DNA from: Devosia sp. XK-2
GTDB taxonomy: Bacteria; Pseudomonadota; Alphaproteobacteria; Rhizobiales; Devosiaceae
Length of the DNA stretch: 64,000 nt
Direction: 5' to 3'
NCBI RefSeq assembly: GCF_037113415.1
Contig: NZ_CP146608.1
Span: 1,818,501 to 1,882,500 of the forward strand
Under the pieces are notes generated by a model. It was not told where the DNA came from, searched no databases, and saw nothing but the letters and a program-made list of their open reading frames with translations. Positions 1 to 64,000 of this stretch are shown here, piece after piece. Both the position numbers and the translations under genes were made by a program. Position 1 is the first letter of the stretch. The number at the start of each line of letters is the position of its first letter.

Positions 1-378
1 ATGGCGCAGTTGAGCGAGAAGGAATGCATGATGCGGGCCATGTATTTCGAATCCAACCGTTCCAGCGCCGAAGGCATGCTTGCCGTCGGCACAGTGGTGA
101 TGAATCGCCTCTACGATGCGCGCTATCCCAAGACTGTCTGTGGGGTGGTTGGTCAGAAAAACCAGTTCGCGCAGGGCGTACTCACACGGCCCATGACTGA
201 CAGCGGCGCCGTTCTGGCCGCCCAGGTTGCCGACCAGGTGCTGTCCGGCGCACGCCATCCCGGCGTGCAGAATGCGCAACATTTCCACACGGCCGGTTTG
301 CGCTTTCCATACAATAATATGTTCTACGTCCTCGAAGCGGGCGGCAACGAGTTCTACGAAAAGCGCAGCCTTCGCTAG
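1..378 (+). CDS. Cell wall hydrolase, SleB-type (5' end outside window)
   Basis: The 125 visible residues match the Hydrolase_2 (SleB/CwlJ) domain, which cleaves peptidoglycan. A C-x(6)-YFE motif near residues 9-17 holds the likely catalytic glutamate. It is followed by the usual GMLAVGTVVMNR helix and a KNQFA segment at about 54-58. The domain is nearly complete, but these enzymes normally carry a signal peptide or membrane anchor before it. None is visible, and the frame is open to the first base, so the ATG at position 1 is probably internal. The gene converges on the DUF2076 gene, with a two-palindrome repeat in between. Family assignment is from memory of the motif, not a search. Confidence 0.8.
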   Translation: MAQLSEKECMMRAMYFESNRSSAEGMLAVGTVVMNRLYDARYPKTVCGVVGQKNQFAQGVLTRPMTDSGAVLAAQVADQVLSGARHPGVQNAQHFHTAGLRFPYNNMFYVLEAGGNEFYEKRSLR

Positions 379-381
379 ACG

Positions 382-488
382 CTAGGGCATTTCACCGTTT
401 CGTTGAAACGCTAAAATTGCTCTAAGTTCTTGTTTTATCGCGTTTCCGAACCGCAAAACCGCTGCCACTTTTGCTGGAAACGCTCTAG
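382..488 (-). repeat. Two-palindrome intergenic mosaic repeat, copy A (RIME-like)
   Basis: This 107-bp element reads on the minus strand as CTAGAGCGTTTCC to ...CCCTAG. Hairpin 1 (440-483) has arms GCGTTTCC/GGAAACGC around an inner GCAAAA/TTTTGC stem. A 21-bp linker ending ACTTAGAGC leads to hairpin 2 (382-425), centred on CGTTTCGTTGAAACG (396-410). The same architecture and linker recur at 36616-36724, and hairpin 1 alone at 40301-40344. It lies between two convergent genes and could act as a bidirectional terminator. Size and layout fit the rhizobial RIME1 description as I remember it. Confidence 0.85.
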
Positions 489-1003
489 AACTCGCCGCCT
501 ATGTCGAAGCCGCCCCAGTCGTCGTCGCCGTCAAATCCGACGTCGTCCGCTGGCGCGTCCGCCTCCGGCGCTTCTGCGGCCTGTGCGGAACCACCAAACA
601 TCCCCGCAATGGCCGATCCCAACAGCAAGCCGCCAGTAACACCCAACGCTGTCTGTGCCGCGCCGGCAAGGAAACCACCATCGGCCGGGCGATCCCAAGG
701 GCCACGCGGTCGCGCCGCGCGGGTCTCACGCCTTGACTCATCGTCGCCGAAAATACTGCCCAAAAAGCCTGCGGATCCACCCCCTCTAGCCTCGAGCGCC
801 TCAATGCGCGCTTGTTGCTCGCGCAAGGCGGCTTCCTGCACGACAATGGTCTGCGCCATATAATATGCGGCAGCCGGATGCTCGCGGAGCCGCTGGTGAA
901 TTAACGCCTCCGCCTCGGCATCCCGTGGCCCGCTAATGCGTTCAACACGCAAAAGCCGGTCGAACAGATCTTCGATTGCCCGTTCGTCTTCGTCTCGCAA
1001 CAT
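485..1003 (-). CDS. DUF2076 family protein
   Basis: The 172-residue product starts MLRDEDERAIEDLFDRL and has the charged helical N-terminus and REQQARIEALE coiled-coil-like segment of DUF2076. The middle is Gly/Ala-rich with a possible membrane-associated segment (GVTGGLLLGSAIAGMFGG), and the tail is very acidic. The ATG at 1003 is preferred because GGGAGAAGG lies just upstream; a longer frame to 1045 has no such site. The stop codon TAG is formed by the end of the adjacent palindromic repeat. The function of the family is unknown. It may be the third gene of the FliK/FlhB-C unit. Confidence 0.75.
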   Translation of the reverse strand: MLRDEDERAIEDLFDRLLRVERISGPRDAEAEALIHQRLREHPAAAYYMAQTIVVQEAALREQQARIEALEARGGGSAGFLGSIFGDDESRRETRAARPRGPWDRPADGGFLAGAAQTALGVTGGLLLGSAIAGMFGGSAQAAEAPEADAPADDVGFDGDDDWGGFDIGGEF

Positions 1004-1060
1004 GGCCTTCTCCCTGTGTCTGTGTTCGGCACATGGGGAGCCCAAGGGCGCGACGCAAGA

Positions 1061-1333
1061 TCAGCGACGGGTCTGTCGCAGCACATAGCCGATCACCACC
1101 GCCATGGCGTCATAGAGTTCGATGGGGATGGTTTCGTCCAGCTCCACCCCGCTCAGGGCTTCTGCCAGAACGGGATTTGTTTCGATGACGACGCCATTCT
1201 CCTGCGCCAGGGCAACGATCTGCTCCGCGACCAATCCGCGCCCTTTGGCGACAACCCGCGGCGCTTCCCGCGAGCCCTCCTCATAATGCAGCGCTACCGC
1301 CAAGGGACGGTCTTCGGGGTCGTCCACGCTCAT
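1061..1333 (-). CDS. Free-standing FlhB C-terminal domain-like protein (export switch domain)
   Basis: The 90 residues correspond to the cytoplasmic FlhB/YscU C-terminal domain: RPLAVALHYEE, then VVAKGRG, then AQENGVVIETNPVLAEAL, and finally IPIELYDAMAVVIGYV. FlhB has four membrane helices and a self-cleaving NPTH site before this region; both are missing here, so the protein resembles the fragment left after cleavage. It overlaps the FliK-like gene by four bases (ATGA), so the two are probably made together. FlhB-C and FliK interact in hook-length control, which fits the pairing. No other flagellar gene is nearby, and its role in this organism is inferred. Confidence 0.82.
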   Translation of the reverse strand: MSVDDPEDRPLAVALHYEEGSREAPRVVAKGRGLVAEQIVALAQENGVVIETNPVLAEALSGVELDETIPIELYDAMAVVIGYVLRQTRR

Positions 1334-3285
1334 CGCATCGCGTCCAGATGCTGTCCCGACTGCTCGGCGGTGCGCTTGGACGGGGCAACTGGCGCCCCGG
1401 TCCTAATGACAATGACGCCGGGCGTCAGTCCGATATAGGAGAGACTGGCCTTGAGCTCTTCGATACCGGCCGCCAGGGCGTCTGCGGTGTTTGGCTGTTC
1501 GGCCCAGAGCATGATTCCGGTCAAGCGCGCGCGCATGGAAATCTGCGCGCCAATTTCGCCTGCTCCCGATAGGTTGAGCGCGAAGCGGATTTGCCATCCG
1601 CGATCTTCCTCCCGCTCGCCGTCGCCGTCCGGATCGCGGTGAATCTGCATATGCATCAGATGCTGCTGCCCCGCCACCACGATCGGAAGGTCAAGGCTCC
1701 ATTGCGCATCGTGTCGGGCCGCATGGGGCTCTGGCAAGGACGCATTCTGGTGCAGCCGCATTCGCGACAATGCCGCTTCGGTCCGCTCCAACAGTATTTT
1801 GCCGGCCTCGCGCACATCTTCAGGCAAGTCGGGCAAGCCGCCATCGCCGGTCCGGACCCTAGGCTGCTGTCCGCGCAGGGGCGGCGCAACACCGGCCACC
1901 TGGGCGATGGGCGCCTGGCTGCCTAGCCACGCACTAAGGCTTTGGCGCAGGTCCAGTAAGGCCGATTTCGTGTCGCCAGTCACCGCCGCCCCCTGCCCGG
2001 ACGCCAGCATGGCCTCCTGAAATATCCCCGATCTCTGGACGGCCGACTTGAGCGCCGCCCCTGTCAATTGTGTTCCTTCCACCTGAAGCCGTACGCCCAG
2101 CGCCTGCTGCGCTGACTTGACCACCGGTTCAGGCAGGACGAATTTACCCACGGCGGCAGTCAAGGCCGATGTCAAAGCCACTATGCTGTCCTGTCGCGGC
2201 AACGCCTGTTGCACCATTTGCGCCAGCGCCGCCTGCGGCGTTGTTGGCGCCTGTGCGGCGGTCGTCACTGGAGCCGGAAGCGATTGTCCCGCTGGCGGCG
2301 CCACCGTTCCCGCCAGGTTGGGCGGCGGAGCATGCTGTCCAACCACGCTGGCCGACACCGCCTGCCCCACAGGTGGCAGCGCCGTGCTCGCCGATCCTGC
2401 GACGCCCGCAAGCTGCGCGGGAGTTGTCGCCGGCGGAGCGGCCACGGCATAGGGAATATCGGCGCGGGGCAACGTCGGCGCGCCCATGGCCGCTTGGCCG
2501 GTGGGGGACGGTGGCGCTACGCCTGCGACTTGCTGGACGGACGATGCCGATTGCTGGACCGGTGCAATATGTGGTGGCGGACCGGCCTGCAGAGCCGCTG
2601 GCACTGTTGCACCGGCGTCACCAATCGCCGGCGCGACAGCCACCGGGGCCGTGGCCTGGGGTTGGCCGGCGGCCAGCGGCGTTGGCGGCATGACCTGCGG
2701 TCCCGCCGACGGCCGGGGCACACCGGCTGACAGCGTGGCAGTAGCAACGGGAGGCGCTAGTCCGCCCCCTCCCGGGGGCGGCACAACCGGTTTGCCGGTG
2801 GCACCGCCGCCATAGGGTGCCGCCACAGCACTCTGAAACGGCGCCTGCGTCGGAGCAACCCGGCCTGGCGCGACTGCCGGGGCGGCGGTGGCGCTCGCAG
2901 TCGTCCCGGTGGCAACCGCACCGGACGCAGCACCCGGCCCGGCCAACGCCGAGGCCGAAAGCTGTATCTGCGTTGCCGGAGCGTTCTGAGTCGCGCCGGA
3001 TGAGGGAACCGGCGCATTGCCCGGCGGTGGGCGCACGGCCTCCAGCGTCAGGCGCAATTGGCCATCCGCCTGCTGCACGGAAAGGGTCAGGGTCGCCCCC
3101 ACGGGCTGGCTCTGTGGCAGATTGAGGCTCAGCACTTGCCGGCCGATTTGTACCTGCGTGGTGCCGTTGTTCGACTGCGCCAGCACACGGGCTTCCACAG
3201 TTTGCCCGGCCGCTTGCGCCAGGGCGCGCAAACTGGCACTGGCCAAAGCCAGCGGAATGGGCGGAAGCTGGGACGAAATACTCAT
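1330..3285 (-). CDS. FliK-like flagellar hook-length control protein
   Basis: This is a 651-residue protein from the ATG at 3285. The N-terminal ~100 residues resemble a small beta-rich domain (VEARVLAQSNNGTTQVQIG). A long Pro/Ala/Gln-rich low-complexity region runs to about 380. The C-terminal ~150 residues (WSLDLPIVVAGQQHLMHMQI..., then ISMRARLTGIMLWAE) match the FliK C-terminal domain that contacts FlhB during the switch in export substrate. Direct coupling to an FlhB-C gene supports this. A GTG at 3306 would add seven residues, but the ATG looks better. The ruler-like middle is expected to vary in sequence. Confidence 0.8.
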   Translation of the reverse strand: MSISSQLPPIPLALASASLRALAQAAGQTVEARVLAQSNNGTTQVQIGRQVLSLNLPQSQPVGATLTLSVQQADGQLRLTLEAVRPPPGNAPVPSSGATQNAPATQIQLSASALAGPGAASGAVATGTTASATAAPAVAPGRVAPTQAPFQSAVAAPYGGGATGKPVVPPPGGGGLAPPVATATLSAGVPRPSAGPQVMPPTPLAAGQPQATAPVAVAPAIGDAGATVPAALQAGPPPHIAPVQQSASSVQQVAGVAPPSPTGQAAMGAPTLPRADIPYAVAAPPATTPAQLAGVAGSASTALPPVGQAVSASVVGQHAPPPNLAGTVAPPAGQSLPAPVTTAAQAPTTPQAALAQMVQQALPRQDSIVALTSALTAAVGKFVLPEPVVKSAQQALGVRLQVEGTQLTGAALKSAVQRSGIFQEAMLASGQGAAVTGDTKSALLDLRQSLSAWLGSQAPIAQVAGVAPPLRGQQPRVRTGDGGLPDLPEDVREAGKILLERTEAALSRMRLHQNASLPEPHAARHDAQWSLDLPIVVAGQQHLMHMQIHRDPDGDGEREEDRGWQIRFALNLSGAGEIGAQISMRARLTGIMLWAEQPNTADALAAGIEELKASLSYIGLTPGVIVIRTGAPVAPSKRTAEQSGQHLDAMR

Positions 3286-3379
3286 CGGCCGGCCGACTCC
3301 GGCCACATTATGTGGCTACGGCAAGTTTAGCGCATTGCACGCTTTGCGCTAGCCACTGGCCAATCCCCCGGTGACCGGC

Positions 3380-4123
3380 CTATTGCGGCCGAATGTCGGT
3401 ATAGTCCTTGGTCACGGGCTTTCCCTTGAAGGTCACCCAGAAGAAGTTGAGCGTATAAGTGCCCGCAGTGCGGAAAACGCCTTCCTTCTCAAGGCGGCGG
3501 CCCGAGGTCTTCATCTTGAGCGCATAGGTCCATTTGACCCCGCCGACCTTGGACAGGCGCACGGCGACGTCCGTGTCCTCGCCGAAAAAATCGATACTGC
3601 GGTCATATCCGCCCACTGCTGCCCAGGCCGCGCGCTTGAAGACGAAATTGCCCCCCTGCACCACCGAACCGACGCGCAGCACGAAGCGATTGAGCAAATA
3701 AATGAGATAGGTCAGTCCGTAGAAAAGGCTGATCAAAAAGCGGTTATGCGCGGCCATGTCATAGTAGACGTAGGGACCGCTGAGGCACACAAGGTTGCTG
3801 TCTTTGCCGAACTCACGCATCACGACGTCAAGCCAGCCCTCTGGCACGATCGTGTCGCTATCGATATTGGCTACCAGTTCATAGCCCTCGCTGGCCGCAA
3901 AGCCGGCATCCCGGGCATTGACCAGGCCCTTTTTGGGTTCGTCGACAACCGTTACGCCGGCAAAACTGCGCGCGATTTCGCCCGTTCTGTCGGTGGAGGC
4001 GTTGTTGACAACGATCACGTCGGCCTCGGCGCCGGATCGTTTGATTTCCGCCAGCACCGATTCAAGACATTTGCCGATCAGCGCCTCTTCATTATAGGCG
4101 GGAATAACGAAGGCCAACTTCAT
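3380..4123 (-). CDS. Glycosyltransferase family 2
   Basis: The 247-residue GT-A enzyme begins MKLAFVIPAYNEE, the nucleotide-sugar binding strand. VNNASTDRTG follows at about 39-48, and the metal-binding DSD at 88-90. GGNFVFKR and GEDTD (181-185, with the acidic catalytic-type pair) come later. A hydrophobic stretch (FYGLTYLIYLLNRFVL) around 134-149 suggests membrane association. The frame is open further upstream, but the ATG at 4123 has AAGGGGA in front of it. The acceptor and donor sugar cannot be told from sequence. The gene is single, divergent from the FecR-domain gene. Confidence 0.88.
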   Translation of the reverse strand: MKLAFVIPAYNEEALIGKCLESVLAEIKRSGAEADVIVVNNASTDRTGEIARSFAGVTVVDEPKKGLVNARDAGFAASEGYELVANIDSDTIVPEGWLDVVMREFGKDSNLVCLSGPYVYYDMAAHNRFLISLFYGLTYLIYLLNRFVLRVGSVVQGGNFVFKRAAWAAVGGYDRSIDFFGEDTDVAVRLSKVGGVKWTYALKMKTSGRRLEKEGVFRTAGTYTLNFFWVTFKGKPVTKDYTDIRPQ

Positions 4124-4319
4124 GGGGTCCCCTTGCCCGGCCTGCAAACCGGTTCTTGTTTGTGCAGCACATAGCGCGGCGCAGCGGCTGCGGCAACCAA
4201 TCGGGGGGCACACTCCGTCTAGGCGATGTAAAAATGTCCGCTCTTTCCGCCAATTCATACCATCTGCTAGACTGTAACAATGTCTGGGCGGTTCATTTTC
4301 CGTTCAGCGGCAATGTTGA

Positions 4320-5096
4320 ATGGATGTCGCCATGATCAAACTTGCTGTTTCTGCCACTATTATATCGTTCGCTATGATCGGAGCGGCTCTTGGCGCCGCT
4401 GAGGGCACGGCCGTCGGTGTGAAACCCGACGCCGCCTCGCGTGCTGGCAACGTCGAGCGTGTCCTGGTCGTGGGCGCCGATGTCTCGGTCGGCGAAACCG
4501 TCGTGACGGGGCCGTCCGGCAATGTGCAATTGCTGTTCGACGACCAGACGCGTCTTGTCGTGGGTCCGCGCAGCGCCTTGCGGATCGAAACCTATCTGCT
4601 CAATGGCAACCGGGCCGACAAATTCGGCGTCAACGCCCTTGCCGGCACATTCCGGTTCATCTCCGGCAACAGCCCGAAATCGGCATATTCGATAAATACC
4701 CCGACAGCCTCCATCGCCGTGCGCGGCACCGAATTTGACCTCACTGTCGGCGGTGGACGCAGCTTCGTCATGCTGTTCGAGGGCGCGCTGCGGATTTGCG
4801 AGGACAGCATTTGCGTCGATCTCGTCTCGCGTTGCGACATCGGCATCGCTGGCGGCGGCATCGCCGATCTCCTGAAATGGGGTAATGTCCGGCGGGACGA
4901 AGTTGTTGCGAACTTCCCGCTGCCCAACATTCAGGCCGGCTTCCTGCCACCGTTCCGCGTCGGCGGCGCGCAGGCCTGCCTCGCGCCCCCCTTGGGCGGC
5001 GCGGGTGGCTCGCTAAGCGATGGACCATCCGGCCCCGTTCCCCAAAGTCAAAACCAGAACCAGAACAGGGCCTGCACCGATCCCAAGATCTGTTGA
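4320..5096 (+). CDS. FecR-domain secreted protein (orphan)
   Basis: A hydrophobic signal peptide (about residues 6-26, ending ALGAA) precedes a FecR-type beta domain: VLVVGADVSVGETVVTG, LLFDDQTRLVVGPRSALRIE, and TPTASIAVRGTEFDLTV. In classical systems FecR passes a signal to a sigma factor, but neither a sigma factor nor a TonB receptor lies nearby, so this is an orphan of unknown role. The C-terminal part contains several cysteines (ICEDSIC, SRCDIG, QACLA, ACTDPKIC) and a Gln/Asn-rich linker, as in an exported disulfide-bonded protein. Two in-frame ATGs (4320, 4332) are possible starts; neither has a strong ribosome site. Confidence 0.82.
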   Translation: MDVAMIKLAVSATIISFAMIGAALGAAEGTAVGVKPDAASRAGNVERVLVVGADVSVGETVVTGPSGNVQLLFDDQTRLVVGPRSALRIETYLLNGNRADKFGVNALAGTFRFISGNSPKSAYSINTPTASIAVRGTEFDLTVGGGRSFVMLFEGALRICEDSICVDLVSRCDIGIAGGGIADLLKWGNVRRDEVVANFPLPNIQAGFLPPFRVGGAQACLAPPLGGAGGSLSDGPSGPVPQSQNQNQNRACTDPKIC

Positions 5097-5191
5097 GCTC
5101 TGCAAGGCCGGCCACACCGTCAGGCTCTTGAAACGGACGGCAAATCATCCTTTCTTGGGTGCCCGATCGGCCGACCGAAAAGTGAGCCAGC

Positions 5192-6007
5192 ATGGCCTCC
5201 TCTAACCACGAGCCTGCAGAAGACGCTGCCAAAGGGGCCAGGCTGGGTCATATCCGGTCCAAATTGCGGTTGCTCTATCACGGCCAGTCACCCAGGGCCT
5301 TGCGCTTCCAGACCATCATCCTGCTGGTCGATCTGGCCATCATCGCCTTCTTCATCGCCACGCCTCTACTCCGGGAAACCGAGACCTTCCTATGGATCGA
5401 CTATTCCATCGCGGCGGTGTTGGCGATCGACCTTATTGCCCGCGGCCTGGCCTCAAGCCATCCCCTTCGCTGGCTTCGGCAATTGCCCGTCATCATCGAC
5501 ATCTTTATCCTGATCACGCTGCTGGCCCCGACTTGGCTGTTCAATCTGGGCTTTCTGCGCATATTGCGCCTTTGGACATTGTCCCGATCCAGCATGGTCT
5601 GGCGCCCGCTTGAAAAGCGCGGCCTGGGGGAATATCGCGACACGGTACAAGCGGTTCTGAACCTGCTCGTTTTCATCTTCGTGGTGACGGGCTTTGTCTA
5701 CACCGCCTTTGCCCGCCGCGATTCCGGCATTGCCGGCTATGTCGATGCGCTTTATTTCACCGTCACCACCATGACCACGACCGGCTTTGGCGACATCGTC
5801 CTGCCTGGAACCTTCGGCAAGCTCGTCTCGATTGTGGTGATGATCATCGGCATTTCACTCTTCGTACGACTGGCGCAACTCATCTTTCGCCCCGCCAAGG
5901 TGAACTTCCCCTGCCCCCAATGCGGCCTGCACCGGCACGAGCCTGACGCTGTCCATTGCAAGGCCTGTGGTCATCTTCTCAATATTCCCGACGAGGGTCA
6001 GGGCTGA
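5192..6007 (+). CDS. Voltage-gated-like potassium channel with C-terminal zinc ribbon
   Basis: The 271-residue membrane protein has six predicted helices (about 41-60, 70-85, 100-117, 119-134, 152-172, 208-232). Helix 4 carries arginines (FLRILRLWTLSR). The pore loop has the filter TTGFGDI at 196-202, a variant of TVGYGD, so potassium selectivity is likely. Beyond S6 is CPQC (241-244) followed by CKAC (256-259), which can form a small zinc ribbon. That is unusual for a channel of this type and might be a regulatory or assembly module. The 3' end overlaps the convergent kinase gene by ten bases. Confidence 0.88.
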   Translation: MASSNHEPAEDAAKGARLGHIRSKLRLLYHGQSPRALRFQTIILLVDLAIIAFFIATPLLRETETFLWIDYSIAAVLAIDLIARGLASSHPLRWLRQLPVIIDIFILITLLAPTWLFNLGFLRILRLWTLSRSSMVWRPLEKRGLGEYRDTVQAVLNLLVFIFVVTGFVYTAFARRDSGIAGYVDALYFTVTTMTTTGFGDIVLPGTFGKLVSIVVMIIGISLFVRLAQLIFRPAKVNFPCPQCGLHRHEPDAVHCKACGHLLNIPDEGQG

Positions 6008-8712
6008 CTGCCCGACTTGATCACGGGCAAACGCACTCTGAAACAAGCCCCTGGCAATGGCCCGGGGACCAGTTCCAGCGTGCCGTTCATGCGGGCAACG
6101 ATTTGCCGGCTGATGGCCAGGCCAAGCCCCGCGCCGCCCTGGTCGCCACCACCCTCGACCCCTCGCCAGAATTTTTCAAAAATAAGCTTGCGTTCGGTCT
6201 TGGAAATACCGGGACCATTGTCGGCCACGTCGACCACGAATTGGCCGGCACGCACCGTTGAGCTCACCCGGACCACCGGATCGGCAGCATCGTTATATTT
6301 CACCGCATTGGAAATCAGGTTGATGAAGACCTGACAAAGCCGGTCGCTATCCCCTTCCACCATAGTCGTTTGGGCCCGTTCCCCAAACTCGACGCGCATG
6401 CCTTTCTGCCGCAGCAGTGCGTCGCACACCGCAATTGCCCGGTCTAGCGCCTCCTCCGCATCGACGGGTGTATTCTGCCAGCTCCTCTCGCCCCTTTCGA
6501 GCGCGCTTAGGTCCAGGATTTCATCGAGCAGCCTGGTCAGGCGAAGGCTCTCATGGTGGATGGTCGATATGAATCGCTGCCTTTGACCATCGTTGAGGGC
6601 GCCCGGTTCCATGAGGATTTCGGAAAAGGACCGGATCGAGGTCATCGGCGTCCGCACCTCATGGCTCACCTGGCTCAGGAATTCGTCCTTCTGGCTGTCC
6701 AACTCCCGCAATTGCGCATTTGCCTCTTCCAGCTTGCGCGCCGTCAGCCGCAATTCGGCAGACGTTTTCTCCAGCTCCTGGGAATATTCAATGACCTGCT
6801 GCGTTTCGTCGGCCATCTGCATCATCTCTTCCAGGGACACATCGCCCCCGGCGACCACTTTGGCCAACATCACATGCGCCGAAGCGGAGCCGATGGACCC
6901 GGCCAGCTCACGTTCGAGCCGGGAGATGAACTCGGGCGTCGGCTCCAGCATTGCCGGCTCCACGCCGCGCTCCTCGGCCGCCGTCTCGAACAGCGCCGCG
7001 GCACGCTGCTCGCCCAATACGCGTTCGGCGACGAAATAGAGGTCGTTCGCGGTAGCCGAACCAGGCATGAAACCCCTATGCGCAAAGGGCCGGCGCCGGA
7101 ACACGTCGACAAAGGCTGCCGACTGGATGCGCTCCAGCGCCGATTGGTTCGAGAGCAGCGATCCCAGAACGAGAAACACGCTGTTGAGCAGCAAACTCCA
7201 GAACACCGAATGCACCAGCGGATCGAGCCCGTTGAGTCCGAACAGGTTCTCGGGCCGGAGGAAGCCAATGCCCCAGGGACCCTCCCGCATGACATCGGAC
7301 ACCCAGGGAATGACCGTTTCGAAGCTGGGCAGGAACATGGTCCAGGCCCAGAGCACAAAGCCCACAAATATGCCGCTCGCCGCCCCGCGCTGAGAGGCCT
7401 CCCGCCAATATAGGCCTGCCAGCACCGCCGGCAGAAACTGCGCGACGCCCGCAAAGGAGATAAGTCCGATCGGTGCCAGTGCATCGTCGCCCGTCAGCGA
7501 GAAATAGAGAAAGCCCAAGGTCAGAATAAGCCCGATAGACACCCTGCGACTCAGCAGCAGCAGCCTTCGCACCCCTTGCCCGTCGCCCTGCCCGACATTG
7601 GACGAGCGCAGGATGATCGGCATGATGATATGGTTCGAGACCATGATCGAAAGTGCGATCGAGGCCACGATAATCATTGAAGTAGCAGATGAAAAACCAC
7701 CGATAAAAGCAAACAAGGCAATAGCAGATTGCCCTTCGGATAACGGAAGCGTCAGCACGAACATATCCGGGTTCGCCCCCACCGGCATGACTGTCATGCC
7801 ATAGAGCGCGATTGGCAGCGTGAAAACGCTCATCAGGAGCAGATAGGCCGGGAACGCCCAGCCCGCGACGCGCAGATGGTCCTCGCTGGCATTTTCGACG
7901 ACGGTAATCTGAAACTGGCGTGGCAGGCAGATGATTGCCGCTGCCGACAGCACCGTCATCGCCACCCAGCGCGGCCCGAACGGATCTTCCTCGTAAATGG
8001 CAATGCCGGCAGCTTCGGCTCCCCGATAGACCGCCTCGAAGCCCCCACCCAGCCCGAAGGTCACGAACACGCCGACTGAAAGCAATGCTGCCAGCTTGAC
8101 CACGGCCTCAAAGGCAATCGCGGCCACCACGCCATGATGCTGCTCCTTGGCATCGACATTGCGGGTGCCGAACAGAATGGTGAACAGCGCCATTCCCGCT
8201 GCAATGCCAAAAGCCAGCGCGCCATCGTCGACGCCGGCCAGGCTTCCCCTGGCGCCCTCTGCCGATTCGGCGACGGCCTGGATGGAGGCCGTAATGGCCT
8301 TGAGCTGCAGCGCGATATAGGGGGTAATTCCGATGACTGCGATCATTGTGACCAAGACAGCCAACCGGCTCGACTTGCCGTAGCGCGATGACAGCAGGTC
8401 GGCAATGGAGGTGATCGCCTGCATGCGGCCGATCCGCACCAGCTTGCGCAGCACAAACCACCAGCCCACGAACACAATGGTTGGTCCCAGATAGATGGTC
8501 AGGAATTCGAGCCCGCCGCGCGCAGCATTGCCGACCGCGCCATAAAAGGTCCAACTGGTGCAATAGACCGAGATGGACAGCGTATAGACGGCCGGCGAAC
8601 GCAGAAAGGACGACTTGTTCGCCCGCGTATGGCGATCGCCGAAATAGGCCAGGACGAACAACAGCCCCACATAGACGATAGCGGTGACGATGACGAAATC
8701 GGCAGAGAGCAT
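5998..8712 (-). CDS. Sodium/solute symporter-sensor histidine kinase (CbrA/CrbS-like)
   Basis: This is a 904-residue fusion. Residues ~1-490 form about 13 membrane helices of the SSS symporter family (YTLSISVYCTSWTFYGAVG near the start). A short cytoplasmic segment and a coiled coil (ELEKTSAELRLTARKLEEANAQ) follow. The kinase comes last: H-box SQVSHEVRTPM with His ~684, N-box LISNAVKYN ~800, DNGPGIS ~831, and G2 GGAGLGLAIS. Related CrbS/CbrA proteins sense or import small organic acids or amino acids; the ligand here is unknown. The start overlaps the stop of the small membrane gene (TGATG), so it is translated within the same operon. Confidence 0.92.
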   Translation of the reverse strand: MLSADFVIVTAIVYVGLLFVLAYFGDRHTRANKSSFLRSPAVYTLSISVYCTSWTFYGAVGNAARGGLEFLTIYLGPTIVFVGWWFVLRKLVRIGRMQAITSIADLLSSRYGKSSRLAVLVTMIAVIGITPYIALQLKAITASIQAVAESAEGARGSLAGVDDGALAFGIAAGMALFTILFGTRNVDAKEQHHGVVAAIAFEAVVKLAALLSVGVFVTFGLGGGFEAVYRGAEAAGIAIYEEDPFGPRWVAMTVLSAAAIICLPRQFQITVVENASEDHLRVAGWAFPAYLLLMSVFTLPIALYGMTVMPVGANPDMFVLTLPLSEGQSAIALFAFIGGFSSATSMIIVASIALSIMVSNHIIMPIILRSSNVGQGDGQGVRRLLLLSRRVSIGLILTLGFLYFSLTGDDALAPIGLISFAGVAQFLPAVLAGLYWREASQRGAASGIFVGFVLWAWTMFLPSFETVIPWVSDVMREGPWGIGFLRPENLFGLNGLDPLVHSVFWSLLLNSVFLVLGSLLSNQSALERIQSAAFVDVFRRRPFAHRGFMPGSATANDLYFVAERVLGEQRAAALFETAAEERGVEPAMLEPTPEFISRLERELAGSIGSASAHVMLAKVVAGGDVSLEEMMQMADETQQVIEYSQELEKTSAELRLTARKLEEANAQLRELDSQKDEFLSQVSHEVRTPMTSIRSFSEILMEPGALNDGQRQRFISTIHHESLRLTRLLDEILDLSALERGERSWQNTPVDAEEALDRAIAVCDALLRQKGMRVEFGERAQTTMVEGDSDRLCQVFINLISNAVKYNDAADPVVRVSSTVRAGQFVVDVADNGPGISKTERKLIFEKFWRGVEGGGDQGGAGLGLAISRQIVARMNGTLELVPGPLPGACFRVRLPVIKSGSQP

Positions 8713-8945
8713 CACTCGTCCCCTTCGTGCCCGTCCTCGTCCGCCGCACGCGGCAGCCGTCGCGTCAATAGGGCCGTGCCGATCACCAGCAGTGCCCAGA
8801 CCGCGAAGAGGTATAGAACAATCTGCGGCAGGCCAAAGAACAGCAGCGGCTGGTTGAAGATGTAGACCAGCGGCGGAATAATCAGCAGCGTGCTGAACAC
8901 CGTGAAGACGAACACGCCGCTTTCAAGCTTACGCCGTGTGGTCAT
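8712..8945 (-). CDS. Small two-helix membrane protein of the symporter-kinase operon
   Basis: The product is 77 residues with two hydrophobic helices (about 11-32 and 38-59). The N-terminus is basic (MTTRRK) and the C-terminus acidic (DEDGHEGDE). It sits between the receiver and symporter-kinase genes, overlapping the first by 17 bases and the second by one. Small two-helix subunits (DUF4212) accompany some SSS acetate transporters. This sequence is not an obvious member, but its size and position suggest a similar accessory role. That role is inference; no catalytic motif is visible. Confidence 0.75.
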   Translation of the reverse strand: MTTRRKLESGVFVFTVFSTLLIIPPLVYIFNQPLLFFGLPQIVLYLFAVWALLVIGTALLTRRLPRAADEDGHEGDE

Positions 8946-9312
8946 CGTCGCCTAGCAAGCGCCGAACCGCGCCCACTACTTCAGCATTGGAATAGGGCTT
9001 GGTCACGAAGCCGTCGGCGCCAAGTTCTTCGGCAATGCGGCGATCCTGCTGCTGTCCCTTGGCGGTCAATATCAGCACCGGCAGATCTTTGGTCTGCCCC
9101 TCCGAGCGCAATTGCTTGAGCACGTCAAAGCCACTGCGCTTGGGCAGCATCACATCTAGAACCAATATGCGCGGCCTTTCGCGCCGCACCCGTTCCAGAA
9201 CCGCTTCGCCATCGGTCACCGACTCTATGCTCCAGCCCGCACGGCGCAGGATGAAATCCAGCGATTCCAGAATGCTAGGCTCATCTTCGGCGATCAATAT
9301 ATCGACTGCCAA
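8929..9312 (-). CDS. Receiver-only response regulator
   Basis: The 127-residue protein is a complete CheY-like receiver and nothing more. It has the acidic pocket ED at 9-10, phospho-acceptor Asp53 (VLDVMLP), Thr83 (LILTA) and Lys105 (VTKP). I choose a TTG start at 9312 because GGGGGGAGCA is directly in front and the protein then begins MAVDILIAEDEP; the longer frame to 9369 has no such support. There is no DNA-binding or enzymatic output, unlike CrbR, the LuxR-type partner of CrbS. The signal must leave through another protein, possibly the XRE regulator upstream. Confidence 0.88.
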   Translation of the reverse strand: MAVDILIAEDEPSILESLDFILRRAGWSIESVTDGEAVLERVRRERPRILVLDVMLPKRSGFDVLKQLRSEGQTKDLPVLILTAKGQQQDRRIAEELGADGFVTKPYSNAEVVGAVRRLLGDDDHTA

Positions 9313-9369
9313 TGCTCCCCCCAAACGTCGCCGCGTTCTCCCTCCGCGGACGGTGGTAATAAATCGCAA

Positions 9370-10998
9370 TCACTCCCTGCCGCCAAGCGCAAAACCACCC
9401 GGCACCAATGCGGTCCGCAGATTGTCCCTTCCCGGTGCCGGCGCCAGGGGCTCCTCCTGCCGGCTGGCGCAATTGGACCGCGTGCACAATCTGCAGGTCG
9501 GACCAACCTCCACATCGGCCCCCGTATCGGCCAAGTCCAACCCTTGCGCGTAAACGGTCCTGTCTGCATGCAGGGCGTTGCAGGCCAACATGACCGATGC
9601 CATGACCGGCGGCTCGTGGAAGGCCGCTGCTCGACGCTGCACCGTCCGTGCCACAAACAGATAGCGCGAACCGTCGGAAAAACGCACCACCTGTCGCAAC
9701 GGCATATCTGGCGTCCGGAAGGCGCCATAAATGGCCCAGAGCGGGCAGGCATGACCCGAATAGGGCAAGAGCAACCCGGGCAGCGGAAAATGCTTGGTCA
9801 GCCGCCCCGCGGGGTCGGAACGCAGAAAGCCGAACGGCACCCCCTCTTCTCCCGGCCGGCGCAGCGACACCAGTCGATGTGCGACCTGCTCGTAACTGGC
9901 ATAGTAGGTCTGCCGCAACTGGTCGATGTCATAGGCGCCCTCTTCCGCCCGTTCCAAGAAGCGGGAATATGGAAACACCATCGCTCCGGCCAGATAGGAT
10001 CCCAGGGCCCGCCGTGCCAGCCGCAACGCCGCTGGTGTCGCCAGTGCGGCCTTATCCAGCTCTTCTTCGATAGTCGAGCCAGCGGCAAGCTCTCCATAGA
10101 GCCGTGCGAGCTGGAACTGCCGCGTCGCAAGCGTGGTCGCGCCCTGCAGCCACATCGTCCCGAGATCGGCAAAGTAGCGGTATTGCCCGGGAAAATCGGC
10201 CGGGCCTGCTGGCGGCACGCCGCCTATGGCAATATCCACGCCGAACTGGCGCGCCAAGGCGTCAGTCAGGCTTTGCAGCCCGAACTCGCCGACCCGCTCC
10301 ACCTCAGCTCTTAGCCCTTCGGCAGCCGCTTCCAGCGCTGGGAAGTAGTTCGCACGCTCGATCAGTAGATCGTCGATTTCACGCGCCGCCGAAACGCTTC
10401 GCCGGCCAGCGCTAGCATTCTCGAAATGCCCGATAAGATTGCGCGCCACGGCCCCCAGATTGCGCGTTTCCCTGCCGATCGATGCCAGAAAGCGTTGCCT
10501 TTCGCCCTCATCGAGATCGGTGACCTCCTCGAGAATCTCGGCGCTCGAACGCACGGCAGTAACCCCTGACAGAACTTGGTGCAGCAGCTGGCCAAGCAGC
10601 GGATCGGACCGCAGCCGGTCGGCAAAAGCATCGGCGCTTGCGACCGCGCTGGTATAGGCGCGGTGCAAACGCGCCATTGCCTGCGCGCTGGCCGGATATT
10701 GCGCCACCATTTGCCGACGCTCGTCAGGTTGAAAAGGCAGCGACTCGTTCATGGGGTCCGCATAGGCCTCTTCGAGGTCCTGGAGGAGCTTTTGTTCCGC
10801 TTGACCTGTCAGATCGTCGATATCGATATTCAAATGCAGGGCCACACGCTGCAACAGCGCCCCGCCGACATCGCGCTTATTGTTCTCGATCAGGTTCAGA
10901 TAGCTCGGGGAGATACCCACCAGGCGCGCCAGGGCCGCTTGGGAAATCTTGAGCGATTTCCGTCTGTTGCTGATCCGGAACCCGATTGGCGCACGCAT
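9370..10998 (-). CDS. XRE-family regulator, short-chain fatty acyl (RamB/ScfR-like) type
   Basis: The 542-residue protein has an N-terminal helix-turn-helix (RKSLKISQAALARLVGISP, then YLNLIENNKR) at about 14-42. A central region of the ImmA/IrrE-related kind follows (RQFQLARLYGELAAG), then a C-terminal DUF2083-like region. The latter carries a conserved cysteine set: HACPLW, then GPTCRLCTRSNCASR near the end. Members control propionate, acetate or related carbon metabolism. GGGAGGA lies seven bases before the ATG at 10998. It is the first gene of a likely operon with the receiver (57-bp gap), small membrane protein and kinase. A perfect palindrome just upstream is a candidate operator. Confidence 0.88.
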   Translation of the reverse strand: MRAPIGFRISNRRKSLKISQAALARLVGISPSYLNLIENNKRDVGGALLQRVALHLNIDIDDLTGQAEQKLLQDLEEAYADPMNESLPFQPDERRQMVAQYPASAQAMARLHRAYTSAVASADAFADRLRSDPLLGQLLHQVLSGVTAVRSSAEILEEVTDLDEGERQRFLASIGRETRNLGAVARNLIGHFENASAGRRSVSAAREIDDLLIERANYFPALEAAAEGLRAEVERVGEFGLQSLTDALARQFGVDIAIGGVPPAGPADFPGQYRYFADLGTMWLQGATTLATRQFQLARLYGELAAGSTIEEELDKAALATPAALRLARRALGSYLAGAMVFPYSRFLERAEEGAYDIDQLRQTYYASYEQVAHRLVSLRRPGEEGVPFGFLRSDPAGRLTKHFPLPGLLLPYSGHACPLWAIYGAFRTPDMPLRQVVRFSDGSRYLFVARTVQRRAAAFHEPPVMASVMLACNALHADRTVYAQGLDLADTGADVEVGPTCRLCTRSNCASRQEEPLAPAPGRDNLRTALVPGGFALGGRE

Positions 10999-11024
10999 GG
11001 TTTTCCTCCCTCGCACCGGCCAGA

Positions 11025-11042
11025 CTGTCAATAAATTGACAG
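11025..11042. promoter_or_regulatory. Perfect palindrome upstream of XRE regulator (candidate operator)
   Basis: CTGTCAAT-AA-ATTGACAG is an 8+8 bp perfect inverted repeat. It lies 27 bp upstream of the XRE start codon and 148 bp upstream of the divergent livK gene. Its position in the shared promoter region suggests binding by the adjacent XRE protein or another dimeric regulator. Both arms also spell TTGACA, so overlap with a -35 element is possible. Confidence 0.5.
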
Positions 11043-11189
11043 CAATGACGTCCGCTCAGAACAACAATTTACAAATTTTCGCAGGAATTACAATGGTCTA
11101 TTGCCGTCATTTTCAAATGTGTCGAATACTTGGCGTGCGATGAGCGGCCGGCAATGTATCGGTCGCCCCGCGCCATAAGGAGGAGATCG

Positions 11190-12548
11190 ATGACACTTTT
11201 AAAGCGCGGGCTGACCCGCCGTAGGGTTTTGCAGACCGGCATGGCCGGTATTATTGGTTCGGGCGTTGCCCCCATGGTCTTTACCAAGGGCGCCTGGGCG
11301 CAGGAGTTCTGCAACAATCCAACCGGCGACACGGTCACCCTTGGCCTCAACCTGCCATTGACTGGCGCTTATGCCGAAGAGGGCGCCGACGAGCAAAAGG
11401 CTTACGAACTGGCCATTGCCCACCTCAATGGTGAGGGTGACGGTGGCCTGCTCAATGTTCTGACCCCCTCGGCCCTCAAGGGCAACGGCATCCTTGGCAA
11501 GAAAGTCGGTTTCGTCACCTCTGACAGCCAGACCAAATCGGACGTCGCACGTGCCGGCGCCACGCGCATGATTGAACGCGACGGTGCTATCATGGTCACC
11601 GGCGGCTCGTCCTCGGGCGAAGCCATTGCTGTGCAGGGCCTGTGCCAGGAAATGGGCGTCATTTTCATGGCGGGCCTCACCCATTCCAACGACACCACGG
11701 GCAAGGACAAGCGCCGCTACGGCTTCCGTCATTTCTTCAACGCCTACCAGTCAGGTGTGGCCTTGGGCCCGATCCTGAGCTCGGAATATGGCACTGACCG
11801 CCGGGCCTACCACCTGACCGCCGACTATACCTGGGGCTGGACGCAGGAAGAATCGATCAAGAACACCACCGAGGCGCTCGGTTGGGACACGGTAGAGACC
11901 GTCCGCACGCCTCTGGGCGCCGGCGACTTCTCGCAGTTCCTGACACCGGTTCTGAACTCTGGTGCCGACGTTCTTATCCTCAACCACTACGGCAATGACA
12001 TGGTGAACTCGCTGACCCAGGCGGTCCAGTTCGGCATGCGTGACCGTCAGGCCAACGGCAAGGACTTCCAGATCGTCGTGCCGCTGTTCTCTGAACTCAT
12101 GGCCAAAGGTGCGGGCGAAAACATCAAAGGCATTTTCGGTACGTCCAACTGGCACTGGAACCTCCAGGATCCGGGCTCGGTGGCCTTCACCAAGTCTTTC
12201 GGCGCCGCCTATGGTTCTCCGCCGTCGCAGGCCGCGCACACGGCCTATGTGCAGACCCTGCTCTATGCCGATGCCGTGGAACGCGCCGGCACCTTCTATC
12301 CGCCCGCGGTGATCGAGGCATTGGAAGGCCACGAATTCGACGGCATGGGCAACGGTCGCACTCTCTATCGCGCCGAAGACCACCAATGCATGAAGTCGGT
12401 GCTTGTGGTGCAGGGCAACGACAATCCGACCAGCGAGTTCGACGTGCTCAATGTCGTGCAGGAAGTCGATCGCGAGACGGTCAACTATGACCCCTCGATC
12501 TTCGGCGGCGAGCTCGGCCCGGCAGAGCCCGCCCCAGTCTGCGCCTGA
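11190..12548 (+). CDS. livK: Branched-chain-type ABC transporter, substrate-binding protein
   Basis: The 452-residue periplasmic protein belongs to the Leu/Ile/Val-binding (Peripla_BP_6) family. The N-terminus has a twin-arginine signal (LTRRRVLQTG, cleavage near AWAQ at ~37). The mature part shows VTLGLNLPLTGAYAEEGADEQKA, then the VTGGSSSGEAIAVQGL ligand-pocket segment. The ATG at 11190 follows AAGGAGGAG; longer readings back to 11130 lack a site. It leads livHMGF, so the set is a complete importer. The true substrate is not evident: family members carry amino acids, urea, amides or aromatic acids. The liv symbol denotes family, not proven specificity. Confidence 0.9.
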   Translation: MTLLKRGLTRRRVLQTGMAGIIGSGVAPMVFTKGAWAQEFCNNPTGDTVTLGLNLPLTGAYAEEGADEQKAYELAIAHLNGEGDGGLLNVLTPSALKGNGILGKKVGFVTSDSQTKSDVARAGATRMIERDGAIMVTGGSSSGEAIAVQGLCQEMGVIFMAGLTHSNDTTGKDKRRYGFRHFFNAYQSGVALGPILSSEYGTDRRAYHLTADYTWGWTQEESIKNTTEALGWDTVETVRTPLGAGDFSQFLTPVLNSGADVLILNHYGNDMVNSLTQAVQFGMRDRQANGKDFQIVVPLFSELMAKGAGENIKGIFGTSNWHWNLQDPGSVAFTKSFGAAYGSPPSQAAHTAYVQTLLYADAVERAGTFYPPAVIEALEGHEFDGMGNGRTLYRAEDHQCMKSVLVVQGNDNPTSEFDVLNVVQEVDRETVNYDPSIFGGELGPAEPAPVCA

Positions 12549-12554
12549 CATATC

Positions 12555-12582
12555 AAGGGGCAAGGCATGGTCCTTGCCCCTT
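12555..12582 (+). terminator. Intra-operon hairpin between livK and livH
   Basis: AAGGGGCAAGG-CATGGT-CCTTGCCCCTT is a perfect 11-bp stem with a 6-base loop, beginning seven bases after the livK stop. There is no long T run after it. In binding-protein-dependent operons such hairpins usually protect the upstream mRNA or cause partial termination, giving more binding protein than permease. Confidence 0.7.
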
Positions 12583-12709
12583 CCGACCAGCTAGCGCCCG
12601 GTTCGCCGGGTGCTCCCGCCTGCACATCCGCAGATCGGGGCCGTTTGGAAATCCGGCGGCGGCACTGCGCGGTGCCCCGGAAGGTCACCGCCTCTAGCGG
12701 AGCATCAAA

Positions 12710-13741
12710 ATGTTCGAAGTCATCTTTCTGCAGTTTCTCAACGGGCTCGATAAGGGCGCTGCCTATGCGCTCATCGCCCTTGGCCTGACCCTGGTCTTCG
12801 GTACGCTCGGGGTCGTGAACTTTGCGCATGGCGCTCTGTTCATGCTTGGCGCCTTCTGTGCCGTCATGTTCCGCCAGTTTCTGACCCTTGAGACGGTCAC
12901 GATCGATCCAACCCAGACATCCCCCTGGGGCGCGCCTCTGGAGATCCGCGAACCGTTGGTCCAGGCTTGGTTCGGCGATTTCGGCGCCGTTCTGGTCAAT
13001 TATTCCGTGCCCGTCTCCATTCTGATCACCATCCCGATCATGCTCTTGATTGGCATTGGGCTCGAGCGCGGCATCATCAAGCACTTCTACAAGCGCCCCC
13101 ATGCCGAGCAGATTTTGGTGACGTTTGGCCTGGCCATCGTGGCCCAGGAAGTCATCAAGTCCGTATTCGGTCCCAATCCCATTCCGCAGCCCATGCCGAC
13201 CGATCTGCGCGGCGCCGCCGATATCGGGTCCTGGATTGGCTTTCAGGCCAACGTCATCACCTATCCCCTGTGGCGCCTGATCTATTTCCTGTTCTCGGCT
13301 GTCGTCATCGGAGCGGTCTTTGCCTTCTTGCAGTTCACCACTTTCGGCATGGTCGTGCGTGCTGGCATGGCCGACCGCGAGACTGTAGGACTGCTCGGCA
13401 TCAATATCGACCGCCGCTTCACCATCATGTTCGGCATGGCTGCCGTCGTCGCTGGCATGGCGGGCGTCATGTACACGCCCCTCCTGCCACCCAATTACCA
13501 TCTGGGCATGGATTTCCTGGTTTTGAGCTTTGTGGTGGTGGTCGTGGGCGGCATGGGTTCGCTACCCGGCGCGGTCGCTGCCGGCTTCCTCCTGGGCATT
13601 CTGCAGTCCTTCGCCTCCATGACCCAGATCAAGGCCATCATCCCCGGCATCGACCAGATCATCATCTATCTCGTCGCCGTCGTTATTCTACTGGTTCGCC
13701 CGCGTGGTCTGATGGGCCGCCGCGGTGTCATGGAGAGCTGA
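12710..13741 (+). CDS. livH: Branched-chain-type ABC transporter permease, LivH family
   Basis: The 343-residue integral membrane protein opens [23 protein letters not shown] and continues [15 protein letters not shown], the standard LivH signature. The cytoplasmic loop [20 protein letters not shown] (about 222-241) contacts the ATPases, and [21 protein letters not shown] follows. A longer than usual insert around residues 60-100 holds Pro- and Trp-rich loop sequence ([18 protein letters not shown]). CGGAG lies eight bases before the ATG. It pairs with LivM to form the membrane channel. Confidence 0.92.
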
Positions 13742-13742
13742 C

Positions 13743-14882
13743 ATGACCAATTTCATGTCCCGCAACGATCTGCTTCTATTCCTCGGCTTCACCATCGTCG
13801 TGCTCGCCATGCCGCTCTGGCTCGCGCCCTTCGGCGCCGGTTATCCGGACCTGCTGCAACGTTTCATGATCTTCGGCATCTTCGCCGTCGGCTTCAACAT
13901 TCTGTTCGGCCTCACCGGCTATCTCAGCTTCGGTCACGCTGCCTTTTTCGGCGTCGGCTCCTATGCCGCCGTCTGGTCGTTCAAATTGCTGACCCTGGAC
14001 GCCATCCCGGCCATGATCTTCGCGGTCGTCATCTCGGGTCTGTTCGCCCTCGTCATCGGCTTCCTCTCGCTGCGCCGCTCAGGCATCTACTTCTCGATCC
14101 TGACGCTGGCCTTTGCCCAGATGAGCTACAATCTGGCCTATTCGGTTCTCACGCCGATCACCAATGGTGAAACCGGCCTGCAATTGACCCTGAACGACCC
14201 GCGCGTGCTCGACACCGCCCTGGGTCAGACCTTTGTCGGTCAGCCCGTGCCGACCCTTCTCGGCCAGCAATTGAGCGGTTATGCCGGCTTCTATTTCTGC
14301 GCCGGCTTCCTCATCCTTGCGTTCTTCTTCGCCCAACGCATTGCCGGCTCCCCCTTCGGCACCATGCTCAAATCCATCAAGTCGAACCAGACGCGCATGC
14401 AGTTTACCGGCTTCAACACCCGCCCCTATGCCCTCTCGGCTTTCGTGATTTCGGGTATGTATGCGGGTTTGGCGGGCGCCCTGCTCGCCGTCACCGATCC
14501 TCTTGCGGGCGCTGAGCGCATGCAGTGGACGGCCTCGGGCGAAGTCGTGCTCATGACCATTCTGGGCGGCGTGGGTACGTTGGTCGGCCCGGTGATCGGC
14601 GCCTGGATTATCAAATATTTCGAGAACATCCTCTCGGCGCTCAACGATAATATACTGGCCCAGTTCTGGAGCTTCCTGCCCGAGGACGCCGCCGACGTCG
14701 TGGTCAAGATCACCAGCAAGTTCGTGGGTGATGGCTGGCACCTCACGCTCGGACTGGTCTTTGTGATCATCGTGATCTTCCTGCCAGGCGGCATCATGGA
14801 AGGCGTGCGCCGCATCGCCGCCTCAGCCCGCCGCTCCGGCCCGCCCGGCGCCAAATCCCACCAGCCCCAGCCTGCCGAATAA
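13743..14882 (+). CDS. livM: Branched-chain-type ABC transporter permease, LivM family
   Basis: The 379-residue permease has the LivM hallmarks: [21 protein letters not shown], then [20 protein letters not shown]. It also has the ATPase-contact loop [17 protein letters not shown] and the [15 protein letters not shown] segment. The ATG at 13743 comes one base after the livH stop, with GGAGAG inside livH as ribosome site, so the two are translated together. A hydrophilic tail ([14 protein letters not shown]) ends the protein. Confidence 0.92.
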
Positions 14883-14893
14883 GGACGATCGAG

Positions 14894-15657
<764 letters not shown>

Positions 15658-15658
<1 letters not shown>

Positions 15659-16428
15659 TGAGTTCTGTTGCCATGCAAACTGAAAGCGTCGTCGGCACCG
15701 CAGCCGCCGAACTGGAAACGACCCGACCCTTCTTTTCGGTGCGCGACATGCACGCCTATTATGGCGAAAGCTACATCGTGCAGGGCGTTTCGCTCGATAT
15801 CCGCAAAGGTGAAATTCTCGCCCTGCTCGGTCGCAATGGCGCGGGCAAGACCTCGACCTTGCGCACCATTGCCCGCACCGACAATCCGCAGATGCGCCAG
15901 GGAGAAATCTGGCTTGACGGCCTGCCCATTCACCAGATGAGCAGTTACCAGGCCGCCAGGTCCGGTATCCAGCTCGTGCCCGAGGATCGCCGGATCATAC
16001 AGGGGTTGACCGTGGAGGAAAATATCACCCTTGCCAAGGTCGCACCCGGTAATGGCTGGAGCCTCGAGCAGATTTACGAAAGCTTCCCGCGTCTGGCCGA
16101 GCGCCGCACCCAGGAAGGCGTCACCCTGTCGGGCGGCGAACAGCAAATGCTCGCTATTGCCCGAGCCCTGGCCCGCGACCTGAAACTGCTGCTGCTCGAC
16201 GAGCCCTATGAGGGGCTTGCACCCGTCATCGTCCATGAGATTGAGCGCATCCTCCATTCGATCAAGCCGCTTGGCATTACCACCATCATCGTCGAGCAAA
16301 ATGCCGTGGCGGCACTCAAGCTGGCCGATCGCGCCGTCATTCTCGATACCGGCGAAGTCGCCTTTGCCGGGACCGCCAAGGAAGTTCTGGATAATACCGA
16401 GCTCCGCCACGAATACCTGGCAATCTAG
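15658..16428 (+). CDS. livF: Branched-chain-type ABC transporter ATP-binding protein, LivF family
   Basis: The 256-residue second ATPase has a ~20-residue N-terminal extension, then FSVRDMHAYYGESYIVQGVS. Walker A is GRNGAGKTS (~59-67), the signature LSGGEQQML, Walker B LLLLDEPYEGLAP, and the switch His region TIIVEQNAV (Gln-Asn in place of His, as in many LivF). It is the last gene of the transporter operon, overlapping livG by one base, and it converges on pxpA across a 214-bp gap. Confidence 0.92.
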
Positions 16429-16470
16429 CGCTGCCAGCGTCTCGCATCCGGCCTAAGGGCCGCACGACCT

Positions 16471-16535
16471 ACCCTGGGCCCATGATTTAAGGCATGTTGC
16501 CGATCTCACCCTCTCCCTCGCATGGAGCCCAGGGT
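16471..16535. repeat. Long-range inverted repeat between convergent livF and pxpA
   Basis: ACCCTGGGCCCATG (16471-16484) is matched by CATGGAGCCCAGGGT (16521-16535), arms of about 14 bp with one inserted base. The spacer is 36 bp, and the right arm is followed by CCTTTTA. It may fold as a bidirectional terminator for the livKHMGF and pxpBCA transcripts. The rest of the 214-bp gap shows no gene. Confidence 0.45.
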
Positions 16536-16642
16536 CCTTTTACGGGCCACACATCTCGATGTCCGGCGCCGGCTGCGCCTTTCATGCCCGCGGGCTATGC
16601 CCCTGGCTAGGGACCCCAAAGCGAACCCGTGACGATAGCGCG

Positions 16643-17413
16643 CTAAAGCTCGACAGATCGCTCGGTTTCCGGCGTCGCTGGCGCAATCTTAATCCCCTCG
16701 CCCTCAAGCGCTGCGCGGACTTCGCGGGCCAGATCGACGGCACCCGGCGTGTCGCCATGCAGGCAGATGGACCGGGCTGACGATTTCAGCACGCTGCCAT
16801 CGATAGCGACGATTTCGCCCGTTTTGGCCAGCCTCAGACAGCGCTCGATAACCGCCTCAGGATCGTGGATGACAGCCCCTTCTTCCACGCGCGAAACCAG
16901 CAGCCCATCGGGCGTATAGGCCCGGTCGGCATAGGCTTCGCGGATCAATGGAAGACCGACAGCCTTGGCGGCGCGCACCTGCTGGCTATTGTCCAGCGCC
17001 AGCACCGCCATGTCCGGATCCATTGCCTGAATACTGCCGAAGATACCCACGGCAAAGGCCAGCTCTTCGGCCGTCTGATTGGCCAGCGCCCCATGTAGCT
17101 TCACATAGGACAGAGCCACCCCGACTTCATCGGCAATATGGCGCACGAGAAATAGCTGTCCCCGGATCTGACCCAGCAATTGATCGAGCGGCATGACCAC
17201 GCGGAACCGGCCAAAGCGTTTGGGGTCTGCGTAGCCGGGATGGGCGCCCGCTCTTATGCCTCGGGCCTTACAGATCTTGAGAATGCGGCGGATCGTAGCG
17301 GCATCGCCGGCATGCCCGCCGCAGGCTATTGATGCACTCGAAACGACTTGCAGCAGGTCGTCGTCAGTGCCCATGCCTTCGCCCAGATCGGCATTGAGGT
17401 CTATACTCGTCAT
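16643..17413 (-). CDS. pxpA: 5-oxoprolinase subunit A, LamB/YcsF family
   Basis: The 256-residue protein starts MTSIDLNADLGEGMG, the family hallmark. SIACGGHAGDA, RAGAHPGYADPKRFGR and VKLHGALANQ follow, then YTPDGLLVSR and the C-terminal ICLHGDTPGAVDLAR. Together with PxpB and PxpC it performs ATP-dependent opening of 5-oxoproline (pyroglutamate) to glutamate. It is the third gene of pxpBCA, overlapping pxpC by four bases. Confidence 0.93.
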   Translation of the reverse strand: MTSIDLNADLGEGMGTDDDLLQVVSSASIACGGHAGDAATIRRILKICKARGIRAGAHPGYADPKRFGRFRVVMPLDQLLGQIRGQLFLVRHIADEVGVALSYVKLHGALANQTAEELAFAVGIFGSIQAMDPDMAVLALDNSQQVRAAKAVGLPLIREAYADRAYTPDGLLVSRVEEGAVIHDPEAVIERCLRLAKTGEIVAIDGSVLKSSARSICLHGDTPGAVDLAREVRAALEGEGIKIAPATPETERSVEL

Positions 17414-18318
17414 GATTGGTCGCTCCGCAACAAGCGCTGCGCATGCTCTATGCTGACCGGAGTAAAGGCAACAGCCTCACCAGGGCGAATTTGGGCAAAG
17501 CGGTCGAGATCGGCCGAAATAATCGTGCCGATCCGTGGATAGCCGCCAGTTGGCTGGTGGTCCCGCATCAGCACGATGGGCGTGCCATCGCCCAATATCT
17601 GAATATCGCCCGCCAGGATCGGATCGGAGACAAGCGAGAGAATGCTGGCTCCGGAAAAAACGCCGGCCTCATCATCCAGCCGCACGCCCATGCGGTCCAT
17701 CATTGGCGTCACACGAAACACGCTATGGTCAAAGCGGAGCCGGACATCCGGCGTAAAATTCTCGGCATGAATGCCCCAGACAAAGCGAATAGGGCCCGCT
17801 CCGGGCTCATGGGGTGCCAATTGCGCAGCACCAGCCCGTCCGGCGGGTCCTGAAAATGCCAGAACATCCCCAGCCACAAGCGCCCGGCCCTCCAGGCCAC
17901 CCAGCTTTGCACGCATATTTGTCGACCGGCTCCCCAGCACCTTGGGCAAATCCAGGGACCCGTCAAAGCGCAGATAGCCGTAATTGCCTGCCGGGCCTGG
18001 CGTGATGCTCAACCGGTCGCCCTCGGCAAGATCGGCACTGCCCGGCCAGGACAGATCCTCGCCATTCACCTGGACCCGGAAGGCGCCTCCGGCCCAGCCA
18101 AGGGTCAATCGGCCCAGGACCACCTGCAGGTCCAGCCCCGCGCGGGTCATCTCGATTCCAGCACCATCGTCGGCACCAGCCAGACGCCCGGCAAAACCAT
18201 GCGCCCCACGATCCATTGGGCCCGACGCACTGATACCTTGGGCGAGCAGGCCTTGGCGGCCGCCATCTTGAATTGTGCAAAGCGGCCCTGCCCGCTCGAT
18301 CCGCAATTTCGCGCTCAT
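17410..18318 (-). CDS. pxpC: 5-oxoprolinase subunit C, biotin-dependent carboxyltransferase-like (KipA family)
   Basis: The 302-residue protein begins LRIERAGPLCTIQDGGRQGLLAQGIS, then GPMDRGAHGFAGRLAG. GLEGRALVAGDVL and the VTPMMDRMGVRLD segment follow, and then PTGGYPRIGTIISADL. These are the usual blocks of the KipA/PxpC family, related to urea amidolyase. Four-base overlaps link it to both pxpB and pxpA, so the three subunits are made from one message. Confidence 0.92.
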   Translation of the reverse strand: MSAKLRIERAGPLCTIQDGGRQGLLAQGISASGPMDRGAHGFAGRLAGADDGAGIEMTRAGLDLQVVLGRLTLGWAGGAFRVQVNGEDLSWPGSADLAEGDRLSITPGPAGNYGYLRFDGSLDLPKVLGSRSTNMRAKLGGLEGRALVAGDVLAFSGPAGRAGAAQLAPHEPGAGPIRFVWGIHAENFTPDVRLRFDHSVFRVTPMMDRMGVRLDDEAGVFSGASILSLVSDPILAGDIQILGDGTPIVLMRDHQPTGGYPRIGTIISADLDRFAQIRPGEAVAFTPVSIEHAQRLLRSDQS

Positions 18319-19001
18319 CGCAGCGCCTCAAACGCAATGTGGTCGCCGGCACGCAACCGTGTCGGCGGATCAAGCGCGGGATCGAAATTCCGAAAGTCCG
18401 TCCGGCCGATGACATGCCAGCCCGTGGGGATATCTGTCGCGGTGATCGCCGTCTGCCCCGCGGCAAACAAGACGCTTCCGGCCGGCACCTGTTGGCGAAC
18501 CTCCGCCCGGCGCGGCACGACAAGGCTGCCATCGTGAAAACCGCAATAGACAAAGCCCGGCGCAAAACCTGTCGTCAGCACCCGCAGGTCAGAGCAATTA
18601 TGGGCCTCGATAAAGGCATCCACCTGCAAACCCAAAGCCGAGGCCACCTCGGCAATGTCCGGACCATCGAATTGCACTCCAATCCGATGTGTCCTTGCCT
18701 GACCCACCGGACCAGGGCCATTCAACCTTAGGCTCAACTCGCCTGACAATCGCATCGGCGTGATTTGGCCGGGATCATATCGGACCAGCACCGATACTAG
18801 GCTCGGCACAACCTCAACGACACCGGCTATTGGCTCATCTCGCAGACGGGCCGCAAGGATCAGCGCGGCCCTATTGGCCGCGTCATCCAGATTTTTGCCA
18901 AACCGGACCAGCAAAGCGCGATCGCCAAGCGGCACGATTTCAGGTCCGGTGCGCCATTGGCCATCTTTGCCGCGCGGGGTCTCTACTGGTGTCGTTTCCA
19001 T
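18315..19001 (-). CDS. pxpB: 5-oxoprolinase subunit B (KipI family)
   Basis: The 228-residue protein has LGDRALLVRFG near the N-terminus, VEVVPSLVSVLVRYDP, the FAPGFVYCGF block with its aromatic pocket, VPRRAEVRQQVPAGSV and GWHVIGRT. All are typical of KipI/PxpB. It is the first gene of the operon. The ATG at 19001 has no clear ribosome site, so an in-frame later start cannot be excluded. The N-terminal ~20 residues (TTPVETPRGKDGQWR) look like an extra tail before the conserved part. Confidence 0.9.
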   Translation of the reverse strand: METTPVETPRGKDGQWRTGPEIVPLGDRALLVRFGKNLDDAANRAALILAARLRDEPIAGVVEVVPSLVSVLVRYDPGQITPMRLSGELSLRLNGPGPVGQARTHRIGVQFDGPDIAEVASALGLQVDAFIEAHNCSDLRVLTTGFAPGFVYCGFHDGSLVVPRRAEVRQQVPAGSVLFAAGQTAITATDIPTGWHVIGRTDFRNFDPALDPPTRLRAGDHIAFEALR

Positions 19002-19117
19002 TGGGAATGCAGTCGGTCAGATGAAACCGCATTCCGTCAAGCGGTCAGTTGCCAGATCGGCCCCACAGCGACAAAAATGCCGCTGGGCCATTGTGGTTAG
19101 GACAGGCGATCAATGGC

Positions 19118-19294
19118 TCAGTTGGGGTCACGACCCTCCTGTTCAACCACCGCCTCGAACAGAGTGCGGGCTTGACCGGCACCAATGGCCTCAATGGCCA
19201 CGGCGGCTATGGCCGCAAACAGCTCCGCAATTTCCTGGGGATCGGTGATTTCGGCGTCGTCTTCGTCGGCATCGGCGTTGATCAGGGTAAACAT
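19118..19294 (-). CDS. 58-residue acidic small protein, unknown function
   Basis: A short frame from ATG 19294 to TGA 19118 encodes MFTLINADADEDDAEITDP followed by a strongly helical stretch (QEIAELFAAIAAVAIEAIG) and a charged end. GGAGG lies ten bases before the ATG. Codon use is GC-rich at third positions, as in the neighbours, which supports real coding. It lies between pxpB and the 78-residue gene, all on the minus strand. I do not recognise the family. The overlapping plus-strand frame (19049-19441) looks like a shadow. Confidence 0.6.
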   Translation of the reverse strand: MFTLINADADEDDAEITDPQEIAELFAAIAAVAIEAIGAGQARTLFEAVVEQEGRDPN

Positions 19295-19369
19295 GAGGAA
19301 CGCGCCTCCACACTGGAGCGGGATGCGGAAGTAGGAAGACGGTTTCCGCAGAAGCCCGCGACCACAATA

Positions 19370-19446
19370 GTCTGGAACCAGACTGGCTCCAGACGAGCCT
19401 ACGATTATCAGTGTGCGTCGATTCCGTTACCGCTTAAATAACGGAA
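19370..19446. repeat. Two short perfect inverted repeats in a gene-free stretch
   Basis: The 291-bp gap between the 58-residue gene and the 78-residue gene holds two palindromes. GTCTGG-AA-CCAGAC is at 19370-19383, with a further CCAGAC shortly after. TTCCGTTA and TAACGGAA, separated by nine bases, are at 19422-19446. They could be operators or an RNA hairpin for the 58-residue gene downstream on the minus strand. No gene is otherwise visible in the gap. Confidence 0.4.
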
Positions 19447-19585
19447 AGTCCTGCGCCGCGGCAGAACCGGTCTTGCCCGCAAGGTCAGCCTCGCTTACGC
19501 TTCGCCCGCTTTCACAAATCTGTCGCAGACTGCGGAAAAGCCATTCTTCGCAACGCGTTGAAGGGCCGCGGACCCGTTTGCGCCG

Positions 19586-19822
19586 TCAGGACGATTCGTC
19601 CTCGAGCCTTTCGAGATAGGCCTCGATGTCGTCCAGGGTCGCCGAAAACGGCTTGGGCACGTCACCATAGACGATCTTGAAGCTCTCATCGTCGCGCACC
19701 GCATGCCCGCCGGGTTGCCCCAGCACCTTGATTTTCTCTGACGTCAGGATGGTCAGGCCATGCCGGGCCGCCACCCGTTTCATGCGCCGCATGCGCGATG
19801 CGTCAAATTCTTTGCGGCTCAT
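19586..19822 (-). CDS. 78-residue basic/acidic hypothetical protein downstream of tRNA-Ser
   Basis: The frame from ATG 19822 encodes MSRKEFDASRMRRMKRVAARHG, then LTILTSEKIKVLGQPGGHAV and an acidic helical C-terminus (TLDDIEAYLERLEDESS). The start lies only 19 bases after the 3' end of tRNA-Ser on the same strand, so the two may share a transcript. GGGAT is a weak ribosome site. The frame extends upstream into the tRNA, but those residues cannot be protein. Function unknown; no membrane segment. Confidence 0.65.
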   Translation of the reverse strand: MSRKEFDASRMRRMKRVAARHGLTILTSEKIKVLGQPGGHAVRDDESFKIVYGDVPKPFSATLDDIEAYLERLEDESS

Positions 19823-19841
19823 TGCAGCGATCCCGATGAAG

Positions 19842-19931
19842 TGGCGGGCAGGGAGGGATTCGAACCCCCGGAAGGCTTGCACCTTCGCCGGTTTTCAAGA
19901 CCGGAGCAATCAACCGCTCTGCCACCTGCCC
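19842..19931 (-). tRNA. tRNA-Ser (anticodon TGA)
   Basis: The 90-nt minus-strand gene has acceptor arms GGGCAGG/CCTGCCC, discriminator G and an encoded CCA. The anticodon stem-loop is CCGGT-CTTGAAA-ACCGG with anticodon TGA, and it carries the long variable arm expected of tRNA-Ser. The T-loop is GGTTCGAATC. Confidence 0.95.
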
Positions 19932-19990
19932 GTGCCAGTGCGTTTAGCGGCGCCGGCGCGCCCTGTCCAGTGGCCACAATACCCCAATTG

Positions 19991-20962
19991 CTAAGGTATG
20001 AGCACGACTGAGCCTGTCGTTTCCCGCGCCTCCAAGGCGCGATGGGCATCCGCCACCTCGACGAGCGGGTAAGTCCGTCCAATATCCACCTTGATATCGC
20101 CGGCCTGCACCGCCCCGAACAAGGCCGCCGCGCCCGTCAGCAAGTCCTCGCGCTGCATGAAATAGTGCGTTCCGGTCGGTCGCGTCACATAAAGCGAGCC
20201 CTTGCGTGCCAAAACGCCCAGGTCAGGGATGCTGACAACGCCGGACGCATTTCCGAAGCTGGCCAGCAGGCCGCGCGGGCGCAGGCAATCCAGCGACCCA
20301 TCAAAGGTGCTCTTGCCGACCCCGTCATAGACCACGTCGACACCCCGCCCGCCGGTAATCTCCTTCACCCGCGCCGGAAAATCCTCGACTTTGTAGTCGA
20401 TCACATGGTGGCAACCATGATCGAGCGCCTTCTGCACCTTTTCGGGCCCCCCTGCCGTGCCGATCACCATTGCCCCCAGCGCCCGCGCCCACTGCGTTGC
20501 GATAAGGCCGGTTCCACCGGCGGCGGCATGCCATAAAATGGTTTGCCCGGCCTGCACCGGCCAGGTCTTGAACAGCAGATAGAATGCAGTAAGCCCCTTG
20601 AGGAGAATAGCGGCGGCCACGCGCTCATCCACGCCATCTGGAATGGGCACCAGCTTTGCCGCCGGCGCAAGCCGCTCCTGGGCGTAGGCGCCCGGCGTTC
20701 CCTGATAGCAAACGCGGTCGCCGACCTTTACCTCGGTCACCCCCTCGCCGACCGCCACCACCTCCCCCGCAGCCTCGTTGCCGCCGACAAATGGCAGCGG
20801 CAACGGATAGAGGCCAGATCGTTGATAGGTATCCACGAAGTTGAGCCCGATTGCCGTCTGGCGCAGGCGGACCTGCCCGGGCCCCGGCGCTCCGACAGGC
20901 CAATCCTCGATTGACAAGGCTTCGGGTCCGCCGACGGCATTGACGGCAACGACTTTGGTCAT
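19991..20962 (-). CDS. NADPH:quinone oxidoreductase, zinc-independent MDR family
   Basis: The 323-residue protein starts with VVAVNAVGGPEALSIEDWPV, then VRLRQTAIGLNFVDTYQRSGLY and FVGGNEAAGEVVAVGEGV. The nucleotide-binding fold shows ILWHAAAGGTGLIATQWARA at ~144-163. Zinc ligands of classical alcohol dehydrogenases are absent, as in QorA. It reduces quinones or other electrophilic carbonyls with NADPH. Its start overlaps the terC stop by four bases (ATGA), so it is co-translated with TerC. Confidence 0.9.
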   Translation of the reverse strand: MTKVVAVNAVGGPEALSIEDWPVGAPGPGQVRLRQTAIGLNFVDTYQRSGLYPLPLPFVGGNEAAGEVVAVGEGVTEVKVGDRVCYQGTPGAYAQERLAPAAKLVPIPDGVDERVAAAILLKGLTAFYLLFKTWPVQAGQTILWHAAAGGTGLIATQWARALGAMVIGTAGGPEKVQKALDHGCHHVIDYKVEDFPARVKEITGGRGVDVVYDGVGKSTFDGSLDCLRPRGLLASFGNASGVVSIPDLGVLARKGSLYVTRPTGTHYFMQREDLLTGAAALFGAVQAGDIKVDIGRTYPLVEVADAHRALEARETTGSVVLIP

Positions 20963-21903
20963 TTGGGTGTCCTTGGCTTGCGTGGCGCCGATTTGGGTCG
21001 TGACTGCGCCCGCCTGGCATTGGTGGATTTCGTCCGCGGCTTGGGCGGGCCCTCGGCCAGGGTCGGTTTCACCGCAACCGGGGCGGCCCCACCAATCGCC
21101 GCAATCGCCGCGCTCGTTGATACCGAGCCGGTATCGCCGGTAAAGGGCGTGAACTCCACGCCATGGGCCTTCCCGCCGCCCGCCCGTTCCTTACGGCGCT
21201 TGGCAAAAATGTTGATGGCCTCCACCAGCACCGAAAAGGCCATGGCCGAATAGATATAGCCCTTGGGGATATGGAAGCCGAGCCCATCGGCCACCAGCGT
21301 CACCCCGATCAGCAACAGAAAGGCCAAGGCTAGCATTTTTGTCGTTGGGTGATCGGCGACAAATTTGGCAATCGGGCCCGATGCAAAGAACATCACCGCC
21401 ACTGCTACCAGCACGGCGGCAATCATGACCGACACCTGATCGGCCGGCACCATGCCCACAGCCGTGATGATCGAATCGATGGAAAACACCATGTCGATCA
21501 ACACGATCTGCACCAGAACGGCCTGCAAACCCGCCTTGGCACCCTCAACTAGCCCGACCTCATGCGGCTCCTCGATGGCCGCGTGCATTTCGTGCGTCGC
21601 CTTGTAAATCAGGAAGCCGCCGCCCGCGATCAGGATGATGTCCTTCCACGAGAAGCCATGGCCGAATGCCTCGAATACCGGATCCTGCAATTGCACGATT
21701 ACGCTGATCAGCAAAAGCAGAAGGATGCGGAACACAAGGGCGAGCCCGATGCCCAGCTTGCGTGCAAGTTCGGCCTGGTCGCGCGGCAGGCGCGAAACAA
21801 GCACCGAGATAAAGACGATATTGTCGATGCCCAGCACGATTTCCATGACCGTAAGCGTGGCAAAGGCGATCCAGACATTGGGGTCGGCAAGAAGGTCGAG
21901 CAT
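20959..21903 (-). CDS. TerC family integral membrane protein
   Basis: The 314-residue protein has about seven helices and the two acidic TerC motifs: MEIVLGIDNIVFISVL (~20-35) and IDMVFSIDSIITAVGM (~137-152). Both place Asp/Glu in the membrane for a metal ion. Family members export manganese or serve membrane-protein metalation. After helix 7 a long, very basic Pro/Lys/Arg tail (SRPKSAPRKPRTPK) is added, longer than usual. GGAG lies before the ATG. I looked for a yybP-ykoY riboswitch upstream and saw none. Confidence 0.9.
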   Translation of the reverse strand: MLDLLADPNVWIAFATLTVMEIVLGIDNIVFISVLVSRLPRDQAELARKLGIGLALVFRILLLLLISVIVQLQDPVFEAFGHGFSWKDIILIAGGGFLIYKATHEMHAAIEEPHEVGLVEGAKAGLQAVLVQIVLIDMVFSIDSIITAVGMVPADQVSVMIAAVLVAVAVMFFASGPIAKFVADHPTTKMLALAFLLLIGVTLVADGLGFHIPKGYIYSAMAFSVLVEAINIFAKRRKERAGGGKAHGVEFTPFTGDTGSVSTSAAIAAIGGAAPVAVKPTLAEGPPKPRTKSTNARRAQSRPKSAPRKPRTPK

Positions 21904-22110
21904 TTCGTACTCCAGTCACCGCATACAGCGGATCGAGGCAATGTGGGGCATGGCTTTCGGCGCGAACACAGCGGCAAGACAAGACTAGAGTGCAAAAGGC
22001 GAATCTGAAAGCGCGCGACACGTTTTGGAGATACGATCCTTTTCGATAAGCTGTGGAATGCGGATTTTCCGCCCCTGCGTCATCAAACCGAATGCCCGTT
22101 TCGCGCCGCC

Positions 22111-22130
22111 GCTGGTATGGCGATACCGGC
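22111..22130. promoter_or_regulatory. Imperfect palindrome upstream of yeeE pair (candidate operator)
   Basis: GCTGGTAT-GGCG-ATACCGGC has seven of eight arm positions paired. It lies 40 bp before the ATG of the first YeeE-half gene, in the divergent region shared with terC. Such transporter pairs are often controlled by an ArsR-type sulfide sensor (BigR family), but no such gene is in view. The remaining gap (21904-22169) shows no gene. Confidence 0.35.
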
Positions 22131-22169
22131 CGGTGCTACGCTTGGTCACAATCAGTTGCGAGACCAAAA

Positions 22170-22622
22170 ATGGACAACTTCTCTCCCTTGACCGCCACTT
22201 TGGGCGGCCTGCTCATCGGCCTGGCCACCTCCGTCCTCTGGCTGGGCAATGGCCGCATAGCCGGCATTTCAGGCATTTTTGGCCAATTGCTGCCACCAGC
22301 GCAGACCGTGGTCTGGCGCATCGTATTTCTCGCGGCCCTGATAGGCGCGACGGCCCTGACGGCATTGGCTTTCCCGCAAATCGGCGTCGGTGGTGTTGAA
22401 CCGGCGCAACTCGCAGCGTCGCCGGCGGCCTGGTCGGTCCCCATGCCCGTCTGGCTGATCGTGGCTGGCCTGTTGACCGGCTTCGGCACCAAGATCGGCA
22501 ATGGCTGCACGTCCGGCCATGGCGTATGCGGCCTGGCGCGGCTGTCGCTGCGATCGCTGGTTGCCGTCCTTGTCTTCTTCTCGGTCGCCATTCTCACCGT
22601 CACCTTTACGGGGATTGTCTGA
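22170..22622 (+). CDS. YeeE/YedE family transporter, N-terminal half protein
   Basis: The 150-residue membrane protein has about four helices. GGLLIGLATSVLWLGNGRIAGISGI is at the start, and GFGTKIGNGCTSGHGVCGLARLS at about 107-129 contains the conserved cysteines. These families move thiosulfate or other sulfur species through paired half-proteins. The ATG at 22170 starts MDNFSPL; the longer frame to 22053 is not plausible coding. Its stop overlaps the start of the second half (TGATG). Confidence 0.88.
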   Translation: MDNFSPLTATLGGLLIGLATSVLWLGNGRIAGISGIFGQLLPPAQTVVWRIVFLAALIGATALTALAFPQIGVGGVEPAQLAASPAAWSVPMPVWLIVAGLLTGFGTKIGNGCTSGHGVCGLARLSLRSLVAVLVFFSVAILTVTFTGIV

Positions 22623-23095
22623 TGGCCGTTCTCCGCCTGCCCTATCTCGCCACTGCCGCGCTGAGCGGCGCCCTTTTCGGCGCCGGCCTCTATGTCTCTC
22701 AGATGGTGGATCCTCTCAAGGTCCTGCGCTTCCTCGATGTCACCGCTATCCCGACTGGCGGTTGGGACCCCAGTCTCGCTTTTGTCATCGTCCCGGCAAT
22801 TCTGGTCATGTTTGTCGCGGTGCGCATCAGCCGCGGTCGCACAGCGCCCTTGTTCGATGTTGAATTCCACGAGCCAGAATACAAGAAGATCGATCGACGG
22901 CTCGTCGGCGGCGCCGCGTTGTTCGGCATTGGCTGGGGCATGTCGGGCATCTGCCCGGGACCCGCTATTTCCCTCGTCGCCTTCCGGCCTGACGGTCTCT
23001 GGCTCTTTCTCATAGCCATGTTTGCCGGTTCCCTGGCCGGCAGCCTCATCCTGCCCAGCGGTCATCGCCGCCGCCTCGCGGACGCGGCCTCATGA
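22622..23095 (+). CDS. YeeE/YedE family transporter, C-terminal half protein (DUF6691)
   Basis: The 157-residue membrane protein has about four helices, with GALFGAGLYVSQMVDPLKVLRFLDV near the start and GIGWGMSGICPGPA (~110-123) holding the functional cysteine. It completes the split YeeE transporter begun by the preceding gene, with which it overlaps by one base. Its own stop overlaps the flavoprotein start by four bases, an unusual coupling of a sulfur transporter half to a monooxygenase. Confidence 0.88.
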   Translation: MAVLRLPYLATAALSGALFGAGLYVSQMVDPLKVLRFLDVTAIPTGGWDPSLAFVIVPAILVMFVAVRISRGRTAPLFDVEFHEPEYKKIDRRLVGGAALFGIGWGMSGICPGPAISLVAFRPDGLWLFLIAMFAGSLAGSLILPSGHRRRLADAAS

Positions 23096-24252
23096 GCCAG
23101 GACGCCGACATTATCGTTGTGGGCGGGGGCCTCGCCGGATCCGCCGCCGCCATTGCCTTGGCGCGTCGCAACTTGACCGTGATCCATCTGGCGCCCACCG
23201 CACCGCCAGACCGGCGGACTTCGGCCTTGATGATGCCCAGCGTCGATTTCATGCGTCATGCCGGGCTGATCGATGAGCCGGCCGACATCGGCCATGCGCT
23301 GACCGCGATCAGGATCATCGACGCGACGCACCGCCTGATCCGCGCACCCGAAACGCTGTTTGGTGCCAATGAGGTCGGTCTGGACGCCTTTGGCTGGAAT
23401 TTTGGCAACGCCGCTCTACTGGCCCGTTTTCAATCCGCCGTACCAGAGGCAGGCCTCGATATCCGTAACGCCGCCGTTACCGGTTATCGTCGCAACGATG
23501 GCATGGGCATCGTCACACTTGCCGATGCGTCGGAGCTGCGCGCGCCCCTCATCGTCGGCGCCGATGGAAAGAAATCACTGATCCGCTCGGCCGCTCGGAT
23601 CGGAACGCGCGAACATGATTTTGCCGAGGCCGCTCTGGTTTGCGACCTCGAACTGGCGCGGCCGATTGGCGGAACCTCCATTGAGTTCCACTACCCTCAC
23701 GGTCCGTTTACGCTCGTTCCAGCGGGCGGCTCCAGAGCTAATCTGGTCTGGATCGATGAAGCCTCCCGGCTCCGACAAGTCCAGGGCGAAGGACCGGAAG
23801 CCCTGGTGGCGGCGATCCAGAGCCAGTCGCAACACCTGTTCGGCACCGTCACCCTGGCCTCGCCCAGCTTCGTTTTCCCACTTTCGACATTGACCGTCGA
23901 GGTCGCAGGCCAGAACGGCATTGCCCTTGTCGGAGAAGCCGCACACGCTTTCCCGCCCATTGGCGCGCAGGGGCTGAATCTGGGCTTGCGCGATGTCGCC
24001 GACCTGATATCGGCCGTCAACGAAGCCGACCGCAGCCAATCCGACTGGGCTGAGCGCGTCAGCCTCGACTATGCAAATCGGCGCTCAGGAGACCTTATCC
24101 GCACCAACAGCATGGTCGATGCGCTCTTCCGGTCGCTGCTTGCTGACATGCTGCCCAGCCAGGCTATGCGCGCCGGTGGGCTATGGGCTCTCAAATTGCT
24201 GCCGCCTTTGCGCCGGCAAGCCTTTGCCCTGGGCATGGGCGAAGGACGCTGA
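23092..24252 (+). CDS. UbiH/Coq6-family FAD-dependent monooxygenase
   Basis: The 386-residue flavoprotein has the FAD fold VVGGGLAGSAAAIALARR at 10-27. The DG motif is IVGADGKKSLIRSA (~153-166). The second FAD motif, LVGEAAHAFPPIGAQGLNLG (~281-300), has GE and IGAQG where GD/GN and GQG are usual. The family hydroxylates the ubiquinone ring; this could be one of the UbiH/F/I-type enzymes or a relative with another substrate. It overlaps the YeeE half gene by four bases and ends before a strong terminator. Confidence 0.85.
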   Translation: MSQDADIIVVGGGLAGSAAAIALARRNLTVIHLAPTAPPDRRTSALMMPSVDFMRHAGLIDEPADIGHALTAIRIIDATHRLIRAPETLFGANEVGLDAFGWNFGNAALLARFQSAVPEAGLDIRNAAVTGYRRNDGMGIVTLADASELRAPLIVGADGKKSLIRSAARIGTREHDFAEAALVCDLELARPIGGTSIEFHYPHGPFTLVPAGGSRANLVWIDEASRLRQVQGEGPEALVAAIQSQSQHLFGTVTLASPSFVFPLSTLTVEVAGQNGIALVGEAAHAFPPIGAQGLNLGLRDVADLISAVNEADRSQSDWAERVSLDYANRRSGDLIRTNSMVDALFRSLLADMLPSQAMRAGGLWALKLLPPLRRQAFALGMGEGR

Positions 24253-24259
24253 ATACTAC

Positions 24260-24287
24260 AAAAGGCGCGGTTACCCGCGCCCTTTTC
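24260..24287. terminator. Bidirectional terminator between flavoprotein and ialB genes
   Basis: AAAAGGCGCGG-TTAC-CCGCGCCCTTTT forms an 11-bp stem with one bulged base, flanked by A on the left and T on the right. It therefore suits both converging transcripts. Confidence 0.8.
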
Positions 24288-24309
24288 ATAAAGATCGATC
24301 TGCAGTGCC

Positions 24310-25041
24310 CTATTGGGCCGGCGCGTCTGCCGCCGGGGCGTCTTCGGCGGCCGGGGTCTCGGTGCCCTCGCCCGAAAGCTCCTGACGGAGCTGCTCGGCA
24401 CGGTCCTGCAACACCTGCTCAAGCGCGTTCTGGCCCGACTCCTGCTGCTGCAACTGTTCGAATGTCAGCGCCGCATCGCCGTCATAGGTGGCAGTGAAGC
24501 CCGCCAGGTTAATCTCGATCGAAAGATCCTGATTCTGCCGGTTCTTGGCCGTCAAAGTCAGCTTATTGCCGCGCTTGAGCGAATTCACATACTGCTCGTT
24601 GATCACGAGCTGGGTGGAACACGACTGCACATCGCAGAGCATATAGGGCACGCGCACCGGCTTGGCATTGTCGATCTGCCAGGTCAGCCCGAAAGGCAGC
24701 AACACCCCGAGCGGCACGGCGGCCACGGCCAATAGACGGCTTTCCTGGCCCGGATCGTCCCGCAGCAGGAATGAGCCCAGGAACTGGCCATTGGCCAACA
24801 CTACCTGACGCATCAGGCAGGCCTTCTGCCCATCGGGAAGCGGATCGCAAACCTTGAGCCAGTTTTGCGAGGCCAGACTGTCGACGGCCTCTGCAACGTC
24901 CTGGGTGGCTGAACCATCTGCGGGCGCCGGCGCTTCGGCGGCCGGCTGCTCGGTCGTCGCTTCCTGCGCAAAGCTCGCCATCGGGGACAGCATCAGCGCG
25001 GCCACCGCAACACTGGCGACGAGGGGTTTCCTGAAAGTCAT
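24310..25041 (-). CDS. Invasion-associated locus B (IalB) family periplasmic protein
   Basis: The 243-residue protein begins with a signal peptide (cleavage at SFAQ, ~25-26) and an Ala/Pro/Glu-rich linker. The IalB domain follows: NWLKVCDPLPDGQKACLM, LPFGLTWQIDNAKP, VPYMLCDVQSCSTQLVI. Its four cysteines probably pair. The C-terminus is a charged coiled-coil-like and Ala/Pro tail. The name comes from Bartonella; most Hyphomicrobiales carry several copies, and the biochemical role is not known. A terminator follows the gene. Confidence 0.9.
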   Translation of the reverse strand: MTFRKPLVASVAVAALMLSPMASFAQEATTEQPAAEAPAPADGSATQDVAEAVDSLASQNWLKVCDPLPDGQKACLMRQVVLANGQFLGSFLLRDDPGQESRLLAVAAVPLGVLLPFGLTWQIDNAKPVRVPYMLCDVQSCSTQLVINEQYVNSLKRGNKLTLTAKNRQNQDLSIEINLAGFTATYDGDAALTFEQLQQQESGQNALEQVLQDRAEQLRQELSGEGTETPAAEDAPAADAPAQ

Positions 25042-25185
25042 AGAATGTCCTTGCCTTCCTTGGCGGTCCCGGCGGTCATAGCCGCCTTGAAATTCGAACT
25101 GCCCTTCAAGGGCGCAAATCGGGCAATAACATGACCGATGCCCCTTGCCAAAACATTATGCGCGGCATCGTTGACGCCGCGCCAC

Positions 25186-28100
25186 TCACACCCCGGTTTC
25201 GGCCAGTTTTGCGAGCTTTGCGAGGATCGCCGCCGCCCCTTTCAGGCGTTGTTCGGCGCTAGGCCAGTTGCGCGCGAACACAAGTTTCTGATCAGGCTTG
25301 ATCCGCACCTGGTTGCCCGGATCGCTCACCAGCTTCACCAAACCGGCAGGATTGGGGAATTCATTATTGCGCAAGCTGATCACCGCGCCCTTGGGACCGG
25401 CATCGACTTTCTCGACATTGGCCTGGCGGCAGAGCGATTTGACCAGGATCACCTTGAGCAACGCCTCGACCTCTTCGGGCAGCGGTCCAAAGCGGTCGAT
25501 CAGTTCGGCGCCGGCCGCATCGATATCGCGCACATCGTTGAGATCACCGAGCTTGCGGTAAAGCTGCATGCGCAATTGCAGATCCGGCACATAGTGTTCC
25601 GGAATCATCACCGGCATGCCCAGCGAGATTTGCGGGCTCCACTCGTTGCGGTCTTCGTACTCTTCCTCACCCGATTTCAGGCTGGCGACCGCCTCCTCCA
25701 GCATGGCCTGATAGAGCTCATAGCCGACCTCGCGGATATGGCCCGACTGCTCGTCGCCCAACAGGTTGCCGGCCCCGCGAATATCGAGATCGTGACTAGC
25801 CAGCTGGAACCCGGCACCCAGGCTTTCGAGCGATTGCAACACGCCCAGCCGCCGCTCGGCCGTGTCGGTCAATTTCTTGTCAGGCGGCACCGTGAACAGC
25901 GCGTAGGCGCGCTGCTTTGCGCGCCCGATACGGCCGCGGATCTGATAGAGTTGTGCTAGGCCGAACTGGTCGGCCCGATGCACGATCAGCGTATTTGCAT
26001 TGGGAATATCGAGACCCGATTCCACAATTGTCGTCGCCAGCAGCACGTCGAATTTGTTGTCGTAAAAGGCGTTCATGATGTCGTCGAGTTCGCCCGGCGC
26101 CATCTGCCCATTGGCCACCACAAACGATACCTCCGGCACCTGCTGTCGCAGGAATTCGGCAATATCGGGCTGATCCTTGATCCTCGGCACCACATAGAAG
26201 CTCTGCCCGCCGCGATACTTCTCGCGCAGCAGCGCCTCGCGGATCGAGAGGGGGTCGAAGGGTGAAATGAAGGTTCGGATCGCCAGGCGGTCCACCGGTG
26301 GCGTCGCAAGCAGCGAGAGGTCGCGCACCCCGGTCAACGCCAGTTGCAGCGTGCGCGGAATCGGTGTCGCCGTCAGCGTCAACACATGCACATTGGCCTT
26401 GAGCTCCTTCAAGCGCTCTTTATGGCCCACCCCGAAATGTTGTTCCTCGTCGATGATCAACAGTCCGAGATCATTGAATTTGATCGACTTACTGAGCAGC
26501 GCATGGGTGCCGACCACAATATCGACCTGCCCGTCGGCCAGCCCTTCCTTGGTCGCCTTCAGCTCTGCTGCAGGCACCATGCGCGACGCGTGCCGCACTC
26601 GCACCGGCAGGCCATTGAAGCGTTCCGAGAAGGTCTTGAAATGCTGGCGCGCCAGAAGTGTCGTCGGCACAACTACGGCCACCTGCTTGCCGCTCAGCGC
26701 CACGGCAAAGGCGGCGCGCAACGCTACCTCGGTCTTGCCGAAGCCCACATCGCCGCAAACCAGCCGGTCCATGACCTTGCCCGAAGAGATGTCGTCGAAC
26801 ACCGCTTCTATGGCATTGAGCTGATCTTCGGTCTCCTCATAAGGGAAGCGCGCCGCAAACTCGTCATAGGCGCCAGCATTGATGTCCACCACATCCGCCT
26901 TGGTGAGCAGGCGCTGCGCCGCCAGCTTGATGAGCTGCTCCGCCATGTCGCGGATGCGCTTCTTGAGTTTGCCCTTCTTGGCCTGCCAGGCCACGCCGCC
27001 GAGTTTGTCGAGGGTCACAGACGCATCGTCGGACCCGTAGCGAGTAAGAAGCTCGATATTTTCGACCGGCAGATAAAGCTTGGTGTCGCCGGCATATTGC
27101 AGCTCGACGCATTCATGTGGCGCCCCTCCGGCCTCGATAACCTTGAGGCCGAGAAAACGCCCGATACCATGGTCGACATGCACAACCAGGTCGCCCGCAC
27201 TCAGGCTGGCCGCCTCGGTCAGAGCGTCGGACGCCTTCTTGCGCCGCTGCGGACGCAAAATGCGTTCGCCCAGAATATCCTGCTCGGTAAGAACCAGCAG
27301 ATTCTCGGTCTCGAATCCGGTTTCGAGCGGCAGTACCACCAGCGATGTTGTGGCGGCGCTGGTGGTTTCTGCATCGCGCCAGTTTTCCGCCAGTCGCGGA
27401 TTGGTCAGTCCATGGTCTTTGAGAACCTGCGCCATGCGGTCACGCGTGCCCGCGCTCCAGCAGGCAATGATCGCCCGGCGTCCTGCACGCCGCTCCGCCA
27501 GTAGCCTGTCGACCACGGCCTGAAACAGATTGACATCTGCCGCGGCGCGCTCGGCCGCAAAGCTCGGCGCGACATGTCCGCCCGCATCATCGCCCCTGGC
27601 CGCGCCCGGCGACAAAAATGGCGAGAGACGCACCACCGATGCGCCCGCGAGGTCCGCGGGCGATGCGTCCAGGTCATAGAGCAGTTCGGGTTTGATCGGC
27701 TTATAGGGTGCCCCCGCCCCCGCGACCGTGGGCGCGAGCCGCGCCGCCTCGCGCGCATCATAATAGTCCCGAATCTGTTCGGTCCGCTCCGCAAAAGCCT
27801 CGGCCACCTGGTCGTCGAACACGAAGGGCGCGTCGCCCACATAGTCGGCCAACCGATCCATATGATCGTAGAAGAACGGCAGCCAGTGCTCCGTGCCCGA
27901 ATAGCGCGACCCGCCACTCACGCTGGCATAAAGCGTGTCATCCACCGTATTGCCGCCGAAAGCGGCCGTATAATTCTGCCGGAAGCGGCGAATGGTCTCT
28001 TCATTGAGCACCACTTCGCTCATCGGCGTCAGATCGATCCGCTTGAGCGTCCCCGTGGTGCGCTGGCTGTCCGGATCGAAGGTTCGGATCGATTCCAGTT

Positions 28101-28674
28101 GGCTGCCGAAAAAGTCGAAGCGCAGCGGCGCCTCCGCCCCGGCCGGGAACAGATCGATCAACCCGCCGCGCACGGCGAACTCGCCGCTCTCGCGCACGGT
28201 CGGCACGCGCAGATAGCCATTATTCGCCGCCCAGGCGACCAGTTTGTCGCTATCCACCACCCGGCCCACCGCAGCCGAAAAACTCATGGTTTCGACCAGG
28301 TCGCGCGGCGGCAGTTTCTGGATCAGGGCATTGACCGCGGTCAGAACCACCGCCCCGCTGCCGCCGCTTGTCAGCGCCGCCAAAGCGTTCATGCGCGCCG
28401 CGATGGTCACATTATTGGGCGAGACGCGATCATATGGCAGGCAGTCCCATGCTGGCAGCGTCAGTATAGTATGGCCGGGCAGGATGGCACCGAGTATCTC
28501 GGCCATGCGCAGCATGCGCCGCCCGTCGCGCGCCACGAAAACCAGGCTGGCCGCGTCTTTGGGGGCGTCCTTCAGGCGCTGCTCCACCAATTGAGCCAGC
28601 ACCATCGGCTGCATGCCATCAGGTACGTTGGAAATGGTGCGCACCTGTGGCGCGACCCCTCTCATCTCGTTCAT
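25186..28674 (-). CDS. mfd: Transcription-repair coupling factor Mfd
   Basis: The 1162-residue protein is the normal Mfd length. The N-terminal UvrB-like region includes LPAWDCLPYDRVSPN and RGGLIDLFPAGAEAPLRFDFFG. The RNA-polymerase-binding CarD-like domain (GDLVVHVDHGIGRFLGL) starts near 491. The helicase has Walker A GDVGFGKTE (~638) and DEEQHFGVGHKE (~741), then the RecG-like TRG region. It removes RNA polymerase stalled at DNA damage and recruits UvrA. The ATG at 28674 overlaps the sdhE stop by four bases, so a longer frame inside sdhE is rejected. Confidence 0.96.
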   Translation of the reverse strand: MNEMRGVAPQVRTISNVPDGMQPMVLAQLVEQRLKDAPKDAASLVFVARDGRRMLRMAEILGAILPGHTILTLPAWDCLPYDRVSPNNVTIAARMNALAALTSGGSGAVVLTAVNALIQKLPPRDLVETMSFSAAVGRVVDSDKLVAWAANNGYLRVPTVRESGEFAVRGGLIDLFPAGAEAPLRFDFFGSQLESIRTFDPDSQRTTGTLKRIDLTPMSEVVLNEETIRRFRQNYTAAFGGNTVDDTLYASVSGGSRYSGTEHWLPFFYDHMDRLADYVGDAPFVFDDQVAEAFAERTEQIRDYYDAREAARLAPTVAGAGAPYKPIKPELLYDLDASPADLAGASVVRLSPFLSPGAARGDDAGGHVAPSFAAERAAADVNLFQAVVDRLLAERRAGRRAIIACWSAGTRDRMAQVLKDHGLTNPRLAENWRDAETTSAATTSLVVLPLETGFETENLLVLTEQDILGERILRPQRRKKASDALTEAASLSAGDLVVHVDHGIGRFLGLKVIEAGGAPHECVELQYAGDTKLYLPVENIELLTRYGSDDASVTLDKLGGVAWQAKKGKLKKRIRDMAEQLIKLAAQRLLTKADVVDINAGAYDEFAARFPYEETEDQLNAIEAVFDDISSGKVMDRLVCGDVGFGKTEVALRAAFAVALSGKQVAVVVPTTLLARQHFKTFSERFNGLPVRVRHASRMVPAAELKATKEGLADGQVDIVVGTHALLSKSIKFNDLGLLIIDEEQHFGVGHKERLKELKANVHVLTLTATPIPRTLQLALTGVRDLSLLATPPVDRLAIRTFISPFDPLSIREALLREKYRGGQSFYVVPRIKDQPDIAEFLRQQVPEVSFVVANGQMAPGELDDIMNAFYDNKFDVLLATTIVESGLDIPNANTLIVHRADQFGLAQLYQIRGRIGRAKQRAYALFTVPPDKKLTDTAERRLGVLQSLESLGAGFQLASHDLDIRGAGNLLGDEQSGHIREVGYELYQAMLEEAVASLKSGEEEYEDRNEWSPQISLGMPVMIPEHYVPDLQLRMQLYRKLGDLNDVRDIDAAGAELIDRFGPLPEEVEALLKVILVKSLCRQANVEKVDAGPKGAVISLRNNEFPNPAGLVKLVSDPGNQVRIKPDQKLVFARNWPSAEQRLKGAAAILAKLAKLAETGV

Positions 28675-28949
28675 TTCTCGATCCGGGCCTGATGGTCGGC
28701 AATCACCAGGTTCAGGAAGTCGCCGTCCACATGTGCCGGGGGCTCTTCCTGCCGCATCACCCATTTGAGCAGCGGCGGGTCTTCCTCGTCCATCAGGGCT
28801 TCCAGGCGGTCGAGTTGGCCGGTGTCGAATCGCTCGACATTGGCATCCGCAAATGGTCCCAGGATCAGGTCCATTTCCTTGGTGCCGCGATGCCAGGCCC
28901 GGTAGCGCAGGCGCTTGCGCCGAATAGCAATGTCTTCACCGGCCGTCAT
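28671..28949 (-). CDS. sdhE: FAD assembly factor SdhE
   Basis: The 92-residue product from the ATG at 28949 shows IRRKRLRYRAWHRGTKEMDLILG. It contains the RGxxE motif needed for covalent flavinylation of succinate dehydrogenase. A later block is LMDEEDPPLLKWVMRQEEPP. An ATG at 28988 would add 13 residues; the shorter form matches usual family length. It is coupled to mfd by an ATGA overlap, an arrangement I have seen in other Hyphomicrobiales. Confidence 0.9.
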   Translation of the reverse strand: MTAGEDIAIRRKRLRYRAWHRGTKEMDLILGPFADANVERFDTGQLDRLEALMDEEDPPLLKWVMRQEEPPAHVDGDFLNLVIADHQARIEK

Positions 28950-29039
28950 GCGACACCCATGATTGAAATTTGTTCCCGATTTGGACATGTCTCTTACGCG
29001 GAACAATGACCTTTGTCAGCCCTTGACCGGGCCGAGCCG

Positions 29040-29198
29040 TCATCCGCCCACATGCGCGAACAATTGGATCAGCACAATGACCGGCAGCCACGCCAGTGCG
29101 CCCAGCAGCACCAGAATCAGGAGACGTCGCCGCAACAGCCAGTCCAGGACTGGTTTCGACATCCCGATCGACAACAAAAAGGTGTAAACGCGGTCCAT
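29040..29198 (-). CDS. 52-residue single-helix membrane protein, unknown function
   Basis: The frame from ATG 29198 to TGA 29040 encodes MDRVYTFLLSIGMSKPVLDW, a basic LLRRRL stretch, then a strong membrane helix (LILVLLGALAWLPVIVLIQL) and a short tail. GGAGGGG sits directly before the ATG, a strong ribosome site. It lies between recG (divergent) and sdhE (same strand, 91 bp downstream), so it may lead the sdhE-mfd transcript. I do not recognise the family. Confidence 0.65.
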   Translation of the reverse strand: MDRVYTFLLSIGMSKPVLDWLLRRRLLILVLLGALAWLPVIVLIQLFAHVGG

Positions 29199-29341
29199 AG
29201 CCCCTCCAGAACCGCATAAGCTGCCTTAAGCTTTAACGTGATCTGGATCTCGAACCGGAAATTGTACCTATCCCCGATTCCGTCCTTTACGATTTGCCGG
29301 GCCGGATATCGCCACCAACAAAACGTCCGCCAGGTTAGATC

Positions 29342-31450
29342 GTGTCGCGACCGCAGAACTTACAGCCGCTCTTTGCCTCCCTGCACGCCATCAAGGGTGT
29401 GGGCGACAAGCTGGCCGCTCTGCTCACGCGATATTTCGGAGCGCCGGACGGGCAGGAGGCAATTGTCCTCGATGTGCTCATGCACATGCCCACGGGCATC
29501 GTCGACCGGCGCCGTCAGGTCGGGATTGCCGAGGCCTATCTCAATCAGATCGTCACGCTACGCCTGCACATAGACCGCCACCAGCCGCCACCGCGCGGCA
29601 AGCCCCATGTCCCGCATCGCGTTTTCGCTCATGACGAGACCGGCGAGATTCAACTGGTCTTTTTCCGGGCACAAGGCGGTTGGGTGGAACGTGCTCTGCC
29701 CATTGGCGAAGAGCGCTTCGTCTCCGGCCAGATCGGTTTTTTCAATGGCGAGAAACAGATCACCCATCCCGACTACATTGTGGAACCGGATAAATTTGCT
29801 ACCCTGCCGCTGGTCGAGCCTGTCTACCCGCTAACCAATGGCCTCAGTTCCAAGGCACTGGCAAAGCTCATTCGCCAGGCGGTCGACGCCGTCCCCGACC
29901 TGCCCGAATGGATAGCACCGGAAACTGTGCGCACCCGGAAATGGCCCGGCTTTTCCGACGCCATGCATGCGGTTCACCTCCCGGAAAATCCCGATCAGGC
30001 CCAGCTCTGGTCCCCGGCCCGCCAGCGTCTGGCCTATGACGAATATCTCGCCGGCCAGATTACCCTGCAGCTCATTCGCTCCAGCATGGTTTCGGCCCGC
30101 GGCGTTGCCCGCCAGTTCACCAATAAGATCACACAGCGCCTCGCCGCCGCCCTGCCCTTCGCCCTGACGGACGGGCAAAAACAGGCCTTGGCGGAAATAC
30201 GAACCGATCTGACTGCACCCGACCGCATGTCCCGTTTGCTGCAAGGCGACGTTGGCTCGGGCAAGACGGTCGTTGCGCTCATGGCCATGGCCGCCATGGC
30301 CGAGAGCGGTGCGCAATCCGCCCTCATGGCCCCCACCGAACTACTGGCCTCTCAGCATTTCCGAACCATTCAGCCCCTCTGCCAGGCCGCCGGCCTCACC
30401 TGCGCTCTTCTTACCGGCAAGATGCCTGCCGCCGAGCGCCGCGCCATCTTGTCCGGTCTGGCCAACGGCTCTATCGCCATCGCCGTGGGCACCCATGCCC
30501 TCTTCCAGTCCGATATTGCCTTTCACGATCTCGGCCTCACCGTCGTTGACGAGCAGCACCGCTTCGGCGTGCACCAGCGCCTCGCCCTCTCCGATAAAGG
30601 CCGCCACACCGACCTCTTGGTCATGACCGCCACGCCCATCCCGCGCACCCTGGTCCTCACCCATTTCGGTGACATGGCGGTCAGCGTGCTCAAGGAAAAG
30701 CCGCGCGGGCGGCAGCCCATCGATACCGCAGTCATGTCGATCAACGACTATGCCCGCGTGGTCGCGCGCTTGCACACACGCCTGGCCGAAGGCGCACAGG
30801 CCTATTGGGTCTGCCCGCTGGTCGAGGAAAGCGAGACGCTCGAAGTCGTCTCCGCCGAAGATCGCTTCAACGAACTCAAAAAGGCCTATGGCGACCAGGT
30901 TGCCTTGGTTCACGGCCGCATGTCCGCTGCTGCCAAGCAAGAAGTCATGCAGCGCTTCAAGGCCAACGAAATCAAGCTACTCGTTGCCACTACTGTCATC
31001 GAGGTCGGCGTCGACGTCCCCAATGCCACCATCATGATCATCGAGCATGCCGAGCGTTTTGGCCTGGCACAGCTCCACCAGCTCCGTGGCCGCGTCGGCC
31101 GAGGCTCACAACGCTCGGCCTGCTTGCTGCTCTATAAGGACCCGCTCTCTGAAACTGCCAAGGCGCGTCTGGACACCATCAAATCCACTGAAGACGGTTT
31201 CGAGATCGCCGAACGCGATCTCGAACTGCGCGGCCAGGGTGACGTCCTGGGCACAAGGCAGTCGGGCATGCCCGGCTACCGCCTCGCCGTCCCGGACGTT
31301 CACCGCCACCTGCTCGAATTCGCGCATGACGAGGCCAAGGATCTGCTTACCCGCAATCCCGGCCTCACCGGACCCGAAGGCGATGCCGTCCGCACCCTGC
31401 TCTACCTGTTCCGCAAGGACCTGGCGATCCCGCTCATCCGCGCGGGATAA
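29342..31450 (+). CDS. recG: ATP-dependent DNA helicase RecG
   Basis: The 702-residue protein has the N-terminal wedge region (LHAIKGVGDKLAALLTRYFG; VDRRRQVGIAEAYLNQIVTL). Walker A GDVGSGKTVV is near 301, DEQHRFGVHQR near 403, MTATPIPRT, and the C-terminal TRG region RNPGLTGPEGDAVRTLLYLF. It remodels stalled forks and branched DNA. The start is GTG at 29342 with only a weak ribosome site. The gene ends five bases before the convergent glmS stop. Confidence 0.96.
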   Translation: MSRPQNLQPLFASLHAIKGVGDKLAALLTRYFGAPDGQEAIVLDVLMHMPTGIVDRRRQVGIAEAYLNQIVTLRLHIDRHQPPPRGKPHVPHRVFAHDETGEIQLVFFRAQGGWVERALPIGEERFVSGQIGFFNGEKQITHPDYIVEPDKFATLPLVEPVYPLTNGLSSKALAKLIRQAVDAVPDLPEWIAPETVRTRKWPGFSDAMHAVHLPENPDQAQLWSPARQRLAYDEYLAGQITLQLIRSSMVSARGVARQFTNKITQRLAAALPFALTDGQKQALAEIRTDLTAPDRMSRLLQGDVGSGKTVVALMAMAAMAESGAQSALMAPTELLASQHFRTIQPLCQAAGLTCALLTGKMPAAERRAILSGLANGSIAIAVGTHALFQSDIAFHDLGLTVVDEQHRFGVHQRLALSDKGRHTDLLVMTATPIPRTLVLTHFGDMAVSVLKEKPRGRQPIDTAVMSINDYARVVARLHTRLAEGAQAYWVCPLVEESETLEVVSAEDRFNELKKAYGDQVALVHGRMSAAAKQEVMQRFKANEIKLLVATTVIEVGVDVPNATIMIIEHAERFGLAQLHQLRGRVGRGSQRSACLLLYKDPLSETAKARLDTIKSTEDGFEIAERDLELRGQGDVLGTRQSGMPGYRLAVPDVHRHLLEFAHDEAKDLLTRNPGLTGPEGDAVRTLLYLFRKDLAIPLIRAG

Positions 31451-31455
31451 AGCCG

Positions 31456-33282
31456 CTACTCCACCGTCACCGATTTGGCGAGATTACGCGGCTGGTCCAC
31501 ATCCGTGCCCATGAATACGGCCGTATGATAGGCCAGCAATTGCACCGGGATCGTCGCCAGGATCGGCGCGACGAAGCTATGCACATGCGGAATCTTGACT
31601 ATATCCGCCACGCCATGGCCAACGCTCTCCGCGCCCTCCTCATCGGTGATCAGAATGATCTTGCCACCGCGCGCGGCCACTTCCTGCATATTCGACAGCG
31701 TCTTGTCGACCAGCTCGTCCGAAGGCGCCACCACGATCACCGGCATGGCCTCGTCCACCAGCGCGATCGGGCCATGCTTCAGCTCACCTGCTGCATAACC
31801 TTCTGCATGGATATAGCTGATTTCCTTTAGCTTTAGCGCACCCTCCATGGCCACCGGGAACATCGCTCCCCGTCCCAGATAGAGCACGTCCTTGGCCTTC
31901 GAGAGCCGCTTGGATATCTCCATAATCTGGCTCTCGGCACCAAGGGCCGCTGAAACCGCCGAGGGCAAGGCGGTCAACGCCCGCACCAGTTCCACTTCCT
32001 GCTCGGCGCTGAGCACGCCCCGCGCCCGGCCCGCGGCGATGGCAAGGCTCGCCAGTGCCGTCAATTGCGCCGTCAGCGCCTTGGTCGATGCAACGCCAAT
32101 TTCCGGTCCGCACAGGATCGGGAACACCACACCGGATTCCCGCGCAATCGTCGATTCCACCGTATTGACCAGGCTGGCCACATGCTGCCCTTGCCCGGCG
32201 CAATAGCGCAGCGCGGCCAGCGTATCCGCCGTTTCGCCCGACTGCGAAATGAACAGCGATAACCCACCCTTTTCCAGGGGCGGCTCGCGGTAGCGGAACT
32301 CACTGGCCACATCGATATCCACTGGCAGGCGCGCATACCGCTCGAACCAGTATTTCGCCACCGCGCCCGCGTAGTAGGCTGTGCCGCAGGCGCTCATGGT
32401 CAGGCGCGACAGATCTGCGAAATCGAAAGGCATAGCCTCACGGATCGCCACCTTTTCTGCCCCCATATCCACGTAATGGCTGAGCGTGTGCGAAATGGTC
32501 TCGGGCTGTTCGTAAATTTCCTTGGCCATGAAATGGCGATGATTGCCTTTATCGACCAAGAGCGCCGAGGCCTGGGATACCATCTGCTCCCGCTCGACCA
32601 GCACATCCTTGCCATCCCGAATGGTCACGCCATGCGGCGTAATCACGGCCCAGTCGCCATCCTCCAGATAGGTCAAGCGCGACGTAAAAGGAGCGAGCGC
32701 CATGGCGTCAGACCCCAGATACATCTCGGTCGTGCCATAGCCCACCGCCAGCGGCGCACCATGCCTCGCCGCAATCAACAGCCCAGTTTCGCCCTTGAAC
32801 ATGAAGGCCAGTGCAAATGCGCCCTTGAGCTTCTTTAGCGTCCGGGCCACCGCCAGTTCGGGTTCGGCGCCATTGTCCAGCTCCCGCGTCACCCAGAGGG
32901 CGACCGATTCCGTGTCCGTTTGTGTCTGCGGCCGATAGCCGTCCTTGGCCAGGTCCTCCAACAGCTCGCGGAAATTCTCGATAATACCGTTGTGGACGAT
33001 GGCCACGCGCTCGGTCGCATGCGGATGCGCATTGGTCTCGGTCGGCGCCCCATGCGTGGCCCAGCGGGTGTGGCCGATGCCGATATGCCCATCGAGCGGC
33101 TCCATGCCCAGCTTGCTGGCCAGATTGCCCAACTTGCCTTCGGCGCGACGGCGAGCGATGGCGCCGTCCTCCAGCGTCGCCACGCCTGCGCTGTCATAGC
33201 CGCGATATTCAAGGCGCTTCAGCGCATCCACCAACCGCCCGGCAACTGGCGCATCGCCGACAATCCCAACGATACCGCACAT
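31456..33282 (-). CDS. glmS: Glutamine-fructose-6-phosphate aminotransferase GlmS
   Basis: The 608-residue enzyme starts MCGIVGIVG with Cys2 as the glutaminase nucleophile, then RWATHGAPTETNAHPH. Two SIS sugar-phosphate domains follow (MSACGTAYYAGAVAKYW; LYLGRGAMFPVAMEGALKLKE). The end is PRNLAKSVTVE, as is typical. It makes glucosamine-6-phosphate, the first step to UDP-GlcNAc for peptidoglycan and lipid A. AAGGAAA precedes the ATG. It lies one base after glmU, so the two form an operon. Confidence 0.97.
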   Translation of the reverse strand: MCGIVGIVGDAPVAGRLVDALKRLEYRGYDSAGVATLEDGAIARRRAEGKLGNLASKLGMEPLDGHIGIGHTRWATHGAPTETNAHPHATERVAIVHNGIIENFRELLEDLAKDGYRPQTQTDTESVALWVTRELDNGAEPELAVARTLKKLKGAFALAFMFKGETGLLIAARHGAPLAVGYGTTEMYLGSDAMALAPFTSRLTYLEDGDWAVITPHGVTIRDGKDVLVEREQMVSQASALLVDKGNHRHFMAKEIYEQPETISHTLSHYVDMGAEKVAIREAMPFDFADLSRLTMSACGTAYYAGAVAKYWFERYARLPVDIDVASEFRYREPPLEKGGLSLFISQSGETADTLAALRYCAGQGQHVASLVNTVESTIARESGVVFPILCGPEIGVASTKALTAQLTALASLAIAAGRARGVLSAEQEVELVRALTALPSAVSAALGAESQIMEISKRLSKAKDVLYLGRGAMFPVAMEGALKLKEISYIHAEGYAAGELKHGPIALVDEAMPVIVVAPSDELVDKTLSNMQEVAARGGKIILITDEEGAESVGHGVADIVKIPHVHSFVAPILATIPVQLLAYHTAVFMGTDVDQPRNLAKSVTVE

Positions 33283-33283
33283 G

Positions 33284-34636
33284 TTATTTTCCTTTCGCCG
33301 CCTTCTTGGCCAGGGCACGTTCCCTCAGCTTTGGTGCATAGCCCGGCTTGTTCTCCTGCCGCGCCCGGCCCAGAGCCAGCGCATCGGCTGGCACATCTTC
33401 GGTGATCACGCTGCCCGAAGCCGTATAGGCCCCGTCCCCGATCGAGACCGGCGCCACCAGCGATGCATTGGAGCCGATAAAGACATTGTCGCCGATGATC
33501 GTCTTGTCCTTGTTCACGCCGTCGTAGTTACAGGTAATCGTACCCGCGCCAATATTGGTTCTGGCCCCGATTTCGGCATCGCCCAGATAGCTCAGATGCC
33601 CTGCCTTGGTGCCAGCCCCAATCTTGCTTTTCTTGACCTCGACGAAATTGCCCAGATGCACTTCGGGCCCAAGTTCCGCCCCACCACGAATGCGCGCGAA
33701 CGGCCCAATGGAGGCGCCTTCGCCAATCACCGCATCTTCAATGTCGCAAAATGCGCGGATCTCGACATTGTCTGCTATTTTCACGCCGGGCCCGAAGACC
33801 ACATTGGGGAAAATCGTCACGTCCCGCCCGATCTCGGTATCCCAGGAAAACCACACGCTCTGCGGGTCGCGCAGGGTTACACCGGCCTTCATCGCGTCTT
33901 CGCGCCGGTTCTGCTGAAAAATAGCTTCTGCGCGGGCCAACTGACTGCGGTCATTGACGCCCATCACGTCGTTTTCTGGCGCCAGTCCGAAACCAACCTT
34001 CTTGCCTGCCGAGTTGGCGAGCCCGACGAGATCGGTCAGATAGTATTCGCCCTGCGCATTATTGGTATCGATGCGGTCGATCAGATCGCGGAACACTTCG
34101 GCACGAAACGCCAGAATACAGGCATTGCAAAGGCCGATGGCGCGTTCGGCCTCGCTTGCGTCCTTGTGTTCTCTGATGGCCAGGAGGCGCTCGCCTTCAG
34201 TGATAAAGCGCCCATACCCGCTTGGGTCCTTCGGCTCAAACCCGAGAATTGCCACATCGAGCCCGGCATCCAACCTGTCTAGTACCGCCCGGAAATTTGC
34301 GCCGCGCAGCAGGGGATGGTCGCCATAAACAACAGCGATATACCCCTCATGCACCTCGAACAGGGCGCGCGCTTGCGCCGCCGCATGACCGGTGCCGCGC
34401 GCTTCTTTCTGTTCGAAATGCTCGACGCCCGCGTCCAGCGCCGAGACCGCCGAGCGGATGCCGTCGTGTCTCGGCCCGGTAACGAGCGCAACCCGCGTCG
34501 AGCCCGCCTCCCGCGCCGCGCGCGCCACATGCCCGATGATCGGCAGACCTCCGACTGGATGCAGCACTTTAGGCAAAGCGGACTTCATCCGCGTCCCCTC
34601 GCCTGCCGCCAGAATGATCGAAAGCAGTTCGGCCAT
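33284..34636 (-). CDS. glmU: Bifunctional UDP-GlcNAc pyrophosphorylase/GlcN-1-P acetyltransferase GlmU
   Basis: The 450-residue protein has the uridyltransferase domain with LAAGEGTRMKSALPKVLHP at 9-27, then VVYGDHPLL. A left-handed beta-helix acetyltransferase domain starts near 250 (GVKIADNVEIRAFCDIE; LGNFVEVKKSKIGAGTKAGH; IGAGTITCNYDG; FIGSNASLVAPV). It catalyses the last two steps to UDP-GlcNAc, and GlmS downstream supplies the pathway. CCGGAA-ATTC-TTCCGG (34658-34673) is a small palindrome just upstream. Confidence 0.97.
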   Translation of the reverse strand: MAELLSIILAAGEGTRMKSALPKVLHPVGGLPIIGHVARAAREAGSTRVALVTGPRHDGIRSAVSALDAGVEHFEQKEARGTGHAAAQARALFEVHEGYIAVVYGDHPLLRGANFRAVLDRLDAGLDVAILGFEPKDPSGYGRFITEGERLLAIREHKDASEAERAIGLCNACILAFRAEVFRDLIDRIDTNNAQGEYYLTDLVGLANSAGKKVGFGLAPENDVMGVNDRSQLARAEAIFQQNRREDAMKAGVTLRDPQSVWFSWDTEIGRDVTIFPNVVFGPGVKIADNVEIRAFCDIEDAVIGEGASIGPFARIRGGAELGPEVHLGNFVEVKKSKIGAGTKAGHLSYLGDAEIGARTNIGAGTITCNYDGVNKDKTIIGDNVFIGSNASLVAPVSIGDGAYTASGSVITEDVPADALALGRARQENKPGYAPKLRERALAKKAAKGK

Positions 34637-34774
34637 GTCACTTTCCCAGATCGCACCGGAAATTCTTCCGGCATTTTCACAAATTTGTGGCAGCCAAGAG
34701 TTGGCGAACCGCTAACATTGGGACCACTCTAGCCCGACATCCCCGGCGATTCGGGCGTTCCAGAGGGTCCTCGC

Positions 34775-35575
34775 TTGGCTAAAGCATCCGAACAATTCCG
34801 GCAATCCGACGTGACGCTTTGGGGCATTGTCGCATTGGTCAGTGTTGCCTTGGCGGTGTTTGGCTCCAATGTCGCGCTTCTGGTGCCCCAGAGTATCATT
34901 GGCGGGCTCCACCAGCCACGCGTGGCCGGCGCCTCGATCGAAACGCTGCGCCAGCAAGTGTCCGATTTGCGCCAGGAAACGACGCGCCTCAAGCGGGAAA
35001 ACGAACTGCTGGTTAGCCGTTTCTCCATGCAGGAACGCTCCGGCAACGACATCACGCGTCGCGTCGGCGCGCTGGAGACGACAGTGCCGCAGATTCTCGA
35101 GAACCTGCCCAATGGCCCGCTTGTCGACCGCTCCACGGTCACCGCATCCATCGGCGAAAATCAAACTCTGACCTTCGATGCCGACGGCGGCTCGGTTTCC
35201 GTGCGTCAGTCTGCATTGCCCCAGGCCTCCGCCCCCGAGGGTGTGAACCAACCCCTGCCCGCCCTGGTGCCGACCCAGCAAACCTCCGCCATGGCCATGC
35301 CCAATGAGAACGCCTATGGCATCGCCGTTGGCGCCGCCGTGCCTTTCGAGCAGACCCCGGCGCTCTGGAGCGACCTGACACTCAAACTCGGCCCGCTATT
35401 ATTCGGTCTCTCTCCCCTGGTGGTCGACCAGGCCAATGGCGAGAACAAACGCATCGTTGTCGGCCCCATTGAGCAATTGGCCGAAGCCCGGGCCCTGTGC
35501 GAGCGTTTTGAGCGGGTTTCCATTGCCTGCATGCCTATGCCATTTTCAGGTACTCCCCTGGACATGTCACGCTAA
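34775..35575 (+). CDS. Single-pass membrane protein with coiled coil and SPOR-like C-terminus
   Basis: The 266-residue protein has one membrane helix (VTLWGIVALVSVALAVFGSNVALLV, broken here at residues ~13-37). A coiled coil follows (LRQQVSDLRQETTRLKREN), then a variable linker. The C-terminal ~80 residues (YGIAVGAAVPF..., then RIVVGPIEQLAEARALCERF) resemble a SPOR domain that binds denuded peptidoglycan. Such a layout suggests an envelope or division-site protein. The start is probably TTG at 34775 with GAGGG upstream. It is divergent from glmU. Domain assignment is from pattern, not a search. Confidence 0.7.
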   Translation: MAKASEQFRQSDVTLWGIVALVSVALAVFGSNVALLVPQSIIGGLHQPRVAGASIETLRQQVSDLRQETTRLKRENELLVSRFSMQERSGNDITRRVGALETTVPQILENLPNGPLVDRSTVTASIGENQTLTFDADGGSVSVRQSALPQASAPEGVNQPLPALVPTQQTSAMAMPNENAYGIAVGAAVPFEQTPALWSDLTLKLGPLLFGLSPLVVDQANGENKRIVVGPIEQLAEARALCERFERVSIACMPMPFSGTPLDMSR

Positions 35576-35589
35576 GGGTCAAATTCGGT

Positions 35590-35617
35590 TGACAGGCGGA
35601 CAAGTCCGGCTATGTTC
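35590..35617 (+). promoter_or_regulatory. Candidate sigma-70 promoter for tRNA-Lys
   Basis: TTGACA (35590-35595) and TATGTT (35612-35617) are 16 bases apart and about 90 bp before the tRNA-Lys gene. The -35 element matches consensus exactly. Confidence 0.55.
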
Positions 35618-35705
35618 CGCCGCGACGCCGAACGGCGTTCCCCGGAGCGTTCCCTGGACGAGAGAAGACCGTCTCTCCTTCTTGGTAGCGCGACACCAAA
35701 TGTAG

Positions 35706-35780
35706 GCGCCGGTAGCTCAGTGGTAGAGCATTCGACTTTTAATCGAATGGTCGAGGGTTCGACCCCCTCCCGGCGTACCA
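35706..35780 (+). tRNA. tRNA-Lys (anticodon TTT)
   Basis: The 75-nt gene has acceptor arms GCGCCGG/CCGGCGT (G-U at the end), D-arm GCTCAGTGGTAGAGC, and anticodon stem-loop TTCGA-CTTTTAA-TCGAA with anticodon TTT. The T-arm is GAGGG-TTCGACC-CCCTC, followed by an encoded ACCA end. Confidence 0.96.
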
Positions 35781-36091
35781 CTTTTCTCGACCCAGTTTCA
35801 TGATATCGCCGTGGCGACGCCCTTGATGACGGGCACCATGCTTTGTTCCTCGGTTCCGGCCATGCCCCAGACCTGCATAGACCCAGACCCCTATGCCGAG
35901 CTCGACAACCGGGCCGACGCCTTCGAGCTCTCCGAAGAGCTCCGCAAGCCCATCCGCATTCACCGTGGGCACATGCCGTCTTCGCGCATGACGCAAACCC
36001 GCCTCTCCGGCCATGGCCGACGCATTCCCGTTTGAGAATCAGCGCCATGCCGTACTATCGGCGGTAAACATTTCGCGTTTTGGGGGTAGAC
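35781..36091. other. Gene-free 311-bp spacer after tRNA-Lys
   Basis: I see no supported gene, RNA or strong hairpin here. Short frames on both strands run into the tRNA or have no ribosome site and unconvincing composition. The region may simply hold the promoter of the following membrane protein gene. Confidence 0.5.
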
Positions 36092-36619
36092 ATGTCTCAG
36101 GAGACGACGGACCTCTTGAAGGTCCTGGCAGTGACTTTGCTGGTCTTTGCGGGCAGCACGCTGGTCATGCTCTACGGCATTCTGCTGCTGGCCAAATATG
36201 GTGCCAACCTGCCCATGGTGGGTTCGCTGCCACTTAACGCACCACCCGAGCTTGTCCCGGTGCTGACGGGCAGTGGTGTCTTCGCCACCCTCGCCGCCGT
36301 GCATGTTACCGGATCGGGCATCGCCCTCCTGCTCACCAGCAACACCATCGACATGGCCCTGCTCATCACCTCCAAGGCGGTGACGGTGGTCATCATGGCC
36401 CTGCTTGGCTTTGCCGGCGGCCACATGGTCTATCTGCAACTGACGGAAAGCACCGCGCTCAATCTCAATCCGCTGTTGCCGGCGCTGGTCGGCCTGATTG
36501 GATTTCTGATCCTGTCGACCCTTCTCAGCGTCCCCGCGCTGCGGCGCTTGGGCAATTTGCGCTATGCCGTGGGTATTGGCCTGATCGTGCTCGGCCCGCT
36601 CCTTCTGGTCTGGCTCTAG
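36092..36619 (+). CDS. Polytopic membrane protein, unknown function
   Basis: The 175-residue product starts MSQETTDLLKVLAVTLLVF and has about five hydrophobic helices with few charged residues between them (LLVFAGSTLVMLYGILLLA; MALLITSKAVTVVIMALLG; LPALVGLIGFLILSTLLS; YAVGIGLIVLGPLLLVWL). GGGGGTA lies before the ATG. I recognise no family or catalytic motif. The stop codon TAG is supplied by the first bases of the adjacent palindromic repeat, so the C-terminus may have been set by insertion of that element. Confidence 0.75.
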   Translation: MSQETTDLLKVLAVTLLVFAGSTLVMLYGILLLAKYGANLPMVGSLPLNAPPELVPVLTGSGVFATLAAVHVTGSGIALLLTSNTIDMALLITSKAVTVVIMALLGFAGGHMVYLQLTESTALNLNPLLPALVGLIGFLILSTLLSVPALRRLGNLRYAVGIGLIVLGPLLLVWL

Positions 36620-36724
36620 AGCGTGATCAGCAAAAGTTGCAGACTTTTGCGGTTCGATCACGCGACGATACAAGGACTTAGAGCCATATCCATGTCGATT
36701 GAATCGAAATGGATATGGCTCTAG
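36616..36724 (+). repeat. Two-palindrome intergenic mosaic repeat, copy B (RIME-like)
   Basis: This is a 109-bp element. Hairpin 1 (36621-36663) has arms GCGTGATC/GATCACGC and inner stem GCAAAAGT/ACTTTTGC. A 21-bp linker matches copy A at 17 of 21 positions. Hairpin 2 (36679-36723) has perfect 15-bp arms TAGAGCCATATCCAT/ATGGATATGGCTCTA around TCGAT-TGA-ATCGA. Copies A and B differ in the outer stem of hairpin 1, and both strands change together. As in copy A it lies between convergent genes. Confidence 0.9.
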
Positions 36725-36733
36725 GCGCCCGCG

Positions 36734-37489
36734 CTACCCCGTCAGGGTCACCACCACCGCACCACGCGGCGTGGCCACAATGGTGTGCTCGTACTGCACC
36801 GTTGGAGCCAATGGTTCGGCCGTCAGCGTCCATTCGTCGTCTTCATACATCTGCTCGGCCATCTGTCCGCCCAGAGACAGGAAGGGCTCAATGGTGAACA
36901 CCAGCCCATTGCCGATTTTCCGCCGCTCGGACCGGTCCGGCCAGGTCGGCACCTCACCCGGCTCGTCATGCAGGCTGTCGCCCACGCCGTGGCTGGCCAG
37001 GTTTCGGATCAGCGTATAGCCACCCTTCTTGGCCACCTTGCCAATCGCCATGCCGATATCCGCCAAAGGCGCGCCGGCCTTGACCGCATTGATGCCGGCC
37101 CACATCGCCTTCTTGCCGTCCCGACAGAGTTTTTCCAGCCGCGGATCGCCCTTGCCGAGAATATAGGAAGCCCCACAATCGGCAAAAACGCCATTCTTGG
37201 CCGCCGACACATCGATATTGACCAGATCGCCATCGCGCAGCACCCGGTCTCCCGGAATGCCATGGGCGATTTCCTCATTGACCGAAATGCAGGTGGCCCC
37301 CGGAAACTCGTAGGTCAGGATCGGCGCCGACTCCGCACCATGCTCCGCCAGAAATTTCGCCCCGATCTCGTCCAGTTCCAGCGTCGTCATGCCTGGCCGC
37401 ATGGCCGCTGCCATGGCCTCTCGGGCCATGGCACAGATGCGGCCGATATCCTTGAGCTTTTCAAGCTGCTCGTCAGTCGTGATAATCAA
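36734..37489 (-). CDS. map: Type I methionine aminopeptidase
   Basis: The 251-residue enzyme has every metal ligand: Asp in NIDVSA, Asp in FADCG, His in SHGVGDSLHDEP, Glu in FTIEPF and Glu in YEHTIV. The substrate His is in EIAHGIPG. It removes N-terminal Met from new proteins. The start is TTG at 37489, four bases from the pgi stop on the same strand, with AAGG upstream inside pgi. The short N-terminus without a zinc-finger extension is normal for bacterial type Ia. Confidence 0.94.
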   Translation of the reverse strand: MIITTDEQLEKLKDIGRICAMAREAMAAAMRPGMTTLELDEIGAKFLAEHGAESAPILTYEFPGATCISVNEEIAHGIPGDRVLRDGDLVNIDVSAAKNGVFADCGASYILGKGDPRLEKLCRDGKKAMWAGINAVKAGAPLADIGMAIGKVAKKGGYTLIRNLASHGVGDSLHDEPGEVPTWPDRSERRKIGNGLVFTIEPFLSLGGQMAEQMYEDDEWTLTAEPLAPTVQYEHTIVATPRGAVVVTLTG

Positions 37490-37492
37490 GCG

Positions 37493-39133
37493 TCAGGCCT
37501 TATTGGCGAGGTAATAGCCCAACAGGCCCTGGGTGGAGGCGTCATGCCCTTCCCCGCTCTCTTCGCCCTTGACCTTGGGCAGCAGCGCTTTGGCAAGTTG
37601 CTTGCCCAGCTCCACGCCCCACTGATCGTAGGAATTGACGTTCCAGATCACGCCCTGCACGAACACCTTGTGCTCATAGAGCGCAATCAGCGAGCCGAGC
37701 ACTTCCGGGGTCAATTGCTTGTAGAACAAAGTGTTGGATGGACGATTGCCCGGAAACACCTTGTGCGGAGCCAGCGCCTTGATCTGGTCTTTCTCAAGCC
37801 CCTGAGCCTTGAGCTCGGCCACGACCTCATCCTTGGTCTTGCCCAGCATCAGCGCCTCGGATTGCGCCAGCACATTGGCCACCAGCTTGTCGTGATGCGG
37901 CGGCAGGCTCTCATGGGGCCGCGCAGCAATCAGAAAATCGCAGGGAATAACATCTGTGCCCTGGTGGATCAGCTGATAGAAGGCATGCTGCCCATTAGTG
38001 CCCGGTTCGCCCCAGACGATCGGTCCCGTCGGCCACTCGACCTTCTTGCCATTGAGCGTCACCGATTTGCCGTTCGATTCCATGTCCTGCTGCTGGAGAT
38101 AGGCGGCAAAGCGGGAAAGGCGCTGGTCATAGGGCAGCACGGCATGGGTCGAAAACCCCCAGGCATTGCGATACCACACGCCGATCAGCGCCATGATCAC
38201 CGGCAGATTGCGCTCCAGCGGCGTTTCGAGGAAATGCCGGTCCATGGCGTCGGCGCCAGCCAGGAACTTGGCGAAATTGTCGTAACCGACCGCCATGGCA
38301 ATGGGCAGTCCGATGGCCGACCACACCGAATAGCGGCCGCCCACCCAGTCCCAGAACCCGAAAATCCGGTCTTCGCGAATGCCGAACTTGGCGCAGGCCT
38401 CAAGATTGGTCGACACCGCCGCAAAATGGTTGGGTATTGCCTCTTCGCCAAGAGCCTCGGCGATCCATGCCCGCGCCGAATTGGCATTGGTCATGGTCTC
38501 GTCGGTGGTAAAGGTCTTCGAGGCGACGATGAAAAGCGTCTTCTTCGGATCGAGGCGCTTCAGCACGTCATGGATATGCGCGCCGTCGACATTGGAGACG
38601 TAGTGGGCGCGCAGATCAGCGCGGGTATAGGGTTCCAGCGCCAGCGTCACCATGGCTGGACCAAGATCCGATCCACCAATGCCGATATTGACTACGTCGG
38701 TGAACTGCTCGCCACCATGGCCGCGAATTTCGCCACTGCGCACCGCATTGGTATAGGCCTCGATGGCCTCGAGCACCGCCCGCACATCGGGCATCACGTC
38801 CTGGCCATCCACCTCGACCGGTCGATCGCCTTGATAGCGCAGCGCCATATGCATCACGGCGCGATCTTCGGTGATGTTGATATGCTCGCCTTCGCACATC
38901 TGGGTACGGCGCTTTTCGACACCAGCCGCGCGCGCCAGCTCGAACAAGGCCGCCATCGCGTCCTCATCGATCCGGTTCTTGGAATAGTCGAGCAGGATAT
39001 CGGCGCCAGTCGCTGAAAAACGCTGGAAGCGGTTCGGGTCTTGCGCGAACATCTCGCGCATCGTGATGTCGCTCAGACGCTTGCGCTGCTTCATCAGCGG
39101 ATTGAGCACGTCGCCACGTTCGCCCTTGGCCAT
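37493..39133 (-). CDS. pgi: Glucose-6-phosphate isomerase
   Basis: The 546-residue enzyme has [14 protein letters not shown], the active-site block [34 protein letters not shown] with the catalytic His, and the C-terminal [12 protein letters not shown]. It interconverts glucose-6-P and fructose-6-P, the latter being the GlmS substrate. AGAGGA precedes the ATG at 39133. It is close to tgt (24 bp) and map (3 bp) on the same strand. A 743-codon open frame on the opposite strand is a codon-bias shadow. Confidence 0.97.
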
Positions 39134-39157
39134 AGTCTTGTTCCTCTGAGAAATCTT

Positions 39158-40285
39158 TTAGAGAACCGGCAGATCGCCTGCGGCCCAGGCCGCTCGTGTC
39201 TCTGCCGCAAAATCATTCATCCGCCCCGCCTGAATGGCAGTGCGCGCGCCCTCGGTCAGCTCCTGATAATAGGCCAGGTTGATCTGCGAAAGCACCATGG
39301 CGCCCAAAATCTCTTCTGTTCGAACCAGATGGTGCAGATAGGCCCGGCTCCAACGGCGGCAATTGGGGTTGGGCGATTGCTCATCCAGAGGACGGTGATC
39401 GTCCTTATGCCGGGCATTTTTCAGGTTGATGACGCCAAACCGCGTATAGGCATGCCCATGCCGACCAGCCCGCGTGGGATGCACGCAGTCGAACATGTCG
39501 ATGCCGCGCTCGATCCCGCCCAGAATATCGTCCGGCTTGCCGACGCCCATCAGATAGCGCGGCCGATCGGTCGGCAGTTCAGGCGTAATCTCGGAAAGAA
39601 CCCGGAACATGACCTCCTGCGGCTCACCCACGGCCAGCCCGCCCACGGCATAGCCGTCAAAGCCGATATTCTTCAAACCAGCCGCTGAGCGGCCACGCAA
39701 TTCGGCATCGTCGCCGCCCTGCACAATGCCGAACAGCGCCCGGTTTTGCTGGTTGTTGAATGCCGTCTTGGAACGGTCGGCCCAGCGAATGGAGAGCTCC
39801 ATCGCCCGCTCCATCTCCTTGCGCTCGGCCGGCAGCGCAATGCACTCGTCGAGCTGCATGATGATGTCGCTGTCCAATAGCGTCTGGATCTCGATGGACC
39901 GCTCCGGCGTCAGTTCATGGCTCGACCCGTCGATATGCGACTTGAAGGTCACACCCTTCTCGGTGAGCTTTCTGAGCTTGGCCAGCGACATGACCTGAAA
40001 CCCGCCGCTGTCGGTCAGGATCGGCCGCTGCCAATCCATGAAATCGTGCAAACCGCCCAGCGCTGCCACACGCTCCGCGCCCGGTCTCAGCATCAGGTGA
40101 TAGGTATTTCCAAGCAATATATCGGCGCCGGTTTCGCGCACCTGCTCGGGATACATGGCTTTGACGGTTCCGGCGGTCCCCACCGGCATGAAGGCGGGGG
40201 TATTGATTTCGCCGCGCGGCGTATCGATGCGGCCGCGACGGGCCATGCCGTCAGTGGCAAGGAGGGAGAAAGTGACTTGCTTCAT
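39158..40285 (-). CDS. tgt: Queuine tRNA-ribosyltransferase with degenerate zinc site
   Basis: The 375-residue enzyme keeps the TGT fold and both catalytic aspartates: Asp92 in [10 protein letters not shown] and Asp266 in [13 protein letters not shown]. It exchanges guanine-34 for preQ1 in tRNAs with GUN anticodons. The zinc site, usually C-x-C-x2-C plus a distant His, reads SPNPNC before [11 protein letters not shown]. Only Cys309 remains, Ser304 and Asn306 replace two cysteines, and the His position is Ile335 (QINLAYY). Either the protein folds without zinc or other ligands are used. The ATG at 40285 is chosen; the upstream frame runs through a repeat. Confidence 0.93.
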
Positions 40286-40300
40286 GGCGCGGGTTCTAAA

Positions 40301-40344
40301 GCGTTTCCAGCAAAAATGGTAACGGTTTTGCGGTTCGGAAACGT
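40301..40344 (+). repeat. Partial mosaic repeat, copy C (hairpin 1 only)
   Basis: GCGTTTCC/GGAAACGT arms surround an inner GCAAAA/TTTTGC stem, matching hairpin 1 of the elements at 382-488 and 36616-36724. The linker diverges after GAAAAAC, and hairpin 2 is missing. It lies in the 100-bp gap between exoD and tgt, 16 bp before the tgt start, so it may form a hairpin in the tgt leader. Confidence 0.8.
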
Positions 40345-40385
40345 GAAAAACGAGCCGGCCCCGTCCATATCGCAAAGCAGCCCCG

Positions 40386-41012
40386 TCACGCCACCGCGCC
40401 CACGGCGGCCATGCCCAGATGGAAGGCGCCAACAAAGATGGCGACGGCCACCCCAAGCCCAATCGCTGTGGCGACCAGCCCCACAATAACCCCCACGCCG
40501 TCCCGGTTCAGCATCGAAAAAGCAATGATGCAGAGTCCAACATTGGGTATGGCATTGATGAACGGGATCGGCAGCGACATCACCACGCTCACGCAAATGA
40601 CCAGCACGGCATAGGGCAGATTGGCCGCCGCGCTGGTCATCCAGCGCATGCGGGGCTTGGAAAAGCGCGCCAGGATGCCGGCCACCTTCACCACCTGTTC
40701 ACTACCTTTAACCAGGGTGCCGAGCGGCAATCTGCGCTCCCCGATAATGCCCGGCAATCGGATCGGCCGCCCCATCAGCATGGCAATGGCAATAGCGCAG
40801 GTCGTCCAGGCAATTGTGCCGCCATAGCCCGGCGGCCCGGGGATCATGTTGAACAAGGAAACGACAAGCAGCAGCAGCCTATGCGCCCGCGGCCCGAGCA
40901 CCATGACCAGTCGCGACAGCGTCATATGCGACTGTTCCTGTTCTGCCGCCCGCGTAAGCGCCGACGCGATACGGCGCGTATAGCGCGTGATCGGCGCGGC
41001 GTGCTCGGTCAC
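40386..41012 (-). CDS. ExoD family membrane protein
   Basis: The 208-residue protein has a charged N-terminus and four to five helices ([74 protein letters not shown]). The [13 protein letters not shown] block is typical of ExoD. ExoD affects exopolysaccharide production and alkali tolerance in rhizobia; the mechanism is unknown. The GTG start at 41012 overlaps the queA stop by four bases, so translation is coupled. Confidence 0.88.
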
Positions 41013-42088
41013 GCCTCATCCTCTGGATGTGGCGCCCGATGCAATAGCGAGGAATCCCCGTAGGAGTAGAAGCGATAGCCATTGGCAATGGCGTGGGCAT
41101 AGGCGGCCTTCATGGTCTCGAGCCCCGAAAAGGCGCTCACCAGCATGAACAAGGTCGATTTGGGCAGGTGGAAATTGGTCATCAGCACATCCACCGTCCG
41201 GAACCGGAAACCGGGCGTGATGAAAATATCGGTATCCCCGATAAAGGGCCTTAACTCGCCCGTGGCGCGTGATGCCGTCTCGAGCAGCCTCAAGCTCGTC
41301 GTGCCCACCGCGATCACCCGCCCGCCCGCCTGGCGCCGCGCATTGATGCGCTCGACGGTCGCCTGGTCGATCTCGCCCCATTCCGAATGCATCACATGGT
41401 CGTCGGTATCGTCCGCCTTCATCGGCAGAAACGTGCCCGCACCTACATGCAGCGTCACCCGCTCCATATCCACACCGAGATCAGACAGTTCCTGAAGCAG
41501 CTTCTCGGTAAAATGCAGGCCCGCCGTCGGTGCCGCTACCGCGCCGTCTTCTGCCGCATAGACCGTTTGATAATCGATCTTGTCGCGCTCCTCCAAAGCG
41601 CGCTTGGCCCCGATATAGGGCGGCAGGGGCATGGCCCCGTGCGATTTGATCGCTTCATCAAGCTGCGCCCCGCCCAGCTCGAATTCCAGCGTCACTTCGC
41701 CGGTCTCGCCCTTTCCCGCAACGCGGGCAATCAGCGGTTCGGCGGTGCCGTTACCCAGCTCCAGCCGATCGAGCAGATGCAACTTCTTGGCCGGCCGGGC
41801 AAAGGCCCGCCAGGTCTTGGCATCCACGCGCTTGTGCAGGTTGAACGAGACATTGGCCCGCAGATCGCCGCGCAGGCGGATACCCTTGAGTTCGGCCGGC
41901 AGCACTCTGGTATCATTGACCACCAGCACGTCCCCAGGCCGCAGCAATGTCTTGAGATCGGGTATGTGCCTGTCCCCGAAGGGCTCGCCGGGCCGCACCA
42001 CCAGCAGCCGCGCACTATCGCGCGGCTCCGCCGGGTGCAGGGCAATCAGGTTTTCGGGAAGGTCGAAGTCAAATTCTGAAACACGCAT
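41009..42088 (-). CDS. queA: S-adenosylmethionine:tRNA ribosyltransferase-isomerase
   Basis: The 359-residue protein shows [73 protein letters not shown] and [17 protein letters not shown]. All are standard for QueA, which transfers the ribosyl part of SAM to preQ1 in tRNA to form epoxyqueuosine. Tgt, the preceding step in the pathway, is encoded downstream on the same strand beyond exoD. The ATG is at 42088. Confidence 0.96.
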
Positions 42089-42152
42089 GGTCGCTCGTTA
42101 GCATGGGTCCGCAGTCACGGAAACGGGGTTCGGCGCACAGCCGTTGCGCGAC

Positions 42153-42578
42153 CTACTGTCCCAGCTCGCTTGACCGGCACTTGACCGTCCATAGCCCGCC
42201 GGCGGCAACGGCGACCACGCCACCCACCAGCGCCTGTCGGGCCTCATAGACCCGGCCGATGCGAAAACTCATGGCCAGGTGCTCGTATCCGTTCTCGTCC
42301 TTCCAGGACACATCGGCCCCTTCCACATCATCTCCGACAAAGCCACGCGAGATGTATTCGCCGTCATGGTCGGGGTGATCGGGCTGGGTGGAGAGACCAT
42401 AATCGCCGGTCAACTGCATCTCGACGCTCAGCACCGGCTGCACCAGGGCCTCACCCAATGTGTAGGTAAAGGCGATCTCGCCCGCTGCGTCGGCGCACGA
42501 TACCGTGTCAACCGCCATGGCCGCGGGAGCCGCAAGGAGCGTGACCGCGGTCACGAAGAGGCAGGACTTAGCCTTCAC
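42153..42578 (-). CDS. Small secreted protein, C-terminal WTVKC (tandem paralogue 1)
   Basis: From a GTG at 42578 the product is 141 residues with a clean signal peptide (about 22 residues, ending AAMA). The mature form starts VDTVSCADAAG and ends GGLWTVKCRSSELGQ, so two cysteines could pair. It contains GFVGDDVEGADVSWKDE. The next gene encodes a protein with the same cysteine positions, the GF..DD block and a C-terminal G-W-x-V-x-C, so the two look like diverged duplicates. They overlap by 11 bases. I recognise no family; a beta-rich periplasmic protein is likely. Confidence 0.65.
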   Translation of the reverse strand: MKAKSCLFVTAVTLLAAPAAMAVDTVSCADAAGEIAFTYTLGEALVQPVLSVEMQLTGDYGLSTQPDHPDHDGEYISRGFVGDDVEGADVSWKDENGYEHLAMSFRIGRVYEARQALVGGVVAVAAGGLWTVKCRSSELGQ

Positions 42579-42963
42579 CACACGAGACCGCCCATACGCC
42601 CAGACCGATAATCCTGAGCGTGCCGGCAAAGACATGCTCTCCGGCTTCTTCGGCATGGGACAGCCTGAGCTCCGCAACCGGCAGATTGACGATTTCGTCG
42701 TAGAAATCGACCTTCATGCCCTGGTCGTCGGCAAAGCCCTGCCCGATGGTGAAGATCGCCCCATCCCCATAGGCAAGGTCAGTGGTCCAGTGCCGGGTTC
42801 GGTGACGCATATTGGCGCCAATGCCGCCAAACCCGCCGGCCGTGCCCAGCAGCAGTCCGACCTCGGTATTGGCCTCGGCATCGGTGCAATACATCCATTG
42901 CGTCGCCGAAGCCGGAACGGCCGAGAGGCTGGCGACCAAGGCCGCCAGCAAAAGCCTATTCAG
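42568..42963 (-). CDS. Small secreted protein, C-terminal WAVSC (tandem paralogue 2)
   Basis: The mature part begins TQWMYCTDAEAN and ends GLGVWAVSCGEG, with GFADDQGMKVDFYDE in the middle, parallel to the following gene. A signal-peptide core (LNRLLLAALVASLSAVPASA) precedes it. The start is uncertain. A CTG at 42963 gives a well-formed signal peptide and overlaps the ppiB stop; a TTG at 42951 follows that stop but leaves no positive charges. The gene sits within the ppiB unit. No family recognised. Confidence 0.6.
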   Translation of the reverse strand: MNRLLLAALVASLSAVPASATQWMYCTDAEANTEVGLLLGTAGGFGGIGANMRHRTRHWTTDLAYGDGAIFTIGQGFADDQGMKVDFYDEIVNLPVAELRLSHAEEAGEHVFAGTLRIIGLGVWAVSCGEG

Positions 42964-43468
42964 CGATATCGGCAGCGACCTTGACCGAAACCATCTTGTC
43001 CGGATCGACGACCGGCTCGCCGCGCTTGATCTGGTCGACATTTTCCATGCCCTCAATGACCTCGCCCCACACAGTATATTGGCGGTTCAGGAAGGGTGCA
43101 TCTTCAAAGCAGATGAAAAATTGCGAATTGGCGCTGTTCGGATCCTGCGCACGGGCCATCGATGCCGTCCCGCGCTTATGCGGTTCGGCGTTGAATTCCT
43201 GCTTCAGGTTCGGATATTTCGAACCGCCGGTACCGGCGCGCGAGGGGTTGAATTCGGGCAGATTGGAATTGCCGAACTTGACGTCGCCCGTCTGGGCCAT
43301 GAAACCCTCGATCACACGGTGAAACACCACGCCATCGTAAGCGCCTTCGCGCGCCAGCTTCTTGATGTGATCGACATGGCCCGGCGCCACGTCGGGCTTC
43401 ATGGCAATGACGAACTTGCCCTTGGTGGTTTCAACGACGAGCGTGTTTTCGGGATCTGCATAGGCCAT
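42956..43468 (-). CDS. ppiB: Cytoplasmic peptidyl-prolyl isomerase, cyclophilin
   Basis: The 170-residue cyclophilin from ATG 43468 (MAYADPENTLVVETTKG) has VVFHRVIEGFMAQTGD, ANSQFFICFEDAPFLN and QYTVWGEVIEGM with the conserved Trp. There is no signal peptide, in contrast to the neighbouring ppiA, so it should be cytoplasmic. The frame is open to 43618, but those residues are not plausible. It catalyses proline isomerisation during folding. Confidence 0.93.
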   Translation of the reverse strand: MAYADPENTLVVETTKGKFVIAMKPDVAPGHVDHIKKLAREGAYDGVVFHRVIEGFMAQTGDVKFGNSNLPEFNPSRAGTGGSKYPNLKQEFNAEPHKRGTASMARAQDPNSANSQFFICFEDAPFLNRQYTVWGEVIEGMENVDQIKRGEPVVDPDKMVSVKVAADIAE

Positions 43469-43654
43469 GAGAGGTCTCTTTCGGTTCAGAATGTGGCCGG
43501 GATGTAAGGCGATTGGCGGCGCGGTGCAAGCCTGGAAGCACACCGCGCCCGCTTCGCCCCATCGGAGCAAAGGTGTCGCGTGGCCCCCGAGGCGCGATGC
43601 TCGTCGGGCGCTCCACACCCTTGATCCCGCCTCGATGGGCAGCGGAATGTCGCC

Positions 43655-44236
43655 TTACTTATATTCGATCTTGGCCGAGACGATCTTGTCCGGATTGGCC
43701 ACCGCGCCATTCATCTCCTGCGGACCCTTTTCCAGGGCATCGACCGCTTCCATGCCCGAGACAACCTTGCCGAACACGGTGTATTGGCCATCAAGGAAGC
43801 TCGCATCGGCATAGGTGATGAAGAACTGCGAATTGAACGAATCCGGGTTCTGCGAACGCGCTGCACCTACAACGCCGCGCTGGAAGCTTTCCGAGTTGAA
43901 CTCGGCTTCGACGTCGGGCAGCTCCGAGCCGCCAGTGCCGGCCATGGCCAGATTGTAGGACGGATCGGTGGAATCGCCATTGGCGACATCGCCGGTCTGG
44001 GCCATGAAGCCATCGATCACGCGGTGAAACACCACCCCGTCATATTCGCCCGCCTCGGTCAGGGCGATAACGCGCTCGACATGCTTGGGAGCCAGTTCAG
44101 GTAGAAGCTCGATATCGACCAAGCCGTCTTCAAGCGTCAGGATCAGATGCGGCTTACCCTCCTGGGCAAAGGTGGGCGCGGCGATTACCGCGCTCAGGGC
44201 GAGCGCAGCGAAGATACGGCGGGACAGCTTGATCAT
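43655..44236 (-). CDS. ppiA: Periplasmic peptidyl-prolyl isomerase, cyclophilin
   Basis: The 193-residue protein has a signal peptide (MIKLSRRIFAALALSAVIAA, cleaved near FAQ), then VVFHRVIDGFMAQTGD and FNSQFFITYADASFLD. The position of the usual tryptophan is Phe (QYTVFGKVVSG), a change linked to weak cyclosporin binding. It would assist folding in the periplasm. Its start overlaps the coaD stop (ATGA). A 186-bp gap without a gene separates it from ppiB. Confidence 0.92.
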   Translation of the reverse strand: MIKLSRRIFAALALSAVIAAPTFAQEGKPHLILTLEDGLVDIELLPELAPKHVERVIALTEAGEYDGVVFHRVIDGFMAQTGDVANGDSTDPSYNLAMAGTGGSELPDVEAEFNSESFQRGVVGAARSQNPDSFNSQFFITYADASFLDGQYTVFGKVVSGMEAVDALEKGPQEMNGAVANPDKIVSAKIEYK

Positions 44237-44727
44237 TTGTTCTGAAGAGCCTTGAGAACGATTTGGGGAACAAAGGCGGAAATGTCACCGCCCATCTCTG
44301 CGATTTGCCGCACCAATGTGGCCGAGATATGCCGCACCGGCGGGCTGGATGGCAGGAAGACAGTCTGCAGGTCCGGCGCCATCTGCGCATTCATGCCCAC
44401 CATCTGCATCTCATAATTATAGTCGGTCGTGTCGCGCAGGCCGCGAATAATCAGCTTGGCGCCATTGTCGCGTGCCGCCTGCACCATCAGCCCCGAAAAA
44501 TCGACGATCCTGAACGCCGTATTGGTTCGCGTCCCGATGGCAGGCAGCACCTGCTTGAGGATTTCGATCCGGTCCTCATGGGTGAAAAGCGGGTTCTTCT
44601 TGGTCGCGCTGATGCCCACGGCCACCACCAGCGTATCGACCAGCTTGCAGGCGCGCTCGATGACATCGAGGTGGCCATTGGTGAGTGGATCGAACGATCC
44701 TGGATAAAACCCCACCAGTCCGGACAT
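44233..44727 (-). CDS. coaD: Phosphopantetheine adenylyltransferase
   Basis: The 164-residue enzyme has the nucleotidyl-transferase motif GFYPGSFDPLTNGHLDVIERA near residues 5-25 (broken here: GSFDPLTNGH is the key part) and the family block IIRGLRDTTDYNYEMQM. The signature PVRHISATLVRQIAEMGGDI follows. It makes dephospho-CoA from 4'-phosphopantetheine and ATP, the penultimate step to CoA. GGGAGGCG lies before the ATG at 44727; the frame further upstream is discarded. Confidence 0.96.
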   Translation of the reverse strand: MSGLVGFYPGSFDPLTNGHLDVIERACKLVDTLVVAVGISATKKNPLFTHEDRIEILKQVLPAIGTRTNTAFRIVDFSGLMVQAARDNGAKLIIRGLRDTTDYNYEMQMVGMNAQMAPDLQTVFLPSSPPVRHISATLVRQIAEMGGDISAFVPQIVLKALQNK

Positions 44728-44759
44728 GCGCGCCTCCCATGCTATTGTATTGGCTTTTG

Positions 44760-46004
44760 TCACGAGCGCCGCATGAAGACAAGCGTGACCACCCCCAGGC
44801 AAATAAGCACCACGCCACCGGCAAGAAACGCTGCCGGTGTGCCCCAATGGCTGGCAATGGCGCTACCGATAAGCGGCGCACTGAGCATCGAGCCAACGAT
44901 CACCGCCTCGCCCGCTGCAAAAACCCGTGCGATGCGGTCCGGCGGCGCCTCACGTTGTACAATGGTGCGGTAAGGCACCAGCATAAAGGCGGTCGCCGCA
45001 CCCATAAAGCAAAGCACAAGCAGGAAGACGGCCAGTGGCATGGACCAGCCCAGCATGGCCAGGCTGGCCACCAGCGCCGTTGCCACGCCCGACACCACCG
45101 CTGCCAGCGACATGGACAGGATGGGGCGATCCGCAGCTATTCGGCCGGCCGTCAGCGCGCCCACCAATCCCCCCAGACCCGAGGCGGCAATGGAAAGACC
45201 GAAAGCCGTTGCGTCGAAACCGAACCCTTCCGCCAACAGCGCTATCAGCGCGTCATATAGGAAGAACGCGAAATAGGCGCAGGACGAAAAGATCAGCGCA
45301 ACCAGCAGGCGTTTGCTGCGCCCGAATTCAGCAACGCCCTTGAGCGATTCTGCAAAGAACGTCTGCCTGGCTTCTGTAGAGGCCGCGCGGGCGGGCAGCG
45401 CCAGGGTCAATACGATCAGGGTCGCCAGCAGCGAAAGCGACGCATTGAACATGAACACCAGCTGTGGCGGCCAGATAGCCAGCAACAAGCCCCCTATCGC
45501 CGGCCCGGCGATCTTGGAGGTCTGGTTGATCGCCTGATGCAGGCCATTGGCATAGCCGCGCAGGTCCTCCGGCGTGCTGGCCTGAATGGCGGCCTGCCGC
45601 GCCGGCGTAAAGGCGGAATCGATGCTGCCGCGCACAAATACCAGGGCGAGCAGCATGAAAGTCTGGTCGGTGAAAGCAAAGGCCAGGGTCGCCAGGCCAC
45701 GTCCCAGATTGCTGATGACAAGCACCCTGCGAATCGGCACCCGATCAACAATAACGGCCACGAAGGGGCCAACCAGCACATAGGGCAAGCTCAGGGCCAG
45801 GGCCAGCAGTGCCATAATGAACGGCCCCTCGTCCCAGGCGAAGACAACCAGCGCGATCACCGCCGCATAGTCGAGCCAGTCCGAAAAATCGGCCGGCACG
45901 CTCGCCAGCGCCAATCGCCGGGGCAAAGGCAGCCGCAACAGCGCCCGATATCCGGTCGCCTCAGTCTTTTGGCCCACCGCCGCTGCATCCGCGGATTTAG
46001 TCAC
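44760..46004 (-). CDS. Major facilitator superfamily transporter
   Basis: The 414-residue protein has about 12 helices. FVAVIVDRVPIRRVLVISNLGRG is the loop 2-3 motif region. ALVFVRGSIDSAFTPARQAAIQ resembles the MFS_3/enterobactin-exporter-like group. A second half begins with RLLVALIFSSCAYFAFFLYD. Substrate unknown; export is likely. The GTG at 46004 is chosen because GGAG lies seven bases upstream. It overlaps the GNAT gene end by eight bases, so GNAT and MFS are co-translated. Confidence 0.85.
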   Translation of the reverse strand: MTKSADAAAVGQKTEATGYRALLRLPLPRRLALASVPADFSDWLDYAAVIALVVFAWDEGPFIMALLALALSLPYVLVGPFVAVIVDRVPIRRVLVISNLGRGLATLAFAFTDQTFMLLALVFVRGSIDSAFTPARQAAIQASTPEDLRGYANGLHQAINQTSKIAGPAIGGLLLAIWPPQLVFMFNASLSLLATLIVLTLALPARAASTEARQTFFAESLKGVAEFGRSKRLLVALIFSSCAYFAFFLYDALIALLAEGFGFDATAFGLSIAASGLGGLVGALTAGRIAADRPILSMSLAAVVSGVATALVASLAMLGWSMPLAVFLLVLCFMGAATAFMLVPYRTIVQREAPPDRIARVFAAGEAVIVGSMLSAPLIGSAIASHWGTPAAFLAGGVVLICLGVVTLVFMRRS

Positions 46005-46467
46005 CAGCACACTCCAGGCCAATATGAAACAGGTCCAGTCCATCGGACCCGACCTGCTCTTCGCATAAGGTCCATCCACCGGCCACATAATAGGATCGCA
46101 AAGCGGGGCGAGCGCCCAGATAGGCGGACCTGTAGCCAGCAAGGCGCAACCGCTCCATCGCCAGTTTCGTCATCAGGCGGCCCGCCTTTTGTCCTCGGGC
46201 TTCCGGCTCCACCCACAGGGCGGCAATGCAAGGTCCGATGTCCGGTCGCGCCGGAATATCGCGCTCAATGGCCGTCACCGTCCCGGCAAACCTGCCCTGC
46301 TCGCTCGCCACCAATGTGAACGGGAACAATCCGGCAGAGACGACTGCCCGCAGCGCCTCCTCCACATGAGAGAGCGCCGCGCCACCCGGTCTCCACCAGG
46401 CATTCCATATCCGATCGGCAACGAGGGCGAAGAATTCCGGGGCGTCGCGTAGATCCCTGATCTCCAT
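45997..46467 (-). CDS. GNAT family N-acetyltransferase
   Basis: The 156-residue protein starts MEIRDLRDAPEFFALVADRIW. The acetyl-CoA site reads CIAALWVEPEARGQKAGRLM (Q/R-x2-G-x-G/A type) at about 91-110, then YRSAYLGARPALRSYYVAGGW. The substrate is unknown. It lies in a three-gene unit LysE-GNAT-MFS, overlapping LysE by one base and MFS by eight. An acetyltransferase plus two exporters suggests detoxification of a small amine, which is inference. Confidence 0.88.
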   Translation of the reverse strand: MEIRDLRDAPEFFALVADRIWNAWWRPGGAALSHVEEALRAVVSAGLFPFTLVASEQGRFAGTVTAIERDIPARPDIGPCIAALWVEPEARGQKAGRLMTKLAMERLRLAGYRSAYLGARPALRSYYVAGGWTLCEEQVGSDGLDLFHIGLECAGD

Positions 46468-47084
46468 CAGGCCTTCTTTTGCAACGCCAGCCAGACGCCC
46501 CCCGCCATCAGCAACACGCCGGAAATCCGGCTGACCATCCGGACCCGCGCTGCGGTCAGCACATGGCGGGCCCGGCCGGCGGCCAGGGCATAGACCGCGT
46601 CGGTCAGCGTTGCCACCGCCATGACGATGAGCCCGAGCACCATGATCTGCCCGAAAGCGGGCCGCGACAGGTTCACGAATTGCGGCAGGAAGGCCGACAG
46701 AAACAGCAGGGTCTTGGGATTGGACCAATTGACCAGCGCACCCTGCCAGATATAGCGCAGTTCCGACTTGCGGCGCCCCGGCTCCAGCTCCAGGTGGCCG
46801 CGCGCCGTGAACATGCGCCAGCCGATCCAGACCAGATAGGCCGCCCCGGCAAGCTTGATGATTTCAAAGGCGCCCGAAACGAAGGTCATCACCGCATCGA
46901 GCCCCAGGGCAACGATGAATACCATGCTCAACATGCTGATCTCCGTGCCGAGAATGGTCAGCAGACCCGCACGGGTGCCCCCCGCAAGCGAGTTGGCCAC
47001 CACCACGGACACAGACGGCCCCGGCACCAGCGAAAAAAGCAGACACGCCAATATATAAGGCAACACGATTGCGGTATCGATCAT
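46467..47084 (-). CDS. LysE/RhtB family exporter
   Basis: The 205-residue membrane protein from ATG 47084 has about six helices, the SLVPGPSVSVVVANSLAGG block of the family, then YLVWIGWRMF and GALVNWSNPKTLLFLSAFLP. Members export amino acids or similar metabolites. AAGGAG lies eight bases before the ATG. It starts the LysE-GNAT-MFS unit downstream of the gyrA terminator. Confidence 0.9.
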   Translation of the reverse strand: MIDTAIVLPYILACLLFSLVPGPSVSVVVANSLAGGTRAGLLTILGTEISMLSMVFIVALGLDAVMTFVSGAFEIIKLAGAAYLVWIGWRMFTARGHLELEPGRRKSELRYIWQGALVNWSNPKTLLFLSAFLPQFVNLSRPAFGQIMVLGLIVMAVATLTDAVYALAAGRARHVLTAARVRMVSRISGVLLMAGGVWLALQKKA

Positions 47085-47134
47085 GGCAAGGACTCCTTTG
47101 ACGACTGAGCAAGCCACGACAATCGGGAAATGAC

Positions 47135-47156
47135 AAGGGGCGCCGAAGCGCCCCTT
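47135..47156 (-). terminator. Rho-independent terminator of gyrA
   Basis: AAGGGGCGC-CGAA-GCGCCCCTT is a perfect 9-bp stem five bases after the gyrA stop, on the minus strand. It is followed by a short, mixed GTCATTT tail. Confidence 0.75.
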
Positions 47157-47160
47157 TCAA

Positions 47161-49968
47161 CTACTCGCCATCCGGCCCGGTCGGGGTGCCTTGGTCGCCC
47201 CCCATTTCCGGTGGCGTATCCGGCGCACCGCCCGCCGATGCCTCAGGCGGCAAATCGCCCTCTTCGGCCTCCGGTTCGCTGATCCGCTCGACCGAGACGA
47301 CCTTTTCGTCCTCGGCCGTGTCAAACACGATAACCCCCTGGCTGGAGCGGCCAACGATGCGGATCGGCTTGTCGCCGCCCACCGGCAGGCGAATGGTCTG
47401 CCCGCCATCGCTGATCAGCATGATCTGGTCTTCATCCTCCACCGGGAAGCTGGCCACCAGATTGCCGTTCCGCTTGTTCACGGCCATAGCCACGATGCCT
47501 TTGCCGCCCCGCCCGGTGATCCGGTATTCGTGACTCGAAGTGCGCTTGCCATAGCCATTTTCAGAGACGGTCAGGATGAACTGCTCGGTCGCGCTCATCA
47601 GCGCATAGCGGTCCTGCGGCAGCGCACCGGCCACCACGTCGCCCTCATCCGACCCTGCCTCGTCCGCCTCGTCCTCACCCCGCAGGGCGCGGCTCATCTT
47701 GAGATAGGCAGCGCGCTCTTCGGCAGTGGCGTCCGAATGGTTGATAATGGCCATGGAAATGACCGTATCGCCTTCGGCAAGCTGAATGCCGCGTACGCCC
47801 ATGGAATCGCGGCCTTTGAACAGGCGCACATCATCCACGCGGAAGCGGATCGCCTGGCCAAGCGCCGTGGTCATCAGCACGTCATTGTTCACCGTGCAGG
47901 TCTCGACGCCGACGATTGCATCACCCTCGTCGAGCTTCATGGCGATCTTGCCGTTCTGGCGCACTTCGACAAAGTCAGCCAGCGAATTGCGCCGCACTGT
48001 GCCGCGCGTCGTGGCAAACATGATGTCCAGATTGCCCCAGGAGCTCTCGTCCTCCGGCAGCGGCATGATCGAGGTGATCCGTTCGCCCTGTTCGAGCGGC
48101 AGGATATTGATCAGCGCCTTACCGCGCGCATTGGCGGCCGCCAGCGGCAAACGCCACACCTTGAGCTTATAGGCGATGCCACGGCTGGTGAAGAACAGCA
48201 CCGGCGTATGTGTATTGGCCACAAACAGCCGCGCCACGAAATCCTCGTCGCGCGTCGCCATGCCCGAGCGGCCCTTGCCGCCGCGGTTCTGCGCCCGATA
48301 GGTCGAAAGCGGCACGCGCTTGATATAGCCGCCATGGCTGACGGTCACGACCATGTCTTCGCGCGCGATCAGGTCTTCATCGTCGAAATCGGCGGCGTGA
48401 TCGGAAATTTCGGTGCGGCGGGCCGTACCGAACTGCTCGCGGATCGCCTCCAGTTCTTCCCGAATGATCGCGCGCACCCGCTCGCGGCTGCGCAGAATGT
48501 CGAGATAATCCTCGATCTCAGCACCAAGGCCATTGAGCTCATCGCCGATTTCATCCCGGCCCAGCGCCGTCAGGCGGGCCAGGCGCAACTCGAGGATAGC
48601 CCTGGCCTGCTCTTCGGAGAGGTTGAACGTGCCATCCTCATTGATCCGGTGGCGCGGATCGTCGATCAGCTTGATCAGCGGCGCCACATCGGCGGCAGGC
48701 CAGCGCCGGGTCATCAACTGCTCGCGCGCCGTCGCCGGATCGGGCGCCGTGCGGATCAGCGCAATGACCTCGTCGATATTGGCCACGGCCACAGCAAGGC
48801 CGACCAGCACATGGGCACGATCGCGCGCCTTGTTGAGCAGGAACCGGGCACGACGCGTAACCACTTCCTCACGGAAAGCAATAAAAGCGTCCAGTATCTG
48901 CTTGAGATTCATCAGCTCCGGCTTGCCGCCATTGAGCGCCACGAAATTGCAGCCGAACGAACTCTGCAACTGCGTAAAGCGATAGAGCTGGTTCAGCACC
49001 ACGTCAGGCAGCGCATCGCGCTTGACCTCGACCACGATGCGCATGCCTTCGCGACTGGATTCGTCGCGCAGGTCCGCCACGCCTTCGACCCGCTTGTCGC
49101 GCACCAGTTCGGCAATCTTTTCGACCAGCGAAGCCTTGTTCACCTGATAGGGAATCTCGGTGATGACAATGGCTTCACGTTCCTTGCGCACCTCCTCGAT
49201 GCTCGAGCGTCCGCGCACGATGATCGATCCACGCCCGGTCTCATAAGCCTGGCGAATACCCGCACGGCCCAGAATGATGCCACCGGTGGGGAAATCGGGG
49301 CCCGGCAGGTGCTCGAGCAGTTCTTCGGTCGTGGCGAACGGATTATCGAGCACCGCCAGCGCCGCATTGATCGTCTCGGTCAGATTGTGGGTCGGCACAT
49401 TGGTGGCCATGCCCACCGCGATGCCGCCGCCGCCATTGACCAGCATGTTGGGGAAGCGCGCCGGCAGAACCGTCGGTTCCTTTTCCGAGCCGTCATAGTT
49501 CTCGCGAAAATCGACCGTATCCTTGTCGAGATCGTCCAGCAGCGAATTGGTGATCCGCTGCATGCGCACTTCGGTGTAACGCATGGCCGCGGGCATATCT
49601 CCATCGACCGAGCCGAAATTGCCCTGGCCTTCCACCAGCATCTGGCCCATGGAGAACTCCTGGGCCATGCGCACCAGCGCCATATAGACGGCACTGTCGC
49701 CATGCGGGTGATATTTACCGATCACGTCGCCGACCACGCGGGCCGATTTGCGGAAGGGCTTGTTATATTCGTAGCCATTCTCGCTCATCGAGAACAGGAT
49801 GCGCCGGTGCACCGGCTTGAGCCCGTCCCGTACATCGGGCAGCGCGCGGCTCACGATCACGCTCATGGCGTAATCGAGATAACTCTTGCGCATTTCCTCG
49901 GTGATAAAGATCGGGGCGATGTCGGAGGAAGAAGCTCCGCCACTCACATCATCAGGCGTATCTGTCAC
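47161..49968 (-). CDS. gyrA: DNA gyrase subunit A
   Basis: The 935-residue protein has the breakage-reunion domain with catalytic Tyr131 ([13 protein letters not shown]). The quinolone-resistance region is [21 protein letters not shown]; Ser92 corresponds to Ser83 of E. coli, and Met96 takes the place of Asp87. The C-terminal DNA-wrapping domain includes the GyrA-box-like [11 protein letters not shown], and an acidic tail ends the protein. It introduces negative supercoils with GyrB, which is not in the window. A terminator follows. A 938-codon open frame on the opposite strand is a shadow. Confidence 0.97.
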
Positions 49969-50065
49969 GGGGTGATTCTACGTTGGTTCTTGTTCCCCGA
50001 TAGATAGGCGATTCCGGCGCGGATTGCCAATTTTCGGGGCATTGGCCTGTGGAGAGCGGCGCCGC

Positions 50066-50425
50066 TCAATTCTGGATGAGACGCAACAGCGAACAGTCCG
50101 GATCGACCAGATACCCCACGCGGCCGCCCCAGGGCTGGACCTTGGGCTTGATGAGCCGCGGCCAGCCGGTGTTTCGCTCGGGAATCCCGGCCGCCTGGCA
50201 CCTCTTGAAGAAGTCGTCGACATCGTCGAGCCGCAGGCAGCAGCCGAAGGCGCTGACAGCAGGATCGAGCTCGACATAAAGGAAAAACTCGATGATCAGC
50301 GAGCCGCGCCGCAAAATCATCCAGTTAGGGTCCCGATAGCTGCGCTCAAACCCGAGGGCGGCATAGAAGCCTTCCGTCGCATCAAAGTCGCGGGCCGGCA
50401 GGTTGGGAGTGGCTTGATCGGGCAT
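50066..50425 (-). CDS. VOC superfamily (bleomycin-resistance-like) protein
   Basis: The 119-residue protein starts MPDQATPNLPARDFDATEGF, with FYAALGFERSYRDPNWMILRR and IIEFFLYVE. The end is GYLVDPDCSLLRLIQN, the usual bleomycin-resistance layout (ligand sequestration by a dimer). The ATG at 50425 overlaps the region of the HxlR stop. Whether it binds drugs or another small molecule is unknown. It is the second gene after the HxlR regulator. Confidence 0.85.
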   Translation of the reverse strand: MPDQATPNLPARDFDATEGFYAALGFERSYRDPNWMILRRGSLIIEFFLYVELDPAVSAFGCCLRLDDVDDFFKRCQAAGIPERNTGWPRLIKPKVQPWGGRVGYLVDPDCSLLRLIQN

Positions 50426-50426
50426 G

Positions 50427-50834
50427 TCAGGCCGCCTCGTCAAATCTTTCGCGCGCCTTCTCGATATCGGGGATGCTCTCATTGGCCCATTCGATCAGGT
50501 AACCGAAGGGCACGATCAGTGACTGCCCCAATTCTGTCAGTCGATACTCCACCGAGGGCGGCTTGGTGTCGAATACCCGCCGGGCCACCAATCCATCCCG
50601 TTGCAGGTCGCGCAATGTCTGCGTCAGCATTTTCTGCGAAATGTCAGGAATTTCCCGGTGCAATTGGTTGAAGCGCTTCGGGGCCGCCGCCAGGTGCATC
50701 ACGATCAGCATGCTCCACTTGTCCCCGATCTTGTCGAGTACGTTACGCACCGGGCAGGTGCCAGTTTGGCTGACGCTGGTCGCCTCGTTCCATTTCTCGA
50801 CAAACAAAGCCGCTTGGTCGGTCGTATCCAGCAT
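50427..50834 (-). CDS. HxlR family winged-helix regulator
   Basis: The 135-residue protein has [29 protein letters not shown], continued by [28 protein letters not shown]. The wing [12 protein letters not shown] completes the HxlR DNA-binding domain. The single cysteine near the start (GTCPVRN) is typical of the redox- or electrophile-sensing members. It is divergent from a SDR-type reductase, the common arrangement for HxlR and quinone reductase pairs. A palindrome over its ribosome site suggests self-control. Confidence 0.9.
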
Positions 50835-50838
50835 GCAC

Positions 50839-50852
50839 TTACCTCCAGGTAA
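50839..50852. promoter_or_regulatory. Palindrome over hxlR-type gene ribosome site
   Basis: TTACCT-CC-AGGTAA is a perfect 6+6 inverted repeat, 4 to 17 bases upstream of the HxlR start codon. It overlaps the GGAGG ribosome site. A second, wider repeat AGTGCCT/AGGCACT spans 50867 to about 50912 in the same divergent promoter. Both are candidate HxlR operators. Confidence 0.45.
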
Positions 50853-50991
50853 TCTATTCCCGAAAAAGTGCCTCCTTTTCTCGGTTTCCAGCGACGACTA
50901 GATAGGCACTCACTTTTCGATACTTACTCTCCGCTATAGTGCAGTGCAATGGCGGATATCGAAAGATCGGTTCCTTATGCTGGAGATAATA

Positions 50992-51873
50992 ATGACAGAC
51001 TTCGCCAATTCCCCTCTTCTCGTGACCGGCGCCTCCGGCAATCTCGGTCGCCTTGCCGTCGAGGAACTGCTGGCGCGCGGCGCCACCAGGATCATCGCCG
51101 GCACACGTGACCCCTCCAAGCTGTCGGACCTGGCCGCCAAGGGCGTCGATATCCGCAAGGTGGATTTCAACGACCCCGCCTCCCTGCCCGCCGCTTTCGC
51201 CGGCGTGGAACGCCTGTTGATCGTTTCGACCGATGGCATCGGCACCCGTGTCGCGCAACAGACCGCAGCGGTGGACGCCGCAAAAGCCGCCGGCGTCAAA
51301 CATATCGTCTACACCTCGGCGCCCGCCGCACGGCCCGACGCCGACGCCGGCCTCAATCCCGAGCATTTCTGGACCGAAATCGCCATCGCTGCTTCCGGGC
51401 TCGATTTCACCATTCTGCGCAATCACATGTATGCGGAAAACAACCTGACGGACCTGCCCCAGGCTGTTGCCTCGGGACAGCTCTTCGGCCTGATCGGGGA
51501 TCGCGGCACCAGCTATGTGACCCGCGCCGACGCCGCGCGCGCCGCTGCCGGCGCCTTGCTTTTGGCCCAGGGCAAGACCCTTGAGGATGTCACCGGCCCC
51601 GCTCCCGTCACCAATCTGGAGCGCGCCGCCATCACCTCCGAGCTCACCGGCAAGCCAGTCGCCGTCATCCCGCTCACCCCTGCCGACCTCAAGGCCGGCA
51701 TGGTCGCGGCCGGCCTGCCCGAGGGCTTTGCCGAAGCGCTCCTCGCCTTCCAGCGCGATGCTGTAACCGGGCATCATGGCGTGGTCACCAATGTCGTCGA
51801 ACGCTATTCGGGCCGCAAACCGCAGGCCTTTGCCGACTTCCTGGCCGCCAATCGGGCCGCCCTGCAGGGCTGA
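50992..51873 (+). CDS. NAD(P)H-binding reductase (NmrA/QOR2-like SDR)
   Basis: The 293-residue atypical short-chain dehydrogenase has LLVTGASGNLGRLAVEELLAR at about 8-28 (broken: TGASGNLG is the cofactor loop), IIAGTRDPSKL and KHIVYTSAPAA. FTILRNHMYAENN resembles the E. coli quinone reductase QorB (YtfG). GGAGA lies eight bases before the ATG at 50992. It is divergent from the HxlR regulator, which probably controls it in response to electrophiles or quinones. Confidence 0.88.
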   Translation: MTDFANSPLLVTGASGNLGRLAVEELLARGATRIIAGTRDPSKLSDLAAKGVDIRKVDFNDPASLPAAFAGVERLLIVSTDGIGTRVAQQTAAVDAAKAAGVKHIVYTSAPAARPDADAGLNPEHFWTEIAIAASGLDFTILRNHMYAENNLTDLPQAVASGQLFGLIGDRGTSYVTRADAARAAAGALLLAQGKTLEDVTGPAPVTNLERAAITSELTGKPVAVIPLTPADLKAGMVAAGLPEGFAEALLAFQRDAVTGHHGVVTNVVERYSGRKPQAFADFLAANRAALQG

Positions 51874-51894
51874 TAGGCCTCGCTGTCAAACAAG

Positions 51895-51914
51895 GTCCGC
51901 GGCACGCCGCGGAC
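51895..51914 (+). terminator. GC-rich hairpin after SDR gene
   Basis: GTCCGCGG-CACG-CCGCGGAC is a perfect 8-bp stem 22 bases after the SDR stop. No T run follows, so it may aid mRNA 3'-end stability rather than act as a strict terminator. Confidence 0.5.
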
Positions 51915-51970
51915 CACAAATATCGTCCCCCTGATAAACCACATCACCAGCCAGGCTGGCCGATAGCTGG

Positions 51971-51991
51971 ACGGGTTTGACTCAAACCCGT
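51971..51991. promoter_or_regulatory. Perfect palindrome upstream of MMPL transporter gene
   Basis: ACGGGTTTG-ACT-CAAACCCGT has 9-bp perfect arms and ends 37 bases before the MMPL start. Its symmetry and spacing fit an operator for a dimeric repressor. As RNA it would be a stable leader hairpin. No regulator gene is adjacent. Confidence 0.5.
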
Positions 51992-52028
51992 ACAAAATCG
52001 AACCAATTGCCGCCCAAGGGGGAGTCGG

Positions 52029-54413
52029 GTGCTGGTGTCTTCGGGTTCTGTCGTGTCACGTCTGGTCGATTGGTTGACGTCCAGGCGATCCATTGGCTTC
52101 GGTTTCGAATATCTCGGCGTCGCCACACTGCGCTATCCGCGCGTTATGGCCGTAATCGTGCTGATCTTCTCCATTCTCTGCTTCTGGCAGATCCCGCGCG
52201 CCAATGTCGATGGCGACCTGCTGCGGGTCTATGCCCATTCCGGGCACTATTACGACGCCTATGACAATCTCTCGAAGACCTTCGGCACTTTCGAGAACGA
52301 TATCTATGTCCTGGTCAATTCGCCCAATCTGGTCGATCCGGACGTGCTCGAGGAAATCCGCAACCTCGCCTTCGACCTCGAACTCAACGACTACGCCGTG
52401 GGCACCATGTCGCCCTTCACCCTGCGCAAACCCAATGGAACCGGCGGTTCTGTGCCCGCCGTGCCCGAGGGCATGCTCAATGCCGACGAAGTCGCCATGG
52501 CGCTGATGGATTTGCAGCAGAACGACCCCATGATGCGCAACCTGATCACGCCTGACCTTACCGGCGTGGTGCTCATCATGTTCCCCAATCAGGATCTGGT
52601 GCGGCAGAACGGCGCCAAGGCGATGATCGCCAGCCTGCGCGAAACCCTTGCCTGGTATGACGGTTCCGGCCTCGATATCGAGCTGACCGGCCCGCCGGTC
52701 TGGACCTCGGAAATGCTCAATGCGGCGGTCGACGACCAGATCAAGTTCACCGTCTACGGCTTCGGCCTCGGCGCCTTCATCGCGCTTTTCGCGCTGCGCT
52801 CCTTCTGGGGCGCAATCATCGTTGCCGCAACGCCCTTTGTCGCCGTCATGTGGTCCATCGGCACGGTCTTGCTGCTATTCGGCTCCTTCTCGTTCCTCAC
52901 CATCATCGTCACCACGCTGGTGCTGGTCATGGCCTTTGCCGAATCCATGTTTTTCATTTTCAACTGGCTCGCCTATTGGCGTGACGGCATGGAGCCGAAC
53001 AAGGCGGTCGATACCACGCTGAAATTGGTCGGCCCGGCAACCTCCCTGACCACGTTGACCACGCTTGTGGCCTTTGCCTCGCTCTATGTGTCGCCGGGCC
53101 AGGGCGTGCAGGAATTCGCGCTGGCCGGCGCCGCAGGCTGCGCCATCATGTTCGTCTGCCTGATGACGGTCATGCCGCTACTGCTCAAGCTGGCCATCCG
53201 CCTCGGCTTCAAGCTGCCCAAGGCGCCCAATTTCGCGCTGAATGCGCCGGTCCCGGCGGCCCTGGGCCTGGCCATGAAATTCGGCCGCCCGGTCAGCGTC
53301 ATGGCCGTACTCGTCACTATCCTGCTCATTGTGCCCTTCTTCCTCATCCAGCCGCGCTTCTCGTTTGAAGATTTCATGGCCAAGGATTCCACCGCGCTGA
53401 CCACGGCCGAGAGTATCGATGAAGGTGTCGGCGGCGTCGCCCCGCTCTATGTGCGTGTGCCGCTCAAGGAGATGAATCCCAATGTGGGGCCGGAGGATTT
53501 CGAAACGATCCGGAAGGTCCACGAAATCGTCGAATCCGAACTCGGCGAGAACAAGGTCATCTCCGCCGCCAGCCTGACCAATTACACCGATAGCGGCTTC
53601 ACCCGCGAAGAGGTCTTCGATGCCGTCGGCCCCTTCATGCGCAAGCGCTTCATCACCGAGGACGGCAGCCAGGCATTGGTGACCGGATTCATGCCGACCA
53701 TTCTTGAAAGCCAGGCCCTCAAGGACATGGTGGCCCGCATCGAAAGCAGAATTGTCGAGGCCGGCATTCCCGAAGCCGAGCTTGGCGGCTTCCGCATCCT
53801 CACCACTTTCGCCACGGACGATATCGTCCGCTCTCTGCAGATTTCGCTCGCGGCCAGCGTGCTTCTCAATCTGGTGCTGATCGGCTTTGCCTTTGGCTCC
53901 CTGCGCATGGCCCTGATTTCCGCCGTGCCCAATATGTTTCCCATATTGGGCACGCAGGCCTGGCTCTGGGCCACTGGTTCGGGTCTGCAGCTGACCACGG
54001 TCATGGCCCTGACCATCGCTTTCGGCATTGCTGTCAACGACACTATTCACATGCTTTCGCACTATATGCATGGCCGCCGCGAGGAGCAGCGCGGGCATCT
54101 GGACTCAGTTCAGCACACCCTGCGTCGCATCGGCGGCGCCATCGTGGCCACCACGGTCATCCTGTGTGCCGGCACGGTCATTGTCGCCTTCTCCGAGCTG
54201 CCCCAGGTTGCTCTGTTCGGGACCCTGTTCGTGCTCTCGCTGTCCCTGGCTCTGGTGGGCGATCTGTTCATGTTGCCCTCACTGCTGGTGGCCACATCGC
54301 GTTGGCTGGAAAACCTCACCAGCATTCGCATTCAAACAGCCGATCATGTCGCCACGCCCGACGATCCGGTCGGCAATACCGATACCCGCATCAGGGCGGA
54401 GCGCCGCCCGTAA
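52029..54413 (+). CDS. MMPL/RND family transporter
   Basis: The 794-residue protein has two RND-like halves. Helix 1 (YPRVMAVIVLIFSILCFWQIP) leads into a soluble domain. Helices 2-6 run from about 235 to 400, with VLVMAFAESMFFIFNWLAYWRDG. Then comes a second copy: helix 7 (PVSVMAVLVTILLIVPFFLI), a soluble domain and helices to ~760, with AFGIAVNDTIHMLSHYMHG. Such proteins move lipids or hydrophobic compounds. The start is GTG at 52029 or 52035, after AAGGGGGAG. It is single, followed by a secreted protein that might work with it. Confidence 0.88.
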   Translation: MLVSSGSVVSRLVDWLTSRRSIGFGFEYLGVATLRYPRVMAVIVLIFSILCFWQIPRANVDGDLLRVYAHSGHYYDAYDNLSKTFGTFENDIYVLVNSPNLVDPDVLEEIRNLAFDLELNDYAVGTMSPFTLRKPNGTGGSVPAVPEGMLNADEVAMALMDLQQNDPMMRNLITPDLTGVVLIMFPNQDLVRQNGAKAMIASLRETLAWYDGSGLDIELTGPPVWTSEMLNAAVDDQIKFTVYGFGLGAFIALFALRSFWGAIIVAATPFVAVMWSIGTVLLLFGSFSFLTIIVTTLVLVMAFAESMFFIFNWLAYWRDGMEPNKAVDTTLKLVGPATSLTTLTTLVAFASLYVSPGQGVQEFALAGAAGCAIMFVCLMTVMPLLLKLAIRLGFKLPKAPNFALNAPVPAALGLAMKFGRPVSVMAVLVTILLIVPFFLIQPRFSFEDFMAKDSTALTTAESIDEGVGGVAPLYVRVPLKEMNPNVGPEDFETIRKVHEIVESELGENKVISAASLTNYTDSGFTREEVFDAVGPFMRKRFITEDGSQALVTGFMPTILESQALKDMVARIESRIVEAGIPEAELGGFRILTTFATDDIVRSLQISLAASVLLNLVLIGFAFGSLRMALISAVPNMFPILGTQAWLWATGSGLQLTTVMALTIAFGIAVNDTIHMLSHYMHGRREEQRGHLDSVQHTLRRIGGAIVATTVILCAGTVIVAFSELPQVALFGTLFVLSLSLALVGDLFMLPSLLVATSRWLENLTSIRIQTADHVATPDDPVGNTDTRIRAERRP

Positions 54414-54589
54414 TGCAGGCGCTTGCCGCAAACCACCCGCAAAAGCTACCATTGTGCCGGTGATTCCGGCCGGACCGCTCGTGGCATGATCACTTTCGCG
54501 AGAACCGGCCTCACCATCGGCCGACAATCGGTAATCTTGGCCGGCAAGGACATGCCGGGGGGCTTGTTTGCTGTTGGAGGCATAGCGCC

Positions 54590-55117
54590 ATGACCATCTA
54601 CGGAACCCTGACACGTGCGGCCGCACTGGCAGGACTCCTCTTTTCCTCGGCTATCGCGATCGTTCCGGCCCAGGCCGCGCCGGCAGATATCGCTTTGCTC
54701 AAATCCTATATTGGCGAGTGGCGTGGTCGCGGCACACTTTATGGCGCGAGCGAAGAATCCGTGGTTTGCCGCCTCTCGCTGAGCGAAGGCAATCAGGACA
54801 AGGTCAATTATAGTGGCCGTTGCGCCCTGGCCGGGACCAATCTCTCCGTCGCCGGCACCATGGCCTATGTCGATTCCAGCCGCCGCTTTGAAGCCGCCAT
54901 GACCTCCAACGCCACCTTTACCGGCATTGCCGTGGGGCAGAAGCGCGGGTCCGGCCTCGTTTTCAACCTGCGCGAACGCGACCAGGATGAGGAAGGCAAG
55001 GATCTCAACATCTCCGCCCAGATCCATCTCAATGGCAATGGCATCGATGTGGTCTTCGAAGTCGTCTATGTGGAATCTGGCGACAGCCTGCGCGCCGAGG
55101 TCCCCTTCTCGCGCTGA
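54590..55117 (+). CDS. Secreted beta-rich hypothetical protein
   Basis: The 175-residue protein has a signal peptide (about 30 residues, ending PAQAA), then IALLKSYIGEWRGRGTLYG, SVVCRLSLSEGNQDK and YSGRCALAGTNLSVAGTM. GEWRGRG at the start of a likely beta barrel recalls DUF1579- or nitrobindin-like folds, but I cannot place it. Two cysteines (~60 and ~78) may pair. GGAGG lies ten bases before the ATG. Confidence 0.7.
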   Translation: MTIYGTLTRAAALAGLLFSSAIAIVPAQAAPADIALLKSYIGEWRGRGTLYGASEESVVCRLSLSEGNQDKVNYSGRCALAGTNLSVAGTMAYVDSSRRFEAAMTSNATFTGIAVGQKRGSGLVFNLRERDQDEEGKDLNISAQIHLNGNGIDVVFEVVYVESGDSLRAEVPFSR

Positions 55118-55224
55118 CACTATTGGTTTTGAGCGGCCGGAGCGCCTGGCGAACCGGGCCGCTCGGTCGCCCCACACCACTGCCACGGAACAATGTTTTA
55201 AGGAGGCGCTGCTAGGGTTCGCCC

Positions 55225-56508
55225 ATGTTCGTGCAGCCCCTCAGCGAGAACTGGCCCAGTGACGCCCGGTCGGCAATGTCGGCCGACCCAACACCGTCGC
55301 AGCGGGGGTTCCTGGCACAACTCCGTACCCTGACCGGCATGGCCGGCGCCGGCCTCGTCACCAGCGGCATGCACTGGCTCGAGGTGGATGGTGCCCGGCC
55401 TTCACCCGCCTTTTCGCCCGACCTGCTGGGACCGAGCGGATGTATTGCCCTGCCCGGCGATTCCATGGGGCCATTCATTGTGGCCGTACCGGTACCGTCC
55501 ATCGACCCGGCGCAAAGGTACTGGCTGCTCCTTTGGGACAGCGCGCCCAAACGTCAGGAACATGCCAACCTGCTGCTGGCCAAGCTCACCGAACTTGTCG
55601 GCCATGCCGCCATGGACAGGCGCCGGGCTGCCGAGATGCACCGGCGTTATCTGGTCGAACGCGCCTCCGCCACCGCCCGCATCGGCATCTGGAGTTGCAC
55701 CCTGCCCGATGAACAATTGTCCTGGTCCGATGGCGTCTACGATCTCTTCGAGCTTCCGCGGGGCTCCGTTGTCAGCCGGGCCCAGGCCCTCAAGATGTAT
55801 ACCCCTGAAACACGCCGCCGCATGCAGGCCCTGCGCAAGCACGCCATTGAAACCCTGGGCGATTTCAATTTTGACGCCGAGATTGTCACCACCACCGGCA
55901 AGCGGCGCTGGATGCGGATCACGGCAACCGTGGATGGCGCCAATGGGCGCGCCACCCGCATCTTCGGCATGAAGCAGGACATCACCGAGGAAAAGCTCCT
56001 GGCGGAAAACACGAGGCGAATGGCCGAGACCGACGCGCTCACCGGCCTCGCCAATCGTGCCCTGTTTCAGACCCGGCTTACTACGCTCTGCGCAGTGCAA
56101 TGCTCAGACAGAGCGGACGCCCTCATCCTGGTGGACCTCGACCGGTTCAAGGCGATCAATGACGAACTTGGTCATGCCCAGGGCGATCTCTGCCTGCTCG
56201 AGGCCGGCCAGCGGCTGCAGGCCTGCGCCCCCCGGGCCGCGCTTGTGGCCCGGATTGGCGGGGATGAGTTCGCAATCATCCTCGAACGCCAATCAGGCCA
56301 GGATCCAGAAGCGATCTGCGCAGGCATTGTCCAGGCGTTCGAAACGCCGGTCGGTCTTGGCGGACAGCACAGGAGGGTTGGGGCTTCCGTCGGCATGGCC
56401 CGTCGAACCGGACAAGACGCGGACGCACTCTATCGCGATGCGGATGCCGCGCTTTACCGGGCCAAATCCGCCGGCCGTGGCACCTGGCGCCAGCACGACG
56501 CGGCCTGA
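55225..56508 (+). CDS. Diguanylate cyclase with GAF-like and PAS domains
   Basis: The 427-residue soluble protein has a GAF-like N-terminus to about 125 and a PAS/PAC domain at ~150-258 (GIWSCTLPDEQLSWSDGVYD; RIFGMKQDITEEK). The GGDEF domain follows (TDALTGLANRALF; ILVDLDRFKAIND; RIGGDEFAIIL). The intact GGDEF should make cyclic di-GMP. The inhibitory RxxD site is absent (RAAL stands there), so product feedback is unlikely. No membrane segment is visible. Confidence 0.9.
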   Translation: MFVQPLSENWPSDARSAMSADPTPSQRGFLAQLRTLTGMAGAGLVTSGMHWLEVDGARPSPAFSPDLLGPSGCIALPGDSMGPFIVAVPVPSIDPAQRYWLLLWDSAPKRQEHANLLLAKLTELVGHAAMDRRRAAEMHRRYLVERASATARIGIWSCTLPDEQLSWSDGVYDLFELPRGSVVSRAQALKMYTPETRRRMQALRKHAIETLGDFNFDAEIVTTTGKRRWMRITATVDGANGRATRIFGMKQDITEEKLLAENTRRMAETDALTGLANRALFQTRLTTLCAVQCSDRADALILVDLDRFKAINDELGHAQGDLCLLEAGQRLQACAPRAALVARIGGDEFAIILERQSGQDPEAICAGIVQAFETPVGLGGQHRRVGASVGMARRTGQDADALYRDADAALYRAKSAGRGTWRQHDAA

Positions 56509-56618
56509 GTGGAAGAGCAGTATCGCGCTCACGGGCCGGCTCAAGTCGCTACGGTGAAACTGCATCCCCGGCTGATCGTACGCGGCTCTTCCGGGCCCGC
56601 GCCCGGCACCAAATGAAA

Positions 56619-56639
56619 GGGGCGGCACCCGGCCGCCCC
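56619..56639 (-). terminator. Rho-independent terminator of ssb
   Basis: On the minus strand GGGGCGGC-CGGGT-GCCGCCCC is followed by TTTCATTT, 16 bases after the ssb stop. It is a standard stem with a T-rich tail. Confidence 0.85.
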
Positions 56640-56654
56640 AAGACAGATCCCGTA

Positions 56655-57161
56655 TCAGAACGGAATATCGTCATCCATGCCGCCCGGCTCAAAGGCCGGC
56701 GCATTGGCCGAGGGCCGACGGCCACCACCGCCGCCGCCCGAATTGTCGCGCACCCCGCGGAAGCCGCCATTGTCACCGCCATAGCCGCCACTGTCCCCGG
56801 CGCCCTCGCCTCGACCATCCAGCAGCACCATGGACGAATTAAAGTTCTGCAGCACCACCTCAGTGGAATACTTGTCCTGGCCCGACTGGTCCTGCCACTT
56901 GCGGGTCTGCAACTGGCCCTCAAGATAGACCTTGCTGCCCTTGCGCAGATATTGCTCGGCCACCCGGGCCAGACCTTCCGAGAAGATCACCACACGGTGC
57001 CATTCGGTCTTTTCGCGCTGCTCACCGCTATTGCGGTCGCGCCAGCGCTCGGAGGTGGCCACCGACAAATTCACCACCTTGCCACCGTTCGGCAGGCTCC
57101 GCACTTCCGGATCATTGCCCAGATTGCCCACCAGAATAACCTTGTTCACGCTGCCAGCCAT
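56655..57161 (-). CDS. ssb: Single-stranded DNA-binding protein
   Basis: The 168-residue protein starts [20 protein letters not shown], with an OB fold to ~105 ([41 protein letters not shown]). A Gly/Arg-rich linker and the acidic tip DDDIPF, which recruits repair proteins, follow. It lies with uvrA and a LexA box 170 bp upstream, so damage induction is likely. A terminator follows. Confidence 0.97.
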
Positions 57162-57331
57162 GGCGCTTATCCTTCCAATTCAGTCCCGGTCTGCCCGGTC
57201 GCGGGACGCTTTCTCTCATGGGTTGCCGCTGCTGCCCGGTGCGCAGTCCTCAACCCGGTCGCCGCACCATAGACCTTTCCTTGCCGCACACACGCGACAA
57301 TTACGGTTCTTCACAGGCCGGCCATGTTTTC

Positions 57332-57346
57332 GTTCCCTTTATGTTC
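57332..57346. promoter_or_regulatory. LexA (SOS) box between ssb and LysE genes
   Basis: GTTC-CCTTTAT-GTTC is an exact match to the alphaproteobacterial direct-repeat SOS box (GTTC-N7-GTTC). It lies 171 bp upstream of ssb on the minus strand and 95 bp upstream of the LysE-family gene on the plus strand. Confidence 0.85.
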
Positions 57347-57440
57347 TATTTTTCACCGCACCTGTCAAGCCGCTCCGCATGCTGACAGCCATTGTCAGCA
57401 GTCCTGCTCCATTCCACTGGCACAGTGAGGGACCCGAACC

Positions 57441-58085
57441 ATGGATTACACACAGGCGCTCTGGCTCTATACCATCCTGGTCTTCGGCATCATCGTCGTG
57501 CCCGGCATGGACATGTTCTATGTGCTCGCCAACGCGCTGACAGGCGGCCAGGGGCTGGCCATGTCCGCCTTGAGCGGCATCATGCTGGGCGGTGCGGTCC
57601 ACACCCTGTTCGGCGCCCTGGCCGTTGGTATCCTGACGCAATTGCCCACCCTGCTCTTCCAGGTCATGATCCTGGCTGGCGCGCTCTACATGGCCTGGAT
57701 CGGCTATACGCTGGTGCAAAGCGCCATCACCGTGGACGGCGTCGCCAAATCCCGCATCCGCTCCGGCTGGGTCGCCTTTCGTCAGGGCACCATCACCTGC
57801 CTGCTCAATCCCAAGGCCTATCTCTTCGTGCTGGCGGTCTTCCCCCAGTTCATGCGGCCCGAATATGGCCCGATCTGGTCGCAGGCCCTGGCCCTGGGTG
57901 TCATCACCGTCCTGATGCAGGGCGGCATCTATGGCGCGCTCGCCCTCGGCGCCGGCCGCGCCCGCGACACCCTGGTCGGTAATCCCGCCGCCACGATCTG
58001 GATTGGCCGCAGCGCCGGTGCCCTTTTCATTCTCGTTGCAGCCCTCACCGCCTGGCATGGCCTGACCATGACGGCAAACGCTTGA
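57441..58085 (+). CDS. LysE/RhtB family exporter between ssb and uvrA
   Basis: The 214-residue membrane protein has FGIIVVPGMDMFYVLANALTGG, the family block with Met-Asp in place of the usual Pro-Gly-Pro. Next are YMAWIGYTLVQSAI and RQGTITCLLNPKAYLFVLAVFPQF, then helices to the end. It should export amino acids or similar compounds. GAGGGA lies nine bases before the ATG. It is flanked by perfect LexA boxes on both sides, a context that might place it under DNA-damage control. Confidence 0.88.
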   Translation: MDYTQALWLYTILVFGIIVVPGMDMFYVLANALTGGQGLAMSALSGIMLGGAVHTLFGALAVGILTQLPTLLFQVMILAGALYMAWIGYTLVQSAITVDGVAKSRIRSGWVAFRQGTITCLLNPKAYLFVLAVFPQFMRPEYGPIWSQALALGVITVLMQGGIYGALALGAGRARDTLVGNPAATIWIGRSAGALFILVAALTAWHGLTMTANA

Positions 58086-58099
58086 CCGAATCCATGAAT

Positions 58100-58114
58100 G
58101 TTCTATCTATGTTC
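58100..58114. promoter_or_regulatory. LexA (SOS) box upstream of uvrA
   Basis: GTTC-TATCTAT-GTTC is an exact match to GTTC-N7-GTTC. It lies 15 bp after the LysE gene stop and 163 bp before the uvrA ATG, the expected place for LexA control of uvrA. Confidence 0.9.
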
Positions 58115-58277
58115 ACAAACTGCAATGGTGCTTTGGCAAGCTTGGCGGAAGACGCTAAACTGACGCAAAAGCGCGTGACTGGTGAGCGGATCGCTTGCCT
58201 GTTCGCGCCGTGCTGCCTATCTCCTGGCCTTCGCCCGCCGGTCCTCCCCCACGGCGCGACACGCAATTGGATTGAAC

Positions 58278-61172
58278 ATGACTGACAAGCCCAGCCTCAA
58301 CCGTGAAATCATTGTGCGCGGCGCTCGCGAGCACAATTTGAAGGGCATCGATGTCAAGCTCCCGCGTGACAGCCTGATCGTGATGACGGGCCTGAGTGGT
58401 TCCGGTAAGTCCTCCCTGGCCTTCGACACCATCTATGCCGAGGGTCAGCGCCGCTATGTGGAAAGCCTTTCCGCCTATGCGCGCCAGTTCCTGGAAATGA
58501 TGCAGAAGCCCGATGTCGAGCACATCGAGGGCCTTTCACCCGCCATCTCCATCGAGCAGAAGACCACCAGCCGCAATCCGCGCTCCACGGTCGGCACCGT
58601 CACCGAGATTTACGACTATCTGCGCCTGCTCTATGCGCGCGTCGGCGTGCCTTATTCCCCCGCCACGGGCCTGCCCATCGAGAGCCAGACCGTCTCCCAG
58701 ATGGTCGACCGTACACTCGACCTGCCCGAAGGCACGCGCCTCTATCTCCTCGCGCCCATCGCCCGTGGCCGCAAGGGAGAGTTCAAGAAGGAACTGGCTG
58801 ACCTGATGCGCAAGGGCTTCCAGCGCGTCAAGATCAACGGCGAATATCACGAGATCGAGGACGCCCCAGCGCTCGATAAGAAGTTCAAGCACGACATTGA
58901 AGTCGTCGTGGATCGCCTTGTTGTGTCGAAGGAAATCTCCGGCCGCTTGGCCGAAAGCTTTGAAACCGCGCTCAAGCTGGCCGATGGCATTGCCCTGGTC
59001 GAATTTGCCGACGAGAGGGAAGAAAGCGGCGAGCCGCGCCGCATCACCTTCTCGGAAAAATTCGCCTGCCCCGTCTCTGGCTTCACCATTGCCGAGATCG
59101 AGCCGCGCCTGTTCTCGTTCAACAATCCCTTCGGCGCCTGCCCGGTCTGCGATGGCCTGGGCACCGAACAAAAGATCGATCCCGATCAGATCGTCCCCGA
59201 TCCCACGCTCTCCCTGCGCGACGGCGCCATCCTGCCCTGGAGCAAGACCAGCGCGCCCTACTATCAGCAAACGCTGTCGGCCGTGGTGAAGCACTATGGC
59301 GCCTCCACCGGCACCGCTTGGAACGAACTGCCCTTCGACGTGCAGCACGCCGTGCTCTATGGCACCGACAAGACCCCGATCAATTTCGTCTATGACGATG
59401 GCCTGCGCCAATACAAGACCACCAAGCCATTCGAAGGCGTCATCGGCAACCTTGAGCGTCGCTACAAGGAAACCGAAAGCGCCGGCATGCGCGAAGAGAT
59501 CGAGAAATACATGTCCGCCAAGCCCTGCGTGGCCTGTGGCGGCTATCGTCTCAAGCCCGAGGCCTTGGCGGTCAAGATCGACAGCCTGCATGTCGGGCAG
59601 GTCACCGATATGTCGATCCGCAATGCATCGCAATGGTTCATTGACCTCTCGGACAAGCTGACCCCGACCCAGAGCCAGATCGGCGAACGCATCCTCAAGG
59701 AAATCCGCGAACGCCTGAAATTCCTCAACGATGTGGGCCTCGAATATCTCTCGCTCTCGCGCAATTCGGGCACATTGTCGGGCGGCGAGAGCCAGCGTAT
59801 TCGCCTCGCCAGCCAGATTGGTTCGGGCCTGACCGGCGTGCTCTACGTGCTCGACGAGCCCTCCATCGGCCTGCATCAGCGCGACAATTCCCGCCTGCTC
59901 GAAACCCTGCGGCGCCTGCGCGATCTGGGCAATACCGTTATCGTCGTCGAGCATGACGAGGACGCCATCCTCACCGCCGATTATGTGCTCGATATCGGCC
60001 CTGGCGCCGGCGTCCATGGCGGCAGCATCGTGGCCGAAGGCACGCCGCAGGACATTCTCAATCACCCGGACTCCCTGACCGGCAAATATCTCTCCGGCCG
60101 TATGGGCATCCCCCTGCCCGCCGAACGCCGCGAGGGCCGCAAGGGCAAGGCGCTTTCCATCAAGGGCGCCACTGGCAACAATCTGAAAAATGTCTCGGTC
60201 GACGTGCCTCTGGGCATGTTCGTTGCTATCACCGGCGTCTCGGGCGGCGGCAAGTCGACGCTGATGATCGACACCATGTATCAGGCCATTGCCCGGCGCC
60301 TCAATGGCGCGCGCGTGGTTCCGGCCCCGCATGAGAGCCTGACCGGTCTCGAATTCCTCGACAAGGTCATCGATATCGACCAGTCGCCCATTGGCCGCAC
60401 CCCGCGCTCCAATCCGGCCACCTATACCGGCGCCTTCACGCCCCTGCGCGAATGGTTTGCCGGCCTGCCGGAGGCCAAGGCCCGCGGTTATGGCCCGGGT
60501 CGCTTCAGCTTCAACGTCAAGGGCGGCCGGTGCGAAAAGTGCCAGGGCGATGGCGTGCTCAAGATCGAGATGCACTTCCTGCCCGATGTCTACGTCACTT
60601 GCGACGTCTGCAAGGGCAAGCGCTATAATCGCGAGACGCTGGAAGTCCAGTTCAAGGACAAGTCGATTTCCGACATTCTCGATATGACCATCGATGAGGG
60701 TGTCGAGTTCTTCTCGGCCGTCCCGACCATCCGCGATAAGTTCGCCACGCTCCAGCGTGTTGGCCTGGGCTATGTCAAGATCGGCCAGCCCGCCACCACC
60801 CTGTCGGGCGGCGAAGCCCAGCGCGTAAAGCTCAGCAAGGAGCTTTCCAAGCGCGCCACCGGCCGCACCCTCTATATGCTCGACGAGCCGACAACAGGCC
60901 TGCACTTCCATGACGTGGCCAAGCTATTGGAAGTGCTGCACGAACTGGTCGAGGGCGGCAATACGGTCGTGGTCATCGAGCACAATCTCGAAGTCATCAA
61001 GACCGCCGACTGGATCATTGATCTCGGCCCCGAAGGCGGCGATGGCGGCGGCGAAATCGTAGCCGTGGGCACGCCTGAAACGGTCGCGGAGAATCCACGC
61101 TCGCATACCGGGGTTTATTTGAAGGAAGTCATGGAACGCCGCCCGCATTATGTGACCAAAGCGGCGGAGTAG
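58278..61172 (+). CDS. uvrA: Excinuclease ABC subunit A
   Basis: The 964-residue protein has the first Walker [10 protein letters not shown] at 38-46 and a second, GVSGGGKST, near 652. Signature motifs are [16 protein letters not shown] and [13 protein letters not shown]. Cys pairs of the zinc modules are present (CPVSGF...CPVC; CVAC; CEKC...CDVC). It recognises bulky DNA damage and loads UvrB; Mfd, also in this window, recruits it to stalled polymerase. The ATG at 58278 is chosen over earlier in-frame codons. A LexA box lies upstream. Confidence 0.97.
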
Positions 61173-61259
61173 CCAGGGCCCATCACAAAGGCAACTGTCA
61201 CCCTCGACTAACCTGAAGGCTCTTCGCGGGACCTCACCTGTTCGGCAAGAGGCCAATCT

Positions 61260-61544
61260 TCAAGTAACGCCCCTCGGGGAGGGGCGGGTACTCTCCACAG
61301 CCGGAGGTTGCGTATTCACAACTGGCGCTCGCTCAGTCTCCCTGATCTTGCCACGACCATCCACCCAGAGGGCCACCAAGATCGCGCCGACAACGGCCAC
61401 AATCTCGTAGATTGTTCTGATAGCCGCCGTGGCTTGATACTCACCACCCGCTGCAGTGACCAAGAACGAAACCGCAAATGCTGCAAAGAACGTTACGACA
61501 TAGCTGGCAATGAGCCCCGCGAAAATTGCTAGAATTCTGCGCAT
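61260..61544 (-). CDS. Small two-helix membrane protein, unknown function
   Basis: From ATG 61544 the product is 94 residues: MRRILAIFAGLIASYVVTFF leads into a first helix pair region, then TIYEIVAVVGAILVALWVDG as second helix, then a charged and Pro-rich tail (NTQPPAVESTRPSPRGVT). GGGGA precedes the ATG. The 3' end contains a GC-rich hairpin (61268-61286) inside the coding sequence. It converges on uvrA. No family recognised. Confidence 0.65.
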   Translation of the reverse strand: MRRILAIFAGLIASYVVTFFAAFAVSFLVTAAGGEYQATAAIRTIYEIVAVVGAILVALWVDGRGKIRETERAPVVNTQPPAVESTRPSPRGVT

Positions 61545-61617
61545 TTTGTCCCCATGTGTTTGCACGCCAAATATAACGATTTGGCCAGCGTCGGACAATT
61601 CTTCGAGCGTAGCTTGA

Positions 61618-62043
61618 CTAAATCAACCCCATCCGTGCCAGCTCCGCCGCAATCTCGGCCGAATTCTCATTCGCCCCGGCCTCGAGATCTGGCGGTGCAT
61701 CCTCAACCCGCAGATAGCGCCAGCCCTGGAAGGGCCGCTTGGGATAGGGCACCGTGCGGATGATATCGGGCGACATGATGATATCGCAATAATCCTTGCC
61801 CTCGGCGTCGGTATAGGGCGCCAGCCGCAGGATAGGCTGCCGGCAACAGATCGTGCCCGACATGACCCAATAGATCGAGGCCTGCCCTTCCATCTCTGCG
61901 CCGCGCTTGGGCATCATGCGGGTGCGATGCACATGCACGTCCTCGCCATAATCGGCGCCCCACCAGTGGGCGCGCTCGTCGCGATAGCTTTCCAGCTCCT
62001 CCACGCTGGAAACGCCAACGCAGAGCTTGACCATATGGATCAT
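61618..62043 (-). CDS. DUF1489 family protein
   Basis: The 141-residue protein shows MVKLCVGVSSVEELESY near the start, HVHRTRMMPKRGAEM, SIYWVMSGTICCRQPILRL and RPFQGWRYLRVEDAPPDL. All match DUF1489, a conserved alphaproteobacterial family of unknown role with an RNA-binding-like feel (inference). The start overlaps the GST stop by four bases, so the two are translated together. Confidence 0.88.
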   Translation of the reverse strand: MIHMVKLCVGVSSVEELESYRDERAHWWGADYGEDVHVHRTRMMPKRGAEMEGQASIYWVMSGTICCRQPILRLAPYTDAEGKDYCDIIMSPDIIRTVPYPKRPFQGWRYLRVEDAPPDLEAGANENSAEIAAELARMGLI

Positions 62044-62717
62044 GCCAGCGTCCCCGGCGCGACACGCCCCTGGATCACGTCGATCTCGTCGTCATCGACA
62101 ATCCACGGTTCCTGCAGAGCCAGGCCGCGCCATTCCTGGAAAGCCGGCAAGGCGTAGATGGCCTCCACATAGCGGCCGGCGACATCCGAGACCGGCAAGT
62201 CATAGGTCCTGAGCCGCGTTGCCAGCGGCGCATACATGGCGTCGGCAGCCGAAAATGTGCCGAAAAGATAGGGACCGCCAGACCGCGCCAGCAAATCGCC
62301 CCATAGCACCTCTATCCGGTGTAGATCGCGGCGAATGGCATCCAGATCGACCCGCCCCGGATAGGAACCACGCAAGTTCATCGGCGCATGATTGCGCAAG
62401 GCGTTGAACCCGGCATGCATTTCGGCCGCGGCTGCACGCGCCAGCGCCCGGTCGGCCCGATCCTGCGGCCAGATTGCCTTGTCCGGAAAGCTGTCCGCCA
62501 GATATTCGATAATGGCGATTGTCTCGGGCACAACCAGCGCGCCGTCGACCAGCACCGGCACTTTCCCGGTCGGGGACCGGGCTGCTAGGGTCTCGCGCCA
62601 GCCGGCCCCGGAAAGCTGCAGAACCTCGTCCTCGAACGCGATGTCGAAATGGCGCAGCACCAGCCAGGGCCGCAGCGACCAGGTGGAATAATTGCGATTC
62701 CCGATCAGGAGCTTCAT
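62040..62717 (-). CDS. Glutathione S-transferase family protein
   Basis: The 225-residue protein has the thioredoxin-like N-terminal domain (LLIGNRNYSTWSLRPWLVLR), with Ser-Thr around residues 11-12 as likely activating residues. Then TGKVPVLVDGALVVPETIAI forms the glutathione-binding loop, with ETIAI as the Glu-Ser/Thr site. The C-terminal helical domain follows. The substrate is unknown. It leads the GST-DUF1489 pair. Confidence 0.9.
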   Translation of the reverse strand: MKLLIGNRNYSTWSLRPWLVLRHFDIAFEDEVLQLSGAGWRETLAARSPTGKVPVLVDGALVVPETIAIIEYLADSFPDKAIWPQDRADRALARAAAAEMHAGFNALRNHAPMNLRGSYPGRVDLDAIRRDLHRIEVLWGDLLARSGGPYLFGTFSAADAMYAPLATRLRTYDLPVSDVAGRYVEAIYALPAFQEWRGLALQEPWIVDDDEIDVIQGRVAPGTLA

Positions 62718-62742
62718 CCAACATCCTCGCTTTCAAGAAGAA

Positions 62743-62765
62743 GGGCGCCCAGTGGCCGGGCGCCC
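62743..62765 (-). terminator. Rho-independent terminator after 33-residue membrane peptide gene
   Basis: On the minus strand GGGCGCCC-GGCCACT-GGGCGCCC is followed by TTCTTCTTG. It lies 41 bases after the small gene's stop and 25 bases before the GST start, isolating the small gene as its own transcript. Confidence 0.8.
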
Positions 62766-62806
62766 TCCCCTTAAACTCTTCTGCAGTGAATAACTCCAAC
62801 GTCTTT

Positions 62807-62908
62807 CTAGACGTTAGCAACCACGGAGAAAACCAGCCCCACAGAGAGGAGGCATACCAGAGCCCAGCTCATTGTCTGCCAGACATTCGGTTTGGTTTGA
62901 CTGCGCAT
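62807..62908 (-). CDS. 33-residue single-helix membrane peptide
   Basis: The frame from ATG 62908 to TAG 62807 encodes MRSQTKPNVWQTMSWALVCL followed by LSVGLVFSVVANV: a basic, soluble start and one membrane helix. AAGGAGCG sits six bases before the ATG, a near-consensus ribosome site, and a strong terminator follows, so it looks like a real single gene. It lies between mgtE and the GST gene, both on the same strand. Function and family are unknown. Confidence 0.65.
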   Translation of the reverse strand: MRSQTKPNVWQTMSWALVCLLSVGLVFSVVANV

Positions 62909-63069
62909 AGATCGCTCCTTGTCAGTCGTCCACACCGGCTCTTCAAGTTCCGCGTCGCTGCCAGACAGGACGCCAAATCGGCCGGTAATGAATCGTTAGC
63001 CGTCCAGCAGGTGGGAAGCAAGCGACCAAAGTGCAACACTCCGGCCCTGTGGAAAATGGCGTTTCTGCG

Positions 63070-64000
63070 TCAGAACAAGCCGAACCAAAGCCCCGCAATT
63101 CCCAAAAACGCAAAGAAACCAATGATATCGGTGACCGTCGTGACAAAGACCGCAGAGGCAATGGCCGGGTCGGCCTTGAGCTTGTCCAGGGTCAGCGGGA
63201 TGAGAATTCCGAACGTTCCGGCGACAATCATGTTGATGACCATGGCCAGGCCAATGACGATCCCGAGCTGCACATTGCCGTAACGCAGCGCCGTAACGAT
63301 GCCGATGAGTACAGCGAAAATGACGCCATTGACGACGCCCACCACCATTTCGCGGCGGATGAGGCGCCGCAAGCGGCCGCCATCGAGCTCGCGCATGGCC
63401 AGGGCGCGCACGGTCACCGTCATGGTCTGCGCGCCGGCATTGCCGCCCATGGAGGCCACAATGGGCATTAGCACCGCCAGCGCCACCATCTGCTCGATCG
63501 TGGCATTGAACAGGCCGATGACGAAGCTGACCATCACCGCGGTGAACAGGTTGACCACCAGCCAGGGCACGCGGCTGCGCACGGTGTCCAACGTGGTATC
63601 GGAGACGTCCTCGTCACCCACACCGGCCATCAGGCGGATATCCTCTTCCGCCTCTTCCTGAATCACGTCCACGATATCGTCGATGGTCAGCACGCCAACC
63701 AGCCGCTCGCTTTCGTCCACCACGCCCACTTCCACCAGGTCATAGCGCTCGAAGCTGCGCGCGGCCTCTTCCTGATCCTCTTCGGCATTCACCAGCACCA
63801 GATTGGTGTTCATGATGCTGTCGATTTTAGTGGCGCGTGGGGTGCGCAGGAACTTGTCGAGCGGCAGGGTGCCGAGCACCTTGTAGGACGCATCGACCAC
63901 GTAAAGCTGATAGAACTCGTCCGGCAGATCCTTTTCGGTCCGCAGATAGTCGATCACCTGTCCCACCGTCCAGAAAGGCGGAATGGCGATAAAATCGGTC
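63070..64000 (-). CDS. mgtE: Magnesium transporter MgtE (5' end outside window)
   Basis: The visible ~310 residues start in IPPFWTVGQVIDYLR, pass through two CBS domains (LYVVDASYKVLGTLPLDKFL; VGVVDESERLVGVLTIDDIVDVI), then five membrane helices. PIVASMGGNAGAQTMTVTVRA is the ion-path signature. The frame stays open to the last base of the window, so the N-terminal domain lies beyond it. The CBS part senses magnesium and closes the pore. Confidence 0.94.
   Translation of the reverse strand, partial: TDFIAIPPFWTVGQVIDYLRTEKDLPDEFYQLYVVDASYKVLGTLPLDKFLRTPRATKIDSIMNTNLVLVNAEEDQEEAARSFERYDLVEVGVVDESERLVGVLTIDDIVDVIQEEAEEDIRLMAGVGDEDVSDTTLDTVRSRVPWLVVNLFTAVMVSFVIGLFNATIEQMVALAVLMPIVASMGGNAGAQTMTVTVRALAMRELDGGRLRRLIRREMVVGVVNGVIFAVLIGIVTALRYGNVQLGIVIGLAMVINMIVAGTFGILIPLTLDKLKADPAIASAVFVTTVTDIIGFFAFLGIAGLWFGLF

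Follow-up and report, generated by a model that had tools for sequence, protein, structure and literature searches.

A palindromic repeat of about 105–109 bp, present in about 50 whole or partial copies in a Devosia genome (G000; 3.80 Mb, complete, one contig), is a mobile unit with a defined target, the tetranucleotide CTAG, and it is this target that is new here. The repeat is very probably a non-autonomous, MITE-like mobile element which inserts into CTAG and whose hairpins are kept through the spreading lineage. Three copies lie in the window, the whole stretch of 64,000 nucleotides that was analysed, which spans G000:C1:1818501-1882500, and are listed below with the features around them. 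For the neighbouring gene the closest named loci are from Devosia. Scores are those of R1, a covariance model of hairpin 1 plus linker.

382..488, minus strand: copy A, a full-length element (107 bp) in which 440-447 pairs with 476-483 as the outer stem of hairpin 1; linker 425-439, hairpin 2 383-424; R1 score 98.8 bits (G000:C1:1818919-1818988)
485..488, minus strand: CTAG at the hairpin-1 end of copy A (L096, S5); the DUF2076 gene at 485-1045 (minus strand) has its stop codon in this TAG
36080..36619, plus strand: gene running into copy B, 179 aa, without a Pfam match
36616..36724, plus strand: copy B, likewise full-length (109 bp), with hairpin 1 at 36621-36663, linker at 36664-36678 and hairpin 2 at 36679-36723; R1 score 86.8 bits
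36616..36619, plus strand: 5' CTAG of copy B (L102, S5); the gene at 36080-36619 stops at its TAG, and relatives have the same CTAG without the element
36721..36724, plus strand: 3' CTAG of copy B, the second copy of the target tetranucleotide
36734..37489, minus strand: Peptidase_M24 gene (methionine aminopeptidase-like), opposing copy B
40296..40346, plus strand: copy C, consisting of hairpin 1 alone, in which 40301-40308 pairs with 40337-40344

A sequence-only reading of the window had picked out these three copies, and all are present, the partial one being hairpin 1 alone. Its description of them is also borne out. The outer arms are GCGTTTCC/GGAAACGC in copies A (minus strand) and C and GCGTGATC/GATCACGC in copy B, with three bases changed per side in matching fashion; the inner stem GCAAAA/TTTTGC is unchanged, and a 21-bp linker is identical at 17 of 21 positions between copies. 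The hairpin 2 sequences of A and B are unlike, yet both fold. In copy C the last pair of the outer stem is G.T; the copy is common to a sister locus (L019), where an outer arm is broken. At the Rfam gathering score the window yields two tRNAs only, and the repeat has no match.

The same reading had allowed that the genome might hold no further copies; there are many. An exact core pattern finds 14 matches in the genome and its reversed control none, and R1 gives 50 matches at E≤0.0213 and 56 at E≤1 (150 of 1523 first-look candidates scored); the core and covariance-model matches together rule out a chance repeat. Full copies begin with CTAGAGC and end in GCTCTAG. Hairpin 1 has an 8-bp outer and a 6-bp inner stem with a bulge of 5, and an A-rich linker joins it to hairpin 2 (TAGAGC ... 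GCTCTA); many copies consist of hairpin 1 alone. As in a MITE, the unit is short and non-coding, and intact full copies have terminal inverted repeats (CTAGAGC...GCTCTAG). In five copies (L155, L157, L161, L162 and L166) an extra hairpin of the TCCTCGGGCTTCGACCCGAGGA type takes the place of part of the hairpin-1 bulge, which suggests a three-way junction; all five have the stop codon of the incoming gene in their 5' CTAG. The genome also holds two tandem forms of the repeat, and in G312, a genome of the same family, locus L368 (1005-1379) carries a tandem array in which a 64-bp unit made of hairpin 1 and linker is repeated 5.9 times, with a single hairpin 2 after it. The mobile unit would be CTAG, hairpin 1, A-rich linker, hairpin 2 and CTAG, with a shorter form of hairpin 1 alone and longer forms made of tandem units or bearing an additional branch.

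At five sites the Devosia genome reads CTAG-element-CTAG and relatives read plain CTAG. This is the target duplication of a MITE, and it fits a 4-bp as well as a 2-bp duplication. At the copy B site, the same gene closes with GGCTCTAG in 9 of the 40 relatives listed and no element is visible there, and in L019 the 16 bases after CTAG equal the flank of copy B in length. For five further copies the joined flanks were compared with 75 genomes and 20 relative loci were picked, a choice that favoured matches crossing the junction. At the L110, L155, L157 and L166 sites eight of the 20 picked loci read exactly CTAG and four read CTAA, TAA or TTAG, while another four of the 20 have extra bases (CTAGGCC twice, CTAGCTCAG and CAAGGCCTAA). 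Among the other picked loci L268 is occupied, L273 has an element elsewhere nearby, L277 gives no clear picture and L283 tells nothing about the L161 site; the reading of genome G032 at the L157 site is unclear.

Two of these sites have been hit independently by another subtype in other species. The copy B stop codon carries another subtype in L024, and the L110 site is occupied in L268 (G032) by another subtype in the opposite orientation. Independent insertions at the same tetranucleotide suggest target choice. The element would insert into the palindromic CTAG in either orientation and leave a CTAG on each side of itself, and a stop codon in the target would thereby survive. The two terminal CTAGs could stem from duplication of all 4 bp, from duplication of the TA within CTAG, or from a shared recombination core.

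Many copies sit on stop codons, as judged with gene calls from a codon-usage model rather than annotation. Under a strict rule the 5' end is exactly the stop of a gene running into hairpin 1 in 20/48 copies of this genome and 45/89 copies of others. Either end falls on a stop codon in 26/48 of this genome's copies, leaving 22/48 with no end on a stop, and with a looser rule for the 3' end stop docking reaches 30/48 here and 53/89 elsewhere. Control CTAGs of the same loci are stops in 7/54 and 22/128 cases, respectively; against these the strict p values are 0.0015 (5' end) and 1e-5 (either end) for this genome and 2e-7 (5' end) for the others. When only non-genic CTAGs are used for comparison, the 5' excess of this genome is not significant (20/48 versus 7/27, p 0.21), with p 0.03 for either end and 7e-5 for the 5' end in the others. 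Among stop codons lying -10 to +150 nt from the start of an element, CTAG accounts for 31/57 in this genome and 61/104 in others, versus 7/112 and 27/249 for stops elsewhere (p 5e-12 and 6e-20).

CTAG is scarce, with 35 occurrences in the window against 66 expected from trinucleotides. The copies are intergenic, as are those of RIME1, with 0/48 inside a called gene in this genome and 1/89 in the others. Since the 5' excess of this genome is not significant against non-genic CTAGs, loss of genic insertions explains part of the stop excess, and the scarcity of CTAG combined with such loss accounts for that part. Copies would accumulate in this way on TAG stops at gene ends; the remaining excess may be preference or retention. 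We recognised no report of CTAG or stop-codon docking of these repeats in the openly licensed literature, and subscription papers may describe it.

Neighbouring genes are most often convergent or in the same direction: 21 convergent, 23 same-direction and 4 divergent pairs among the 48 copies of this genome, and 49, 33 and 5 among 87 others. The prominence of convergent neighbours is one reason to consider that resident copies are functional RNA parts at gene ends, such as two-way terminators or 3'-end stabilisers, with the paired changes reflecting local RNA selection; the excess of copies at stops relative to other intergenic CTAGs could likewise mean retention there. Excerpts of PMC2873474 describe S. 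meliloti repeats as partly transcribed. Furthermore, G-U outnumbers A-C on the model strand (47 versus 25, p 0.013, with some bias from copy-finding), a weak sign of RNA on that strand. Against this, elements occur in either orientation, even at one site, and a simple scan for intrinsic terminators (a stem followed by a T run) finds no terminator-like site at copies B and C, the single match in 36000-41000 lying elsewhere, with 3.6 expected in shuffles. Taken with the comparison of shared copies given below, these observations make a role of this kind for the resident copies unlikely.

Start codons are also found close to the repeat. A start codon lies within 18 nt of hairpin 1 in 26/137 copies, although some of the ORFs are doubtful; examples are copy C, L108, L111/L202, L116/L146/L194, L132 and L113. 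Copy C is 10 nt from the start codon of tgt (assigned by Pfam), which is on the minus strand, and the other genes so placed are, by eye from their N-termini, rsmA, xseA, a GNAT, mutM and xth. The clearest purine run ahead of the ATG in L108 and L111 is the outer arm GGAAACGC, a possible ribosome site inside the stem.

The first 14 copies contain doubly changed pairs only as one three-pair block in three copies, two of these a tandem pair, and the difference among copies A, B and C taken alone is therefore one event. The wider set is far more varied. Among 49 copies of this genome, 9 of the 14 pairs of hairpin 1 are changed on both sides and 94.7% of cells are paired; among 94 distinct copies found elsewhere in the genus the values are 10 of 14 and 98.6%. 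Doubly changed cells number 57 and 91, respectively, versus 13.2 and 25.7 in shuffles that ignore relatedness, in alignments fitted to the structure and of copies found by using it, and none of 500 shuffles reaches either value. Nor do any of 500 reach the observed score, and slid structures score far lower; the number of doubly changed pairs is reached by 5/500 shuffles for this genome and 0/500 for the others.

Hairpin 2 co-varies as well. In a fixed pairing register the signal is weak through poor recognition of the hairpin (5.47 versus 5.09, sd 0.11, with shuffles up to 5.36), and a duplex-energy test was used in its place for that reason. In 60 of 137 copies, a few wrongly cut hairpins among them, the arms of hairpin 2 have a mean duplex energy of -13.84 kcal/mol with their own partner versus -9.11 when swapped (sd 0.38), and 0/200 swaps reach the observed value.

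The stem changes are thus compensatory in both hairpins and across many pair types, a point on which the sequence-only reading had been prepared to fall. It had gone on to take paired change as selection on structure, and this stands only in part; the main property of the repeat, its insertion into CTAG and frequently at stop codons, had escaped it. Ten between-species comparisons of copies at the same place (L111/L202, L116/L194, L116/L146, L119/L142, L129/L175, L132/L136, L135/L141, L143/L145, L176/L222 and copy C/L019), a small sample judged by eye, contain no compensated change in the hairpin-1 stem; the stems are identical in 4/10 and the rest differ by a wobble (L135/L141 and L176/L222) or a mismatch. 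Selection on each copy as RNA or cruciform finds no support here; the result suggests that the fold is constrained in the lineage that spreads and not copy by copy. The moving machinery would have to recognise a folded strand, of DNA or RNA, and the hairpins would be kept for that reason; new subtypes would then spread only if folded, while resident copies would decay.

A DNA process could also maintain the symmetry of the stems, with template switching in palindromes copying one arm to the other, in which case paired change would show no selection. The difference between A and B is a clean block of three adjacent pairs, as such copying would leave, and other subtypes also differ as blocks when compared by eye. 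However, single-sided wobble or mismatch cells are common (16 A-C and 24 G-U of 665 in this genome), stems in some shared copies stand unrepaired, and template switching leaves insertion unexplained; we consider it an improbable account of the repeat.

The repeat extends well beyond this genome. Across the genus R1 has matches in 64/75 genomes, from 0 to at least 67 in each, 67 being the number of candidates scored. With a wider model, R2, and E-values that are rough for both models, matches are found in 174/297 sampled genomes and 81/122 genera of the order at E≤0.001, and in 30/289 sampled genomes of the class at E≤1e-5, 27 of these 30 being outside the order. A blastn comparison with plasmids gave 239 records, mostly Rhizobium (138) and Sinorhizobium (73), and in 178 records one place covers at least 80% of the query.

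One distant genome, G454, which shares only the class, has near-identical copies. Five copies seen whole are 86–96% identical over 106–109 bp and lie in unrelated flanks; for those truncated at contig ends, identity reaches 100% over 98–99 bp. These similarities suggest recent spread of the unit. A longer element in G454 is unsupported, as identity ends at the element edges in the five whole copies; the contig-end copies are mute on the 3' side. The copies of the Devosia genome are diverged, and activity there may therefore be over.

The family appears to be that of rhizobial RIME1. RIME1 units are about 106–112 bp long with two large palindromes, and the name, reportedly from Osteras et al. 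1995, is said to stand for Rhizobium-specific intergenic mosaic element. The Devosia repeat is similar in length (107 and 109 bp), in its two hairpins, and in being intergenic and mosaic. The sequence-only reading had remarked on this resemblance, and alignment bears it out as homology: a full sister copy, L095, can be aligned over 106/107 bp (75.7% identity) with S. meliloti 1021 pSymB 334494-334598, where the pSymB copy is unlabelled in the record. Two Sinorhizobium records, one of them unannotated, do not show the published RIME1 position near the two-component genes. The repeat described here differs in its presence in Devosia and many other genera, its extra-hairpin subtype, and the target and stop docking now defined. 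Osteras et al. 1995 is the source cited for RIME1 in passages of PMC2245857 and PMC2573895, and the latter describes the repeats of rhizobial genomes, RIMEs included, as intergenic sequences of unknown function.

Other repeats are comparable to differing degrees. Bru-RS1 and Bru-RS2 of Brucella are described in portions of PMC10800456 and PMC2267715 as palindromic intergenic repeats of 103–106 bp in dozens of copies. By description they match the Devosia repeat in length, palindromes and intergenic position, and IS711, which targets YTAR, is often inside them; by this analogy, and as far as excerpts of PMC2266754, PMC3163539, PMC2677664 and PMC10800456 describe them, they are probably relatives. 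Bradyrhizobium has Br-REP1 and Br-REP2, palindromic repeats that lie in 3' ends, in the case of Br-REP1 where genes converge, and are associated with small RNAs (PMC5082802, in part); by the same excerpt their units are about 20–40 nt, and their consensus CCGGAATCTCGAGATTCCGG is unlike hairpin 1 or 2. GTAG- and CGTC-tagged REPs are hairpin repeats with a conserved tetranucleotide at the foot (PMC3733652, in part), whereas here the tag would be CTAG, which is also the target, and the Devosia genome has no Y1 transposase match.

The mover was sought among transposase domains. At E≤1e-5 the Devosia genome has no match to PF13340 (DUF4096, IS427-type), PF13358 (DDE_3, IS630), PF01797 (Y1_Tnp), PF02371 (Transposase_20, IS110), PF01609 (DDE_Tnp_1) or PF00665 (rve). 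The genome looks poor in insertion sequences on this count. Absence of all six families holds for this genome only, as rve is present in 6/6 other genomes tested. Across the genus copy number, counted with strict filters, has no correlation with PF13340, PF13358, PF02371 or PF01609 (|rho|≤0.07). The mover may have come and gone.

IS427/IS5-type and IS630-type transposases both duplicate TA in YTAR or CTAG. Parts of PMC2266754, PMC3163539 and PMC2677664 describe Brucella IS711 as duplicating TA at YTAR, often inside Bru-RS. The repeat could accordingly be a MITE of either type of transposase, and of 30 Devosia IS427-type loci, 10 (L235, L236, L238, L240, L241, L246, L248, L250, L253 and L262, with inverted ends) have plausible paired ends that start at CTAG, and three more have them at TTAG. 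None of these loci has the ends of the repeat, however, their inverted repeats (such as GGCCCTGTTGACA) being unlike the element ends (GAGCGTTTCC); both families are missing from the Devosia genome and from the copy-rich G011, G013, G054, G061 and G073, and the lack of correlation with copy number also speaks against them. Such a parentage is doubtful.

A single-strand transposase (Y1, RAYT, IS200/IS605-like) that reads end hairpins and cuts at CTAG, as for a REP/REPIN-type repeat, would leave CTAG at both ends with no need of a true duplication, and hairpins do adjoin the tetranucleotide at both ends. Y1_Tnp, however, has no match in this genome or in 72/75 genomes of the genus (three are positive, and control genomes respond in 5/14 cases), and there is no GTAG or CGTC tag. 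We regard this origin as quite unlikely.

The MITE-like reading has consequences for the biology of these repeats. Docking at CTAG and stop codons would readily explain why the repeats lie between genes, often convergent ones, and possibly also the reported IS711 hot spots, each repeat being a source of the otherwise scarce CTAG. An abundant repeat in a complete genome without a match to six common transposase-domain families is a real gap in knowledge. In the fullest form of this reading, to which we give little credence for now, the repeat would be a class-wide element that docks at the CTAG of TAG stops, and its mover would be no resident IS transposase but a recombinase of the host or of a visitor, one able to read the strand in its folded state. 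It could then be a distinct, structure-read form of bacterial mobility, and some of the hairpin-1 copies next to start codons would be later recruits as leader RNAs. With empty sites, a tetranucleotide target and stop docking, the spread of rhizobial repeats becomes a question for the bench.
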